Below the pieces are notes generated by a model. The model was not told where the DNA came from. It searched no databases and was given only the letters and a program-made list of their open reading frames with translations. 64,000 nt of DNA from Trypanosoma brucei gambiense DAL972 (taxonomy: Eukaryota > Euglenozoa > Kinetoplastea > Trypanosomatida > Trypanosomatidae), in NCBI RefSeq assembly GCF_000210295.1, contig NC_026740.1, positions 2,124,071-2,188,070 on the forward strand, read 5' to 3'. Position numbers and translations under genes: made by a program. Shown here in pieces: positions 1 to 64,000 of the stretch (its first letter is position 1; each line of letters starts with the position of its first letter).

Positions 1-69
1 GATATGCAGGTAACACACTCTCCGCATGTGGGTTTGAAATCCCGCTTTTCCCTTTGCAAGATCCAACCA

Positions 70-1032
70 TCAGAAGCGATTCCATCGGACGAGACTTCCC
101 GTGCTAAATCTCGGGCTCCGCACGGGCGGTTTTCCCTGCTCATCTGCTTTCTTATACCCCACACTGATAATAACGGGCACGGTGTAGCGCTCCGGCAAGC
201 CCACAACCTCCCTAACTTTCGCTTCATCGAAACCTTCAAGAATTGCCGTATCCAATCCAGCAGCTGTGGCGGCGTAAATAAATGTTGTGGCGGGGATCAT
301 TGCCTGCTTCCACGCGTAACCTTGCATTGTTGTGGGCACTGACAGCAATGGCGTCCCGGTGGCGTTGCTATACCAGGAGGAGATGCATGACTTTGCCTTT
401 GCCATTGACCCAAACGGACCCCCGTGGAGATGATAGTACACCAACCGCAAATATGCAGCACCGTAGAGTGGATGATAGTAACCACTGTTGAGACCTAGTT
501 CCAGTGCTGCAGGGGCCCTCCACTCGGGCTCCATGTCACCAGCAAACACTACAGTGACAGGGGCTTCACGGGGTTGCGGCTGGTCGAGCGCTGCATGCGA
601 TAAAGCACCCCGTTGCGATGTCTCATGTACGACAATGGCAACCCATGGCTGCAGGTTGAAAGCGGTGGGTGCCCGCGTAGTGGCCTCCAGCAGGCGCGCG
701 ATAAGAGTGTGGTCGACGGGACGTGAGCTGTCGAACCGCTTGCTGGAGTGACGTCTTTCCACAACACGTATAAATGCATCAAGTGACTTGCGCGATGCCT
801 TTGAATAATATGTGGGTGGGATCCTATCTGGTTCCCTCGGCACCTCCTGTGCGGTGGCGGCGGTGCTGGACCTCAGGAAAGTGAAAAACCGGGATATGCC
901 CGAGCCCCACGTCTCGTAGGGTGAGGTGCTATTCTGTGAGTTAGTGGCAGACAAGGCGGCACCTGCATTCCACTTCCAGTATGAACGGAGGGATTTTATG
1001 ACGCCCTGCCAACGGCAGCGGCTCACGTTCAT
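70..1032 (-). CDS. NTR: Type I nitroreductase, mitochondrial (FMN-dependent)
   Basis: Predicted NAD(P)H-dependent FMN nitroreductase. This family reduces nitroaromatics and quinones; in T. brucei the type I enzyme is the known activator of the nitro-prodrugs nifurtimox and fexinidazole. The frame has the family start, RRHSSKRF (about residues 93-100), where the Arg/Ser pair binds FMN phosphate. It then shows the conserved APTAFNLQPW segment, and a C-terminal half with AGLDTAILEGF and VGLPERYTVPVIISVGY. The first 70 or so residues are basic and hydroxylated without a conserved domain, which fits a mitochondrial presequence. I start at the ATG at 1032 (MNVSRCRW, 320 residues), because the longer frame to 1047 begins with TTG. 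It is the last gene of the cluster in this window, about 950 nt downstream of the LRR gene. Identity is by recognition of the sequence and is secure at family level. Confidence 0.9.
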   Translation of the reverse strand: MNVSRCRWQGVIKSLRSYWKWNAGAALSATNSQNSTSPYETWGSGISRFFTFLRSSTAATAQEVPREPDRIPPTYYSKASRKSLDAFIRVVERRHSSKRFDSSRPVDHTLIARLLEATTRAPTAFNLQPWVAIVVHETSQRGALSHAALDQPQPREAPVTVVFAGDMEPEWRAPAALELGLNSGYYHPLYGAAYLRLVYYHLHGGPFGSMAKAKSCISSWYSNATGTPLLSVPTTMQGYAWKQAMIPATTFIYAATAAGLDTAILEGFDEAKVREVVGLPERYTVPVIISVGYKKADEQGKPPVRSPRFSTGSLVRWNRF

Positions 1033-1980
1033 CTCGAGAGGGGACAAAGCCTCTCTCCTATGCTACCTCCTTTTTCCTTCCTTTTAGTGGTTCTATTCTT
1101 TCTTGATGATTATCGTAGAGCGTACAAAGCAGCAAGAGCGGGGGTAAGAAGGAAAGGTCCAACGGGTCGCATCGCAACTTCAGCTGCTGATATATGAATC
1201 CCGTGTAACACACCAGCACGCTTGAAATAATGGAAAATGCGCAGGGGAACGGAAGTGTCCGATAACAAGCAACGTTATCGCTATAATCAAAGTACGAATG
1301 AAGGGGTGAGACGGCAAAAAGGATACACAGGGATAGCGACACGTGATTCCCCCCCCCAAAAAAAAAGAAAAGGGAAAACACCGAAAATATCGTAACATCT
1401 ACCTTTGGCTCCTTATTAATCCCTTTTCTCTTTTTGTACACTGCGTACTTTCACCTCGGCGCAATTTTTGCGCTCACCCCTGTACACTGTTGTCCCTTCC
1501 TCAAAAACAGCAAAAGAGAAACAACGCGTCAATAAATGCCCCCACGTTTCAATAAAGTGGGAATAAGGTGAGGTTAACGTACATACACATGACAATACAT
1601 TACAGACATTTACATTCTTCATAAACGCCCTGTATTCAACGGCACATTGATGAGTCAACAAAAAGACTCCAACTGCGGTACAGGTCCTTACGCGACAGCC
1701 ATAAAGGAATGCAACGAACACCACAAGTAACACACCACCACTGACCTCTAAAAAAGGGGGGGGGAAGGGGAAGGAATGTAACACAAGCAAGGAAAAAACT
1801 CGTGCTTGTGATGCAGTAGACAATGCGTGAGAAGCGACTCTGGGGGGAGGGAACGGAAAGGGTGGGGAATGCTAAGAGACAAACAACAGTATATTACAAC
1901 CGTTTTCTCAACCAATAAAGGCAATGGCACTCACAACGACGATTGGCTGAAACAACCTGAAGTCTATTCGTCGCTGCAGC
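1033..1980. other. Intergenic spacer, NTR 5' UTR and LRR-gene 3' UTR
   Basis: About 950 bases without a credible gene. It holds short homopolymers (C and A runs near 1350-1372, G runs near 1757-1770) and only short, low-complexity frames. It should contain the polyadenylation region of the LRR gene and the spliced-leader acceptor of the nitroreductase. I could not pick a single acceptor. Confidence 0.6.
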
Positions 1981-4134
1981 TTACTCCTTGAGGCCCCGGG
2001 CTAACATAGGATGCTGTCCAGAGAAGAAGACGACCGATCTCCTGTCCGGTTTGGGCCGTCCGTAGAAACCAATGGATTCACAGCGGTGGCTCGTGGCTTT
2101 GCAGCCCTCGTACACTGTTCGACCGGAGGGACCGCTGCCAGCATATCCACCAGCTGATGGCGTTGCGCAGTCCCTCCCGCTGTGTGGCCTAATCGTGGCT
2201 CTCGATGTGTGTGACCACTCTGGCCCACTTCCCTTCTTCTCCTTGAGGGGCAACCGTCCAGGGCGTCCACGGGAAACACTGCTTTTACCAGTGGTAAGCC
2301 GGCACGGTTCCATTTCGTAGCCTGCTTCGTTTGTGAGTTGTTCATGCTTGCAGTGGTAGTGCAACACATTGGCATAAGGGACGATATCAGCTCGAGCGTC
2401 ACACCAGCAAGCGCGCAGGCGGCATGGCGGCCCAGTAACAGTCTTCCACATGGTCTTCGAACGGGGGGCCTCGCTGAGCGGCGCGAGAACGAGGCGATCA
2501 AAACCATTCGTTAACTCCTTCCTAGGTAGTACACTACTCTTGCTGTTCGCTGTGGTTCGTCCCGTTTCTTCCATTCGATGCTCCCCACTGGCTGGGCTTT
2601 TGTCTCTTCTTGCCTCCGTGTTGGAGAGCATGGAATGAGACGCCGATGAGCCACCTTCCACTGGACTTAACAGCAATCCTGGAAAGAAGGTGGCACTTTG
2701 TCGCTTGCGCTCTGCATAAGGGGGCATCGGCCGGAGACAACTCAGAGGTGCTGCTACGGGGGCGACAGAACCGTTTCTTGAGGCGTCCTTACCGCGCAGT
2801 GGGGGACGAAAGAAACCAAACCCTCCGTCTCTGTTGCCCGCTCCCGTTTCGATTTCCTCTTGCTTCTCTTCTCCTTCTGTCCCCTGCTCCCGTTCTCCAT
2901 CTTCATCTCGATCTTCCTCTTCTTGTGGTCCCTGTGTCCCATTGTCACTCTTACTCTTGTCAGCACTGTCACATTCCTCCTGGTGTGATAAATCCGTTGC
3001 TTCCCCTCCGCATGTATCACACGACGCATCGCGGTAGCGCCGTGCAACCTCTAGCATCTCGTCGGTGGTTTTTGCCTCTTGATAAGCCCTCTCCCGTTCC
3101 TCCCGCAGCTCATCTACATAACGAGCACACCGCGGCTTCAGTATAGCCTCCACTTCTTGCACAAGGTCGGTTGGAAAAGGTGGGCGGCCGGCTAGGTCAT
3201 GGCACAGCATTTCATTGCGAAGCAACGCGCGCGCGTGGCCGGCCGGATCCTCGGCCTTATCTGGCACCGCTTCCACTGGCTTCAATTCTTTGAGTCGGGC
3301 GAAGGTATTCATGTCATACGGCCCATCAAACATAACTACGGCAAGTTGCCTGTTAACACGTAGAACGTCAATCAGCTGTTGCAAGAATCCGCCAGTAAGG
3401 TAATTGCAATCCAGGTTGAGCTGGCGGAGGCGAGTGTTCACACGAAGGCCACGAAGCAGCGGCTCCACATCATCATCGTAGAGCTCATTGTTGTACAGCG
3501 ACAGGGCGCGAAGGGGTGGGTCCGTCTCAAGGAACTCTGCAAGTCGCTCGCAACCCACCCGACCAGCGCGGTTCCCAGCAAAGTTCAGAGACAACAGGTT
3601 AGGAGGAAGAAAACCACCGGGGAAACCATTGTCATCATGCGCGCCGTTATGTGGGGCTTTCCCGAGGAGCGCCTCAATAGAGACGTGTGTGAGGGCGTTG
3701 TAGGAAATGTTAAGCGAACGCAAACCCGGGCTATTGGCAAGCGTCTGCAGTACCGCTTCGTGCCCAGAGATAAGTCCCGCATCGCCCATATAATGATTGG
3801 GAATGTGGACCTCTTCTAATGGCTTTGCAGTGGTATCGGTAAGGAAGCTTGGGGGAAGGAAACGCAAACTTCCCCTGTACACACCACTCCCCAGCAGCGT
3901 GCACGACCCCTTGCTAACCGGTCGACATTTTGTTTCTTCCCATTGCGTTGGTGTGCCACTGTTCGCTACGGTTGGAAGGGACCCTTGAAATTTTGCCGCT
4001 CCCTGTGAAGACCGTAGCTCAGAGCAGGATTGAAGCTTTCTCAAAGTAGCAAGTAGCTCCTCATAATTTGTGCATACAAACACATGCTCTTCACCTACCT
4101 TGCCCAGTAATTCACGGCTCTGTCCAATACCCAT
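1981..4134 (-). CDS. Leucine-rich repeat protein with myristoylation-type N-terminus
   Basis: 717 residues of unknown function. Residues 105-275 form LRRs of the ribonuclease-inhibitor type, for example LRSLNISYNALT, LLSLNFAGNRAG, LRALSLYNNELYD and LRQLNLDCNYLTGG, a fold used for protein binding. After this come a short charged helical stretch, an acidic Glu/Asp-rich tract (about 400-430) and a long low-complexity basic tail. The protein begins MGIGQS, with Gly2 and Ser6, which fits the N-myristoylation consensus MGxxxS/T. No transmembrane segment is seen, so any membrane attachment would be through the lipid. The ATG at 4134 is the first in frame. Neighbours give no functional clue. Family assignment is firm; function is unknown. 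Confidence 0.85.
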   Translation of the reverse strand: MGIGQSRELLGKVGEEHVFVCTNYEELLATLRKLQSCSELRSSQGAAKFQGSLPTVANSGTPTQWEETKCRPVSKGSCTLLGSGVYRGSLRFLPPSFLTDTTAKPLEEVHIPNHYMGDAGLISGHEAVLQTLANSPGLRSLNISYNALTHVSIEALLGKAPHNGAHDDNGFPGGFLPPNLLSLNFAGNRAGRVGCERLAEFLETDPPLRALSLYNNELYDDDVEPLLRGLRVNTRLRQLNLDCNYLTGGFLQQLIDVLRVNRQLAVVMFDGPYDMNTFARLKELKPVEAVPDKAEDPAGHARALLRNEMLCHDLAGRPPFPTDLVQEVEAILKPRCARYVDELREERERAYQEAKTTDEMLEVARRYRDASCDTCGGEATDLSHQEECDSADKSKSDNGTQGPQEEEDRDEDGEREQGTEGEEKQEEIETGAGNRDGGFGFFRPPLRGKDASRNGSVAPVAAPLSCLRPMPPYAERKRQSATFFPGLLLSPVEGGSSASHSMLSNTEARRDKSPASGEHRMEETGRTTANSKSSVLPRKELTNGFDRLVLAPLSEAPRSKTMWKTVTGPPCRLRACWCDARADIVPYANVLHYHCKHEQLTNEAGYEMEPCRLTTGKSSVSRGRPGRLPLKEKKGSGPEWSHTSRATIRPHSGRDCATPSAGGYAGSGPSGRTVYEGCKATSHRCESIGFYGRPKPDRRSVVFFSGQHPMLARGLKE

Positions 4135-5032
4135 CTTCCACTAAAACCTCGCTGAATGTTGATGTGAGCGTGTGTGCTACGTTGGGATAAAGAGACTGTG
4201 AACTAATTGAATTTTCTTCCTGTTTCTCCTCACAGGCACCTTACAGTGTCTTTGTGGGAAAGAATTCTCTCTGGCTCCTTCACAGCTTCCCTCCACTTGG
4301 CGGGTGGTTGATAAGCCGAAGTATGTTTGTTGGTCACCGTGACCAACTTGTACTACCTTAATCACCCGCGAGACGAAAACACGCCAAAAAATATATGTAA
4401 TTCACGTGTGTGCAGGCTTTTTTCCCCTTGCCGTCGCCGACAGCGTCAGTCACTGCCCGACACTCTGTGAGACAGAGAAAATAAACGTGAAAACAGAAAC
4501 GGAAAGAAAGAAGCGAAGGTAACAATATATACATGTATATATATATATACACTTACATAATGGGGGGGGGGGGGAGACATGGTAACAACAACTGTACAAC
4601 CCCCGACAGTCACTCAAGAGCAAGAATACATTGACACACGCTTGCTCACAGTCACACATCACTGATGGAAGAATAGGAGGAAAGGAGTGTAGGAGAAACA
4701 ACTCGTGGCGACATCTCGTCCCCGCCGACGTCTCACCCCTGGTAAAGATATCTTCTTCGGTAAACGACTCCTTTTCCACTTGCGCATGTGGGCATACGTT
4801 GGGAGGGGCCGTGCAGGGGAAGGGGTCATAGGATCAACGTATTTACATTGTTTGTGTATGTGTTAAGTTTCATTTTCCTCTCCCACTTACTTATCCCTTT
4901 CATTATTCAGCTCTTCTCACATTCTGCCGATATTCTACACATGCATGTAAAGAGCACAAAACAACGATCCTTTCCACCCTCAGGGGTTCCCTTCTCACCC
5001 CTTTTAGTCGACCATATTGTACAGTGTCGGCA
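4135..5032. other. Intergenic spacer with G13 run and TA repeats
   Basis: About 900 bases with no credible gene. It contains a short TA microsatellite (around 4535-4550) and a run of 13 G at 4562-4574. It should hold the 3' UTR of the ankyrin gene and the 5' UTR of the LRR gene. Confidence 0.6.
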
Positions 5033-8000
5033 CTACGCTCTGCAATCCCCCCGCGACGGTGTGTTAATCGCTGAAGGTTCCGCCGTAAGCATGCACGCCG
5101 TCACTGTGGAATCGCACGGAATGGATGAGCTGCTGCTGCATCGCAGAACGGTGACCCCCTGGGGTTCGAGAGGGTTAAGTTGTTTGTGAGTCTTCCGTTG
5201 CTTCAACAAACTGGTTAAAAATTTGGCTACCCGACACCGCCCAAGTTCTGCAGCAAGAACCAAGGGCGTCCGACCCATTCCATCATAAACATTGAGGTAG
5301 TCCCATACTGTCTCCACATGGTTCTCGCGACAACCCTCGTCCCGCAGCACGCAAGTGACCTTGCTGTAGTGTGTGCCGCGGTGGTGTGTCAAAATTCGCT
5401 GCGTGATAGGAACTACACGAGGGTCCTCCACTGTGGTCGAGGCGCCCCGGAGTGTGCAAGGCGCATATACGTTCACATTCCTTAAAAGCGCCCGAAGACA
5501 AGCTTCACTGTCTGCTGTTACCGCATAATGCAGGGGCAGGGAACCACGTGCATCGAGGAAGAAGGCACAGTTACCCGTATCGTGGTTGAGGAGCTCTGTT
5601 ACAGCGTCTGCGAACCCGGAGGCGCAGGCATCGTGTATGGGCAAGCGACCCATTGCATCCACCTGAAGCACCAGTGTCTGCGCGAGGGTGCAGCTCAACA
5701 CATCGCGAATGTGAGGCAGCAGCTCCTGTTGTACCACAGGGTCGCTGTGACTACACAAGTGGTGAAGTGCCGTACGAACTTGCTTGTCGGTGCAAAGCAA
5801 GTGGTGAATACCCACCGTGAGGACAGGTGACTGGTTCCCTTCGCTGTCCAGGGAACTAACGCTGTATTCACAGCAACTGTTGGCGGCACCAGCGGTAGTT
5901 CCGGTTGTGCCGGCCAGGTTGATATTCACCCCCTCACTCATCGCATTCTGGCCCGCGTTGAAGACCTCGTCATCTACATCGGAGGTCGCGGAGACGCTAC
6001 TCGCGTCACGTTCGGCCGATTTCTGTTGTTTCTGCTGATTCGCTCGCGCCGAACTTTGCGTCCGAGCCCCTGCCTTGCCCTGCCGCCCCCCACGGCGATT
6101 TCGTGGCGTGTTAACGCTCTTTTTGGGGCGGTCGCCTAGTCGCTGCTGTGAAGAAATGCTATGACGCGACCGCGACTGCATGGAGAGATTCAACACACTA
6201 ACAGGATGGTTGTGGTTAGGTGGTGTGTGAGAGCTGACTGTTGTGTTGTTACTGTTATCATGGTTTCCAAAACGACCGCGGCTGCGCCGCGCAGTGTACG
6301 CCCCAAGCCGTCTTCCACTTCTGCTGTCCTGTCTTTGGTGTAGGAGTAAATCCACCATATCGGCCCTACCCCGTCGTGCCGCGATAATCAAGGGCGTCTC
6401 CAGTGTGTGCCCACTCTGAACCTCTACAGTAGCCTTGAAGCTCAGCAACTCTCGTACCATGTCAACAGCGACGGGAAGAGTGGACTGTGTAGCGAGGAAG
6501 AGCGGAGTTTGCTCTATGTCGTCCACCTCATTGGGATCCGCGTAGTATTCCAGTAAAACCTGGAGCATCGGCAGCATCCCCTGCGCCACAGTGCGGTGCA
6601 AGAGTGTTCCCCCGCTTGGCATCCCACTGGCATGCCGGACGCAAGCAACACCAAGGTTCAACAGTAGCCGCGCTGCCTCTACGTCGTGTGTTTCGCGGAC
6701 AGCCATCTCAAGCGCTGTGAAACCTAACGCGGTATCTCGTGCTTCCACGTCAAGGGAGTGTGCCACGGTGTCGCCGGCGACTGGTTCACTGGAAGCTGCA
6801 GGTTGCCGATACCTTCGACGGAAACCGGATCCCGTGCGGTGCTGCCTGCGTTTGGTCGCCGGTCCTTGGCTGTGTGGGGACAGCACGCTGGTATCCGCGT
6901 TCGACACCACAGCTGCGCTCTCTGAATGGTGCAGCAGTATTTCCACAACATCTAACTGCCGTGCCAGCACCGCGAGATGCAAAGCCGTTCGACCCGCATG
7001 ATCTGTCTTCGAAGGTTGAGCGGCATTTAGACTGTAACTGCCTGCGCCAGCATTACTGTTGCCACTCGTACTGTTGAGAAGTAACCTCACAACAGAGGTA
7101 TTGCCGTACATGGCAGCGTAGTGAAGTGGTGTGCGACCGCAGCAATCCTGTACATTGATATCATACCTCTTCTCCGGGTTCACATTGATATGCGAAAGAA
7201 GCAGCTCCATTACGCTCGGGTGGAGTGCTATGGCGCCGTAGTGCAGCGCACAGGCCCCTTGCGCGTCTTGCACCATGGGGTCTACCCTATAATCTACAAT
7301 AAACCGCCGAATTAACTCCGGATGATGAGCCACAATGGCATGCATAAGTGGCGTCATCCGCCCGACTTGCTGTACGGTCGGAAGTAGTTGATCAGAGCGA
7401 GAATTTCCCAATTGTCTAGACGGTGTCGATTGATTTGTCTGTGTCGTGGAGGCTGCTGCAGCCGGGGACGCTGCAGACAAGCCAACATCATCCCTAGACG
7501 TTCCGGGGGATGTCGGCAAGCTAGGCACGAGAGAACCCTTCTTGAAGTCCGGCAACAACCAAGGGGAAGAGGTAGCCCCCACTTCATACTGATGAGTGAC
7601 CATCGTGGTACGCTTATTCTCTGCGGAGCGCCGTATCAACCTGTTAGAGTCTATAGGAGCCAAGTTACCATGTACATTAGCCTCGCGATCACACAGCGTT
7701 TGTATCAGTTCCCATGTAGAACAGTTCCCAGGTAGAAAGTGCCACCATGCATCGGCGTCCCTTGGAACACCTGGGCAGTCCGTATCGGCAGCATTCCCCG
7801 CAGCGGTGGACGGCTTTGGATGCCTTGATGCACTTCCTGCCGTAGATGTTGTTTGAGGTGCTAAGATATAATTCTTTACTGCTGGTCCGGGAAGCGAAGC
7901 GAGACGCACCGCATCCAGTGGACGCACCGCGTCGCGAATACCGTGCTCACCATTGCACCCTTGTCCATAGCAAATCAGTGAAACGAGCGCCGACTCCCCC

Positions 8001-8986
8001 AATGCATTTTCCGCGTCGATGGAGAGCCCACGTGCCAGTAGTAGGTCTAGTACAACCGGGTGCGCCACCGCGTAGTGTATGAGCGTGTAGCGACCATCCA
8101 TAGAAACATGCCACAGGTCATCACCGGCATCGAGAAGAATTTCTACAAGTTCTTTATCGCCCTGCGAACAAGCACGTGCAAGCAGCGTTTGATTGGCGTT
8201 CACCAAACGGTGAAACGTGCATGGCGCGCCATAGTACAGGAGCAACTCAACTGCTGCTGCATCCTTGCGTCTCAGGGCGATGTCCATAGCTGTCCATCCA
8301 TTCACTGAGGACCGTGCATTGAAGTCAATTAATACCCCGTCGAGATGCGGGTTCACATCGGACAGGATACCTAGTTGTTGTATAAAAGGAAGTTCAACCG
8401 GCAACCTAGACGCTTTTCTGGCACCACGTTTGCTTGTTACAGGCGACAAACTTCTTCCCCAATTATTTGGGGGATACGCAGATGACGATGCTGTGTTCGA
8501 TTTCCCAAGGCTACCACCGCTGCACTGAGCAGCCATTCCTAGCAGCGCGGGGTCCATTCGACACACCCGCCTAATAAAGGAAACAGGAAGGGGTCGTGGT
8601 TCTCCCACGAGGGCAAGCACTTGCAACAGCAGCGGCAGCTGACCCATTTGAAGAATCAAATGTAATATCGTACCCTCCTCAACTGTATCTGATGTTTCGT
8701 CCCTGTCCCGCATCGGCACCCGTTGTGAGACATCCGCCCCCCGTTCCACAAGCCACTTCATGGTGGCCACACATTCCGCATTACAGAGGCCGCGAAGTAG
8801 TAGCGCAATGAGCGGCGGTACGGGGGTTTGATGGAAGGGAACGGGCTCAGGTGCTGACGGATCCGCACCGTTGCACACTACCTTGTCGGCCTCCGAAATG
8901 TCGTTTTGTAGACAGGCTCGCATCAATTGACTGTTCCATGTGTTATTTGGGTCCTCTACCATACGTGGCCTAGGTCTGGGTGGCAT
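5033..8986 (-). CDS. Large ankyrin-repeat protein
   Basis: 1317 residues made almost entirely of ankyrin repeats, a protein-interaction scaffold. Recognisable units include GWTAMDIALRRKDAAAVELLL (about 228), RMTPLMHAIVAHHPELIRRF (near 545), RTPLHYAAMYGNTSVVRLLL, RTALHLAVLARQLDVVEILL, GTLLHRTVAQGMLPMLQVLL, TPLIIAARRGRADMVDLLL, GRLPIHDACASGFADAVTELL, and a last GRTPLVLAAELGRCRVAKFL near 1260. Three low-complexity inserts (about 370-540, 690-730 and 930-1030) split the array into blocks. The insert near 960-1010 is basic and could be a nuclear or RNA-binding region, which is only inference. There is no enzyme domain, signal peptide or TM segment. The ATG at 8986 is the first in frame after the probable acceptor at 9240. 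The partner and role are unknown. Confidence 0.88.
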   Translation of the reverse strand: MPPRPRPRMVEDPNNTWNSQLMRACLQNDISEADKVVCNGADPSAPEPVPFHQTPVPPLIALLLRGLCNAECVATMKWLVERGADVSQRVPMRDRDETSDTVEEGTILHLILQMGQLPLLLQVLALVGEPRPLPVSFIRRVCRMDPALLGMAAQCSGGSLGKSNTASSSAYPPNNWGRSLSPVTSKRGARKASRLPVELPFIQQLGILSDVNPHLDGVLIDFNARSSVNGWTAMDIALRRKDAAAVELLLYYGAPCTFHRLVNANQTLLARACSQGDKELVEILLDAGDDLWHVSMDGRYTLIHYAVAHPVVLDLLLARGLSIDAENALGESALVSLICYGQGCNGEHGIRDAVRPLDAVRLASLPGPAVKNYILAPQTTSTAGSASRHPKPSTAAGNAADTDCPGVPRDADAWWHFLPGNCSTWELIQTLCDREANVHGNLAPIDSNRLIRRSAENKRTTMVTHQYEVGATSSPWLLPDFKKGSLVPSLPTSPGTSRDDVGLSAASPAAAASTTQTNQSTPSRQLGNSRSDQLLPTVQQVGRMTPLMHAIVAHHPELIRRFIVDYRVDPMVQDAQGACALHYGAIALHPSVMELLLSHINVNPEKRYDINVQDCCGRTPLHYAAMYGNTSVVRLLLNSTSGNSNAGAGSYSLNAAQPSKTDHAGRTALHLAVLARQLDVVEILLHHSESAAVVSNADTSVLSPHSQGPATKRRQHRTGSGFRRRYRQPAASSEPVAGDTVAHSLDVEARDTALGFTALEMAVRETHDVEAARLLLNLGVACVRHASGMPSGGTLLHRTVAQGMLPMLQVLLEYYADPNEVDDIEQTPLFLATQSTLPVAVDMVRELLSFKATVEVQSGHTLETPLIIAARRGRADMVDLLLHQRQDSRSGRRLGAYTARRSRGRFGNHDNSNNTTVSSHTPPNHNHPVSVLNLSMQSRSRHSISSQQRLGDRPKKSVNTPRNRRGGRQGKAGARTQSSARANQQKQQKSAERDASSVSATSDVDDEVFNAGQNAMSEGVNINLAGTTGTTAGAANSCCEYSVSSLDSEGNQSPVLTVGIHHLLCTDKQVRTALHHLCSHSDPVVQQELLPHIRDVLSCTLAQTLVLQVDAMGRLPIHDACASGFADAVTELLNHDTGNCAFFLDARGSLPLHYAVTADSEACLRALLRNVNVYAPCTLRGASTTVEDPRVVPITQRILTHHRGTHYSKVTCVLRDEGCRENHVETVWDYLNVYDGMGRTPLVLAAELGRCRVAKFLTSLLKQRKTHKQLNPLEPQGVTVLRCSSSSSIPCDSTVTACMLTAEPSAINTPSRGDCRA

Positions 8987-8991
8987 CTTGC

Positions 8992-8994
8992 TAT

Positions 8995-9026
<32 letters not shown>
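8992..9026. repeat. TA microsatellite in ankyrin-gene 5' UTR
   Basis: An almost pure TA tract with two G interruptions starts six bases upstream of the ankyrin-protein ATG on the minus strand. If the acceptor at 9240-9241 is right, it lies in the mature 5' UTR. It is probably variable in length between strains. Confidence 0.8.
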
Positions 9027-9239
9027 CTACTTACCTGTCAATGTTTCTGGTAATGGGTATACTGCTTTCAACAGTATCAATCCCCTCTTCTTTGTTTCTT
9101 TTTTTTTTCTTGTTGCGATCTATCTACTCCGTTATTCTCTCTTTCCCCCCTTATTCTCCTTCTCCCAAGCTTCTGTCTCCTCACCAGTTTCTGACTGTGT
9201 CTCCGAACACGTCTTGTCAGACTGTAAGGGTTTGTTTGC

Positions 9240-9241
9240 CT
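9240..9241 (-). promoter_or_regulatory. Probable spliced-leader acceptor (AG), ankyrin gene
   Basis: On the minus strand a long pyrimidine tract (about 9242-9262) ends in AG here, which would give a 5' UTR of about 250 nt. I see no ATG between it and the ankyrin start. Confidence 0.55.
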
Positions 9242-10025
9242 GAGGAAGAGAGGGAGAAGCTAAATTCGTTTCCAGTGGTAGTAACAGCTCCAGCAGCACG
9301 GAGATGAGAACACTTTACGATGCTCCACCTTTTGAATTTTATAGTGCGTCTCAGCACGCGCTGTGCAATGCCCTACTGACGCCCACAGTGTCGAAGACCT
9401 GAGGGGGAATACTCGTTTCCTCACCAATCCCTTTCAGGACTCTGTTGTGTACACTCGTGCAATACATGTATGCGTACGTGGACAATGAGAGATGGGTGAA
9501 AAGGAAAGGGGAAGAAAAAGTTGTGGGCGCAGCAGCCAAGAACGGGGAGCGATACGAAAGTAGAAGAAAAAACAGACCCATGCGTAGCCAGTAGCGTAAC
9601 TGCATACCTCTGTAAGCTCACCTGCCCTAGCAAAAGGATCGGACATAGGCACGTATGCAGAGTGCTTACTTGTGTGCTGTCCAGTACTTTAATTGGTGCC
9701 GTGCACATTTTACACCCCTCCTCCGCAAAAAAAAAAGGAAAGCGTTGGTAAGTTCGCACTGTCACTGGCACTGAAAATAATAGTGGTGTACGGGGAGGAA
9801 AGTAAGAAGGGACAGAGGTGAAGACTAAAGCGAAGCTGAATGAAGGGTTAGCCGACATTTGAGACGTTTCTCCTCCAACCGCATTGAAGGCACCAAGTAA
9901 GTATACATAAATATATATGTATAAAAATAAATATGGTTTAACCCCACTGTACGTGCATACCGTTTGAACTCATACCTAATACTCAAGGCGTCCCCGGGAG
10001 TGGAGTGCAGAAACTTCTATCTTAG
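9242..10025. other. Intergenic spacer, kinesin 3' UTR side
   Basis: About 780 bases between the ankyrin acceptor and the kinesin stop. It holds A-rich runs (9727-9739) and TA-rich patches (9900-9930), and only short low-complexity frames. No gene is supported. Confidence 0.55.
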
Positions 10026-13000
10026 CTATTGAGGGGGGTCCAGCTGTAATCTGAGAGCATCGCGAGCCTTGTACAGCTCCGCCAACTGCTTGTCAGCAGC
10101 TGGATCACCTGTCGATCGATACTCGGGTGCGTATGGATTCGGTGCATCAAGCCCCGCCCCTCCCGCGCTAATTCCAGAGGTAACCCCGTAGCCGTTCCCA
10201 TTATTGTCATTAATGGCACCGCTGCTTGAACCACCAGTCCAGCCATTCCGGAGTGCCGACCCGCCGAGAGGGACCATGGTGGATGGTTGACCCAACCTGT
10301 TATTTGGTGTGCTCTGCTGCGACAGTGTGGCAGGGACGGAGTGGTGCAACCGGCCGCACTCCGTGTCACTAGAAGCCCTCGTGTGGGTGGGCGCACTTCC
10401 CAAGCCACCGGTGTGAAGAAGACCGCCACGTAACTGCATGCCGCCATCACAACCCCACGATCGTCTCGAAGACAGTCCCTCCCGCAACGGTGGTAAGTCC
10501 GGCATCGACGCCGAGGCTGGTTTCTGTTCACCTAGTTGCTGTTTCGACTGCATTTGCTCCTGTAAGAAGTTGAGACGAGGCTTAAAACATGTTGGCCGCC
10601 CTGGCGACGCTGCCGCAGCCGTTGGTGGTGCGTTTTCTGTCGGGGGCGGTATTGTTGCTGTCGTCACCGCCGCCGTTGTAGTGGGATTGACCTGTGGGGT
10701 GGCAATGTTGTTGCTCATTGTTGTGGTATTGCTAGCAATGCTAACACCGTTACTGCTACCACTGCTGTCAGCATTCTTATAGCCCCCTGCTTTGACGGCC
10801 ATGATAAGCTGCTTCTGCCTAATTTGAAGCCAATCCTCAAAGTCTTTTGTCAGTTGCTCTTGAGCGCGCTTCATGAAGAGATGCATGGCATCAATAGACT
10901 CCTTCTGCTGCCGCAATGAGGCTGCAAGATCATTATATGACGTTTTATGTGCTGCCAATTCCTCCAACGCGTTACGCTCCGCCTCGTCCACTTCCTCCAC
11001 TCCCTGCAAAACTCTTTCCGCACGCAGCCGCTGGATGCAGCCCTTCAGTTTCCGGATCTGGTCGACTACTTCATTCAACTGTCGTGCTGTAGTCTTACAC
11101 GTCTCGTAGCGACCCTTAAGTTCCTGCTTGTTGGACTCCATTTGTGCACACTGGCGATAGGAGCGACTGAATGCTTCGAAAGCGGTGGCGCGGTCCTGAA
11201 GCAACTCCGCGTCCGTAAGGGAAGAAAGATCATATACCTCGTTAAGCTGTTGTTGTTTCTCGAAGAACTCATCCACCGCTGTGACTTCGGCTGGTGCGAG
11301 GCGCTCACAGGCCATGCGACGAAGCGCCTGTGGTGAGTCCTGACCGTCATATCTGATACTGCCGGCGTTGCTTGAGTGACCCGCCTCAACCACGTTCATA
11401 CCGTGGGGCTGCTGAGCAGCAGCGGCGCTAGCGTACATGTGAGCTCCATTTGATGGGTGGCCCAGGGGCTTCTGAAACGGTGCTGCATGGCCCCCCTCTA
11501 CTGACCCTCCGGTTCCGGGTGCAGTCTTAGTGCGACTTGCGTAGTTACTACTTTCACCATCGTCTGCTCCCGTCTGGGTTTCAGCATTATACTTTGCCCT
11601 GTGCACCTTCTGCAGCGCGTCGAAGAGCATGTTCATTTCATTTTCCTTCTGCTTCACACAAAGTTCAAGAGCGTCCACACGGGAACGGTACATATCAAGC
11701 TGTTGTTGTTGCTGTTCACTGAGTCCTCCACTGCTACCTGCGCCACAGCCGCCAACCCTGACACCCCCACCCCCTTCCGCCAACATGCGTTTCAACACAT
11801 CAAAACAATAATAAATGCGGGCCAAATCGCCGTCGAATCCCTCAAGTTTTGCATTCCCATCTGTGGCGGCGATGAACCGTTTCACCATTTCTTCACATCG
11901 CAGCTTTTCATCATCACTCAGGTCACGGTCAGGTGCGCCCCCACCGTCTTTGGTATAGAAGGCTAACCGGTCACGCATCTGCTGCAGTTCCGCCTTCAGT
12001 TTGCGCACCAAGACGTGTGGGTCCACTTCTTCATTGACATGCGCATCTTGCTTGATGAGAGCTACGCGCTGTGCAAAACGGCATGTGCTAATCGTCTCGG
12101 GTAGTTGATCCACAGCGGGATGGGCGGTGGCCAACATACTAGTTTTGCAGTTTGGTCCTAATGAATCCCGTAACACCATCGTCATGAAGGAGTTACGGAA
12201 GGGAACGTGCTCACGTCGACCATTGGCCTGCTCACTAAGCGCCATAATGACCTGCTCGAGGTAGTGCAACGAAAGGTTAATATATTTGGCTTCTGTGAGC
12301 ACTGTCCCGCTAACGCCCGTTTTCGCCACCCGTTCACTACCGGCCAAATCTACGAAGTGAAGCTTGGAGCGGCGCACTACCGACGCTCCATGTGGTCTTG
12401 CTTCCAGGTAGATGGTAAAAACGCAGTGCGAGCGGGACGACGTTTTGTTCATGGGCGTCTCACAGTAAAGCCGATTTGTATCGCCGAGGAACAACAGGTT
12501 CAGCGCGTCTTTTGGGGTTGCGGCGGAGTGCTGCGCTAAACCACGGAGTGCCACCTCATCGCTATCACTTCCGCCATCGTGAATAGTCACCACAGGGAGG
12601 TCCTCCAACTTTCGCGCGTCGTGGCCGCGATTGAGGAGGTCTTGTCCCTTATCATTGTATATCTGCAGGTAAGAGATGGCTACGCTGTACGTCCCCTCCT
12701 GTTGCTGCCGCCGCGCAATTTCCTCATATAACAGGGCCAGCGCACGCGGGATGATACCTCGGTCCTCGTAACTCTCCGCGCCACCCGTAATGCTATGCGT
12801 TTTGCCACTACCCGTTTGACCGTAGGCAAAAACGGTGCTGTTGTAGCCATCGAGTGCGGCTAACACGCAGTCTTTTGCCACGGTGTTGAACACATCCGCC
12901 TGCGTAGCATTGGGCTCAAAGGCGCGGCGGAATGTGAAGGTAAAATCCTCTCGAGTGTTGTTTACCACATCTGCGTCTGTCCGCCGGTCCACGTGGAAGC

Positions 13001-13151
13001 GGACGGTGGAGTGTTCAAAGGTATGCTCCACGGAGTAGTTTTGCGTGTCATCAGCACCCCGTACAGAACCAACACCGTTAAGGGGACGCGGAAGACCCTT
13101 CGCGGCCGGACGGATGCGGAGGAACACGCGAATACCCTCCGACTTCCCCAT
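10026..13151 (-). CDS. KIF9B: Kinesin-9 family motor, KIF6 type
   Basis: 1041 residues with an N-terminal kinesin motor (about 6-365), an ATP-driven microtubule motor. Visible motifs are the P-loop GQTGSGKT (111-118), switch I SSRSHCVFTIYLEA, switch II DLAGSERVAKTG, and the microtubule-binding region EAKYINLSLHYLEQVIMAL. RGIIPRALALLYEE, LLFLGDTNRLYCETPMNK and FRNSFMTMVLRDSLG closely match human KIF6, placing it in the kinesin-9B branch, which is restricted to organisms with motile flagella. Coiled-coil segments follow (roughly 485-520 and 610-790). The last 220 residues are low-complexity Asn/Ser/Gln-rich with no cargo domain. T. brucei has two kinesin-9 proteins, KIF9A and KIF9B, linked to the flagellum. 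The symbol rests on the KIF6-like motor and is less certain than the family. Confidence 0.88.
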   Translation of the reverse strand: MGKSEGIRVFLRIRPAAKGLPRPLNGVGSVRGADDTQNYSVEHTFEHSTVRFHVDRRTDADVVNNTREDFTFTFRRAFEPNATQADVFNTVAKDCVLAALDGYNSTVFAYGQTGSGKTHSITGGAESYEDRGIIPRALALLYEEIARRQQQEGTYSVAISYLQIYNDKGQDLLNRGHDARKLEDLPVVTIHDGGSDSDEVALRGLAQHSAATPKDALNLLFLGDTNRLYCETPMNKTSSRSHCVFTIYLEARPHGASVVRRSKLHFVDLAGSERVAKTGVSGTVLTEAKYINLSLHYLEQVIMALSEQANGRREHVPFRNSFMTMVLRDSLGPNCKTSMLATAHPAVDQLPETISTCRFAQRVALIKQDAHVNEEVDPHVLVRKLKAELQQMRDRLAFYTKDGGGAPDRDLSDDEKLRCEEMVKRFIAATDGNAKLEGFDGDLARIYYCFDVLKRMLAEGGGGVRVGGCGAGSSGGLSEQQQQQLDMYRSRVDALELCVKQKENEMNMLFDALQKVHRAKYNAETQTGADDGESSNYASRTKTAPGTGGSVEGGHAAPFQKPLGHPSNGAHMYASAAAAQQPHGMNVVEAGHSSNAGSIRYDGQDSPQALRRMACERLAPAEVTAVDEFFEKQQQLNEVYDLSSLTDAELLQDRATAFEAFSRSYRQCAQMESNKQELKGRYETCKTTARQLNEVVDQIRKLKGCIQRLRAERVLQGVEEVDEAERNALEELAAHKTSYNDLAASLRQQKESIDAMHLFMKRAQEQLTKDFEDWLQIRQKQLIMAVKAGGYKNADSSGSSNGVSIASNTTTMSNNIATPQVNPTTTAAVTTATIPPPTENAPPTAAAASPGRPTCFKPRLNFLQEQMQSKQQLGEQKPASASMPDLPPLREGLSSRRSWGCDGGMQLRGGLLHTGGLGSAPTHTRASSDTECGRLHHSVPATLSQQSTPNNRLGQPSTMVPLGGSALRNGWTGGSSSGAINDNNGNGYGVTSGISAGGAGLDAPNPYAPEYRSTGDPAADKQLAELYKARDALRLQLDPPQ

Positions 13152-13232
13152 TACGAATCAAAGAAAGATAATGGGGATTAGCGGTAGGGTTTTCTTTTGT
13201 TTTTTTTTCTTTTCCGACACTGAGCGAGTAGA

Positions 13233-13234
13233 CT
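13233..13234 (-). promoter_or_regulatory. Probable spliced-leader acceptor (AG), kinesin gene
   Basis: A rich minus-strand pyrimidine tract (about 13235-13270) runs into this AG. The predicted 5' UTR is about 80 nt. Confidence 0.5.
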
Positions 13235-14684
13235 AGAGAGGGCGAGGGAAAGAGAGGTAGCGGGGAAAAACTCTTAGCGCTAGGCTGTGCGCAGCGGACC
13301 CTGCCAATATACACAAAAATATGTAAGAAATACTTCCTAGGTTCACTATCGCGTTTCGCTTTGTTTCTAGTATCCTGTACGACTACTAAATACACGCGTA
13401 TGTTTATGTGTGTTGTTATGTCACAAAAGGAAGAGAACGGGGAAAAGAAAAGCAGACAAAGAGCGCATTTAAATAAATAAATATATCTCTTTATTCGCTA
13501 GCAAATGATAAGATATTGCACTGGTACATGCAGACGCAGCCCACAGACCATTACCGCCATCAAGTGCTCAAAACACACATGTAGTCGCACAATCACTTCA
13601 CCTCTTTAAAGGAGACGCCACCTCAGTAACTTCCTTCTTCGCAGCTTCCTCCTCATCATCATCATCATTCATCATTCATTTGCTGCTGCACCCACTTCAC
13701 CTCTACCAACAGGTTAAGTCATTTATTTCATATATTATTAGTTCCCCTAATGCACACAGGTACACAAAAGCTCATTGAGTGTTTCCTTCTTTTCCCTTGA
13801 CGCCACGGTACCCGCCATTTATGTCCACCAGCATCACGTGGGAGTCGAGGGTAAAATAATTATTGACGCCCAGTACGAAATAATGAATGTGAACGTGTTT
13901 TCGAGTTTAAACATTTGGCCCTACAACGGTTAGTAAGATAAACATTTTTCTTCCTAAAGGAAAAAAACCAAAATACAAAACAATAAGGTACAAGGAGGAA
14001 GCATAGTGATTACCAGTTAAGGCCACGGCAATATTACTTTGACTTCCGGTTATTACGCAGTAATCGCTTTCTTCTTTTTCACCATTCATGTGTGTCTGTG
14101 GTCCCGACGCAAAAAGAAAAAAAAGTAGAGTATATTCATAGCAAAGCAGGTAGAGATGCGAGAAATTAAACAATACCGTGCGGTATAATAAGAATCGTGA
14201 GCAACGGTAAAAGAAAAAAAACACAAAGGCGAAAAATAGACGACGACGACGACGACAAAATGATGGGCCATGATAGGAATAGGGTTAAGCAAAAACAACA
14301 ACAACGACAGTGACATCTCGCCTGAAAGAGTAGAAGTATCCGCGCAGCATTTATTCTAATCGCACCAAACACAGGAAAGAAAAACTAGCGGGTGGTGCGG
14401 ATGTCCACAGAGAACAACACCAATTTCAACTAAATGCAGACGTAGAAGAAATCTCACATGCTTCCTACCCTATAACAAGTTTTAGGTATTTTTGTGCAGG
14501 GTCTCACACCCTCACCCCTCAACCACGTTCATTTTTCGCTTGACAATGTACCACATCTATGTGTTTTTCGTGGCGAAAAAAAAGAAAAGAGAAAAAAAAA
14601 AGGATCACAAACCCGGAGAAATATTTCCCATGAACGGCCAAATAACAGTTGAGACATGCAAACCCGCGGCAGTTGCAAGGCCCA
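13235..14684. other. Intergenic spacer, mostly 3' UTR of the ubiquitin-like-segment gene
   Basis: About 1.45 kb, AT-rich, with A runs and CAT/CGA trinucleotide patches (13656-13680, 14240-14256). Frames on both strands are short and of biased composition. No gene or RNA gene is supported. Confidence 0.6.
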
Positions 14685-17057
14685 TTAAGACTTCAGGAAG
14701 CTTCGTTGGATACTCTCAAGCATTTTCATTTGCTCAATCGTACTCGAGATGACATCTTCTAACATCTCCCCGCTGTCGCACAGCTCCTCTAGAGGTTGGG
14801 TTTGTGGGTCACTTCCTTCATGCTTGTCAGAAGCGGCCGCAGCAATTAATGGCGTGGCCGGTGGCGTCTTTCCGGTGCTGCGCAATGAGGTTTGAGTAGC
14901 GTTAAGTGGGGTTTGGGCGCTTATGCTTCCCACCACCCGCAGGGCTCCGGATTCACTTACGCTACGCTGACTTTCCGCCGCCGGTGCAGCAGTGAAGGGT
15001 GAAGGCGCTGGGCGTCTCGGGCGCATCGGAGAGCCCGTAAGAGTACCCAACCGTGAGAGTGGCGTTGGACTTTGCGAAACAGACCGTTGTTGCTGTTGCT
15101 GTTGCTGTTGTTGTTGTTGCACCTCGGGTTTCTGTTGAAAAAGTTGCAATCCCTTCAGATTTTCTAGTACCTGCTGTTGCTGTAGTACTTGTAACTGCTC
15201 CAGCTGCTGAAGTGCTTCCGGTAAAGGCAACTCTTGCTGCGGCGGCTCAATTTCTTGTGACTGTGTTTGCTCCTTACCATGTCCTTCAAGCGAAGCAGAT
15301 CCACCACTTGGGTTGCCGCTGTTCTCTTCTGTTTCCTCCTCGGTTACCTTCTGCGTGTTACTTTCGTCGTGATCCATGTAAATGGGCATCGACGGATGTA
15401 GGAAGGAAAGTGGCACATCATCGCGCAGCATCACACTACCAAGATATAAAACTTGCTGCGCAGCGCTCACTCCCAGCTGCTTCTCCACCTGCATTTTGAT
15501 GTAACGCACAGTGTAATGACCGAGATTTGCACTCGGTACTGCCACTTGGAGCGATACTGAGTTAATTTGATCACTGCTAGTCTTGGATTCATTCACTACT
15601 TCTTTCTTTCCCGCGTCAGCACGGTCAACGCCGTTCTCCCCACTGGTTGTGCCTTCACCCGCAACCACCTTTGGCTTATCACTTTTTCCGGTGATGGTAA
15701 AGGTCGTCGTTTCCACTGCCACATCCAATGAGTCCGTTGAAACAGAAGGAACCTTGGATGGGGATGTTATTCCCTCATCCTCGCTTACATCCACCATCGG
15801 CGCCGCTACCTCTACCCACGTCAGTGCAGGAGAGGGAACATGCACTCTGTACGTCTTGATAAAGTTGCATATCTCATCATTCAGTGTTCCGCGCCGGGAG
15901 GAGGACGTTCGGGTGCGCTCTCTGCTTCGCGTTGCTGCTTCTATGGTTGCGACATCCAAATCAGCCCTGGGCTTCCTTGAACGGCGCACTGGATCGCGCG
16001 TTTCATAACTTTTCGTGGTATCCTTCACCTCATGGTGCCGAGGCACGGCGGCGCAGGACTCGGAGGCTGTAAGTTTTTTTCTATGATTCCCTGAAGTGGA
16101 CCTGTGCTTTGCGCTAGTGGCACGCCTGGCCGAAGCCATCTTTTCTGCAGCAGCGTTGTAGAGCACCTTTAATGCGTCATTCAGTGCTTGTTTCTCCTTT
16201 CCACGTTCTCGCCCACTCTGTTTGTCGGCAGAGTGCACTCGTTCTCTATGCCGTCGCTTTTGCGAGTGATGACGCTGCTGTTGCTGTTCCATCAGGCGGC
16301 GCTGCTGGCGATGACTGTTATAATAACCAGACTCCACTTCAGCAGTAGTGGACGACCGAAGCGGCGATGGGGCGAGCACCTCTCCCAAGGCGAAACGCCG
16401 CTTTAATGCATTCCTCTCGCGATTTCCAACATCAGAAGGGCTGCCACAACTGGCAGGCCAACCGTCCATCGTTCCGTATGGGCTTCCGCTGATGTAGCTA
16501 ACATCGTTGTCCAAGCAAATTGCAACGTCGTTGTTGTCATTGCCCGCCGTGACATGTAAATTGCCGCTGCCATCACTGTTAGTCTCTCTGTTGGTACCGC
16601 TATCGTGATTTTTTACCAGCCCCTTGTTGTTCTCTATGACACTAGGGGTTTCATCACTGCACACTACCATGTTGGTGCTGTCGACATTACCGTCCCCAAT
16701 GTTATTCTCCCCATCGGTATTCATATGGCAACCAGTGACACTCGTGTCACATTCACGTGAATCATCGCGGCGGTGAACCACACGGCGAACGAGAGGAGGT
16801 GCGGAAGGCGGTGGCGAGCGATTAACTTCCGCACCGGACAATAACCCGTTTACAGGAGGGCAGCGCCAGGGTGGTTTCCCAGCCTGCAACACCGAACGTA
16901 CACGAAGACTCAAATGCTTCAAATCAACATCCGAACATCGATTTTCGGAACCGTCGCTTCCCAACGTCGGCGAATGCTCGCTGGAATGCGGGATCGATGA
17001 AACGAAGAGAGAGGGCGACGTCAGAGGGATCAAAGGGGGTTCCGCACCGACATGCAT
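14685..17057 (-). CDS. Low-complexity protein with a ubiquitin-like segment
   Basis: 790 residues, not recognised as a named protein. Most of it is low complexity: Asn/Asp/Ser-rich early, Arg/His-rich in the middle with basic clusters, and a polyglutamine stretch (about 645-665). The only domain-like part is around residues 500-565, where VRYIKMQVEKQLGVSAAQQV is followed by LYLGSVMLRDDVPLSFL. This follows the ubiquitin pattern of a first helix, then Q-x-L-x-x-x-G-x-x-L-x-D. No diglycine follows, so it would act as a fixed ubiquitin-like interaction domain rather than a conjugated modifier. A short predicted helix ends the protein (IEQMKMLESIQRSFL). The basic composition suggests a nuclear protein, but this is inference. 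Confidence 0.75.
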   Translation of the reverse strand: MHVGAEPPLIPLTSPSLFVSSIPHSSEHSPTLGSDGSENRCSDVDLKHLSLRVRSVLQAGKPPWRCPPVNGLLSGAEVNRSPPPSAPPLVRRVVHRRDDSRECDTSVTGCHMNTDGENNIGDGNVDSTNMVVCSDETPSVIENNKGLVKNHDSGTNRETNSDGSGNLHVTAGNDNNDVAICLDNDVSYISGSPYGTMDGWPASCGSPSDVGNRERNALKRRFALGEVLAPSPLRSSTTAEVESGYYNSHRQQRRLMEQQQQRHHSQKRRHRERVHSADKQSGRERGKEKQALNDALKVLYNAAAEKMASARRATSAKHRSTSGNHRKKLTASESCAAVPRHHEVKDTTKSYETRDPVRRSRKPRADLDVATIEAATRSRERTRTSSSRRGTLNDEICNFIKTYRVHVPSPALTWVEVAAPMVDVSEDEGITSPSKVPSVSTDSLDVAVETTTFTITGKSDKPKVVAGEGTTSGENGVDRADAGKKEVVNESKTSSDQINSVSLQVAVPSANLGHYTVRYIKMQVEKQLGVSAAQQVLYLGSVMLRDDVPLSFLHPSMPIYMDHDESNTQKVTEEETEENSGNPSGGSASLEGHGKEQTQSQEIEPPQQELPLPEALQQLEQLQVLQQQQVLENLKGLQLFQQKPEVQQQQQQQQQQQRSVSQSPTPLSRLGTLTGSPMRPRRPAPSPFTAAPAAESQRSVSESGALRVVGSISAQTPLNATQTSLRSTGKTPPATPLIAAAASDKHEGSDPQTQPLEELCDSGEMLEDVISSTIEQMKMLESIQRSFLKS

Positions 17058-17099
17058 TCGGTATGGTACGTATCTATGTACTTATATCAACACTGTCGC

Positions 17100-17101
17100 C
17101 T
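17100..17101 (-). promoter_or_regulatory. Possible spliced-leader acceptor (AG) beside a microsatellite
   Basis: On the minus strand the first AG after a (CA)n(TA)n stretch lies here, about 43 nt before the ATG at 17057. The usual polypyrimidine tract is weak, so the call is tentative. Confidence 0.35.
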
Positions 17102-17110
17102 AAATAAGTG

Positions 17111-17146
<36 letters not shown>
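17111..17146. repeat. (AT)n(GT)n microsatellite
   Basis: About eight AT units followed directly by about ten GT units, just upstream of the gene starting at 17057. Confidence 0.9.
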
Positions 17147-17666
17147 ATACGTTTGCGCTTATGCGCCTGTGAGCGTCACTTCTAATCTATTTAGGGGCTA
17201 TAAGAGTAGAGAGACGGTAAAATGCAGCTGTCCTGGGTGAGTGAAAGGGAGAAAGCAATCAGATAATAATATTTTCTTTTATTGTGAGGAGAAAAAAAAA
17301 CCCGCAACATCCGGCCGGATTGCCGCTTGCGCTGCCATGCTTTAGTGTTTCCTTCCTCTTCCACTTGACGAGATCGTCCCCCTAGTCTGATACGCAAACT
17401 CGACTTTCCCATCTCTTCATCTCTACATGCCAACCTCACGTCAAGTCCGTACACGTATATCGGAAAAACGCGTTGAGTTCCCTCTCCCTCTCCCAATCCA
17501 ATGCCGGTATAGGCGCAACAGGGGTGTTGAAGGCAAACGACGGCTCCATGCCACATGTCAACGTGAAGAAGATCCCAGAAAAGCACATGTATACAAGCAC
17601 CTCATTGTTTTTTAAAAAGCGCCGCCACTCCCCCCCCCAAAGAAAATGAATAAATTAGCACGGAAA
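17147..17666. other. Intergenic spacer
   Basis: About 520 bases between the microsatellite and the SURP/CID stop codon. No gene is supported. A short C run lies at 17631-17638. Confidence 0.55.
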
Positions 17667-19502
17667 CTACGTTGTTTCAATCGTCTGCGACACCAGAAAA
17701 TTATATTTCGACGCCAGCGTACTCCAACAGCGGCTGCCGATCACATCACCATCGGACCACGAGGAGCACAGCTGCTTCAACCACGACAAAAGCAACAGAC
17801 CAATCATGCAGACGGCGTCTCGATCCTCTTTCCTCAAGTCCATAACATCAGCGGAAACGGCTGTGGTCGATATTCGGGCCTGCACATGCAGGTGTGCGGT
17901 ATGGTCAGTACCCATCGGTAGAATTCCTTCCGTCCCCTCCACTCCGGGGGGTTTCTCTTCATTTTTGTCAGCGTCCAATGCTTTAACCACCTGCAGTGAT
18001 CCATATTGCCGAACCGTGTTGAGCGCCACAAGCAACGTGGCTTCAATAAGTGTGGGCATGATTTTCTCTACAGCACGGTTAAGTGTACGCACACTATGGC
18101 TGGCGGCTGTAGGCGTTATAACCGCTGTGTTGGGTAATGGCATTAATGGCAGCGGTCCACGTGCCGAAGTGTTTGCAAGTACGGAAGCGGGAGGCACAAG
18201 TGAAGGGTCCGCACTCGTTCCCCTACTGTTATTCCCACTGCCCGCTGGCTTATTTGCGCCCCCGCCTTGATGACCACCGTGTGATGCCACCATATTGGCC
18301 ACATCTTCATCTAACAGCGGGTGTGCCCCACAGTTCCTTCCAATATCATTCAGCGTAAAAAGGTATGACAAGCACATGCAGCAGCGGGCGGCAGCGAGAA
18401 AAGCAGGGTTTCTACATGAATTTCCACCGCTACTGCAACTCCCTGTCCTCGCAGCGACCGTGGTGTTGGTATTGCCGTTCCCCCTTACTGCGTCGGCAGA
18501 TGCGTAGGCTAGCCGTACGACTTCATCAAGGATAAAGCTCATCAAGTGCAGTGCGGCCTTTTGGTGCTCAACTGCGAATACCATGCGCTCCGCTATGCGT
18601 TCACCACTCAGCAACGACGCAGCTAACTTACCTATACGTTCCTCCAGTGTCATCCCACAACAGGTGGCAGAGGATCCAGCAGTCGATGATGACGAAGGGG
18701 GAGCCGTAGTCGTAGTAGTAGAAGTAGTCGCCACTCCTCCCAGTTCTTCCACAATGTGGTCCATTGAGAGCAGTTTCTCCCACTTCTCCACTTCCTCTTT
18801 CCCCAGCGCTACAAAGTAGGTGCCCTCGGATACGCACATCCGCGAGAGCCACAAGGCCGACGGTTGCGGACGCGCCGCGCCGACTGCAGAGGCGTTCGAA
18901 CTCCGTCCACTACCGTCTGTGGGCTTACCTTTCGTTTCACGAGGCCCCCCGGTGCAGGCACCAAGGAGGCACTCTGGTCCACTCGATATCGGCGGCGGTG
19001 GGATCCATGCGTAGGCATCTTTCCCCCGCTCAATTTGAAACGGCTCCGTTCGCCATTTTAACAACGTATCGCCTTGTAACAACGAGTACAGTCGCCAGCG
19101 GTAGTACAACTGCTGTGGATCCTTCCACGTACCACGCAGAAAGGCAAAGTGATGGTTGTTCGCCTCCCGTCGCATAATTTCCTCCTCCGCCGTTGGGCCG
19201 CCTTGCACGATGTAAAATGCAACAAGATCGATGAAGGCTGCGACATCGACGGGAAGGTCGGACGGTACCTGCAGACACGGTGCGGAGGCTGCGATGACGT
19301 ATTGCGGCTCGTCACCACTTCGGCCACTGTGATATGAACGGCCGCTATCGGAGTCACGGTAGCGGTGGTAACTGCCGTGATGATAATGCCGATTGTGGCT
19401 GCCCTTCGGACTAGTCGAGCGCTCCCGCTTAGCGCCGGCACTGTTGCTCCCACCCCTGCTACCACTGTAGCCGTAGCCGTAGCTGTGATCACTGTTTGGC
19501 AT
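17667..19502 (-). CDS. SURP and CID domain protein, U2SURP/SR140-like
   Basis: 611 residues from the ATG at 19502; the longer frame starts with TTG. The N-terminus is rich in Gly, Ser, Arg and His. A SURP (SWAP) module follows at about 85-140: FIDLVAFYIVQGGPTAEEEI, then NNHHFAFL and LYYRWRLYSLLQGD. Directly after it comes KWRTEPF and a W-x-PPP motif, the same sequence that follows SURP in human U2SURP (SR140). Around 285-400 LEERIGKLAASLL, RIAERMVFAVEH and ALHLMSFILDEVV fit a CTD-interaction (CID) domain, broken up by low-complexity inserts. U2SURP belongs to the U2 snRNP. The N-terminal RRM of U2SURP is missing here. A role in splicing is inferred from the domain order. The helicase two genes upstream in the transcript is also splicing-like. 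Confidence 0.7.
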   Translation of the reverse strand: MPNSDHSYGYGYSGSRGGSNSAGAKRERSTSPKGSHNRHYHHGSYHRYRDSDSGRSYHSGRSGDEPQYVIAASAPCLQVPSDLPVDVAAFIDLVAFYIVQGGPTAEEEIMRREANNHHFAFLRGTWKDPQQLYYRWRLYSLLQGDTLLKWRTEPFQIERGKDAYAWIPPPPISSGPECLLGACTGGPRETKGKPTDGSGRSSNASAVGAARPQPSALWLSRMCVSEGTYFVALGKEEVEKWEKLLSMDHIVEELGGVATTSTTTTTAPPSSSSTAGSSATCCGMTLEERIGKLAASLLSGERIAERMVFAVEHQKAALHLMSFILDEVVRLAYASADAVRGNGNTNTTVAARTGSCSSGGNSCRNPAFLAAARCCMCLSYLFTLNDIGRNCGAHPLLDEDVANMVASHGGHQGGGANKPAGSGNNSRGTSADPSLVPPASVLANTSARGPLPLMPLPNTAVITPTAASHSVRTLNRAVEKIMPTLIEATLLVALNTVRQYGSLQVVKALDADKNEEKPPGVEGTEGILPMGTDHTAHLHVQARISTTAVSADVMDLRKEDRDAVCMIGLLLLSWLKQLCSSWSDGDVIGSRCWSTLASKYNFLVSQTIETT

Positions 19503-20220
19503 GGGCTGATGAGGGAAACTGCTATAATGTTTGTCCCACTGTAAAGGTAGCCAAATACGTGTGTGCCTGTAATGGGCTTGATAATTTCCTTGCGCCGCGG
19601 TGTTTCCAGAGCGCAACGCCTCCCAGGATCTTCGAACCGCGGTGGAGTGAACAACTAGGACTGGTCTAGTTGGTTCCCTTAACTGGCTCGTTAAGCTTGC
19701 AATAGAGTTTTATGGAGCGGTTAAACTTACAACCCTATCTGCAGTGAGCACTTATCGTTTCGATAGATTCACAGGTGCAAGCATTCCCGTAGTTCGTGTT
19801 CACAACCGGAAAAGAAGGGTAAATCAACAGGAAGAAAGAAACAGCAGTGACCTAACGAAGTGACGGCATCAGTAGCGTGTTACGAAGCGAAGCTACCGTG
19901 CTGGGACAGCCACAGACACGTGGTCACATATGTGTTAACAGATATTCAAACGCAAACACGGGAACACTCAATCCGTTTCACCCATGCGATCGGAACGGCA
20001 AATGCGGATGCCAACGGCGGCTGACGAATCAGAACGAAACCAACAGCAGCACTAAGAGCATTGACAACAAAGGCGCCCCCGCGCCTTCGGTAATGCAAAA
20101 TCTGATAAGCATTGTGCCTTTTGTCATTGGATTCCACCAAGGCTCAAAAAAAAAAAAAAAAGCACCTCCCCCCCCTTCGCCCGAAATGCACTGAAGTAAC
20201 CACAGGAGTGGCAAACACCC
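19503..20220. other. Intergenic spacer with A15 run
   Basis: About 720 bases. A minus-strand AG at 19506-19507 follows a short pyrimidine tract and could be the acceptor for the SURP gene; a stronger pyrimidine tract lies near 19805-19850. A run of about 15 A at 20147-20161 is close to the COG4 stop. No gene is supported. Confidence 0.55.
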
Positions 20221-23200
20221 CTACAATCGAAGGCGGTCAATATCCTCCTGCTTGAACTCCACGCGGCAGCGAAGAACACGGCGTTTCTCATCCGGCGTAA
20301 GCTCGTTGCCACCGTATATGAACCCCCCGCCCTGAAACGCCTTCTGGTCCTGTTTCTGCTCCGCCTCGCGTGGGTGATCCAAAAGTAGCAGCGCTGTCAT
20401 GTCCATCAATTGAATGAAAGGCTCCCGCAGCTGTTCCTCATGCGCTCGACCAGTAAAGAAGGTGCGGAATGTCCGCACCTCACGGTCCACCTGAAGTGCG
20501 CCATAGGCGCTGATGGACTTGCGGAGAAGCAACGAACGCGCCACCGATACGACACGCTTGACAAGGGCCAGTAGCAGCAAGTCGAAGGAGCGTGGGTCAA
20601 GATAGGTATCAAAGTGTGCTAAAGCAGCATCTGCTGCGGCGATGAACGCTTGCACCCATGGGTCGCTTAGTTCATATTGATAAAACACATCCTCTGTCAT
20701 TTCGTAAGAGAGTGTGGCAAATGGTTCGATATGCCGCGCGAGGTGCGCCTGATAACACCGTTCCGCATAGTCCTCTAGCTTTTGTTGCATTCCTGTGGAT
20801 AACTCACGGGCAGTGCCGTCCATATCATCAGCTTGTTCCGAGAAGCGTAGCACATCCTTTCCACTGAATTGCGAGCGCGAAAGCTGCCGCAACTCGTCTG
20901 CAAAGCGACGTATATATGTGATCGTACACTGTGTTGCCGCTGTCCAGCGCAGAATGCGAGTTGGGACAGTATACAGGTAGTTGTGCCCTTGCTGCTGCTG
21001 TGCCCGCTGTTGGTGCACTGTTTGAAGTTTTTGGAGCTGTGTGGTGTGGGGCAGTGTAGTATACCTGTTCAGAGTGGGGATTAGTTGGGACTGGACAAGT
21101 TCTCCGCAGGCAATGAAAACCGCCGAAATAATTTGCGTGGACTTTGTGTTCACAGCCCGATGCAAGGATATACGGAGAAAGTAGAAGACATCGTCTGGAA
21201 GTGTGATCGGCGCCAACTGTTGACTACTGGTGGAACTAAGAAAGTCTTCATCGATCACGGCAATCCCTGAGTTGTTCCCAGCACCACTTACGCTACTGCT
21301 CACAAGGGCACCAACCATACCACTGGCATCATTGCCACCGGTGTTGGCACTGCTTCCCGATGTTGTGGAATTATATATGGCCGCAGCCAATCCGGTCATC
21401 AAAGTTGCTGCTGCCTTGTTTGAGGTTGTGGATCCGTACCTCACCTGTTGCTTCGTGCTGTTATTGCCTGCAGTTACGGCAGCCGTAGTTGAAGGCATTG
21501 GGTGTTCGTGGCTGCTGGCATTAATGGCGTCTAACTGTATCTGCAGTACTTGGTGGAACGCGGCTTCAAAGTAATGCGTCTGAAGGGGAACAAAAATGGC
21601 AAGTATCTCTTGCACAGCAGTCATGAGAGGGTTATCCCGCGAGGACCACAGGGAGTCTGCCGATTGATTCATACCATCGTTTTGTTCTCGTGCTCCTCCC
21701 TCCTTCTCTCGCACCCGCTGAGTACACTCCTGCTGCTTGGACTGAGCAAAGGTCCAGTAAAGATGGTAGCAAGATACGAGATGGGACATCTCCTCCAATA
21801 TTTGATCTGTACGACGCGGATCCAGTGTTGTACCGCGACTTTGAAGGGCACGGGGTTGACGCGGTGAGGTGACAGCACTCCTGCCACTGTTATCATTACT
21901 TTCCCCACGAGGTGACGGAGAGTTATTCGTACAGTCTACCGCCTGCAGTACCTCCTGTCGCTTCTTCAGGAAGTCTTTTAGCACAGGCACACATTGACTT
22001 GTTGACCGGCTGTGTAGCTCCGTCAGAAGCAAGAGAAGTCCAGCATCCCCAAACGTTTCGAGAACAAACTCCTCCTCATTTTCGAAGGTTGCTACCACCA
22101 AGTCAAGCCCCGCAGAGACCAACGCTAAATGGCTCATGCCCGCTTCATTTGGGTCATCGATCTTTCGCAGTTCACGCTCAACCATCTTATTAAGTGCGAC
22201 AATGGTATGTTCGCACATCCACGAGCAGTACATGCAACAACACTCGTCGCGAAACCCGAGAAGCGTAAGCAGCCGCACAGTGTCCATTATTGTCTGCTTG
22301 TCGTTGACAACCTTTGCTGAGTAGAACCTCTTCATGAGTTTTTCGCGAACCGTCTGCCGGGCATTTACGATAATGCGATCCACCTCATCGTCAACCTCCC
22401 CGCGATTAGCGGTGACGTCGTTATCATTGTGTGCGGCTCTTCCACCGTATTCATCGAAACCACTGGAGCCCTTTTTCCAAGTACCCTTCTTCCTCATTTT
22501 TGCAGCTGCCTTTACCCGCGGTTCAGCCGCTGTTTCGTGGCCTCCAGCAGTCGATGAGGTGGAGGCGAGGACACCGCCCTCATCACCTATTCCCTGCGTT
22601 TGAAGCGTTTCCCCAACGGTTACTGCCGACACTGTCTCTTTTCTTTCTTCCATTTGTTCATCGGATGGTAATTTCACCGCCGGCTGCACTTCTTCCTCTT
22701 CCTCTTCTTCCTCCTCCACGCCGCTCACCACTTCCTCACCGTGTTCATCCTCTCCCTCCTCTTCACGTAGCAGAATGCGAGCTGACACACTGCGGCCACC
22801 CAATTTTCCGCTTGCCTCTTCGTACTTACGTATCAACTGCACAGCACTCTCCAATTCATCGCGATCGATCATGGTTTGCACCGCTATAACCGACCGTCTC
22901 ATCTCCTGCAGGGAGTCCGCAACCATTCGCGCGGCCCGCACGCGGCTAAGAAGGAAGTCTAACTGCTTCACCCGTCTGGAACTTGACTCCGCCAAAGAGG
23001 CACTTATAGCGATGTGTCGTGCGAGCCCAGCCCCGCGATCGGCAAACTGCGGAAGCAGACCACACGAGACAGCTTTGATTTCCTCGATACTGGATGAGAG
23101 GCTTCCGCCATCGGCTATAACACTGCGTGCGATATCCTGTGCAATGTGCTGGCGTTGCTCTGTGAGTTTTGCTACGCGCCGGAGCAAAAACTCCACGCGG

Positions 23201-23268
23201 TCATCAAGCGAATTCCACACCTGCTGGCTTTGCTGTTGTGGATGGGATTGGGATTGATGTTGCTCCAT
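20221..23268 (-). CDS. COG4: Conserved oligomeric Golgi complex subunit 4
   Basis: 1015 residues. COG4 is a lobe A subunit of the COG tethering complex, which guides retrograde vesicles at the Golgi. The N-terminal part carries the family's helical region, SSSRRVKQLDFLLSRVRAAR and SVIAVQTMIDRDELESAVQL, matching the human stretch around VRQLDLA and DGVQTALRSEDYEQA. The C-terminus ends DEKRRVLRCRVEFKQEDIDR plus LRL, nearly the same as the human COG4 ending. In between lie an acidic tract (about 180-200) and Ser/Thr/Ala-rich inserts (about 600-700), making it longer than animal COG4 (about 785). The longest frame starts with GTG at 23370; the first ATG is 23268, and the likely acceptor AG touches it. 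Confidence 0.88.
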   Translation of the reverse strand: MEQHQSQSHPQQQSQQVWNSLDDRVEFLLRRVAKLTEQRQHIAQDIARSVIADGGSLSSSIEEIKAVSCGLLPQFADRGAGLARHIAISASLAESSSRRVKQLDFLLSRVRAARMVADSLQEMRRSVIAVQTMIDRDELESAVQLIRKYEEASGKLGGRSVSARILLREEEGEDEHGEEVVSGVEEEEEEEEEVQPAVKLPSDEQMEERKETVSAVTVGETLQTQGIGDEGGVLASTSSTAGGHETAAEPRVKAAAKMRKKGTWKKGSSGFDEYGGRAAHNDNDVTANRGEVDDEVDRIIVNARQTVREKLMKRFYSAKVVNDKQTIMDTVRLLTLLGFRDECCCMYCSWMCEHTIVALNKMVERELRKIDDPNEAGMSHLALVSAGLDLVVATFENEEEFVLETFGDAGLLLLLTELHSRSTSQCVPVLKDFLKKRQEVLQAVDCTNNSPSPRGESNDNSGRSAVTSPRQPRALQSRGTTLDPRRTDQILEEMSHLVSCYHLYWTFAQSKQQECTQRVREKEGGAREQNDGMNQSADSLWSSRDNPLMTAVQEILAIFVPLQTHYFEAAFHQVLQIQLDAINASSHEHPMPSTTAAVTAGNNSTKQQVRYGSTTSNKAAATLMTGLAAAIYNSTTSGSSANTGGNDASGMVGALVSSSVSGAGNNSGIAVIDEDFLSSTSSQQLAPITLPDDVFYFLRISLHRAVNTKSTQIISAVFIACGELVQSQLIPTLNRYTTLPHTTQLQKLQTVHQQRAQQQQGHNYLYTVPTRILRWTAATQCTITYIRRFADELRQLSRSQFSGKDVLRFSEQADDMDGTARELSTGMQQKLEDYAERCYQAHLARHIEPFATLSYEMTEDVFYQYELSDPWVQAFIAAADAALAHFDTYLDPRSFDLLLLALVKRVVSVARSLLLRKSISAYGALQVDREVRTFRTFFTGRAHEEQLREPFIQLMDMTALLLLDHPREAEQKQDQKAFQGGGFIYGGNELTPDEKRRVLRCRVEFKQEDIDRLRL

Positions 23269-23270
23269 CT
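23269..23270 (-). promoter_or_regulatory. Probable spliced-leader acceptor directly abutting the COG4 ATG
   Basis: The minus strand reads a pyrimidine-rich tract, TTCTGTCTTTTCAG, followed at once by ATG. If used, the native 5' UTR has zero length and translation would start right after the spliced leader. Confidence 0.55.
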
Positions 23271-23818
23271 GAAAAGACAGAACGACAACCAACCTTCTTT
23301 CACTGTACCCCCCCCCCCGTTTTAATCGGTGCTCCTCTGAGTTTCTTCTTATGCTCGTAGGGTAGTACACGTAGCCGGACGTCCCCCGGTTTTTCCCCTT
23401 CCTACTAAGTTAGTGACGCAAAGCGATTGAAGGCATGAAGGGTGGAGTGAGAAAAACCATAGGAGCAAATAAAAGAAAATGCAATGATGGAAATATATGC
23501 AACGGAGGGGCGAGCAAAAAAAGTCAACTGTGTGCGCCACGCTCATAGTGCAAAAACCACATGACACTCCTATATACGCATCCTTCTTCTCCATTACTTT
23601 TCTTCCTTTTGATAAGAATGGTCAGAGGGAGGCGGTACGCATCAGGTTTCGGAAGCGCGGAGCGTAAGTACACCCACCATCAAAGTACTAAAATATGGTA
23701 CCTTCTGCGGCATATTGCCCGAAAAGAGTTCCGCACCCGCACCCGCACAGACGGGCGCACCCCGCTTTCCCTCTCCTTTTAGACAAATACCAGCTGGAAG
23801 GGGGAAAACGGTAATACG
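23271..23818. other. Intergenic spacer
   Basis: About 550 bases between the COG4 start and the helicase stop. It has a C run at 23310-23321 and no supported gene. Confidence 0.55.
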
Positions 23819-26800
23819 TTAAGTTGTGATGGTGCCATGCGGGGAGCGCTGAGCACACGCCTGCATGAGGGCTGCGAGCACGGAAGGAATCTGAATCTGA
23901 CGGCACTTTTGCTGTTGGATGATGTCGGAGCCGATCGCGGGTGTTGTGCAGTTTGCCTCAGCACAGCTTACGAGAAAAGCCCAGAGCGGCTGTAACACCG
24001 CCTCATCAGATTGAAACAGACTCCGTGCGTGGTTCGTAGCTTGCTTTCCCTCCGTGCGCTGCCGTGTCAGCGATTCCTCACCTTTTGCCCTCCCATTGCG
24101 TCCATACGGTCGGCCCTGGTCACCCCCGCCATCAACATTGCCATCTTCATCACTGTCGTTATATTCTCCATCGTCTTGTTGCAATTCCGGGAACAGATCT
24201 TCGGTGTCTGCGTCTGCTCTCGATCCTGTCAGCTCACACCGGTCCCGTTTCTGCGCCCGGGATTTTTCAGAGGACCATGTGTCAGTCACTGGTGACGCAT
24301 TTCCCAGCACAAAATCGTTACCACCACCGCTGCGTTGCTTATTCGTCCCGTCCCCACCGATACTGAAGCCACTTTTATTGCCTTTACGGGAAAGGTGTTG
24401 CTGTGCCCTCTGAACAAGTGCTAACGGAAGCGCTACAAGGGACACCGCCACGCCACTTGCACCTGCGCGACCTGTACGCCCCACACGATGGATATACCTC
24501 TGTACCGCCCCCTCTTCACCGTCACTTCGACTGGCATTATCACTGCTCAAAGCTTGAACTACGGAGGGCATATCGTAATTTATCACCAACATGACGTTTG
24601 GCACGTCCAGACCGCGGGCTAACAAGTCGGTTGTGATCAATACCCGCCGCCCCCCGCTTCGAAAAGCGTCGACGAGACGCTGCCGCTGCACCTGCGACTG
24701 CTCTGAGTGGACGACTGCCACGGAGCGCAGATTGTCAAAAGGCGATGAGGACTGGCCATGCCGAGGCAACCGCTGAGTCTTGTGTGCCTGAAGTGCTTTC
24801 GGTGTCTCACCAACGAGGGTTTCTAGTGGGAAGGTGTCCGCCAAATTCATGAGCCGTGAAGCCTCAGCACTCAACTCGTTACCTAGGGCATCGCACGTCC
24901 GTTTCTCATTGGCAAACACCACAATGGGTGGCGTGGCGTACACCAAGTAATTAACAAGACGGGAAAACTTTACAGGGTGTACCAATGGGTTCCTACGCCT
25001 CTCACTTACCTGTGGTCCCCCTTTCCCATTTTTCTTACCTTCCGTTGCCGGAGCTTTTCTTCCATCATCTCCTTTCACTTCCTTATTTCCCTCTTTGTCA
25101 TGGAACTCCACCGTCGACGACGTATCCGGGACACTCGGCACCACTTCAAACGCTTGCACGATGGTGGAGCAGCTGTGCGGCACACGCACCACGACGTATC
25201 CATCGAGTGAAAAATACTTATTTGCAATCCCCTCGCACACACTACCAAGTGTTGCGGTGAACATGAGAGTTTGCCGCGGCCGCGGACAACGCTCTAACAC
25301 AGCAATAAGACTCTGTTGTTGCTGCTGTTCAATGAGCATGCGATCCGCCTCATCCATCACAACGATGCCTACACTTCCAAGTGCCAATAGACGCTGCAGT
25401 AGCAATGCCTCGAGCTGTCCCACAGTTCCGATCACAACATGAGCCCCGGCTAGTAGTTCCTCGTACTGTGCATCTGCCCGCTCGCCCCCAACAATCTTCA
25501 CAACACGTATTTCATCCAGTGCATTATATGGTGGGTCGTTGCTCCGCTTCCCTTCAGTGGAAGGCACGACAACGGGGCGCTCGTGCTGCAGCAGCGACTT
25601 CATTTCGTTGTCTGGAATTCCGCTCACCAACTGTTGTGCCTCTCGCGTTATTTGATCAGCCAACTCACGTGTGGGAACCACCACGAGCGCCAGCGGACCC
25701 TGGGATGCAAATCGATCCTCGTCACATTTCCTAAAAGCGCTGCTGTTACCACCGTCGTCACCTGTCTTCCCGCTGCGGTCACCTTTGAGCCGCGACGGGG
25801 GAGACACAATTGTCGCGAGCAATGGAATGAGGTAAGCAGCTGTTTTCCCGCTTCCCGTCTCAGCTACAGCAAGTACATCGATCCGTCCGCTTCCCAATGG
25901 TGGGGATGCGTCAACATCGACACCAGAAGGTGCCAGGGCTACCGGGACGCACTGCGACTGAATGGGTGTTGGCAGAAGGAATCGCCGAGCCACCACCGTA
26001 CCAAGTGCCAAAGGCAGACGGGCTTCCTCCCAGCAGCGTATGGGTTGTAATGCTTCACTATTGAAAGCGGTGGCTAAAGAATTTCTAGCACCAGCACCAC
26101 CGCTGTTGTTGATATTGCCAGTGACGGAGGAACCGTGGCGGCGGCGAGCCACAACTTCTATGCGAATGCCTATCTGTTGACGGAAGACGTCCCACCCAGT
26201 AGATGTCATCGCCTTTAGTGGTCGTTTGCTCCAATGCAAACCGACTTGCACTTCTTGACGGAACATGTTTTCTTCGGTACTCCCTTTACTAACGGTGTTG
26301 CTGCCGCTGCTGCTGCTGCAGTGGCGTTCCTCGCCATAACCTCCGTGAATGGCTGTCGGCACCGAGGAAGTAATTGTTTTACCGCTCATTCCAGTGCCTG
26401 ACTGCAGCTGGGATTGCTGCTGTCGACGAAGTTTGCGAAGAAGAAGAGGGTCACGCGGAATTACACCCCTACGCGCCGCTGCTGCCGGTACGCCTGCGGT
26501 TTCCAGCAGTGTTGTCGATACCTTTACGGCAGGTGTCGCATTTGTTCCCGCCACGGCAGATGTTTTTCCCTCGTTATTCCTTCCTTCGCGGCCAATATTG
26601 TGAGGATGCGGCCCGTCACCATCGTTGCTCTTACGGGCAGCCTCTTCTCGTGCGTAGTTAACCACTGCCCTGTAAATGGCTGAGTTCTCAATGACTGAAG
26701 GAGGCATTAATGAATTTTGTGAGTGTTTTCCCTCCCCGCATCCGAGTGCGACAGGAAGAAGTTGCTTCTCCACCAGGTGAAGGAATGCTATATTTACATC

Positions 26801-26869
26801 ACCTGTTGGACCGTCGTACGACCTGATTGCAGGACTGGCGCCGCCAGTATTATTGTTGCATGCGTTCAT
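23819..26869 (-). CDS. DEAD-box RNA helicase, Prp28-like
   Basis: 1016 residues. ATP-dependent RNA helicase with all core motifs: Q motif (PIRCWEEARLP, then FLLPTPIQSQ), motif I AETGSGKT (about 335), PTRELADQI, TVGQLEALL, DEAD (about 506), TATLG in place of SAT, VVFANEKRTCDAL, LITTDLLARGLDVPNV and YIHRVGRTGRAG (about 796). The motif I context AVAETGSGKTAAYLIPLL and the phrases DEADRM and NYDM match Prp28/DDX23, the helicase that swaps U1 for U6 at the 5' splice site. Non-conserved inserts and a 200-residue C-terminal tail make it larger than usual. The start is the ATG at 26869. An earlier ATG (26959) precedes the acceptor, and its hydrophobic N-terminus is only the translated pyrimidine tract. 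DEAD-box class is certain; the Prp28 link is moderate. Confidence 0.85.
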   Translation of the reverse strand: MNACNNNTGGASPAIRSYDGPTGDVNIAFLHLVEKQLLPVALGCGEGKHSQNSLMPPSVIENSAIYRAVVNYAREEAARKSNDGDGPHPHNIGREGRNNEGKTSAVAGTNATPAVKVSTTLLETAGVPAAAARRGVIPRDPLLLRKLRRQQQSQLQSGTGMSGKTITSSVPTAIHGGYGEERHCSSSSGSNTVSKGSTEENMFRQEVQVGLHWSKRPLKAMTSTGWDVFRQQIGIRIEVVARRRHGSSVTGNINNSGGAGARNSLATAFNSEALQPIRCWEEARLPLALGTVVARRFLLPTPIQSQCVPVALAPSGVDVDASPPLGSGRIDVLAVAETGSGKTAAYLIPLLATIVSPPSRLKGDRSGKTGDDGGNSSAFRKCDEDRFASQGPLALVVVPTRELADQITREAQQLVSGIPDNEMKSLLQHERPVVVPSTEGKRSNDPPYNALDEIRVVKIVGGERADAQYEELLAGAHVVIGTVGQLEALLLQRLLALGSVGIVVMDEADRMLIEQQQQQSLIAVLERCPRPRQTLMFTATLGSVCEGIANKYFSLDGYVVVRVPHSCSTIVQAFEVVPSVPDTSSTVEFHDKEGNKEVKGDDGRKAPATEGKKNGKGGPQVSERRRNPLVHPVKFSRLVNYLVYATPPIVVFANEKRTCDALGNELSAEASRLMNLADTFPLETLVGETPKALQAHKTQRLPRHGQSSSPFDNLRSVAVVHSEQSQVQRQRLVDAFRSGGRRVLITTDLLARGLDVPNVMLVINYDMPSVVQALSSDNASRSDGEEGAVQRYIHRVGRTGRAGASGVAVSLVALPLALVQRAQQHLSRKGNKSGFSIGGDGTNKQRSGGGNDFVLGNASPVTDTWSSEKSRAQKRDRCELTGSRADADTEDLFPELQQDDGEYNDSDEDGNVDGGGDQGRPYGRNGRAKGEESLTRQRTEGKQATNHARSLFQSDEAVLQPLWAFLVSCAEANCTTPAIGSDIIQQQKCRQIQIPSVLAALMQACAQRSPHGTITT

Positions 26870-26900
26870 GCCGCTTGTTTTATTTTTTCTTGTGCTTGGG

Positions 26901-26902
26901 CT
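26901..26902 (-). promoter_or_regulatory. Probable spliced-leader acceptor (AG), DEAD-box helicase gene
   Basis: First AG after a strong minus-strand tract with a run of T (26931-26942). It excludes the upstream ATG at 26959 and leaves a 5' UTR of about 31 nt before the start at 26869. Confidence 0.6.
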
Positions 26903-27251
26903 TGTGCGGAGGGTTGATAACGGGATTAACAAAAAAAAAAAAGGAAAGAGCAACCACATCACAGCGCACTAACAAGACAAACATCCCGAAAGAGAAAATG
27001 TGTGAAACACGTTTAGCGGGCCACAGTTCAGTTCCACTGCAATGGCAGTGTGGAAAGTGGTCAAGACATTCAGGTAAGGCAGGAGGAGTGTAGGTGGAAG
27101 AAGAAGAAGTGAATGTCAACAAACAGGGGCAATTAACGAACAACTGAACTGAAAGAAGAAATGAAAAAAAAAAATGCGTACCTTCCAGTCCGCTCACGGA
27201 ACTGCCATTAAGAAGCAGACAAAAATCAAAAAAGGAAACAACCACCCGAAG

Positions 27252-27360
<109 letters not shown>

Positions 27361-28234
27361 ATGCCATTTCCCACCAAACAAACGGCCCTTTTCTCGTGTG
27401 ACGACTGGAGTTGCACGACACTTTGAACGAAGTGGGAGTGCAGAGCCGCTAAACATGCGCAGGTGACGGCGGACCGTCTGCTTACCCACTTGATAATATG
27501 TATATCATGTACCCTCTTCATTCCCTTGTAATAAATAATATCAAAAATAATAATAATATAAAACAAGAAACGCTGAATATTCCTTATTTTTTCCCCTCTT
27601 TCGCTGCGCTTCCCACAGCACGAAGAAAGCAAGAGAGAAATAAAGCGTACCAACAACAACAACAAAAAGCCCTTTTGCATCGAGCCGGTCGGAGGCGCCA
27701 GCAGCAACCTATTTTCCCTCTTCCTCTTCCTCTTCCTCCTCTTACGATCTCGCCTCTGTGCTAGCCACCGTCCATTCCCTTTTGCGAAAAAAGAAAAACA
27801 ATTATCGTTTGCCCACTTTGCTTATCACATTTTTTTTTTTGCTTCCCCAACCTCTTCCACAATTTTGGCTGCTTCGTTTTCGTTCCCTCTGCTGTAACCA
27901 GAGAAGAGGGAAACAAATACACAAGTAATAACAGTTAAACGCCCGCATGCCATAATCAAGCCATATACAAACCAGTCACGGGTGAAGAAAAAGGTAGACA
28001 AACGACAACATCTTCACATGACCAGTGACATTTAGGAGCACCAGCAGAACAAAGAGAAAAAGGTTAAAATTGACATAAATACAAAAAAAAAACAACTACA
28101 ACAACAAAAAAACAGCACAACACCAACACCAAAGAAGGGGAAGGGGAAGGGTAGCAATGTGGAAAGAGTCCCAATAGGCACGCCCGTAATATAAAGCAGG
28201 AAGACGGTCCACAATGCAGATGTGCGGCTATCGC

Positions 28235-28256
28235 ATATATATATATATATATATAT
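28235..28256. repeat. (AT)11 microsatellite
   Basis: Eleven AT units in the same long spacer, followed by imperfect TA-rich sequence. Confidence 0.95.
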
Positions 28257-29455
28257 GTAATGCATACATCTACACATACATATGTCGGAAGAATGTAAGC
28301 AAAGTTGGAAGATATAGGGTAGAAAGACCGCTTCCAGGCTGTCAGCCACTAGTTTATGCACATGCACACGCAGCAAATTTTCAGAGAGAAGGTAGAAACC
28401 CGTTGATGAGGGGCTAAACGTGTTAGGGTAACGGAAGATCACGCCAAGTGTCGTAAAGCGCGGAAAGAAAAAATAAGAATCTGGAGCTTTACAGTTCAAA
28501 GTGGTCCCAGCCTACTTTTAATATGCCGCAACCGACCGTCATGGTCGAGTTTCCACAACATCACCACCATCCATAAACTCTCCGTTTTTTTCTTTGCTTC
28601 TTGTTACCCGCTCCTTTTCTTATTCTTCTCATCATATCGGTTTGAATTCCCAACACATCCCCCTTTGACGCCATGTAAGTTATTTCTTTTTTTTATACTT
28701 CAAGCACCCGCGTCTCTCCCCCCTCCATTTTCCTTTTTTCCCTTCTTTCACATCTTTGGGCGTGCACGACGCGACCTCAGTGACACGCAAAAAAAAAAAA
28801 GGCAAAAACTTCCAGCATGTCTCATAACAACATGCGTATGGACAAGCAAGAGGACGAGCTAAATTCGACTCTCCCCCTCCCACCTCTCAAAAAAAAAAAA
28901 AACACTAAACACTACACAAATACAATCATATAAGCACGTAACCACACATAAATAAATATATTTATGTTCATGTGAATATAAGTAATAACAGCGTAACAAA
29001 AAATGAATAAGTGTGCGCAACCGAGGTGGAAAACGGGGGGGGGGGTTGTACACCGTAGAAAATGAGCATCCTACCTCTTGAAAGAGAGTGTAACACCGCT
29101 TTTCGTCTCCCTGTTTTTATAAATGCAAACGCTGCACGACCCCCTTGTCTGCGATTCCCGTTCGCACTAACAGCTTTGGGTCCCTGCAGCTATGATGAGG
29201 TCTTTGCTTATTCCCTCTATGTGCAAGCTCTATAGTTCCACTTCGACTTCTCACTGCTTCTTCGCGCTTTCTCTCTCTCTATCTCGTTCTCCTCTTTTAA
29301 AGACCCTCTATCTTTACGCATGTGTATGTGTGCGGTACGCCTGCCCCCATTTTTTAAAAATAACTTCTATTATTTCTGTTTCCTCCTTTTCACCGCTCTT
29401 ACCTCTCTCTATTTGTACCCATCTCGGTGGACATATGTGATCAGCGCTCCGAACG

Positions 29456-30683
29456 CTACACTTCATTCAGCATCCTATCGATGTCCTGAGGGTTAAGGAA
29501 GCCCGTGCTGTTCATTGTACTGTTATTGGTTTCGCTGCGCCCCCGACGACTGTGGCGTCGCCCACCCTCGCCACCGCTTTGGTCATCCCAGTCATTAAAA
29601 TCTCCACTACGAGCATTACGGCTGCCATCGCGGTGGCCCCTCCGACGGCTGCGGCTGCGGCGCCCGCGGTCCGCTTGAATATCAGCTTCGTCCTCACCCG
29701 TAACAGAGCGCCCCGGTGAAGTTCCAAAGCCGGAGGGTTCCATGGTTTCTCCCGTCTCCGCCCCGCCGCGGCTATGACTGCGGTCACCCCTCCGTCTGCT
29801 GTGATCCCTGCGGCGACGGCGACTGCGCTCATGCACTTCCCCTCCCTCAGCCTCGTCACCCGTCATACTGCTCTGCATCATTCGCTGCTGCTGTTGTAGT
29901 TGTTGCTGCACATGTTGTTGTTGTTGCTGTTGTAGCTGTTGCCCGTGGGGCTGCATTTGCCCCGGGCTCATGGGTACCTGTGGGTACGAACCGGGTTGGG
30001 CCCCGGCGGCCCAGTTAGAGGCATACCGAAGGCTCGGCATGGATGGATCACGATCAATCGTGCTTTCGTCAACACATGAAGCGAAAAATGGTTTGCCCGT
30101 TCCGGTGAGCAGCCGCCATTGGCTGTCTGAGAAGCCGAGCCGCCTTGTATCCACAAAATCCATAAAGAACATGTCGAGGCGGATGCAGCCCGGCATCTCA
30201 TCTAGGGGAACATCCGGTCGCAAGTTACCAAGCCCGGGATTACACATAGTTCTGTAGATGAGCCAAGGTATGATGAGCACAAACCACAACGCAATCTCAA
30301 TCAGAATGTTTGAAATTGGCCACGCAAGGTAGATCGTCACACAGACGACTGTTGCGATAAACCGCTGATGGAATGCTGTGAGGAACTGCTGTAGCTCGCC
30401 ACTTGCCCTGTCTCTATATTGCTGCGACTGTGCCATGTAGGATGCCATTAGCGTGTACGTCCACGTAACCACAGCAAAACCCATTACGAACCATGCGCAA
30501 CGCATGGTCTCATAGAAGGGTGTGCCATAGACTTGTATGGGATCAGCTGCACCCGTTCTCGGTGACATCTGCAACCCGGGCTGCATCTGGGTATTTTGAC
30601 TGCCTTGTTGTGAGTCGTTAATGGTGGCGTCCAGCTGCCCTTTCACGCTTGGATAGCCCACTGCTGACCCTTGGTGACCCCAT
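29456..30683 (-). CDS. C-terminal part of multi-pass membrane protein, cut by gap
   Basis: Partial frame that enters the 100-N gap at its N-terminal side. It encodes TM segments around FVMGFAVVTWTYTLMASY and FVLIIPWLIYRTM, a glutamine-rich stretch and a long Arg/Ser/Gly-rich tail with many RRR and SRR motifs, ending at 29456. Its first 980 bases repeat the sequence 1185 bases to the right almost perfectly. The most economical reading is that this and the frame starting at 32794 are one gene of about 717 residues, artificially doubled at the gap. A one-C deletion next to the Ns supports low quality there. No family is recognised. Confidence 0.75.
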
Positions 30684-30783
30684 NNNNNNNNNNNNNNNNN
30701 NNNNNNNNNNNNNNNNNNNNNNNNNNNNNNNNNNNNNNNNNNNNNNNNNNNNNNNNNNNNNNNNNNNNNNNNNNNNNNNNNNN
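30684..30783. other. Assembly gap (100 N)
   Basis: A run of 100 N, a conventional length for a gap of unknown size, inside a duplicated coding region. Confidence 0.99.
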
Positions 30784-30900
30784 AAATTTCCCATAGGAGA
30801 ATTAGGGGGGCCATTGGGGGGGCCCTTCAAAGGGTTGGGGTGGGGGCCCCGCGGTTCGCTGAATTTTAAGTTTTGTCTCCCCGTAACCAGAGCGCCCCGG
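30784..30900. other. Probably low-quality sequence at gap edge
   Basis: The first 80 or so bases after the gap match nothing in the left copy and are full of G-run expansions. Identity to the left copy then rises gradually from about 30880 to 31020, the pattern of a decaying read end. Confidence 0.65.
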
Positions 30901-32794
30901 GGAAATTTCCAAAGCCGGGGGGTTCCATGTTTTTTCCGTTCTCCGCCCCGCCGGGGCTATGAGTGCGGTCACCCCTCCGTCTGCTGTGATCCCTGCGGCG
31001 ACGGGGATTGCGGTCATGCACTTCCCCTCCCTCAGCCTCGTCACCCGTCATACTGCTCTGCATCATTCGCTGCTGCTGTTGTAGTTGTTGCTGCACATGT
31101 TGTTGTTGTTGCTGTTGTAGCTGTTGCCCGTGGGGCTGCATTTGCCCCGGGCTCATGGGTACCTGTGGGTACGAACCGGGTTGGGCCCCGGCGGCCCAGT
31201 TAGAGGCATACCGAAGGCTCGGCATGGATGGATCACGATCAATCGTGCTTTCGTCAACACATGAAGCGAAAAATGGTTTGCCCGTTCCGGTGAGCAGCCG
31301 CCATTGGCTGTCTGAGAAGCCGAGCCGCCTTGTATCCGCAAAATCCATAAAGAACATGTCGAGGCGGATGCAGCCCGGCATCTCATCTAGGGGAACATCC
31401 GGTCGCAAGTTACCAAGCCCGGGATTACACATAGTTCTGTAGATGAGCCAAGGTATGATGAGCACAAACCACAACGCAATCTCAATCAGAATGTTTGAAA
31501 TTGGCCACGCAAGGTAGATCGTCACACAGACGACTGTTGCGATAAACCGCTGATGGAATGCTGTGAGGAACTGCTGTAGCTCGCCACTTGCCCTGTCTCT
31601 ATATTGCTGCGACTGTGCCATGTAGGATGCCATTAGCGTGTACGTCCACGTAACCACAGCAAAACCCATTACGAACCATGCGCAACGCATGGTCTCATAG
31701 AAGGGTGTGCCATAGACTTGTATGGGATCAGCTGCACCCGTTCTCGGTGACATCTGCAACCCGGGCTGCATCTGGGTATTTTGACTGCCTTGTTGTGAGT
31801 CGTTAATGGTGGCGTCCAGCTGCCCTTTCACGCTTGGATAGCCCACTGCTGACCCTTGGTGACCCCCATGTTGATGTTGACTTGATGCCAGAGGATCGTT
31901 CTCATCGTTTGCCCCCCTGTTGCTCCGGCGGTGGAAGTTGATCAAATAAGCATACAAAAGAGTGAAGAGGGAATATATCATGGCCAGGAAATACATGGCG
32001 TTCCGTTGCGTACTCCACGTTTTCAGCTGTACTGTAAGTGCGAAAGCATCGATACCATCCCCCATGCACAACCTTGAATCGGTAAAGAATCCGTCAGTGC
32101 ACCCACCGCTACTGGAAACAATATTACTGTTTATTTTCGCCTGTAGGGCCCTCGTGTTCGGCACCTTAAACTTGACAAGGATGTTGTCTTTGTCGCCAAG
32201 CGACATTATAGTGGCGAAGGCCGAGGTACTGAGCAGAAAGAAAAATACCATAGCGACAAATGTCCTATCACACATGGAGGCACAACAATTCAGTGGCCCC
32301 CCCGGCTCGGTGGGCGGTCCACAACAATACGGATTCGTCCCTTCGGTGGCGGTGCAGCAGCAACCACTACTGGCGGCACCCGGCCTCTCATAGTTGCAAC
32401 AACCCGGTACCGCGGCCGCTTCAGAGTACCTTCGGTCGTACATATTGGGGTTCCCCCTGTATCCCTGATAATTTGGCGGTGGGTAACCCCACATTGGTTG
32501 CTGCCCGTTGGAGTCTCCTTGCATTTGCTGCTGCTGAAATTGCTGCGGCGGTGCTTGCTGCATCTGCATCTGTTGTTGCCGCTGCTGCTGCATCTGTTGC
32601 TGTGGTATTTGCTGCATTTGGGCATCCGGCAACATTTGCGTATGCATTTGTTGTTGTGGTTGCTGTGGCTGCTGCGGAGGTGTACCATTTGAATATCCGC
32701 TGTAAGGCCGCGCATATGGCATGCTGTACCCACTGTTTGCAGCATTCCATTGCTGCATGTTGCCAGGTGGGCTCATTTGTTGCTGTGGGTACAT
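30901..32794 (-). CDS. N-terminal and central part of multi-pass membrane protein
   Basis: Starts at the ATG at 32794; the frame to 32827 begins with TTG. A Gln/Pro/Met-rich N-terminus (about 120 residues) is followed by a cluster of ten cysteines (about 131-175). Next come TM1 (FVAMVFFFLLSTSAFATIM), a loop with two cysteines, TM2 (YFLAMIYSLFTLLYAYLI), TM3 (FVMGFAVVTWTYTLMASY) and one or two further TMs. The cysteine cluster just before TM1 suggests palmitoylation or a metal site, which is inference. The four-TM plan with a Cys-bearing first loop recalls amastins or claudin-like proteins, but I see no amastin signature. The 3' end of this copy runs into poor sequence near the gap, and the intact C-terminus is in the left copy. 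Confidence 0.78.
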
Positions 32795-33496
32795 CGTACC
32801 GTCACCTGACCCGTAGCGCACAAACAAATGGGGGTCACTAAAGTTGCGTTTGCTTTCAAATGCACTTTCCTTTTATATCTGCCCACTCCCCGTGCCACTA
32901 CTGCTTGTTCCGCCCCTATTAAACGCTGCCTTGTAGCACAAGAAGCGACTACTAAAAATTCTTACGACATAAAGAATCAACGCAAAAAGGGTAAGATACA
33001 GCAAAAAAGGTTTATTGTCGTCGATGCTGCAAAGACAACTTACAGTAGCGCATACAAACTCAAATGTTGGCCCAACGGCAACACGGCGAAACAGAACGCA
33101 CAGACGCACACGTACGCATAAAGTTCACGCCTCCTCTGCTACTTTTTCACATCTTCCTCTGATGCATCAACTACTTTAGGGGGCTGATGGAGTTGCAAGC
33201 CCTTGGCTCATCCTTCAGGCACGTATAGCTCAGTGGAAATTTTTTTCTTTTTTCTTTTTCTCTTGTCCGCGCAAGGAGGACGTGAGGTTTTGATTCCCAA
33301 CTCGTCCGCACTTTTCTTCCCTTCTATGCATCCTTTTCATGAAGATGTTAACGTTGCCACATCGCATTTCTTCTGCCGTTTCCGGCACCTCCGATTAACG
33401 TATTCGACATGACCGACGGGTGATCAAACATACGAACTCGTAAACAAACAAACAAATAAATGAGGAAATGTCGGGCACTATCGACATGGCTTTCCC
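32795..33496. other. Intergenic spacer
   Basis: About 700 bases, no supported gene. Confidence 0.55.
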
Positions 33497-34735
33497 TCAA
33501 ATATGCCGATAGTCGTAGTCCTCCGGATTCATTCCTGCGTCCTCGATACTACTGTTGGATTGCGACATCTCAGGTGCTCCCAACTTGGTCAGCCCCCTAA
33601 CCCACCACTCCAACTCTTGCTCAGTGTTAATGACTTGCTTGTTTCCGAACTCCAATCGCAGCTCTGTCCACTCCTCCCGACGCGTATTGTTTTCGCCACC
33701 ACCATCGGCATTTCCCGCGTCGAGACTCTCCTGCGTGCCCATGGCCCAAAGTCCCTTTTGGTCGATTTCAAACACAAACGCATTCGCTAGCTTCAGGGAA
33801 TAGTTCATATTGAGTGAGGGGACCAACTTCTGCCGTGCAAGATTAAGCATCCTCACGAAGCGCGGTGAGCAGCGACACAACGGATCGGGTTCTGCGATGA
33901 GTGGTTCCCACACACGATGTGTCTGTGAAGTGCAGTCCATCCACAGTTGTACATCGGGCTTTAGTCGCAGTACCGCAAAAGCATCAGGCTTAATCACATA
34001 CACCGGGCGCTCTTCATCTTCCTCTGGTGTCGGGTTTCGCTCACGTTCTCGAAATTTCGCCCGCCAATCACTGCTACTCATACGCCTCATCCGCTTTTCA
34101 TCTTCTTCCCGCTCCCGACGCTCAATCGTAACGATCTCCTCCTCAGTTTTACTTTCCTTTCGGTTCCACATCTCCTGTGCGATGCTGTGGATTACCGGAT
34201 GACGAACGAATGTACGTTCCCAAGCTTCCTGCAGGAGATCGCCCGAAAGCACTTCGAACCGACCTGAGACAATGGCCCGTGGTGGGAGGGTGCCAAGCTG
34301 CTTAAACCAGTGGAACAACTGCGGGTCGGTATGACCAAACATGAAACTACCACGCGGGCAGTCAACGATGTTGCGGAAATGGTCCGAGTTCTTCGGAATC
34401 GCAATCAAAAGGGACCATTTGTCATCACGGTCGCGGTCGAACTTGTGAACTGCATGAGGCTGCAAATCGCTCTTCACGGGTGAGTTAGCACCGTCATTGT
34501 TGTTGTTCTCACCACCAACTCCACTTTTATTATCACTATCGTTGTTACTACCCCCATAGTCGAAGGGGATGCTTGCATCCTTGAGACGACGTACATTGCT
34601 TGTGGTAAGTTGGCCTAAGCGATAAGTCCACATCATGTTGTAGAAGCGAGCGGGCGAGATATCGCCGAGGTTCGACTTGACTTTGGTCTTAATTGTCTTT
34701 GCTACCCCAACCCCAACATTTCCGCCTGAAGACAT
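33497..34735 (-). CDS. FMN-binding split-barrel (PPOX/CREG-like) protein
   Basis: 412 residues, not recognised as a named protein. The middle resembles the pyridoxamine-phosphate-oxidase-like split barrel: WSLLIAIPKNSDHFRNIVDC, then PRGSFMFGH, then PPRAIVSGRFEVLSGDLLQEA, followed by FVRHPVIHSIAQ. A later strand reads DAFAVLRLKPDVQLWMD. This is the order of HxxN, Arg-Ser-Leu, Arg-x-x-x-x-Gly-Arg and His-Pro elements seen in CREG and HugZ-type proteins. An Asn/Asp/Gly-rich insert (about 60-85) and a charged helical insert (about 190-240) interrupt the fold. Whether FMN is bound cannot be told. The N-terminal 40 residues are basic and could be a mitochondrial presequence. The fold assignment is pattern-based. 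Confidence 0.7.
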   Translation of the reverse strand: MSSGGNVGVGVAKTIKTKVKSNLGDISPARFYNMMWTYRLGQLTTSNVRRLKDASIPFDYGGSNNDSDNKSGVGGENNNNDGANSPVKSDLQPHAVHKFDRDRDDKWSLLIAIPKNSDHFRNIVDCPRGSFMFGHTDPQLFHWFKQLGTLPPRAIVSGRFEVLSGDLLQEAWERTFVRHPVIHSIAQEMWNRKESKTEEEIVTIERREREEDEKRMRRMSSSDWRAKFRERERNPTPEEDEERPVYVIKPDAFAVLRLKPDVQLWMDCTSQTHRVWEPLIAEPDPLCRCSPRFVRMLNLARQKLVPSLNMNYSLKLANAFVFEIDQKGLWAMGTQESLDAGNADGGGENNTRREEWTELRLEFGNKQVINTEQELEWWVRGLTKLGAPEMSQSNSSIEDAGMNPEDYDYRHI

Positions 34736-35684
34736 AAGTTTTACTTTGCTTCACCTCACACCCACACGCGAAAATAAAAAGAGTTCGATCGCCGCGTCAG
34801 GGGCCTTGCCTTCAAAAAAAAAAAAAGACTGGTGGTGAGCTACACTGTTGGTAGCTAGTGTGCAAGCCGGTAGAAGATGAAACCGCACAGCACCCTATAC
34901 ATGGGAGTACAACTCACGTTTACAATAGAGGCAAGCGAATAACAGGAAGAATCCAAACATGACCAAAAATAACTGATATAAGTGTTTCGTATATTCACCA
35001 AATGTATCCGTACAGCGGGGTATTCGGTAATTACAGGGGAAAAGCAACCGCATGTGTGTGCGTGCGGCAAGAGATGACGCCCCCTCCGCTAAACGTGACC
35101 CATATATATCAAATTATAAGGTGGCATTTCGACAGCTCACGAGCACAGCAAAAGGAGACCGCAAGAAATCAACAAAAAAAGCAAAGGAAAAGCTCGCACT
35201 CTTCACCCCCCCAAAAAAATACAATGAGATCACTACACACCATTCGCCACAAAAATTTGGCAGCCACCACAGGCGGAAGGAAGCTCCAACTTTACATCCC
35301 CCCATCACGGTTTAGTTCCATGCTCCGCTGCTGCATCGTAGGCTACAAAATTTTTATACGTTTGTGTCTTCAATCGAACCCCTCGCCTGTTACGCACAAA
35401 TTTACCACACAGACAGACACAAGTGTATACATGTATACATTACATGCAACGCCCGCCATTTCCTTTGGCCCATTTTCATCGTTCACACCTTTGCAAATAT
35501 CACGACCACATTACCCTCTTTTTCTTCATCACCTCTCCCTTTTCAGACTATGCGTTCCGCCATGTACTTTGGCATCCTTTCTTCCGTTCGCCTGTCTATG
35601 TTCCACTCTGCGACCGTGGTTCAAAATGTTTCGCATCATTAACTTTCCCCCCTTCACCCTAACAGCTGCACCGCCACTCTCCAT
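34736..35684. other. Intergenic spacer
   Basis: About 950 bases. A minus-strand AG at 34755-34756 after a pyrimidine-rich stretch is a plausible acceptor, about 19 nt before the ATG at 34735. The rest is A-rich with no supported gene. Confidence 0.5.
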
Positions 35685-37031
35685 TCAGATCAACGCCATG
35701 CGTTCGACTAGGAAAGCTGCAGCACCATAACTCAAAAACATCAAGACGAGAAGGGCGGTTAACGGAATGCCCTTTTGATTCTTCACGGCAGCGACGGCGG
35801 ACGTCGCGGGGGGAATGCGCATTATCACATCCGCTACAGCCGTACGGCGGCACCCCACTGAGCTCTCACCAGGAATTCCGTTCATTGCTTCGGTGCCAGT
35901 GCCTGCTGGTGAGGCGATGTTATTACTACCCCCACCCATCCCCGGATCGGCTTCTAGCGTTTTCATTTGCGAGATACTGGCTGCCTCTTCAGGGTGGATG
36001 CGGGGCCCACTGCGCAAAGCTTTAATGCCAAACTTCAGCGCCTGCAATTCGCCACCTCCGGCGGAGCTGGTGGGACCGGCAGCTGCACCATCATTGTTAG
36101 TTGCACACGCTGGATCCCGTCGGAGCCGGTCACTTAACTTTCTGTGAATCATAGAGGTTACAAGTCGTGCATTCGGTGGTACAACCACCTGCTCCTCCTC
36201 ATGACGTTCACTACTTCGATGGCTACCACTGTTGACGCTACTGGCGGTGCGCTGGACCTCATCACTGCTAATGCCACGGTTGTGTGCCCTGTGACTCCTA
36301 TTCTTGTCACTGTTGTTTCTCACAGCGCTGCCGTAGGCATCAGCCACAGCAGCCCCACTGTTGCAGTGCTTGTTGTCGTTACTAATAGTCATTGCAGTGG
36401 CCGTCGTCGAGGCATTGCTTGTAGCGGTTCCTGAGGCTTCATCACCTCCATCATTATGACTATGGTCGCTGAACCCTTCCCCCCTGCGGCCCTGCGTCTC
36501 ATGCAGAGCCCTAACAACACCTCTCGTGTACGCTTGCAGGAACACTGTAGGACCTTGTGTTGCCTTTAGTTTACCTTCCGACACTTGCTCCCACAACTCT
36601 CGTGCTGCCGTCTCAACGGTATTGGAACCCCTTCTATGAGGTCGTGAGAGTTCCTGAGTTAGGTGCTCGTGTGTTGCGGCGTCGGGCACGACGAGAAGGT
36701 ACTCAATTGCAAAGCGGTCGCTATTATCCCTCCGCAGTGACGGTGGTGGCGGCTCTAATGGGTCGTCAGACTGCGGCCGAAGTCCGAAAGTAATCGAAAC
36801 AGCTGGTGGTTGTGGAGGTTTGCGACCGCTGTCATCGCTCACTAAGATGGTTCCATACCGTGGCACGATGTAGAACTTGTGTGGATTAGAGGCCTTGACC
36901 TTGAAAAGGACCACGCTGCGTGGCTGCTGAGCCGAGGCGGTGGCTGGGGCCCGCCACGTAAGAGTAACGATATTGTCCACAGACTCACCATCCGGAAAGT
37001 ACAGACCGCTGCAGGACGCCACCAGTGCCAT
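35685..37031 (-). CDS. MSP-domain, tail-anchored VAP-like protein
   Basis: 448 residues. The N-terminal 125 residues fit a major sperm protein (MSP) domain as in VAP proteins, with RSVVLFKVKASNPHKFYIVP followed by RYGTILVSDDSG, then VSITFGLRP and FAIEYLLV. VAPs sit in the ER membrane and recruit FFAT-motif proteins at contact sites. The last residues form a single hydrophobic helix (about 423-445, ALLVLMFLSYGAAAFLVERM) ending three residues before the stop, the classic tail anchor. Between them is a long Ser/Asn/Gly-rich linker without a clear coiled coil. An extra Pro-rich insert lies inside the MSP domain. The likely acceptor is 14 nt upstream and leaves an out-of-frame upstream ATG. Confidence 0.78.
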   Translation of the reverse strand: MALVASCSGLYFPDGESVDNIVTLTWRAPATASAQQPRSVVLFKVKASNPHKFYIVPRYGTILVSDDSGRKPPQPPAVSITFGLRPQSDDPLEPPPPSLRRDNSDRFAIEYLLVVPDAATHEHLTQELSRPHRRGSNTVETAARELWEQVSEGKLKATQGPTVFLQAYTRGVVRALHETQGRRGEGFSDHSHNDGGDEASGTATSNASTTATAMTISNDNKHCNSGAAVADAYGSAVRNNSDKNRSHRAHNRGISSDEVQRTASSVNSGSHRSSERHEEEQVVVPPNARLVTSMIHRKLSDRLRRDPACATNNDGAAAGPTSSAGGGELQALKFGIKALRSGPRIHPEEAASISQMKTLEADPGMGGGSNNIASPAGTGTEAMNGIPGESSVGCRRTAVADVIMRIPPATSAVAAVKNQKGIPLTALLVLMFLSYGAAAFLVERMALI

Positions 37032-37045
37032 TTTTAAGAAGCATG

Positions 37046-37047
37046 CT
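37046..37047 (-). promoter_or_regulatory. Probable spliced-leader acceptor (AG), VAP-like gene
   Basis: First AG after a minus-strand pyrimidine-rich tract (about 37048-37090). The mature 5' UTR would be 14 nt and would contain an ATG one base after the splice site. Confidence 0.55.
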
Positions 37048-37876
37048 TAAGACGAAGGGAAAGAATAATGCGAAGACAAATTAATGAGCACCAGTGTAAA
37101 CATATGTTGGTACGTGCGCGGCAAACATCAGCGTAGATATGCGCTTACATGGCTGTTTGAAGGAACACAAAAGGAAAGGCGTCAGCACAAATGCAGGTTG
37201 GACAAAGAGTGTGTAGACCGGTTAGGAAGTACCGCTTCGCAACATTAAGATGAAGGGCCCTGTGTGGAAGGCACCGGTCAAAGGGGAAGGGATAGAGCAG
37301 CGGCAAGCTTCAACTCAACATAAACCCAAGCGGCTGCACACAGTGACAAAATATTCACCAGCCCCCTCAAGTAAACACTTCACATGGGTAGAGAAGCGGG
37401 CAGCCTCATATCTCGTTCAAAATAGTTACAGAAACAATAGGATGGTGCAGCAGAAGGCGATTCAAGAGGGGTCGCTGCCTGTTCGCTTTTTTTCCCGTGA
37501 CCACTGTGGAACTAACCTGACAGCTGGACACGGAACGACGACATCCGATAGCAGCGTTTCCCTCTTCACCATTTCCATACAAACTTCATCAACATCACTT
37601 ATTGCCAACATAGGTTAAATGCACCACTTCAAGTAGCGTCCGCAAACAACATCGACCTTCAGTCGACAGGAGGGGAAACTGGGGAGGTACCTGCCAGTAG
37701 TTGGATCCCACCCATTTGAGCGATCCGCTACATGCCAGTGTTAACTCACAAGAACGTGACTGTACCTGTGTTGTCCTATATTCCCTCACTTCAAAGAGGG
37801 GAAAAAAGGGAGGAACTGCTGCAAAGAAAAGAAAAGGAGAGAACAACAAGAAAACAAACGGTCGGTTCACTGTTAT

Positions 37877-37916
<40 letters not shown>

Positions 37917-38840
37917 CTGCTCCGCTTCGTGGTGTTCGTGTTTTCCCATTTAATTTAGCCATCACTGGAGCTCATTGTGCATTGTTGCGGTGTGGCCGCT
38001 AGTCACTCATCGAAGACACTGCAAGGCTAACCAAAAGCTCACTAAAACGTGTAGATACTTATGACATACGCTGTATTCAAGGGGAAACTAATACACTCTC
38101 TATGGACAGATGCATACATATATAGAAATAAACAAATATACGATCTTTCATCCACCACCTTTCGTTTCCTCTCTTCTTTTCATCTGACTGCTCCGCAGCA
38201 GTCTCCATCGCTCACCGCGTCTTCTTTTTCAAACCCCTCACCATCCTTTCGCCCTGATTTGCCGGCCCCCAGGTCAGATTTGTGAGATCGAAGGAAGATA
38301 AGCAAATGAACAAGCCAATAACCCCCTGATTCTTTGACCGGTACGCATGCTTGTGCATGCTCCGGTCCAAGCATGAGGGACATCATCCGCAACTCAGTAA
38401 ACGCAGACGCACGCAATGATGTGATATCCGTGTGTAACGACACAGACTCATTTACGTACGCCCTTGTAATCTATACATCATCCGGAGTCTGGGATTAGCG
38501 TTGGGAGTATGACAAACGAAGAGATAGCAATACAAGAAAAGGTTTGCGTGTCAGCGCATCACCTCCCCCTTCCCAAACCAGAAAGGCCAACACCCCCCTC
38601 CGATGTTAAACCGCGATTCCACCTCCTTTCCCCTAACTTTGCGTTGTCCTTACTTTTCCTTTTCTCTATCTTTTTTCCACTCCGCACGAAACTTTATAAG
38701 CTATCTCTTCACGGCCATTTCGAATCCTCAGCCATGCCGTTTCCCCTCGACAACTCTTCCTCAACCTATCCACAAAGGCAGGCGTATACACAAAGTGCCC
38801 GTCCATCTCTTCATAAAGTCGTACTGTTTCCCACCACTGC
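37048..38840. other. Intergenic spacer with AC repeat
   Basis: About 1.8 kb between the CRK2 stop and the VAP-like start. It contains an AC microsatellite and pyrimidine-rich plus-strand stretches. Short frames on both strands have no recognisable content. Confidence 0.55.
37879..37914. repeat. (AC)18 microsatellite
   Basis: Eighteen uninterrupted AC units in the spacer. Confidence 0.95.
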
Positions 38841-39878
38841 TTAAGCTCCGTTGAACCGCATCAACTTTTCCACTTCTTCCTCACGCACCTCATCAAAGTA
38901 TGAGTGTTGAAGAGCCTCATAAGCGGTTATACGTTCCCTCGGGTTGTAGCACAGCATGCGCCGCAGTAAATCTACACCGTCGTCGTCCAACGCGGGAACT
39001 GCAGTGCGCAGTGGCTTCGCGGTCCACCGCGGGAAGTTAACGTTGTGGTGGGGTAGCGATGTGACGCCGCGCCAAGTTGCCTCCGTCGGTGTGCCGAGCA
39101 ACTGGAATATGGAAAAGAGCTGATTGATGGCGGTATCCCCCGCGAAGAGCGACCTGCGACGGGCAAGTTCAGCAAAGACACACCCCATCGACCACACATC
39201 CACAGCGGGGAGGTACTGTTTGTCCCCAAGGAGCACCTCGGGGGCACGGTACCACAGCGTCATAACCTCCGTTGTGTATGTCTGCAGGGGCACACGGAAG
39301 GCACGACCAAGTCCAAAATCGGCAAGTTTCACGACAGACTCCTTGCGGTCAATAAGAATATTGCTTGGCTTAATGTCACGGTGGACGAAGCGGCGACTGT
39401 GGCACTCATGCAAGCCAAGAAGCAGCTGAAACATGATACGACGAAGCTTGCCGCCAACGAAGGCGGTGTTCCGTTGCTTCAGCATCCCTTGCAAGTCTTG
39501 CTCCATGTATTCAAATATGAGCAACAGCTTCGCCTCATGCAGTACCACATCGAGAAGCCGTACCACGTATGGGTGATTCAGTTCGCGTAGCAGTGATACC
39601 TCGCGGACGGCGGTGGAAGGTACGCCGCCGTCGTTTACGATAAGCGGGATCCGCTTCATAGCTACAGTGCGGCCGGTAAAGTTGTCGTGGCACTTGTACA
39701 CAATACCGTAGGAACCTTCACCAACCTTCTCTATTCGGCTATACCGGTCCGGGGTGGACGTACCTCGGAGCGGGGCGGGGCGCAGCGAGCGCGGCACGAA
39801 AGAAGCAGGGCCAGCAGAAGGAAGTGGTCGCAGCGAACCATCACATGCCGTCTGTCCTTCCTGCACCTGCACCTGCAT
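38841..39878 (-). CDS. CRK2: Cdc2-related (cyclin-dependent) kinase
   Basis: 345 residues, a complete CDK-type Ser/Thr kinase preceded by a 44-residue extension. Motifs: glycine loop GEGSYG (53-58, Tyr57 matching the inhibitory Tyr15 of CDK1), catalytic Lys75, cyclin-binding helix PSTAVRE (87-93, one change from PSTAIRE), HRDIKPSN (166-173), DFG (187-189), activation-loop Thr around 202-203, and RAPE (211-214). T. brucei CRK2 acts in the G1 phase with PHO80-like cyclins. The subgroup symbol is from memory of this locus and the length, so it is less sure than the family. ATG at 39878 is first in frame; a possible acceptor AG lies at 39907-39908. Confidence 0.88.
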   Translation of the reverse strand: MQVQVQEGQTACDGSLRPLPSAGPASFVPRSLRPAPLRGTSTPDRYSRIEKVGEGSYGIVYKCHDNFTGRTVAMKRIPLIVNDGGVPSTAVREVSLLRELNHPYVVRLLDVVLHEAKLLLIFEYMEQDLQGMLKQRNTAFVGGKLRRIMFQLLLGLHECHSRRFVHRDIKPSNILIDRKESVVKLADFGLGRAFRVPLQTYTTEVMTLWYRAPEVLLGDKQYLPAVDVWSMGCVFAELARRRSLFAGDTAINQLFSIFQLLGTPTEATWRGVTSLPHHNVNFPRWTAKPLRTAVPALDDDGVDLLRRMLCYNPRERITAYEALQHSYFDEVREEEVEKLMRFNGA

Positions 39879-40699
39879 CGTGGGGAAGGGGATGGAGAGT
39901 CAGAGTCTTGATGCAAAAACCTGTGGATCCGGCTCCTTGTCCACGAGTGTGAGCGTTTTTTTCCCCTACCCAATCCCTGTTCCTCCTTCTCACCCTGTAT
40001 GTGTTTGTTCACTTGCTGCTAGTCTACCGCGCCGACACGTGTGGTCCCAAGAATTATGCGCCCCTTTTGCTCCTTTTCGACACACTAGCTAGTCACTTGC
40101 GGGCAACACTCCCCACGTTATGCTTTCGTACCCAACGACGGCAGCGTATTGTCCTTACAAGCTAACCCGTAAACCTTCCTTGTTTTTTTTCCCCTCACAG
40201 ATGGTATGACAAAAAGAGCACTTGGGAAACAAAGGCAGTTCCCGAGTGAACGAAGGCAGAAGCAAAAATATAATGGCAGGGGTAACCTTACGACTTTCTT
40301 CACCCTTACTGCTGGTTGTTTCCTCTACCTGGTGGCCACTGAGGAGGGAATAAGATGGGGGGAGCTGAGGAGAACGAAATGGAAGGGCAACAAACACGTT
40401 AACTTGCAAATACCTGCGGGACGCACGAACTTCGTTGCAAAGCATCAGCCATCCGCCGTCACACGTCTGCATCTCAGAGGCACCGGTACTGTTACTGCTG
40501 TACTGGCGTGCATCCTCACGACGGATACATAAATATACGCTTGGTCGCTAGGTCTCGGTAGCTGGTAGGTGCCATTCCGCATCTGATCGCATACTTCATA
40601 TAAAGCCTACGGGGAAAACGCGTGTCCTCTGTGCATTTTTCTCCCTTCGCCGCGCCCAAACGGCCATCGTCCAGCCCGTTCACCGCACTCATTGACATA
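39879..40699. other. Intergenic spacer
   Basis: About 820 bases between LSm3 and CRK2, no supported gene. Confidence 0.55.
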
Positions 40700-40945
40700 T
40701 CAGTTAACCTGATACGATTGGGGAGCGAGAGTAATTGTTCTGATCTGCTCCCCCCGGATGAAGCGAAGGGATGCCGGTGCCGCCCCCTCGATTGACGGCA
40801 GGTGCCCCGTAGTGCTCCAATCCTTCAGCATGATGTTGCAATGGTCGTCCACCGCCAGTAGTGTACCAGAAGTTGTCTCTCTATTCACGGTGTGCACGCG
40901 GACGGGGCAGTCCACGCTCTGCAGCAGAAACACGAAGGGATCCAT
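40700..40945 (-). CDS. LSM3: Sm-like protein LSm3
   Basis: 81 residues from the ATG at 40945. Sm fold: the Sm1 motif is in VRVHTVNRETTSGTLLAVDD followed by HCNIMLKDW, and Sm2 in LRFIRGEQIRTITLAP (the IRG-x-x-I signature). LSm3 is part of the LSm2-8 ring on U6 snRNA; trypanosome LSm proteins bind U6 and affect mRNA stability. A frame opens upstream to a GTG at 40978 and includes an ATG at 40975. However, the only minus-strand AG between 41172 and the start lies at 40948-40949, so splicing there would remove that ATG and leave a start at MDPFVFLLQ. Other LSm3 proteins start their Sm domain at a similar place. Paralogue choice (LSm3 rather than another LSm) is moderate. Confidence 0.82.
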   Translation of the reverse strand: MDPFVFLLQSVDCPVRVHTVNRETTSGTLLAVDDHCNIMLKDWSTTGHLPSIEGAAPASLRFIRGEQIRTITLAPQSYQVN

Positions 40946-40947
40946 GG

Positions 40948-40949
40948 CT
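40948..40949 (-). promoter_or_regulatory. Probable spliced-leader acceptor, LSm3, after a 221-nt AG-free zone
   Basis: On the minus strand no AG occurs from 41170 down to 40950. The first AG lies here, two bases before the ATG at 40945. The AG-free zone is pyrimidine-rich, with several T and C blocks. Confidence 0.65.
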
Positions 40950-41670
40950 TCAAACAGGGCGCGAGAAGTTTGCATCACACGCGATCGGCAATGGAAGGAT
41001 AAGAGCGCGAAAAAAGATTAAAAAGATAAAATACGGAAAGAATCAGCATTTCAATGGGAAACGAAAATCGTTGTTAACGGTAGCCAAGGAGTCAGAGGGG
41101 ACCAATTGAAGTCAGCGGGGTGGGGTGGGGGGCGGAGAAAAATAAGGTAAAAAGATGGGGCAAAACGAGGCTTGCTCAAGACAAGAAGACACAAAGAGGG
41201 AAGCGCGCGTGGACAAATGGAAATGACGAAAGAGGCGACGACACATCTACTCAACTTCGTAAACCTCATCTAGTGCCCTTCATCTGCGGCTTCATCAAGC
41301 AGTAAAAAGAGCACAGTGCACCTTTACGCTGCGCATCGTTCCACCCGGTTAGCACCTGGGAGCGAAGTGCCCCTGCCGGTCCGGCCACAACTCCTTTTCT
41401 AACCTTCTTTCTGCCATTCCTCCTGCTTTCCCTCTCTAAGAGGCTGTTACATGAGGGCTCGACAGGAATCACATCTCGAAAGAAGGCGACGCAGCGAACA
41501 CCAAAGCAACAATGGGACAATCCCAACGCATCTCCTTTTTCAGCTTCGTGGAGGATTTGCATGTTCATGAGACTGCTTATGAAAAAAAAAAAGGAGTAAT
41601 GACACAACACAGGGGGCAAAGCAGGGGAGGGACAAACCCTTCCTCCTTCCCTCACACACACCTATTGCAC
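40950..41670. other. Intergenic spacer, including LSm3 AG-free zone
   Basis: About 720 bases between LSm3 and the repeat protein. No gene is supported. The part nearest LSm3 is the AG-free zone; an A12 run lies at 41581-41592. Confidence 0.6.
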
Positions 41671-44600
41671 TTATCGCACTTCGGAAAGTGACGCAACCCA
41701 CTTGGCGGCATCCCCTACCATCTCCTCCAACAGATTTTCAAGAGCATGACCTAACACCAACTGCGTGATTCCTGCACGGCGACTGTCCATGCCGAGTGTA
41801 CCGGCACGACTTCCTGCATAGCACGGCGATCCCAGAGACCTTTGAGTCCCAGAATTCCCCAGACCATCTTCTCCACCTACCGCCAAAAGCGATGCAGACG
41901 CTGAAGATGATAAGGCCCCATTACCGTCGTTACGCTCGAAAAGATTCTCGCGCAACCGCGCCTCACAGTAAAAGTCCTCCGCATTGTTGGTGCCCTTGCG
42001 CACCAGCTCTGTATAATGGTATGCAAGAAATCGAATATCACTGGGTTGTAGCCTCCCAAAGAGGCACTGTGGGGAGACGAGGCCAGCCGACCGTGACAGA
42101 GCCTCCTCTGAGGATAGAAAGGCTTCCTCATACCAAACGAACTCGTCCAGTCGCTGCAACTTCTCCCTTGAGGCCACTGTGATATAGTCGGAGGCTAGCC
42201 TTTCAGCCAAAGCACTGAGGCCCGCACGCCATTCTCCGGACAGCCCCCCCTCCCCCATCGCCGCAGCGGCAACCGAAATAATACTTTGGCTTAAAGTGCT
42301 CTCAATTGTTGAATAGGAAAGCAGACCGGGATGCGCTAAAGCCTCCAATGCCGTCCCCGCTCCCTCTACCAAGTAGTTGATAACAGAATCTACCATGAAC
42401 GCAGTGAACCGCTTCTCACAATTTCCAGCGTGCGCACTATACAGCAAAGAGGGGTCTGAAGGCGTAACCGTACCACTGTGCTCACCTTGCTTTTCAACTA
42501 AACGATTGGGACCACCCTCAGCAATAGACAACTCTACCACTGAATATATAGAAGGTGACTCACTAGAACCACTGATTACGCAATCAACAGACGCAACACC
42601 ACCACCATTTAATTCGCCGACACAACTAAGCGTACCCTGGGTACCACAGTCGGGGCTTGGCAATGCACAGCTTCCGTACAACGTAGAGCTCCCGCCATGA
42701 TAAAACTCAGAAGTTCCGGAAGAACAAACATCGTTATTAATCAGCATAGCAACGGTACTTATTCCGCTCGACAACACGTATTCCGTCACAGCCTCAGCAG
42801 CACCAACACAAGCTTCACCTCCACGAAAAGTATCCAGCAACGACATAGACATCACAGATTCCAACTCACCGCTATAGGCCACATCATCAACGACACAACC
42901 AAAACTACAAACACCACCACAACAAACAGATGTAGCATCTTCGAAGCACTCTGATATCAAATTTACACACAAAGAACGCAAGCAATCAATAATAAAAAGC
43001 TTATCACCAAACACTGCCGCCCCTTCACCATCAACCCCCAACTGTTCATCCTCTTCAGTCTTGAGACGAGATTCCTCTTCAGCTTCTAGACGGGCGTCTT
43101 CCATTGCACGCGCACTGGCAATATGCCGTGAGAAGGCATCATTAAGGCTTTGCCTTATTATGTCGTCAGAGAGGGTTCTCACACGATCGATAATGTGTTC
43201 TTTACCTTCTAAGAGAGTAACAGCCTCTTCTTCAGCCTTGAAACGAGCTTCCTCTTCAGCCTTGAGACGAGCTTCCTCTTCAGCCTTGAGACGAGCTTCC
43301 TCTTCAGCCTTGAGACGAGCTTCCTCTTCAGCCTTGAAACGAGCTTCCTCTTCAGCCTTGAAACGAGCTTCCTCTTCAGCCTTGAGACGAGCTTCCTCTT
43401 CAGCTTCTAGACGGGCGTCTTCCATTGCACGCGCACTGGCAATATGCCGTGAGAAGGCATCATTAAGGCTTTGCCTTATTATGTCGTCAGAGAGGGCTCT
43501 CACACGATCGATAATGTGTTCTTTACCTTCTAAGAGAGTAACAGCCTCTTCTTCAGCCTTGAGACGAGCTTCCTCTTCAGCCTTGAGACGAGCTTCCTCT
43601 TCAGCCTTGAGACGAGCTTCCTCTTCAGCCTTGAGACGAGCTTCCTCTTCAGCCTTGAAACGAGCTTCCTCTTCAGCCTTGAAACGAGCTTCCTCTTCAG
43701 CCTTGAGACGAGCTTCCTCTTCAGCCTTGAAACGAGCTTCCTCTTCAGCCTTGAGACGAGCTTCCTCTTCAGCCTTGAAACGAGCTTCCTCTTCAGCCTT
43801 GAAACGAGCTTCCTCTTCAGCCTTGAGACGAGCTTCCTCTTCAGCCTTGAGACGAGCTTCCTCTTCAGCCTTGAGACGAGCTTCCTCTTCAGCCTTGAGA
43901 CGAGCTTCCTCTTCAGCCTTGAGACGAGCTTCCTCTTCAGCCTTGAGACGAGCTTCCTCTTCAGCCTTGAAACGAGCTTCCTCTTCAGCCTTGAAACGAG
44001 CTTCCTCTTCAGCCTTGAAACGAGCTTCCTTTTCAGCCTTGAGACGAGCTTCCTCTTCAGCTTCTAGACGGGCGTCTTCCATTGCACGCGCACTGGCAAT
44101 ATGCCGTGAGAAGGCATCATTAAGGCTTGCCTTATTATGTCGTCAGAGAGGGCTCTCACACGATCGATGATGTGTTCTTTACCTTCTAAGAGAGTAACAG
44201 CTTCTTCTTCAGCCTTGAGACGAGCTTCCTCTTCAGCCTTGAGACGAGCTTCCTCTTCAGCCTTGAGACGAGCTTCCTCTTCAGCCTTGAGACGAGCTTC
44301 CTCTTCAGCCTTGAAACGAGCTTCCTCTTCAGCCTTGAGACGAGCTTCCTCTTCAGCCTTGAGACGAGCTTCCTCTTCAGCCTTGAAACGAGCTTCCTCT
44401 TCAGCCTTGAGACGAGCTTCCTCTTCAGCCTTGAAACGAGCTTCCTCTTCAGCCTTGAAACGAGCTTCCTCTTCAGCCTTGAGACGAGCTTCCTCTTCAG
44501 CCTTGAAACGAGCTTCCTCTTCAGCCTTGAAACGAGCTTCCTCTTCGGCCTTGAGACGAGCTTCCTCTTCAGCTTCTAGACGGGCGTCTTCCATTGCACG

Positions 44601-47600
44601 CGCACTGGCAATATGCCGTGAGAAGGCATCATTAAGGCTTTGCCTTATTATGTCGTCAGAGAGGGCTCTCACACGATCGATAATGTGTTCTTTACCTTCT
44701 AAGAGAGTAACAGCCTCTTCTTCAGCCTTGAAACGAGCTTCCTCTTCAGCCTTGAAACGAGCTTCCTCTTCAGCCTTAAAACGAGCTTCCTCTTCAGCCT
44801 TGAGACGAGCTTCCTCTTCAGCCTTGAAACGAGCTTCCTCTTCAGCCTTGAAACGAGCTTCCTCTTCAGCCTTGAAACGAGCTTCCTCTTCAGCCTTGAG
44901 ACGAGCTTCCTCTTCAGCCTTGAGACGAGCTTCCTCTTCAGCCTTGAGACGAGCTTCCTCTTCAGCCTTGAAACGAGCTTCCTCTTCGGCCTTGAGACGA
45001 GCTTCCTCTTCAGCCTTGAAACGAGCTTCCTTTTCAGCCTTGAGACGAGATTCCTCTTCAGCTTCTAGACGGGCGTCTTCCATTGCACGCGCACTGGCAA
45101 TATGCCGTGAGAAGGCATCATTAAGGCTTTGCCTTATTATGTCGTCAGAGAGGGCTCTCACACGATCGATAATGTGTTCTTTACCTTCTAAGAGAGTAAC
45201 AGCCTCTTCTTCAGCCTTGAGACGAGCTTCCTCTTCAGCCTTGAAACGAGATTCCTCTTCAGCTTCTAGACGGGCGTCTTCCATTGCACGCGCACTGGCA
45301 ATATGCCGTGAGAAGGCATCATTAAGGCTTTGCCTTATTATGTCGTCAGAGAGGGCTCTCACACGATCGATAATGTGTTCTTTACCTTCTAAGAGAGTAA
45401 CAGCCTCTTCTTCAGCCTTGAGACGAGCTTCCTCTTCAGCCTTGAGACGAGCTTCCTCTTCAGCCTTGAGACGAGCTTCCTCTTCAGCCTTGAAACGAGC
45501 TTCCTCTTCAGCCTTGAAACGAGCTTCCTCTTCAGCCTTGAGACGAGCTTCCTCTTCAGCCTTGAAACGAGCTTCCTCTTCAGCCTTGAAACGAGCTTCC
45601 TCTTCAGCCTTGAGACGAGCTTCCTCTTCAGCCTTGAGTCTCGCCTCTTCTTCAGCTTTGAGTCTCGCCTCTTCTTCAGCTCTGAGTCTCGCCTCTTCTT
45701 CAGCTTTGAGTCTCGCCTCTTCTTCAGCTCTGAGTCTCGCCTCTTCTTCAGCTTTGAGTCTCGCCTCTTCTTCAGCTTTGAGTCTCGCCTCTTCTTCAGC
45801 TTTGAGTCTCGCCTCTTCTTCAGCTTTGAGACGAGCCTCTTCTTCAGCTTTGAGTCTCGCCTCTTCTTCAGCTCTGAGTCTCGCCTCTTCTTCAGCTTTG
45901 ATTCGTGCCTCTTCTTCAGCTTTGAGTTTCGCCTCTTCTTCAGCTTTGAGTCTCGCCTCTTCTTCAGCTCTGAGTTTCGCCTCTTCTTCAGCTTTTATTC
46001 GTGCCTCTTCTTCAGCTTTGAGTTTCGCCTCTTCTTCAGCTCTGATTCGTGCCTCTTCTTCAGCTTTGATTCGTGCCTCTTCTTCAGCTCTGAGTTTCGC
46101 CTCTTCTTCAGCTTTGAGTCTCGCCTCTTCTTCAGCTCTGATTCGTGCCTCTTCTTCAGCCTTGAAACGAGCTTCCTCTTCAGCCTTGAGACGAGCTTCC
46201 TCTTCAGCCTTGAGACGAGCTTCCTCTTCAGCCTTGAAACGAGCTTCCTTTTCAGCCTTGAGACGAGATTCCTCTTCAGCTTCTAGACGGGCGTCTTCCA
46301 TTGCACGCGCACTGGCAATATGCCGTGAGAAGGCATCATTAAGGCTTTGCCTTATTATGTCGTCAGAGAGGGCTCTCACACGATCGATAATGTGTTCTTT
46401 ACCTTCTAAGAGAGTAACAGCCTCTTCTTCAGCCTTGAAACGAGCTTCCTCTTCAGCCTTGAGACGAGCTTCCTCTTCAGCCTTGAGACGAGCTTCCTCT
46501 TCAGCCTTAAAACGAGCTTCCTCTTCAGCCTTGAGACGAGCTTCCTCTTCAGCCTTGAAACGAGCTTCCTCTTCAGCCTTGAAACGAGCTTCCTCTTCAG
46601 CCTTGAAACGAGCTTCCTCTTCAGCCTTGAGACGAGCTTCCTCTTCAGCCTTGAGACGAGCTTCCTCTTCAGCCTTGAAACGAGCTTCCTCTTCGGCCTT
46701 GAGACGAGCTTCCTCTTCAGCCTTGAAACGAGCTTCCTCTTCAGCCTTGAGACGAGATTCCTCTTCAGCTTCTAGACGGGCGTCTTCCATTGCACGCGCA
46801 CTGGCAATATGCCGTGAGAAGGCATCATTAAGGCTTTGCCTTATTATGTCGTCAGAGAGGGCTCTCACACGATCGATAATGTGTTCTTTACCTTCTAAGA
46901 GAGTAACAGCCTCTTCTTCAGCCTTGAGACGAGCTTCCTCTTCAGCCTTGAGACGAGCTTCCTCTTCAGCCTTGAGACGAGCTTCCTCTTCAGCCTTGAA
47001 ACGAGCTTCCTCTTCAGCCTTGAAACGAGCTTCCTCTTCAGCCTTGAGACGAGCTTCCTCTTCAGCCTTGAAACGAGCTTCCTCTTCAGCCTTGAAACGA
47101 GCTTCCTCTTCAGCCTTGAGACGAGCTTCCTCTTCAGCCTTGAGTCTCGCCTCTTCTTCAGCTTTGAGTCTCGCCTCTTCTTCAGCTCTGAGTTTCGCCT
47201 CTTCTTCAGCTTTGAGTCTCGCCTCTTCTTCAGCTCTGAGTCTCGCCTCTTCTTCAGCTTTGAGTCTCGCCTCTTCTTCAGCTTTGAGTCTCGCCTCTTC
47301 TTCAGCTTTGAGTCTCGCCTCTTCTTCAGCTTTGAGACGAGCCTCTTCTTCAGCTCTGAGTTTCGCCTCTTCTTCAGCTCTGAGTCTCGCCTCTTCTTCA
47401 GCTTTGATTCGTGCCTCTTCTTCAGCTTTGAGTTTCGCCTCTTCTTCAGCTTTGAGTCTCGCCTCTTCTTCAGCTCTGAGTTTCGCCTCTTCTTCAGCTT
47501 TTATTCGTGCCTCTTCTTCAGCTTTGAGTTTCGCCTCTTCTTCAGCTCTGATTCGTGCCTCTTCTTCAGCTTTGATTCGTGCCTCTTCTTCAGCTCTGAG

Positions 47601-49004
47601 TTTCGCCTCTTCTTCAGCTTTGAGTTTCGCCTCTTCTTCAGCTCTGAGTCTCGCCTCTTCTTCAGCCTTGACACGAGCTTCTTCTTCAGCTCTGAGTCTC
47701 GCCTCTTCTTCAAGAGATGGAGCGTGTTGAGAGGCGTGAATCGTAATTTCCTTTTGTTTTGTGCATGCGTGCTGTGCTGTGGGGTAGTTTGTTTCAATCC
47801 GTGAGGTAGTGTGAGTTTGTTTTCGTTCGATTTCCGTTCGATCGCTAAAATTTTGGCTTTGTGTTTTAGAGCTGTAACTTTTTTCTTCAAAATGTTTTGT
47901 TGGTTCGTGTGTTTCTTTTGCTTGTATAGCGAGGGTTTGTGTTGCTTTGTTTTCTGTTGGTGCCGGGTTTGTGTTTTGTATACGTTGAGTATGTCTTGTG
48001 ATTGTCGTTCTTTCACCAGCTGGTTGTCGCGTTATGAGCGAGATGGTGTTGAAAGCAGACGGAGCTTCTGTATTGATATTGTTGTGGTTGTTACTTTTGT
48101 AGTGTTTGTGTGCTTGTTCATCGTACTTGTTGTGCCGCTGCTCGTGGATTACTTTTTTCTGTGTGTCTTGTATTATACTTGATGAAAAGCAGTGACTTGT
48201 CTCTAGGTTATTACCATTCCCTGTACTTCGAGGTGGGCACCATGGGTCTGTGAATAGTTTGTTGCTTTGCTGTGACAACTGCACCGACTCTCTTGCTTTG
48301 TCTGCTTGTTGCAGCCCGTGGGGACCACTTACTTTTCCTGCTGATGTTGGTTGGTGGTGCAGATGTGCGCTCACATGTTGTGCTGATAGCAAGACTAGTA
48401 TTTTTTCCTCTCGGAAGGCGGCTGCAATGATAAGACGCTTCTTCTCGTACTTGTGAACTATCTCGCGGCGGGTGTGTGCTTCAGCTAAGACGACTGCGAA
48501 CATCGCGGATGAGTGTTTTCGTGTCTCATAATCGTCGGAAAGCAGTGATGTTGGAGGCCTTGTGACAGAATCCCCCCTTTTTTTGTATTCCTTCGAGGAC
48601 CGCGTACCCGCTATGGGTTGCTGTTCTGACACAAAACCTGGACCTAGTTGACATCCAGTGTATGCCCGCAGTGCCGGTTGTGTGGTCTCCGTTTGGACGT
48701 CATGGCTGCTACTCCGATGGGGCTGTTGAGCGGTCGTGGTTTTGGTGTCCCGCTTCCTCTTTGAACTAGATATTGGTTCTTCAGCCGCAGCGGCACATGT
48801 CCTATCGTGGTTTCCAAGGAACGCTTTCTGCGCCTCCCTTAATCTATGAATCTCTTCTTTTAGTCCATTAAGCTCCACACGGCTTCCTCCTTCTTTTTTG
48901 AGGCGCCTAAACTCTTCTATGAGCCACCCAGTCCGCTGTATATCTTCCAAGACCGCCAACGCATTAATGTGCACGACCGCCTTATCGCGGTGGGGTGGTG
49001 GCAT
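41671..49004 (-). CDS. Giant octapeptide-repeat protein, interrupted by a 1-bp frameshift
   Basis: Two abutting frames, 49004-44064 and 44082-41671, are one gene of about 2444 residues if the missing base near 44127 is an error. Order: a short coiled-coil N-terminus (LEDIQRTGWLIEEFRRLKKE), a basic low-complexity region, then roughly 140 copies of the octapeptide A-R-L/F/I-K-A-E-E-E. These are interrupted eight times by a 43-residue module containing HIIDRVRALSDDIIRQSLND. A non-repetitive C-terminal domain of about 430 residues follows. The repeats alternate acidic and basic residues with period eight, which suits a long single alpha-helix more than a two-stranded coiled coil. No enzyme domain, signal peptide or TM segment is seen. 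Long repeat proteins of this kind in trypanosomes are often cytoskeletal; that is inference. Not recognised by name. Confidence 0.8.
42943..43022 (-). other. Divergent ninth copy of the 43-residue module (protein level)
   Basis: The C-terminal domain begins with DKLFIIDCLRSLCVNLISEC followed by FEDATS. It lines up with the module phrase GKEHIIDRVRALSDDIIRQS followed by LNDAFS. Confidence 0.55.
43225..47715. repeat. 24-bp coding repeat array with eight 129-bp modules
   Basis: About 140 tandem 24-bp units encode the octapeptide. Two nucleotide families use different codons for the same peptide: one makes up most of the array, the other fills two blocks at about 45635-46150 and 47143-47710. The 129-bp module recurs with a fixed sequence landmark at 43211, 43532, 44188, 44701, 45190, 45391, 46408 and 46897. 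The two blocks of the second family sit at the same place relative to modules 1506 bp apart, so a roughly 1.5-kb stretch was duplicated as a unit. Confidence 0.92.
44127..44128 (-). other. Single-base deletion causing frameshift in the repeat gene
   Basis: In this module the plus strand has TT where the other seven copies have TTT (in TAAGGCTTTGCC). The reading frame shifts and stops after 22 residues. All other intervals between modules leave remainder 9 when divided by 24; the interval spanning this site leaves 8. Confidence 0.9.
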
Positions 49005-50187
49005 GCTAGACGAACGATCCCCGTTACTACTTACTAATGGAAAGGAAGCTACCCGCTACTGTATAGAGGAGGGGATGCTTTCCCGGTGCATACACATGCG
49101 ACGAAGAAAAAAAGAGAGTGTCGTCATGGGCCGAAACGCGTAGGCGAACCAATGGCAGTTAATACCAATATAAGTACGCGGCTCGCTCGCAAGGATCTGA
49201 AGGCATATAGTAGTGTGGGATGTAGCGAACCCTGAAGCAGCTGATCGAACTGGGAGTGAGGAAAGGAAACATAAAAGGTACGGGACATTTGTGTCGTGGG
49301 GGTTTGTTCGTGCACGCATGCAAGCACTTTCTTTCCGCCCCCTAACAGGAAGCACAGTCAAAGAAGAAGTGTTTGAAAGAACGCACGCTCCCCCCCCCCC
49401 CCCACCACATCTATAGATGATGGACCGAGCCTGACCCAAGTCAATTTCAACAAAGAGAGATATGCCGGATGGCGCAGAGTACCATACATTCACGGTGCTT
49501 ACGGTGTGCCAAAGAATGCTTGTATCTCCACATAGATACACGCGCGCCCGCGCACTCGGTCAGCGGAACCGCAAAGTTGGTCCGCACGCAATAAAGAGCT
49601 ATTTCACTCGCATCCCTTTTTTGCAGATTCCCAAGTCCTTTTAACCACCTCACGCCTCCCCATTTACCTTTTCTTTCTCCTCGTTTATCCTCCCACCTAA
49701 CGCTTACAATGATAAGTTCGATACCCAATCCATTCGGTAACACCCAGCAAATGACAGCAAGGTGCGACTTACTTAACAGCGACACTTCACCTGTTACAGT
49801 TACTTGTTTCATTTTTTTCAGCTGGCGGAAGCCAAGATAAGGCTAAATCTCATACGATCACAATGCTTAGCACGAATCCAGGCTCTCAGCAACTCACGTA
49901 CAAAGTATTAGTCAACAGGGAATGTTGCCATGCAAGCCGCAACGCTGTCGAGTATCCTTCCCCCAGACACTCTAACGCGAATCTGTGCGCAGCCTGTGCT
50001 AGCGGTAAAAGCAATGGGGGGGGAGCAGTAACACAGCAACATTTCCTACAAATTAAATGAACAGTGACGACCTGTCAAAGCGCTTCCGCAAGGGCCCAAG
50101 CTACAAAAAAATATGGGTTCACAAGTTAAACTACTAACGTACTATAACAAATCTCCGACAAGAATGGTGCCCACCCAAGAGGTAGAT
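49005..50187. other. Intergenic spacer with repeat-gene acceptor
   Basis: About 1.18 kb. A minus-strand pyrimidine tract ends in AG at 49034-49035, giving a 29-nt 5' UTR for the repeat gene. A C run is at 49390-49403. No gene is supported. Confidence 0.6.
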
Positions 50188-51195
50188 TTACTTCTTGACA
50201 ACAACAATACCCTTTGTCCCTCCGTGAACAAAACATTCGTCCCACACGTCTGGCATCTTCTCCAAAGAAGGCGCCACGACCGTCGGGTACTTGAACCCCA
50301 CAGAAGACAGTTGCTGCAAAACAACCTCCAGTTGTGTTTGCCGCTCTTCATATGAAAGTGACGCTAGATATGATGGAAGAAGGAACCCCTCCATTGTTAC
50401 CTCGTTAAAGATTATGTTGGACCCGGAGATCATCAGTCCCACACCGCTTTGTGCACCGTAAGACACTGCGTGACCCCCTTTCCCAAGAAGCCCGAGAAAC
50501 GTATCGAAGTGCCGGCCACCAATGGCGTTGAGGTACAGTGCTGCAGCGGAACCACCCAGTGCTTGACGCATCGCTCGGGATCCCTTTCCATTGTACTCGA
50601 ATACCTCGCTGCCGTATTCGGCATGGCGTTGTTTTGCCTTGTCGAACCGCTCACCTGGGGTACTGGCCGTCAGAACTCGGAAACCGAGGAGTTTACCCAA
50701 AGCTGCCACGGCAAGGGATGTAGCACTGCTACCGCCGTTCTGCACGATGACTTGTCCCTTACGTAAAGATGTAAAACCATTGACGAGGCGATGTGCAGTT
50801 ATGTAGTTAGAAGCGTTCACCGCAAGTGGAATGTATTTGGAATCGATTTTATGTACGGAGTTGCAAGGCACAGCAACTCGCGTTGCCCATAACCCATTCA
50901 GCGGCGCTACCCAAACTGTGTCCCCTTCCTTTATAACACTGGAGCCGTTGTTGGCGACCACTACACCAACACCCTCAGAGCCACCTACCCTTGGGAAGGA
51001 AGGGAGTTGCAGCCGACGTCGACCCAGCACACTGCCATTCACCACCGCCGCGTCTACACGGTGAAGCGGTGCTTGTAACACATCAACTACTACTTCGTTC
51101 CCTTTTGGAACAATTTCCATGGTCTCGTACTTCAAGACATGGGCGATCGGTCCACACCGAGTATACAGCCACGCCTTCGAAGACAGCTTCGACAT
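50188..51195 (-). CDS. Zinc-type (MDR) dehydrogenase, mitochondrial enoyl reductase-like
   Basis: 335 residues of the medium-chain dehydrogenase/reductase superfamily, closest in pattern to mitochondrial 2-enoyl thioester reductase (MECR/Etr1), the last step of type II fatty acid synthesis. Shared phrases are VGGSEGVGVVV, EGDTVWVAPLNGLWATRVAV, ITAHRLVNGFTSLRKGQVIV, QNGGSSATSLAVAALGKLLG (nucleotide-binding), LYLNAIGG and MEGFLLPSYL. No zinc ligands are present, as expected for this branch. The usual catalytic tyrosine of the N-P-x-D-I-N-x-I-Q-G-x-Y motif is not found: the segment here reads HRVDAAVVNGSV. Either another residue serves or the substrate differs. The start is the first ATG, with an acceptor AG only 6 nt upstream. 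Confidence 0.75.
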   Translation of the reverse strand: MSKLSSKAWLYTRCGPIAHVLKYETMEIVPKGNEVVVDVLQAPLHRVDAAVVNGSVLGRRRLQLPSFPRVGGSEGVGVVVANNGSSVIKEGDTVWVAPLNGLWATRVAVPCNSVHKIDSKYIPLAVNASNYITAHRLVNGFTSLRKGQVIVQNGGSSATSLAVAALGKLLGFRVLTASTPGERFDKAKQRHAEYGSEVFEYNGKGSRAMRQALGGSAAALYLNAIGGRHFDTFLGLLGKGGHAVSYGAQSGVGLMISGSNIIFNEVTMEGFLLPSYLASLSYEERQTQLEVVLQQLSSVGFKYPTVVAPSLEKMPDVWDECFVHGGTKGIVVVKK

Positions 51196-51201
51196 TCAAA
51201 A

Positions 51202-51203
51202 CT
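51202..51203 (-). promoter_or_regulatory. Probable spliced-leader acceptor (AG), enoyl reductase-like gene
   Basis: The first AG after about 80 AG-free, pyrimidine-leaning bases on the minus strand. It leaves a 6-nt 5' UTR. Confidence 0.55.
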
Positions 51204-51643
51204 TAAGTTCAAGTGAGTATGATATTAAGAAAAAATAAACGGCAAGATGTGAGAAAAGTGCAAATAAGGCACATCAGTGGTCGTCACTAAAAATCCGTTC
51301 TTGACAATCGGCAACGTTACCTCCCTAGGGGCAAAAGCGGTGACCGCGGTTGTAGTGAGCATCGAAGCCGACAGAGCGAAACGCACTTCTCTACTGTTCA
51401 GAGGTAAGTACACGAAACAACAACAACCACCAAACACACTGCCTCCCGCGATATATATTCCACCATATGATCAAAGAATGTTAACGCCTTACTAACCATA
51501 AAGAAAGGACCGTCCATGTGCTCATCCGGTCCGTAACCAAAAACCACCACGTGTACAATTCTCTGGAGTTTTATACCTAAAAGTGAAAATAAAAGTGCTA
51601 CCGGAGGCTAACCTCATTCACTAACAAAGACCTGCTAGCTAAA
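51204..51643. other. Intergenic spacer
   Basis: About 440 bases; no supported gene. Confidence 0.6.
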
Positions 51644-53398
51644 CTACACTGCCCGCTTACAAGAGTAGAGTAGGTTTTTCAGTGCTTTCACATCCTTCTC
51701 GCTCTTGATGGCATTCATTTTCGACTGGTAATGCTGCAGAAACAGGTGGGTATGTTGTTTCAACATTTCTTCAAGCTCCCCGTGCAAGATTGGACTATTC
51801 AAAGTGAAGAAGCGGATCAGGTAGTTCAGCTCCTGTACATACATGTAGAAGAACTTATTCTTCGCAGTACCGTACATGATTCCCAGATCCCTGTGGACAA
51901 GCAGGTACTCGTAGAACTTTACGTACTGAACCTTCACGTCGTCCAAGTAACCATTCAGACACGCGTACAGAGACACAATTGCATTCATGAAATACGAGGG
52001 CTGTTTCTGGTTGAACAGCGCGACGAATCGGGCACCGCGGATCATGGGGATCGTTTGTACCTGCTGGCCGCCCACCGAGTCGGCGGCGAGCTTGCGGTAC
52101 TCCGCAAGAATCCCCTTCAGCTTTCCGGCAACTCCTTTCATCGCCGCGTTCTGCGCGGAGGAGCCCACACGTGACACAGATAAACCGATGTTCACTGCAG
52201 GACGCTGGCCACCAGTAAACAGTTTCGTATCGAGGTAGATTTGACCGTCAGTAATGGAAATTACATTCGTCACAATATACGCAGTCACGTCGTTAGACAG
52301 CGTCTCCACAATGGGAAGCGCTGTCACGGAGCCACCACCCTTTCCAGGGGAAAGCATAGCCGCGCGTTCCAGGAGCCGTGAATGCAGGTAGAAGACATCA
52401 CCCGGATATGCCTCACGGCCCGGTGGACGACGAAGGAGCAGCGAAATCTGACGGTATGCGACAGCCTGTTTAGAGAGATCATCATACACGCAGAGACAGT
52501 GGCGACCACGGTTCATGAAGTACTCGCCCATCGTGACGCCAGCGTACGGAGCCAGGTACTGGAGACCAGCAGGTTCTGCAGCCGTGGCAGCCATTACAGT
52601 TGTGTACCGCAGTGCACCGTATGACTGCAGAAGGCGATGAATGCGCGCGACGTTCGAGCACCGTTGCCCAATCGAGACGTAAATGGAAATGACCGCATTC
52701 TTGGATAAAATCTGTTGGTTGATACGCACCTGGTTGATAATGGTCGAGACAGCGATGGAGGTCTTGCCCGTCTGGCGGTCGCCCACAATTAATTCACGTT
52801 GACCACGGCCAATCGGAATCATGGTGTCGACAGCTTTGAAACCGGTTAACAGATTATAGTTCACAGGCGAGCGGGACACAATATTGGGTGCACCAGTGTC
52901 TACTTTACCCAACGTGCTGTCCAGCAGGCGGCGACTGCGGGTAACGAGCCCCACCGGAACCTCGTGGCCGAGTGGGTTCACGACCTTCCCCAGCACACCG
53001 GCTCCCACAGGAATGTGCAGTAGCTGACCTGTTGCCATTACCTTCTGACCAGACTGCACTTCCGTTATATTGTCCATCAGAATGATACCGATACGGCCAT
53101 CTTTCTCCAGGTTGAATACCAATCCAGCGGCAAATGTTGTGGGGCTCACCTGAATCTGGATGATGGTGTTGTACGCCACACCGGGATTCCCAGGCGCGGG
53201 GATTAGAGTGGCAATGGTGCCATCGATCGAGTGAACATAGCCAATCATCTCAGTTGTTTTAAAGAATGACTTCTGAGCAGAAGATGTGCTGCTTGTGGTG
53301 CTGGCACCTGCCGGTGCCGTTGCTGCGCTCGCTAGGGGGCAGGCCAGGGCACAGCGTGACGCCAACCCGGAGGCAAACTTGGAACCAAAGCGACGCAT
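51644..53398 (-). CDS. ATP1: F1F0-ATP synthase alpha subunit, mitochondrial
   Basis: 584 residues, full length, forming with beta the catalytic hexamer head of mitochondrial ATP synthase. The N-terminal 25-45 residues (Ser/Ala/Arg-rich) are a presequence. Beta-barrel domain to about 150; nucleotide-binding domain with Walker A GDRQTGKT (206-213), then ISIYVSIGQRCSNVARI, and SLLLRRPPGREAYPGDVFYL with the family hallmark PGREAYPGD. The C-terminal helical domain ends at KRAV. The eight residues LLDSTLGK (158-165), preceded by SRR, are the peptide known to be cut out of euglenozoan alpha subunits, splitting the protein in two. Acceptor AG at 53437-53438 after a strong tract. Only one copy is present in this window. 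Confidence 0.97.
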   Translation of the reverse strand: MRRFGSKFASGLASRCALACPLASAATAPAGASTTSSTSSAQKSFFKTTEMIGYVHSIDGTIATLIPAPGNPGVAYNTIIQIQVSPTTFAAGLVFNLEKDGRIGIILMDNITEVQSGQKVMATGQLLHIPVGAGVLGKVVNPLGHEVPVGLVTRSRRLLDSTLGKVDTGAPNIVSRSPVNYNLLTGFKAVDTMIPIGRGQRELIVGDRQTGKTSIAVSTIINQVRINQQILSKNAVISIYVSIGQRCSNVARIHRLLQSYGALRYTTVMAATAAEPAGLQYLAPYAGVTMGEYFMNRGRHCLCVYDDLSKQAVAYRQISLLLRRPPGREAYPGDVFYLHSRLLERAAMLSPGKGGGSVTALPIVETLSNDVTAYIVTNVISITDGQIYLDTKLFTGGQRPAVNIGLSVSRVGSSAQNAAMKGVAGKLKGILAEYRKLAADSVGGQQVQTIPMIRGARFVALFNQKQPSYFMNAIVSLYACLNGYLDDVKVQYVKFYEYLLVHRDLGIMYGTAKNKFFYMYVQELNYLIRFFTLNSPILHGELEEMLKQHTHLFLQHYQSKMNAIKSEKDVKALKNLLYSCKRAV

Positions 53399-53436
53399 AC
53401 TTTGTGCAGGTGGTGTTGCTTAGATGACTTGGGACC

Positions 53437-53438
53437 CT
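53437..53438 (-). promoter_or_regulatory. Probable spliced-leader acceptor (AG), F1 alpha gene
   Basis: The minus strand reads TTTCTAACACTTTTCCTAG, ending here. The 5' UTR is about 38 nt. Confidence 0.65.
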
Positions 53439-53781
53439 AGGAAAAGTGTTAGAAATGAAAATATTATTTTAAAAATGATTTTGGTAGACATATATCGGCA
53501 ATACGAGGTGTGTGCATGCTGCCGTTGCAGTTGTAGGCCCATGTTCATATGGGTTTGTATTTTAATACAGCGTGTACGATACGTCATACTTTTTTCTCTA
53601 ACTTTCGGCTCCATTTTGTTCTGTAAATATGTTTTTCAATGCCTTGCATCAATTTACACAAACCGTAAGCCTTTGTATTATTGCTTCCAAAACTTTTACC
53701 CCCACCACACAACAGGGCAGTAGTCACCACAAACGCTAAGAAATGCGTGTTCCCGTAATGTTTGGTCCATCAAACATCAAT
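53439..53781. other. Intergenic spacer
   Basis: About 340 bases between the F1 alpha acceptor and the next stop codon. No gene is supported. Confidence 0.6.
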
Positions 53782-54201
53782 TTACAAAACACCACGTCTG
53801 TGGTTTGGCTGCCAGTTTGCTTCAATTTCTTGAGCGAATGGAGAGCCGGGCTCCAGTGGAGGGAAAACGGAACGACGTCCCACTACGGTACACAGAAGAA
53901 ATAGAAACAAACATTTCGTGATTGCACGGAGATAAAGAACGACGTCCTTTGTCTCCGTTGCAGCTAAGGAAAGCCGCCCCCCTCTTATGTACGACAGCTC
54001 ACCGGAGAGCCTTCTCCAACGGTAAGGAAGGAGTGCCCTTTGATATGACCAGTACTCACGCCAAACACTTGCACAGAGATCCTCACCCGAGCGGTAATGC
54101 TCTTCAACATGACGCTTTAACGGCTCATTCATGCGATCGATCCTCTTGCTCATGGATGTCGCGAGTGCGGTAAGTGGTCTTGTAAGAGCTTTTCGTGACA
54201 T
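53782..54201 (-). CDS. Small protein with one TM segment, ATP synthase subunit g-like pattern
   Basis: 139 residues, not recognised with certainty. A basic, helical N-terminus (ALATSMSKRIDRMNEPLKRH) and an aromatic stretch (WREYWSYQRALLPYRWRR) precede one hydrophobic segment, AITKCLFLFLLCTVVGRRSV, about residues 93-112. The layout resembles F0 subunit g, where an aromatic F-W-x-Y-x-x-x-x-L-x-P stretch comes before a C-terminal TM helix ending Gly-Lys-Arg. The GxxxG packing motif of subunit g is not clear here. It lies directly upstream in the transcript of F1 alpha, but gene order in trypanosomes says little about function. It could be any small inner-membrane protein. Confidence 0.55.
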   Translation of the reverse strand: MSRKALTRPLTALATSMSKRIDRMNEPLKRHVEEHYRSGEDLCASVWREYWSYQRALLPYRWRRLSGELSYIRGGRLSLAATETKDVVLYLRAITKCLFLFLLCTVVGRRSVFPPLEPGSPFAQEIEANWQPNHRRGVL

Positions 54202-56146
54202 TATGCTGGTCGTGTGGTTATGCTGTTATGTGCGTGTTCCTTCTGTGTCACAGCGACACCAAAGGTTAGGTGAAGTACCTCGGAACGAATGTCGTAGTAG
54301 CAAATAGAATCAAGTAACCTTCAAGTCCCTGAAATTGTTCAGGATAGTAATACAACAACTATAACAAAAAAAGAAAGGAACAAATCCGTTTGCCAAGGGA
54401 TGTCAACAGAACACCTCCAACACCAGCAACAGTAAAGCAGATTGAAGGGGACTGGGAAGATGCTAAGGATCAATTGGAGATGAGGGGGAAGACCGGAGAG
54501 CCGCACGGGCGTAGTCCCTGCCCCGCATCTTAGAGAAACAAAACATGTGGCAACGCTTGCACATTGTTGATAGGTATGAGCATTGGCATCCCGGAAAGTC
54601 TCAAACATAAGATGATGAGAAAGGGGGGGAGTGAAAAGAAATTTGAAAAGTGCCTGTGTAGGCTCACATCTACACCAAGGTAAAGTGGCGGATCACGGTT
54701 CTTGAGACGGCCATCAACTCAGCACAACTTACGCGAATAGGCACGAGGGGGAAAGGCTTAAAAGAGAACATCCTCCTCCTCTCCCACCGCAAACCGAGGG
54801 AATTAATTACCACAAATGCGATTCCGCTCCCATCCCTACAGAGAACGAGTTTTTTCACCCCCGCTCGCGCGCACGCAGGCAAAATAAGCAAACAACTTCA
54901 TGGTGTGCTGCCGCAAACCACCTGCCGTGATCACAATCATGCTTCGCCTCCGCCCCCCCCCCCCCCAACGGTGACATGTCCCTGTCAGAGCAACAAACAA
55001 ACAAGTAAACGATACACTTGAAAATTATTCATAGGGAGTGGTATTGACAATCCAGAAATTTGTCGACTGGTGCTACGCCGCGTCACAAACTTGACAAACT
55101 GCTCTCATCCACACCTGCAGCTTACCGATCTGGTTTACGTGAATGCGGCTTTCCACAATACAAGTACAATGCCGGAAGGACTTTTCGTAGTAGCTGACAA
55201 TGCGAAAAAGTTCGTGTGCAACCGAAAAGGGAGAGGACCGAGAGGGACAAGTTCGAGAAAGGAAAAACCGACCTACGCCCAATCAATAACTTTCACGGCC
55301 AGAGGGACGGCGTCACCAGCACGCGGTCGTTACACATGTATAGAAATGTTCCTTTGCGTCACTCATAATATGTCTGGACCGTCAATAACAGTGGGACTGT
55401 ATCCAATTACCCCCACAACAGGTACAATAGAATGAGTAGGTGCCACAAGCAGTGCTTAACAGTTAGAAGGTTTGTATACATACCACTGAACAAGTGAATA
55501 GGCGCCCCGATGTTCACTTCCCCCCCCCGTGGTTCTCATGAGCCTTTCGCGGGAACGGAGAAGCGAATGCCAGGGACAACACCTCCTCCTCCTACGGAGG
55601 GAGAAAAAAGCTTGTACCGGAGCAGCACTGAGAACGAATACCCTTTGGAAAACTTGTCACCGCCCCTGCTGCTCAAAGGGCGCGTCATTTCTGATAGACC
55701 GAACGCAACAATACATGTAAATGTCTTCACATGGACTCTTCAACCTCGCCTTTATGTCCTATTTGTTGCAACTGTGTCCCACACATCGGGGTGTCATCTT
55801 CTGACGCCTGAAACCGAGGATGCCCACCACCCCAACCTACGTAAACCAGGGGAAGGACGGGCGTAGATGCAGCTAGCATTTCAGCTTCCTTTCCCCATGT
55901 AAGCATGTCATGCACTTCCGCCCCCTAATGTCGCCACCTTTTCTTCCAACAAAATCACACATACATACACAGTGTTTGATGTGTTACCTTTCTAGAGATG
56001 CCACGGTGAGAGTGAAGGCGAGGAGGAGCAGGAACATAATTCAGTGCTGGACGAAAAGGGGGATGTCCACCAGACGCACCGCTCACTACGTGTAGTGTGT
56101 ATGTACTTAAATACGCTTAAGTTACTTAATGTTAAGTAGCGCGCCG
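54202..56146. other. Long intergenic region
   Basis: About 1.95 kb between NOG2 and the small TM protein. It holds a C run at 54953-54966 and frames under 125 residues with no recognisable motif on either strand. I found no tRNA- or snoRNA-like structure by eye. Confidence 0.5.
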
Positions 56147-57952
56147 TCAGTCCTGAGCTGCAAGAAGGAAGCGCCTCCACAGCTCATCGTCGTTGGGCCC
56201 GTCACCGGGTTCGGTAGAAATCGATGAGGGCTCGTGCAGATCCTTCTTACGTAACCCCTTCTTCTTTGTGGGCTCCTGTCGCAACGCAAAGGTAGCAACT
56301 GTTGTATTAGGGTCTGGGGGTTTCCCGCTAAACTTGGGTTCAACTCGTTTCGTCGCATCGCCTTGCACTCCTTCTGCAGGCCGTTCCTCCTCATCCTCAC
56401 TGCAGTATGGCTCATCTTTGTGATCCATCACACCATCAACTATGTTGAATGAACTGTAATGTTCAATTACCTTCATATGCTTTGCCTCAGACAACCCCAT
56501 TGTGTCGCGATAGTGCTTGTTTGATTCAAATGGGGGTGCACTAAACCATGGGATGCGTCCACGTTGCCAGTCGTATAGAACCATGCGTGCTGCTGCCTCT
56601 GTATCCGGCTCTCCTCCCGTTACGAGTTTGCCACGAAGTTTCGCCAACTTCTCAAGAAAGTCGTTTACGTCCCGCCAACTCGAAATGCCGTACGTCGCAG
56701 CAATGTCTTTCGGTTTCACGATGTCGAGGACTGTATTCACCACATCTGTTTTATCAGCGTTCCCCAGGCGCTCCACTCGAACTACACCCTTAAGTACAGC
56801 TTGCACATCGTTGTTTGTCTCGCGGTCGTAAACCACCCCTGGGCAATCAATCAAAAAGATATTCCTTGTTAGCGCAACGTACTGCCATACCTTTGTTTCC
56901 CCCGGAATTGGCGCAACCTTGCATACAAACTTGCGCCGCAGTGTATTGATCAATGAACTCTTCCCAACGTTCGGGTACCCGATAATACCCACAGATATTG
57001 GTGTTTTAGTGCGACTGCTCCCCCGGTGGGTGACATTCTGCAGCTTTGAAAACTGCCGTAGAAGCGATATCACACTTCCTTTCCCAAAGGGATGGTTTAC
57101 ACTCGCGTGGAAAGCGACCGTAGGATAGTCCTTACTCAGAACCTGAAGCCATCGGGCAGTGGCCCACAAAGGAATGAGGTCGCATTTGTTCAAAATGAAG
57201 ACGAAGTGCTTATATTTCTTTTCTTTTCGCATGTAATCCTCGAGGTACGCACTGCGCGTTCCCAAAGGGTCGCGGGCATCCAAGACGTACAGCACGACGT
57301 CTGAGCTGTCAATGACCTTATAAAGTTCGTTCCAAATACGGTTTGATTGTCCCTTGCGCAAGAGACCTTGGTTCTTTGAACGATCGAGGCGCTCAGTCTC
57401 TGATTTTTTCACGAGATCACGATCCGTCCCTTTCTTGTGAGTAAGATACTCAGTGTTTTTCGACTCTGCTTTCCTCGCAAAATCTTCCATATCAACAGTG
57501 TCTAACCGAATTCGCTTTCGATTAGATTTGTCACCGAAGGTCTTTTCCCACTCCATTAGCTGCCTGACACTGCCTTCCTCCTTTTCGGTCATTGTGAGAA
57601 GACTGAGGGGAAGCTTCGATTGCTTAATGACAACACTGTACGGGTCTCTGTATTTAGCACCCATTTCTGTCCTAAACTTTTGCAGTGCCTCCTGCCCAAT
57701 AACTCTTGTGTTGCCAAACCAGCGGCGATCAGGTGCAACACGCACCATCTGCTGTTCAACACGATCCGACGCCTTTAAAACGCTCCCCTTCACAATGTGA
57801 CCCTTTTCATCACGAACAATCTTGGAAGTGTACATTTTCAATCGCTTGATCGTCCGCTGGTCTCGCAAACTTGTTTTCGTGGGGTCCACACGGCGGTTAA
57901 CATTCGTAGGTGCGAGGAGGCCTTTCCCGGCCTTTTTACCAGGCTTCCCCAT
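56147..57952 (-). CDS. NOG2: Nucleolar GTPase NOG2 (GNL2 family)
   Basis: 601 residues. Circularly permuted YlqF/YawG-type GTPase for late nuclear steps of large ribosomal subunit assembly. The NGP1 N-terminal domain is present (NVNRRVDPTKTSLRDQRTIK; RRWFGNTRVIGQEALQKFR). G motifs occur in permuted order: NKCD (G4, about 256), ASVNHPFGKG (G5 region), GYPNVGKSS (G1, about 326), PGETKVWQ (G2) and DCPG (G3, about 369). The C-terminal region has LYDWQRGRIPWFSAPP, typical of NOG2. The length fits trypanosomatid members, shorter than human GNL2. The start is the first ATG, with an acceptor candidate at 57978-57979. The identification is firm. Confidence 0.95.
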   Translation of the reverse strand: MGKPGKKAGKGLLAPTNVNRRVDPTKTSLRDQRTIKRLKMYTSKIVRDEKGHIVKGSVLKASDRVEQQMVRVAPDRRWFGNTRVIGQEALQKFRTEMGAKYRDPYSVVIKQSKLPLSLLTMTEKEEGSVRQLMEWEKTFGDKSNRKRIRLDTVDMEDFARKAESKNTEYLTHKKGTDRDLVKKSETERLDRSKNQGLLRKGQSNRIWNELYKVIDSSDVVLYVLDARDPLGTRSAYLEDYMRKEKKYKHFVFILNKCDLIPLWATARWLQVLSKDYPTVAFHASVNHPFGKGSVISLLRQFSKLQNVTHRGSSRTKTPISVGIIGYPNVGKSSLINTLRRKFVCKVAPIPGETKVWQYVALTRNIFLIDCPGVVYDRETNNDVQAVLKGVVRVERLGNADKTDVVNTVLDIVKPKDIAATYGISSWRDVNDFLEKLAKLRGKLVTGGEPDTEAAARMVLYDWQRGRIPWFSAPPFESNKHYRDTMGLSEAKHMKVIEHYSSFNIVDGVMDHKDEPYCSEDEEERPAEGVQGDATKRVEPKFSGKPPDPNTTVATFALRQEPTKKKGLRKKDLHEPSSISTEPGDGPNDDELWRRFLLAAQD

Positions 57953-57977
57953 TATCTACTCTACCCTCTCTGACAAC

Positions 57978-57979
57978 TC
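57978..57979 (-). promoter_or_regulatory. Probable spliced-leader acceptor (AG), NOG2 gene
   Basis: Minus-strand pyrimidine tract CCCCTCACCCATTTCTTCTT, then TTAAAAG. 5' UTR of about 25 nt. Confidence 0.5.
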
Positions 57980-58251
57980 TTTTAAAAGAAGAAATGGGTG
58001 AGGGGACTTATTAGACACATCAACCAAACGCCTTTGTATCACTCCGCTGAGGGACAATGCAGTATATTTGTCGTGCGCTGCCGAACAACGCAGCACGAAG
58101 GCTCATGCACTTTCCCCACGTATTATTGCACCGTCTGTTTAAAATTGGGGGATGATAAAATGAAAAAGAACACAGAGCTATTAAAGGTGTGGAGTGAAGG
58201 ACCCAGTTTACTTTTCTTTTTTGCTTTCTCATCTCCCCTTTCCTTGTTCAT

Positions 58252-58830
58252 TTACCTCCTCACCGTTGGTTTGATAGCTTGGTCAAGCCACGTATATCGA
58301 CATGCAGCTTCATCAAGATCACTTGGACCGATTTCTACGAAATCTTCGAGTCCCATTATCTTGTGCACAAGTTCTGTATCTTCCTCATTGCGAAGTTTGC
58401 AACTCAGACAAACACAAAGGAAATCGTGAAACCCCTTCATCTCATACTTTTCCGCCGCATTTATCGTTTGCAGATAATGCATGATGTTCAAGTCATTCAT
58501 AAGGCGGGTAGTGAAAAATTCTCTCTCCCAGTCGTCCTTCAAAACATGCTGCACGTTACGATATATGCAGGGCCTAACTGTGCTGCTCACTGCAACCCCA
58601 TCCATGCCGTACTTAAGTGTCCACTGGGCAAGGCTCTCGAGAACCGCTTCCGGATAATCAAATTCAATATCTTCCTCTTCGCTTGATCTCTCAATAAATT
58701 TTAGCCGGTTAAGGTGATCCTTTGATACCTCCGCGTACTTTCCGTCGCTACAGTGCACAACCGCGTAAAGGGACCTGTCAACATTTGCGGTGTTGTAAAC
58801 GACACGGATGCCGTGTGTAGAAAAAACCAT
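58252..58830 (-). CDS. Divergent SKP1-like (BTB/POZ fold) protein
   Basis: 192 residues. Pattern of the SCF ubiquitin-ligase adaptor SKP1: VHCSDGKYAEVSKDHLNRL corresponds to the first beta-alpha element. LESLAQWTLKYGMDG matches the helix before the acidic loop, and WEREFFTTRLMNDLNIMHYL with NAAEKYEMKGFHDFLCVCLS matches the W-D-x-E-F and AANYLDIKGLLDVTC core. IMGLEDFVEIGPSDLDEA matches the F-N-I-x-N-D-F-T-x-E-E-E region of the F-box-binding tail. Similarity is low but runs the full length. It is the first gene of the cluster seen here. Its F-box partner is unknown. An alternative is another BTB-fold adaptor, such as an elongin C-type protein. Confidence 0.65.
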   Translation of the reverse strand: MVFSTHGIRVVYNTANVDRSLYAVVHCSDGKYAEVSKDHLNRLKFIERSSEEEDIEFDYPEAVLESLAQWTLKYGMDGVAVSSTVRPCIYRNVQHVLKDDWEREFFTTRLMNDLNIMHYLQTINAAEKYEMKGFHDFLCVCLSCKLRNEEDTELVHKIMGLEDFVEIGPSDLDEAACRYTWLDQAIKPTVRR

Positions 58831-60050
58831 AACTTGATTTCGCCGCGGTGATATATATTTATATGTGTTAGTGGCTCAGTATCTTAGACAGAAATGTGAA
58901 CAAACAAGCGACAAGAATGGGAGTACGCTAAAGTAGATGTGTGTGTGTGTGTGGGAGGAGGTTTCGTCGTGGCCATATAAGATGATAGTCCACGAAGAGC
59001 AATAATAATAATGACAACAATAGCACACCAGCAACTTTAATGAATAAAAAAATATTGATATTATCACACGGAGCCCTCTTCCAGAATACTAAATTAACAC
59101 AGCTCACCGCCACGAAAGCAACATAATTAGTTTTCAATAATATTTCAAAAAAAAAGTAAAAAAGAACGACAAAGGACGGTAAAATAATTGCAGTCGTGTC
59201 CAATTCGATAAACTCAGTAAAACGGACGCTGGAAACCGTCAGTCATCGGGGAAAGGTTCATTCTTACGTTCAAATTCGCACATGCGTCGTGATAAATACC
59301 GACGGCGAAACACAAACAATGGCCCAACAAGCAGGAAAACAGCTCCCAACGCATAAGGGGGCACATACACATATTACCACAAGGTGGCGACGGCATGAAC
59401 TGACCAAGTTTTACCCCTGCTAAAAAAATCAACTTCTTACACGAGCGGCTGCCACAATAAAGAAGGAGAGCGGCCAACGAACTCATCCGCTCCACAAACA
59501 AACTAGATCAGAGACCATCATAATAATGCCAGTAAAGAAAGCAATGCAACAAACCCCACGGCAATGACGGAAAGGAAAGTATAAACTGTCGGGCATTAAA
59601 AAAAAAAAAAGAGGATGGAACGCAGTGGAACCTGCGCCGTAACAACGGGACACGTCCATAATCAAAGCAATGCAAACAATAAACAAAGGGATAAACGTGT
59701 AGACGGAAATAAAATTAGTTCCACTTAGCAGATTTGGGGCATTACCATTGCACTCACTGATCTCACCGATCTTTCCACATGAAGCATAAGCCTCACCCCA
59801 AACCCACCCGACACCATGACAAAACGTAAGCGAATCAACCTCTTTGTGTGGTTTGGAGGCAAGCGCGGTGTGCTAAGTAACAAAGCCTGGGTGCGAACAT
59901 CTTTCTACCCATCTCCCCACTAAACGACAGGGAAGTCTGTAGAGAGGTTAACACACAAAAAGGTCTGCTGCTTGCAGATGCACATCTGTGGAGAACACAG
60001 TTGCATGTGTCGTTTGTCCATAGATAGCTAAGGTACGGCTACAGTAACAT
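58831..60050. other. AT-rich region upstream of the cluster, possible transcription start region
   Basis: No gene on either strand. It contains a GT repeat (58939-58953), A runs and AT-rich sequence. As the last minus-strand gene starts at 58830 and nothing convincing lies upstream, the polymerase II start region of this cluster may lie here. No sequence signal proves it. Confidence 0.4.
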
Positions 60051-63000
60051 AAAAACGATATGGTGCAAAGTGTTCCTCTGCACTGCATACATCCCCTGCC
60101 TTTCCATGGATTCAACAGAAGCTTCCCCCGGGGTGCGGCAAGTCTCAGGTTGTGTCCACCCCGTGTGCGTATCAGGCGTGCGTCTGCTTCCGTTGAAGCA
60201 TTACGCATCTTGCACGCACCATCGACCGCCTGGCAGCGATCGGCTACAGCCCCGTAAAGTCTTCCATAGCTTCTTGACTGGGCTGCTCCGGCTACCCTGT
60301 CAGCAGCCCGTCGCCGACGTGCCTGCTTTTAGCCCACTTTACATCACAACCGGAGGACGCCCTTTACCCGTTGCGGGACCCTTCAGGTGCTTCGGGTTGC
60401 TGTGCACAGCCGAGGCCCGCGCGAAGAATTATTTCCCGCGAGCTGTGTACTTATGCCGTCGCTTCCCGCATTTGCTTCTTTCTCCTGTTCTACTCCGGGG
60501 CATTACCCGCGGACACCGCTTGGGTGCCATAGCTGGGTCCTGTCTTCACGCAGCACCGTCACCAAACCGGCGGCGTAACTGCACTGTCAACGTTCGCACA
60601 CATTTAACGTATTCTTTATATTCTATCTAGCTCCATCCCGCCCCACGTGGAGTCGCGGAGCCACTTTCTCATTTAGACCCCCCCCCCCCCCACACACACA
60701 CCTAAACTCACTTCATGCTGAACTGAGTCTCCGAGTCGCCCAACCAACCTTTCCCACTCTTCCCTTTAGGAATAACTGGCCACACAGCCGGACTTTTGCA
60801 TGCATATCTGTCCTCACCGACCGCGGCATCGGGGGCGTCTGTCAGTCCGGGTCCCCTCACAAACCTGCATCTCCGTGGGCTCAGCTTCCGATCGGTCGCG
60901 GCGCCCCAGACAACAGGGTCCGTGATGCGGAAGCCGCAACACGAACTCCCATCACTTCCATTAAGGAACGCAAGCTAAGTGACTTTGGTGAAAGAGGCTT
61001 TCCCGCTCCAGACGTCGGTGAAGCCTTTCGAGTTAACGTGGCGTCCGGCTCCGTTATCCCTTTGAGGGTGAGGCCAGGCGTCGGCATGCATCCTGGTTTG
61101 TGAGGGCTGGGGAGGGCGAGAGGCCGTCGGGGAACGTGCGGGTGGCAAAGCCGTTGGTTCTCCAATGCGAAAAAGGGTCGTCCGTTTGGGTCCCTGAACA
61201 CACTGGGCCGCCCCCACTGGTATCCGCTGTGCGATGCCGATATTGAGCCGGTGTGTCAAACGAATCCCTACTTGTGTTTTACGTGGGTCACAAGGGAACT
61301 TTGGTGTGTGTGCGTGTGGTTCTCCCAGCCGAAAAGAATCGCGTTAGCGGGGCGTCCCCATGCGAAGAAATGCAGTATCCACGTCTCCCCGGAGACACGT
61401 CCGCACAGACGAAACGGAGCACAAAATAATACAAGGATGCCGGCAGATTGGGGAACCGCGGTGTTTCGAGAAAAAAATGCACCTTCGAGGGATCACAGAA
61501 GCGTGCAGAACAGCAAAAGTTTTTCTCTGGGGAATGAAAGAGCAGCAACCAAACTAACATTCGGAGAGGAACGGAGAGCCGCGCTTGCGTCCACATCTTA
61601 TTGGAGACAACCTGCAAGACCACTCGCTGAAAGGAAGCGTGCGATAAACAACCTAAGGATATGCAAAAAGGTAATCGAATGCCAATGCGACAGGGGCGGG
61701 GACTTGAACACCCCGCAGATCACGCGGAGCACGGTTTTGGAATAGGGTTTGCAGGGTATGAGGGATAAACGTTACGGGCGATTGGAGGAATAGTGGTCAC
61801 TTATAGGGCGAGGGATTCACAACGCGAGTGAAGCAATTCCCCCAGCTGTTGGAGGGGCTAGAACAAGTGGGTGGGAAGACAGTTTAAACACTAAACCCCT
61901 TGAAGAGCTGGAGAAGAATATACAGAAGGCACTGGCCGAGGCGCAGAGTAGAACACGATACATATTCCGATAGTACGATAACTTGTGCGCTCATATTCAG
62001 GGAAACACCCAACACACTAGGAATAAGCACCAGGAGATGGTTGCAGTGAAATTAGGTATAGATGATCAAGCGATCCTGGTAGCAAAGGCGTCTCTGAACA
62101 TCCTCCAAATCCCCCGCTGCACGACAGAATGTACGGGACAAAGTGCCGTCGCTAAGCATATGCAGCGCGAGAAAGAACAGAAAATGAAAAACAAGACAGC
62201 GCATCACTCTGGGGATAGAGCGCTAGAAATCTTCATGGAATTTGTTGGAATTGTTAATTCCTGAAAGCACCGCGTAAAGAACATGATGCAGGGAACGCTT
62301 TGGAAGGCGAATTGCCATCTCACAGACACCCAACTCGTTTCCTATGCAAATTTTTCGGGCCAAAGTATTTAGGGCAAAGAAAAAAAAAGGAAACGCCGCA
62401 TCCTCTTCCCGACGAATGCACGAATCCAGAGAGGGAGTGGGAGTCAAACGCCTCTGTTTTGCCAAGTCTATTCCTCCTTCACCTCACGATATGCCTGCGT
62501 ATGGGGCGCGGCAGTGTCGCTGCAATGGATTGGCAGGTGCCGAACGCAACCTTGCGTCTTGGCCCCCGGGTGCCATCTGCAGGACGGTAAAGGCACCGCT
62601 TCCACAGACCTTGGCTGCTGCCGCGTGTGGTTGCTATGAGCGCTGTTCCGGCAATTGCCCTCTTCAGGTGGAAAGGGCGCCAGCCTGCAGATTTCCTCTA
62701 TACGGAATGAAAGACGCCAGCGACACTTACACGAGAACGACCTTGTCGGTGGAGCTCACGATTCCCGAAGGTTTTACCAGGTGTTTTCCTTTCAACCTGC
62801 CGCTACCTCAGTTGCGGGTGTTTCCAACGTCGGCAGACGCGCCTTTGTGAAAGACACGGGCTAGAAACCAGTGAAAAGTTATGGGGTTGGGAGAAAGAGC
62901 CAGTGAATGGTTGACGGAAGTTCCACGGATGTATTCCGGCTCAATCGCATTCCCCACAGTTACGACATTGAGGCGCCAGCGGGTCAAGCGGGTACCGGGA

Positions 63001-63300
63001 GAAAATGGCAGCAGAGAGGTCATCGAGACCGCACACCCGAGTAGGCACCCACCTGCAGTTCTTAAAGTACACCACAAGGCTTTCATGTACGCGCAGCAGG
63101 GGCAGCGGCGAAAGGGGAAATCTGCCACAGCCGTCGCCATGGAATCAGCGTCACATACTTCGCAAACTAATGAGGGAACCCGCCAATGCACGGACAAAAA
63201 GCATGACTTCCGTTTACAGCGGGAAATGCAAGCAGCCGCTGCTCGCAACGCCCCTTCAGATTACTACGGAGGAGGGCTTTAAGAACAGAAGAAGGGGGAA
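60051..63300. other. GC-richer region with degenerate frames, unassigned
   Basis: About 3.2 kb with visibly higher GC and CG content than the preceding AT-rich kilobase. Plus-strand frames at 60070-60630, 61251-61745, 62344-62850 and 62881-63282 are the longest, broken by stops and lacking motifs I recognise. One stretch near 61885-61960 (KPLEELEKNIQKALAEAQS) looks like former coding sequence. A C run with AC repeat is at 60680-60701. It could be remains of retroelements or subtelomeric genes; I cannot assign it. Confidence 0.4.
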
Positions 63301-64000
63301 AAAACAGGTTTGGGGATGCGAGTGACACCAATGAAAGGTGTTAACGTGTCTAGAAACCGCGGTGCTTCAAAAATCGGTCGTTGTTTGAATGTAGTGCAAA
63401 GCGATATAAGGCAATGGTAGATCTAGCGACAGCCAAAAAACAGCGGCAGTTGCAAATTAATAAAACCCTGATATGGAGGTTCCGTTTTGGATGTAAGGAA
63501 GAATTACTGAAATTAAATGTACTCATAACCAGATTTATACAAAAAAAATATGAAGAGGTAGGTTAAATGGTAACACCAACGAAAAAGGAAAAAATACCAA
63601 ACAATGCACTACAAAGTGAGAAAAACATCGTTTACGCTTGCCGTACAGACGGCAATTTCACGGCCCTTAAGAATAAAAAAAAACCTAACACACTGGGGTT
63701 AACATCTGAGAAAAGCATCACGCCGCATACACCTGACAGAAGGTTGTTTACTTTGCGCGATAGCAAGCAAGAACCTACTAAATCGTATGGGTGAAGGGGT
63801 GTGTTGAAATCCAACTCCCCCCCCCCAGCTACATTCAGCAAGCGACGTAGCTGCAACAAGTAAAGATGCATGTCTTGTGCCGAACCAATTGGGATGTATA
63901 CTGCCAATGGGCTTAAGGAAACTCTTCACATTAAAAGTAAAATACCTACGAAACATACCATACATCTTTCACAACATCCCATGGCCTTAGAAGCCACGAT
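63301..64000. other. AT-rich end of window, nothing assignable
   Basis: A 61-residue plus-strand frame (63381-63566) has plausible protein composition but no family. The rest is A-rich with a C run at 63819-63827. Confidence 0.4.

What the first reader, a model, noticed from the sequence alone, without database searches (positions are those of the whole stretch)
43225..47715. Octapeptide array written in two codon dialects
About 140 units of A-R-L/F/I-K-A-E-E-E are encoded by two 24-bp families that differ at several synonymous positions, for example GCT CGT CTC AAG against GCG AGA CTC AAA. The second family appears only in two blocks (about 45635-46150 and 47143-47710). Seeing the same peptide with different codons suggests selection on the protein, with two separate local expansions. 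The period of eight turns the hydrophobic residue around the helix, so a very long single alpha-helix is more likely than a coiled coil.
Basis: partly seen in the sequence, partly recalled or inferred. Interest (0 to 1): 0.75.

Follow-up and report, generated by a model that had tools for sequence, protein, structure and literature searches.

The report
Trypanosome helical rod with repeating linkers
A trypanosome gene carries about 150 copies of an eight-residue charged-helix unit in two different DNA spellings, interrupted by eight copies of a second motif; it most likely encodes a long stiff protein rod whose coding repeat may share DNA ancestry with arrays in unrelated genes of the same genome.

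Summary
The array is real. The two codon dialects are discrete (127 of 142 scored units pure; 13 of the 15 mixed units sit at block edges or junctions). The two dialect-B blocks are not separate expansions: they lie in a 934-bp duplication, 99.4% identical. The commonest A and B units differ at six bases without changing the peptide, so protein-level selection is likely. Sequence and an AlphaFold model favour single alpha-helix blocks over a coiled coil, but linkers interrupt them.

Relatives in T. theileri, T. grayi and T. cruzi keep the C-terminal domain, but their charged units have 8-10 residues and lack the leucine.

Unrelated genes of this genome (a DOCK-type GEF; a C11 pair) carry the same octad. 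Dialect A shares silent codons with them more than chance (P=0.01), dialect B does not (P=0.62); eight codons only, uncorrected. One linker copy is a base shorter and splits the frame. Function is inferred: extended spacer with repeated docking helices.

The parts
47703..49004 (-). N-terminal 434 residues, polar (T/S/Q/H-rich), net charge +12; no paralogue in own genome, no Pfam match
   Evidence: homologue search of residues 1-440 gave nothing at E<=0.001 (candidates limited to 0.55-1.75 times 1646 aa)
43072..47702 (-). Array: 150 octads in nine blocks (33, 15, 37, 3, 15, 16, 22, 8, 1) separated by eight linkers
47151..47702 (-). Dialect-B block, first copy (GCG AGA CTC AAA GCT GAA GAA GAG and variants), at the N-terminal edge of the array
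45645..46148 (-). Dialect-B block, second copy, set abruptly inside dialect-A units
46714..47647 (-). Segmental duplication copy 1 (B units + A units + linker), 934 bp, 6 mismatches to copy 2
45208..46141 (-). Segmental duplication copy 2, shifted by 1506 bp from copy 1
46782..46907 (-). Linker 1 (42 aa)
46293..46418 (-). Linker 2
45276..45401 (-). Linker 3
45075..45200 (-). Linker 4
44586..44711 (-). Linker 5
44074..44198 (-). Linker 6, one base shorter than the other copies (and not otherwise identical to them); the reading frame changes here
43417..43542 (-). Linker 7
43096..43221 (-). Linker 8 (1 base different from the other six intact copies)
42928..43002 (-). Degenerate linker-like copy at the head of the C-terminal region (KLFIIDCLRSLCVNLISECFEDATS)
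   Evidence: local alignment against 1000 shuffles P=0.004
41674..42375 (-). Conserved part of the C-terminal domain, shared with T. cruzi, T. conorhini, T. grayi and T. theileri relatives at 43-50% over 51-57% of the query

Best explanation
The feature is the central part of one large trypanosome protein: a polar N-terminus, then a rod of charged single-alpha-helix (SAH) blocks built from A-R/K-L/F/I-K/R-A-E-E-E octads, broken at eight places by a 42-residue amphipathic linker, then a conserved C-terminal domain. Shown: the anatomy, the two discrete codon dialects, the segmental copying, the unchanged peptide between the commonest A and B units, the conserved C-terminus in other Trypanosoma species and the different E/A/R/K-rich units in the three relatives that reach into the array. 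Inferred: the octads act as a stiff monomeric spacer (about 44 nm for the longest block of 37 octads, about 230 nm if the whole array were one straight helix, at 0.15 nm per residue), the linkers are repeated docking or hinge helices along it, and the array is kept uniform by unequal exchange and gene conversion while selection mainly asks for a charged helix.
For: Octads: SAH-like helical-net score 0.365 for a 264-residue stretch (own weights, EEEEKKK = 1; published cut-off of the method I imitated is 0.25); composition-matched shuffles mean 0.135 (500, maximum 0.187); no hydrophobic seam triples and no power at period 3.5. AlphaFold2 on 302 residues, single sequence: two helices 2-144 and 148-301, mean pLDDT 80.6, the break lying in the second of its two linkers. 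Dialects: 6 changes, peptide unchanged, random expectation 2.5e-5; 127 of 142 units pure, expected pure fraction if the five marks were independent 0.14. Copying: 934 bp at 99.4%, further segments of about 300-800 bp at 97-99%; six of seven intact linkers identical over 126 bases. Relatives: conserved C-terminus in five other Trypanosoma species (T. equiperdum, T. cruzi, T. conorhini, T. grayi, T. theileri); charged units of 8, 9 and 10 residues (T. theileri) and 10 residues (T. grayi, and one spacing in T. cruzi) lacking L/F/I.
Against: AlphaFold without an alignment may draw charged repeats as helices whatever their state, and a monomer job cannot show dimers; it also drew the first linker as unbroken helix. 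My SAH weights are my own, not the published matrices. The octads carry three uncharged residues in eight, and PMC5812594 (section 7) reports aggregation of alanine-rich designs. Not all A-B differences are silent: other B units (AKLR form) differ from A by 8 bases with 3.5 replacement steps, and Nei-Gojobori path averaging scores even the commonest pair as 5.0 silent and 1.0 replacement. Linker homology to other species is weak: T. brucei against T. theileri P=0.016, T. grayi 0.15, T. cruzi 0.77; a profile of the other species' linkers did not find the T. brucei linker (rank 1045 of 3708 reported), although it ranked the degenerate C-terminal copy first, barely above the best shuffle (11.5 against 11.1 bits). 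The C-terminal fold is unknown (pLDDT 35.9). No localisation or interaction data were found.
Confidence: 0.62

Rival explanations
1. The array is a dimeric coiled coil, and the protein is an ordinary filament-forming rod.
For: The linkers hold hydrophobic seams (9.8 triples per 100 residues) and could dimerise; long E/K/R/A-rich repeats are often called coiled coils (recalled).
Against: Octad stretch: 0 seam triples, spectral power about 0.01 at period 3.5 against 29.6 at 8/3 and 16.9 at 8; the units of the three relatives that reach into the array lack the hydrophobic residue.
Confidence: 0.15
2. It is a neutral coding minisatellite: the peptide is uniform only because the DNA is copied, with no selection on the protein.
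For: Within family A the most frequent change is a replacement (L/F) and silent sites hardly vary (0.087 silent against 0.657 replacement codon differences per pair; within B 0.61 against 1.25); six of seven intact linkers are identical also at silent sites.
Against: Between A and B, 4.3 silent against 1.3 replacement codon differences per pair (87 A and 40 B units), the latter mostly conservative (R/K, L/F/I); the frame stays open through the array apart from one place; three relatives keep charged repeats there.
Confidence: 0.15
3. The array is mainly an immune decoy: a repetitive B-cell antigen expanded under host antibody pressure.
For: Tandem-repeat proteins are known trypanosome antigens (GM6, PMC3808341, search listing only); proteins named kinetoplast DNA-associated protein appear among T. 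cruzi antigen candidates (PMC7093460, PMC3522711, PMC5648266, passages), but I could not show that these are the same protein and the epitopes listed are not octads.
Against: Between species repeat chemistry rather than sequence is kept, which an epitope model does not predict. I ran no signal-peptide or membrane prediction, so surface exposure was not tested.
Confidence: 0.12
4. It is a kinetoplast DNA-binding protein, as the names of its T. cruzi, T. conorhini and T. grayi relatives say.
For: Source names among P0004-P0008.
Against: Net charge with linkers -134 and -41 for the two array parts, -34 for the C-terminal region: an acidic protein apart from its N-terminus (+12). No DNA-binding family matched. 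The name may be a transfer from other A/E/K-rich repeat proteins (inference).
Confidence: 0.06

Closest known systems
Natural single alpha-helix (SAH/CSAH) domains, e.g. myosin 10, INCENP (PMC5812594: sections 7, 14, 15 and passages read; PMC4571873: abstract start in search listing)
   Same: E/K/R/A-rich, i to i+4 salt bridges, no hydrophobic seam, spacer between other parts
   Different: An octad repeated about 150 times; the survey reports that natural SAHs have no common pattern and that E4(K/R)4 octads are extremely rare; here blocks alternate with amphipathic linkers
'Kinetoplast DNA-associated protein' entries of T. cruzi, T. conorhini, T. grayi; uncharacterised protein of T. theileri (P0004-P0009)
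   Same: Conserved C-terminal domain (43-50% over 51-57% of the query); in P0006, P0008 and P0009 charged repeats with interspersed linker-like segments before it
   Different: Units of 8-10 residues without the hydrophobic residue; DNA association unsupported by charge
Octad arrays in unrelated genes of the same genome: DOCK-family GEF on C3, 1287/1286-aa pair on C11; E/A/R/K arrays in the DUF7759 pair on C4 and C8
   Same: ARLRAEEE octads (32; 106 and 89) or AEEAARKK/AEEEAARKK-type units; silent codons of C3 and C11 partly shared with dialect A
   Different: Different flanking domains; the 42-aa linker was found only in the chromosome-7 gene; flanking DNA not alike
A-kinase-anchoring (RII/D-D docking) helices (recalled)
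   Same: Linker and C-terminal helix show paired hydrophobics about every four residues, best helical angle 85-92 degrees in six of six segments looked at
   Different: No RII-binding family among the Pfam matches; segments were picked by eye; individually only two of six exceed shuffles at P<0.05

Membership tests
Single alpha-helix (SAH) domain | High density of i,i+3/i,i+4 opposite charges above cut-off | tested here: met
   0.36 against cut-off 0.25, own weights, not the published matrices
Single alpha-helix (SAH) domain | No hydrophobic seam of coiled-coil type | tested here: met
   0 seam triples in 264 residues of octads; not met in the linker (9.8 per 100)
Single alpha-helix (SAH) domain | Monomeric and helical in solution | not testable with these tools
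   AlphaFold draws a helix; monomer state needs biophysics
Coiled coil | Heptad or hendecad hydrophobic periodicity | tested here: not met
   Power about 0 at 3.5, 3.6 and 11/3 in the octads
Trypanosoma protein with conserved C-terminal domain (named kinetoplast DNA-associated protein) | Conserved C-terminal domain | tested here: met
   E 6e-56 to 1e-47 for T. cruzi, T. conorhini, T. theileri, T. grayi; alignment A1
Trypanosoma protein with conserved C-terminal domain (named kinetoplast DNA-associated protein) | Charged helical array with interspersed linker before it | tested here: inconclusive
   Charged stretches and linker-like segments seen in P0006, P0008, P0009; linker sequence similarity weak; P0003-P0005 and P0007 are short models and lack the region
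Kinetoplast DNA-binding protein | DNA binding or kinetoplast location | not testable with these tools
   Acidic charge speaks against it
AKAP-like RII-binding helix | Match to an RII-binding family model | tested here: not met
   Pfam scans at E up to 10 and 0.1: none listed; HMMER's filters drop most weak matches, so this is a weak test for so short a motif
Cornifin PF02389 and DUF2345 PF10106 | True domain rather than compositional match | tested here: inconclusive
   Scores above cut-off, best stretches in the repeat; judged compositional

The most novel reading that the evidence does not exclude
The octad is a rod-coding cassette that has moved between unrelated genes of one genome by ectopic recombination. 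Dialect B would be the resident or an independently arisen version, while dialect A is DNA kin of the arrays in the DOCK gene (C3) and the C11 pair; selection then kept all versions close to the same peptide. Unrelated genes would thus gain ready-made stiff spacers from a minisatellite, and the linkers would make the chromosome-7 rod a scaffold with repeated docking sites.
Probability: 0.25. Interest if true: 0.72.

Novelty: new variant of a known kind. Interest (0 to 1): 0.5.

Why it matters
It separates DNA copying from protein selection in one gene: nearly the same peptide in two spellings that share no more codons than chance, while related species keep charged repeats but not the octad. 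If the shared spelling with unrelated genes reflects transfer, it shows how a mechanical protein element can spread within a genome as a minisatellite, and the two-dialect array would be a marker for such exchange. It also gives long natural single-helix candidates to test: 37 octads without interruption here, and 66 in the C11 gene, in this assembly.

Tried and rejected
Homologue search with the N-terminal 440 residues: none at E<=0.001 among 7988 scored candidates. PDB matches (six distinct sequences; five) are composition-level matches to other E/K/A-rich proteins and a designed protein; not used as evidence of kinship. Pfam Cornifin/DUF2345/DUF6757 matches judged compositional (DUF6757 was below its cut-off). 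Paralogue search of the C-terminal and N-terminal pieces in the own genome: only the gene itself, the C-terminal piece also its linkers. AlphaFold of the C-terminal region: pLDDT 35.9, not used and no fold search made. Gradual drift between dialects: rejected. Further linker copies in the C-terminal region: none beyond the degenerate one (P=0.63 after removing its first 60 residues); a period-4 hydrophobic pattern written after seeing the sequence occurs 4 times there against 0.9 in shuffles (P=0.035). Flanks of the C3, C11 and window arrays: four comparisons, none beyond the shuffles' maximum; one (C3-C11 5') scored 21 against a 95% point of 20. Codon sharing: 15 pairs, then five sets of pairs (all 26 observed against 15.25, P=0.0027; across genes 23 against 12.3, P=0.00075; window against others 16 against 9.7, P=0.011; A against others 11 against 4.85, P=0.00065; B against others 5 against 4.84, P=0.57). 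One search treats the C3 and C11 units as independent although they share 7 of 8 codons, so its P values are too small; with both held fixed A gives P=0.010 and B 0.62. All are uncorrected, and the null is codon usage of 13 ORFs of this window only. Linker profile test: negative for the T. brucei linker itself. Literature: searches listed no paper that I recognised as describing this array; listings only, open-access library, no supplements, so this does not show that it is unpublished. The gene's place between Tb927.7.7380 (LSm3, PMC9136415 passage) and Tb927.7.7410 (a chromosome-7 oxidoreductase, PMC4743696 passages) is inferred: a zinc-dehydrogenase-like ORF lies at 50188-51195, but neither of two small ORFs given to Pfam (window 40158-40472 and 41269-41661) matched a family, so LSm3 was not located. 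A search of six ids Tb927.7.7370 to 7410 found papers on 7410 and 7380 only. The strain name (T. b. gambiense DAL972) is recalled, from 22,148,088 bases in 11 contigs.
Full report
WHAT IS THERE. The window lies on contig C7 of a 22,148,088-base, 11-contig genome. A 99%-identical T. equiperdum protein places it in the T. brucei group; the strain name is recalled. The finding sits in one gene on the minus strand. It reads as two ORFs, 44064-49004 (1646 aa) and 41671-44082 (803 aa), because linker 6 is a base shorter than the others (125 against 126 bases). Since the part behind the break is open and conserved in other species, a sequence or assembly error or a very recent lesion is more likely than an old pseudogene; I cannot tell which.

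ANATOMY. The N-terminal 434 residues are polar and without relatives in my searches. Then come 150 octads in nine blocks of 33, 15, 37, 3, 15, 16, 22, 8 and 1 (counted), separated by eight linkers. Seven linkers are intact and 42 residues long; six are identical at all 126 bases and one differs by one base. The C-terminal 466 residues start with a degenerate linker-like copy (P=0.004 against 1000 shuffles) and carry the conserved domain; no further copy stands out (P=0.63).

TWO DIALECTS. I scored five codons in 142 units (the eight linker-terminal ARLE units dropped). 87 are pure A, 40 pure B, 15 mixed. Of the mixed ones eight are the last unit before a linker, three are A/B junctions (47150, 46172, 45644), two open the array (47702, 47678), and two (47342, 45836) are a mosaic inside the B block that recurs at the same place in both copies. 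If marks were independent only 14% would be pure. So the families do not grade into each other. The commonest A and B units differ at 6 of 24 bases with the same peptide; 2.5e-5 of random sets of six changes would do that. Nei-Gojobori path averaging scores the pair as 5.0 silent and 1.0 replacement steps, because one arginine change can pass through another residue; the AKLR form of B differs from A by 8 bases with 3.5 replacement steps. Between families there are 4.3 silent and 1.3 replacement codon differences per pair; within A 0.09 and 0.66; within B 0.61 and 1.25. Thus inside a family copying has outrun selection, and mainly the A-B comparison shows selection.

ONE EXPANSION, THEN A COPY. 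The strongest self-match is 46714-47647 against 45208-46141: 934 bp, six mismatches, spanning B units, A units and a linker. Rare variants (an ATA codon, the mosaic unit) recur in register. The second B block is therefore best read as a segmental copy of the first, set among A units.

HELIX TYPE. A 264-residue octad stretch scores 0.365 on a helical-net score with my own weights, modelled on the published description (PMC5812594), against a mean of 0.135 for 500 shuffles; it has no hydrophobic seam and no heptad or hendecad power. AlphaFold2 on 302 residues gives helices 2-144 and 148-301 at mean pLDDT 80.6; the break is in the second linker of the piece, the first is drawn as unbroken helix. 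This was a single-sequence monomer job and cannot rule out dimers.

RELATIVES. Six proteins matched the C-terminal 466 residues and three a second search with other length limits, one of them new. P0006 (T. cruzi), P0008 (T. grayi) and P0009 (T. theileri) also reach into the array: spacings there are 8, 9 and 10 residues, with one of 11, of AE2-5ARRK type (T. theileri), mostly 10 of AEEEAEAKRR type (T. grayi) and one spacing of 10 in the short T. cruzi stretch. They lack L/F/I in the unit. The other four entries do not cover the region. Linker-like segments lie beside the charged stretches in all three, but their similarity to the T. brucei linker is weak: P=0.016, 0.15 and 0.77 for T. theileri, T. 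grayi, T. cruzi; among themselves T. grayi-T. cruzi is clear (0 of 2000 shuffles), T. theileri-T. cruzi 0.055, T. theileri-T. grayi 0.12. A profile of them missed the T. brucei linker while ranking its degenerate C-terminal copy first of 3708 with E=0.068, just above the best shuffle. I regard orthology of the linkers as likely from context, not proven.

THE SAME OCTAD ELSEWHERE IN THE GENOME. A protein search with a B block gave 32 matches, this gene included (the tool says counts of repeats are lower bounds). Outside this gene the strong ones are a 2326-aa ORF on C3 with 32 ARLRAEEE units and DOCK-C2 (E 1.7e-21) and DHR-2 (E 2.7e-5, just under the curated cut-off) matches; a pair on C11 with 106 and 89 units, the second holding an assembly gap; and a DUF7759 pair on C4 and C8 with different charged units. 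The commonest C3 and C11 units are GCA CGT CTC AGA GCT GAG GAG GAA and GCA CGT CTC AGA GCT GAA GAG GAA. A and B share 3 of 8 codons, the chance level (2.95 expected); C3 and C11 share 7 of 8 (P=0.0014); A and C11 6 of 7 (P=0.006). With the C3 and C11 units held fixed, dialect A shares 11 codons with them (mean 4.8, P=0.010), dialect B 5 (mean 4.8, P=0.62). An earlier version that drew C3 and C11 independently gave A P=0.00065, which is too small. These tests rest on eight codons and are not corrected for the several sets tried. Flanking DNA is not alike. Either octad DNA has been exchanged between unrelated genes, or array growth favours certain spellings, or it is chance; I cannot separate these here.

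FUNCTION. Inference: a long, stiff, acidic spacer (net charge -134 and -41 for the two array parts with linkers) with repeated amphipathic linkers as hinge or docking helices. The linkers and the conserved last helix show best hydrophobic angles of 85-92 degrees in six of six segments, the four-residue rhythm of A-kinase-anchoring helices (recalled), but I chose the segments by eye, only two of six pass P<0.05, and no Pfam model agrees. The name 'kinetoplast DNA-associated protein' of relatives is not supported by this charge.

VERDICT. The gene is a new variant of a known kind (SAH-type repeat protein). The most interesting open point is the partly shared spelling with unrelated genes.

Noticed in passing
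L009/L010, G000:C3:1425466-1432446: DOCK-family GEF gene with 32 ARLRAEEE octads near its N-terminus
   Followed up: partly
L011/L012/L013, G000:C11:4071558-4075421 and 4075953-4079813: Tandem pair with identical first 378 residues and 106/89 octads, 66 in a row in the first; the second frame runs through an assembly gap and ends in different sequence
   Followed up: partly
L014 (C8:1866022-1868913) and L015 (C4:1356069-1360577): Pair with a shared C-terminal DUF7759 domain but charged repeats of different period (octads AEEAARKK; nonads AEEEAARKK and AEEEAERMK)
   Followed up: no
window 44074-44198: One linker copy is one base shorter than the others and changes the reading frame; may be an assembly error
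   Followed up: partly
window 44137-47730, + strand: 1197-codon antisense ORF, taken as a by-product of the 24-bp period
   Followed up: partly
window 30684-30783: Run of 100 N, an assembly gap, with the same TGCTGTTGT-type tract on either side, 29886-29942 and 31071-31127, 1185 bp apart
   Followed up: no
P0003 (T. equiperdum): 99% identical relative whose model begins inside the C-terminal region, so the array is missing from that model
   Followed up: no
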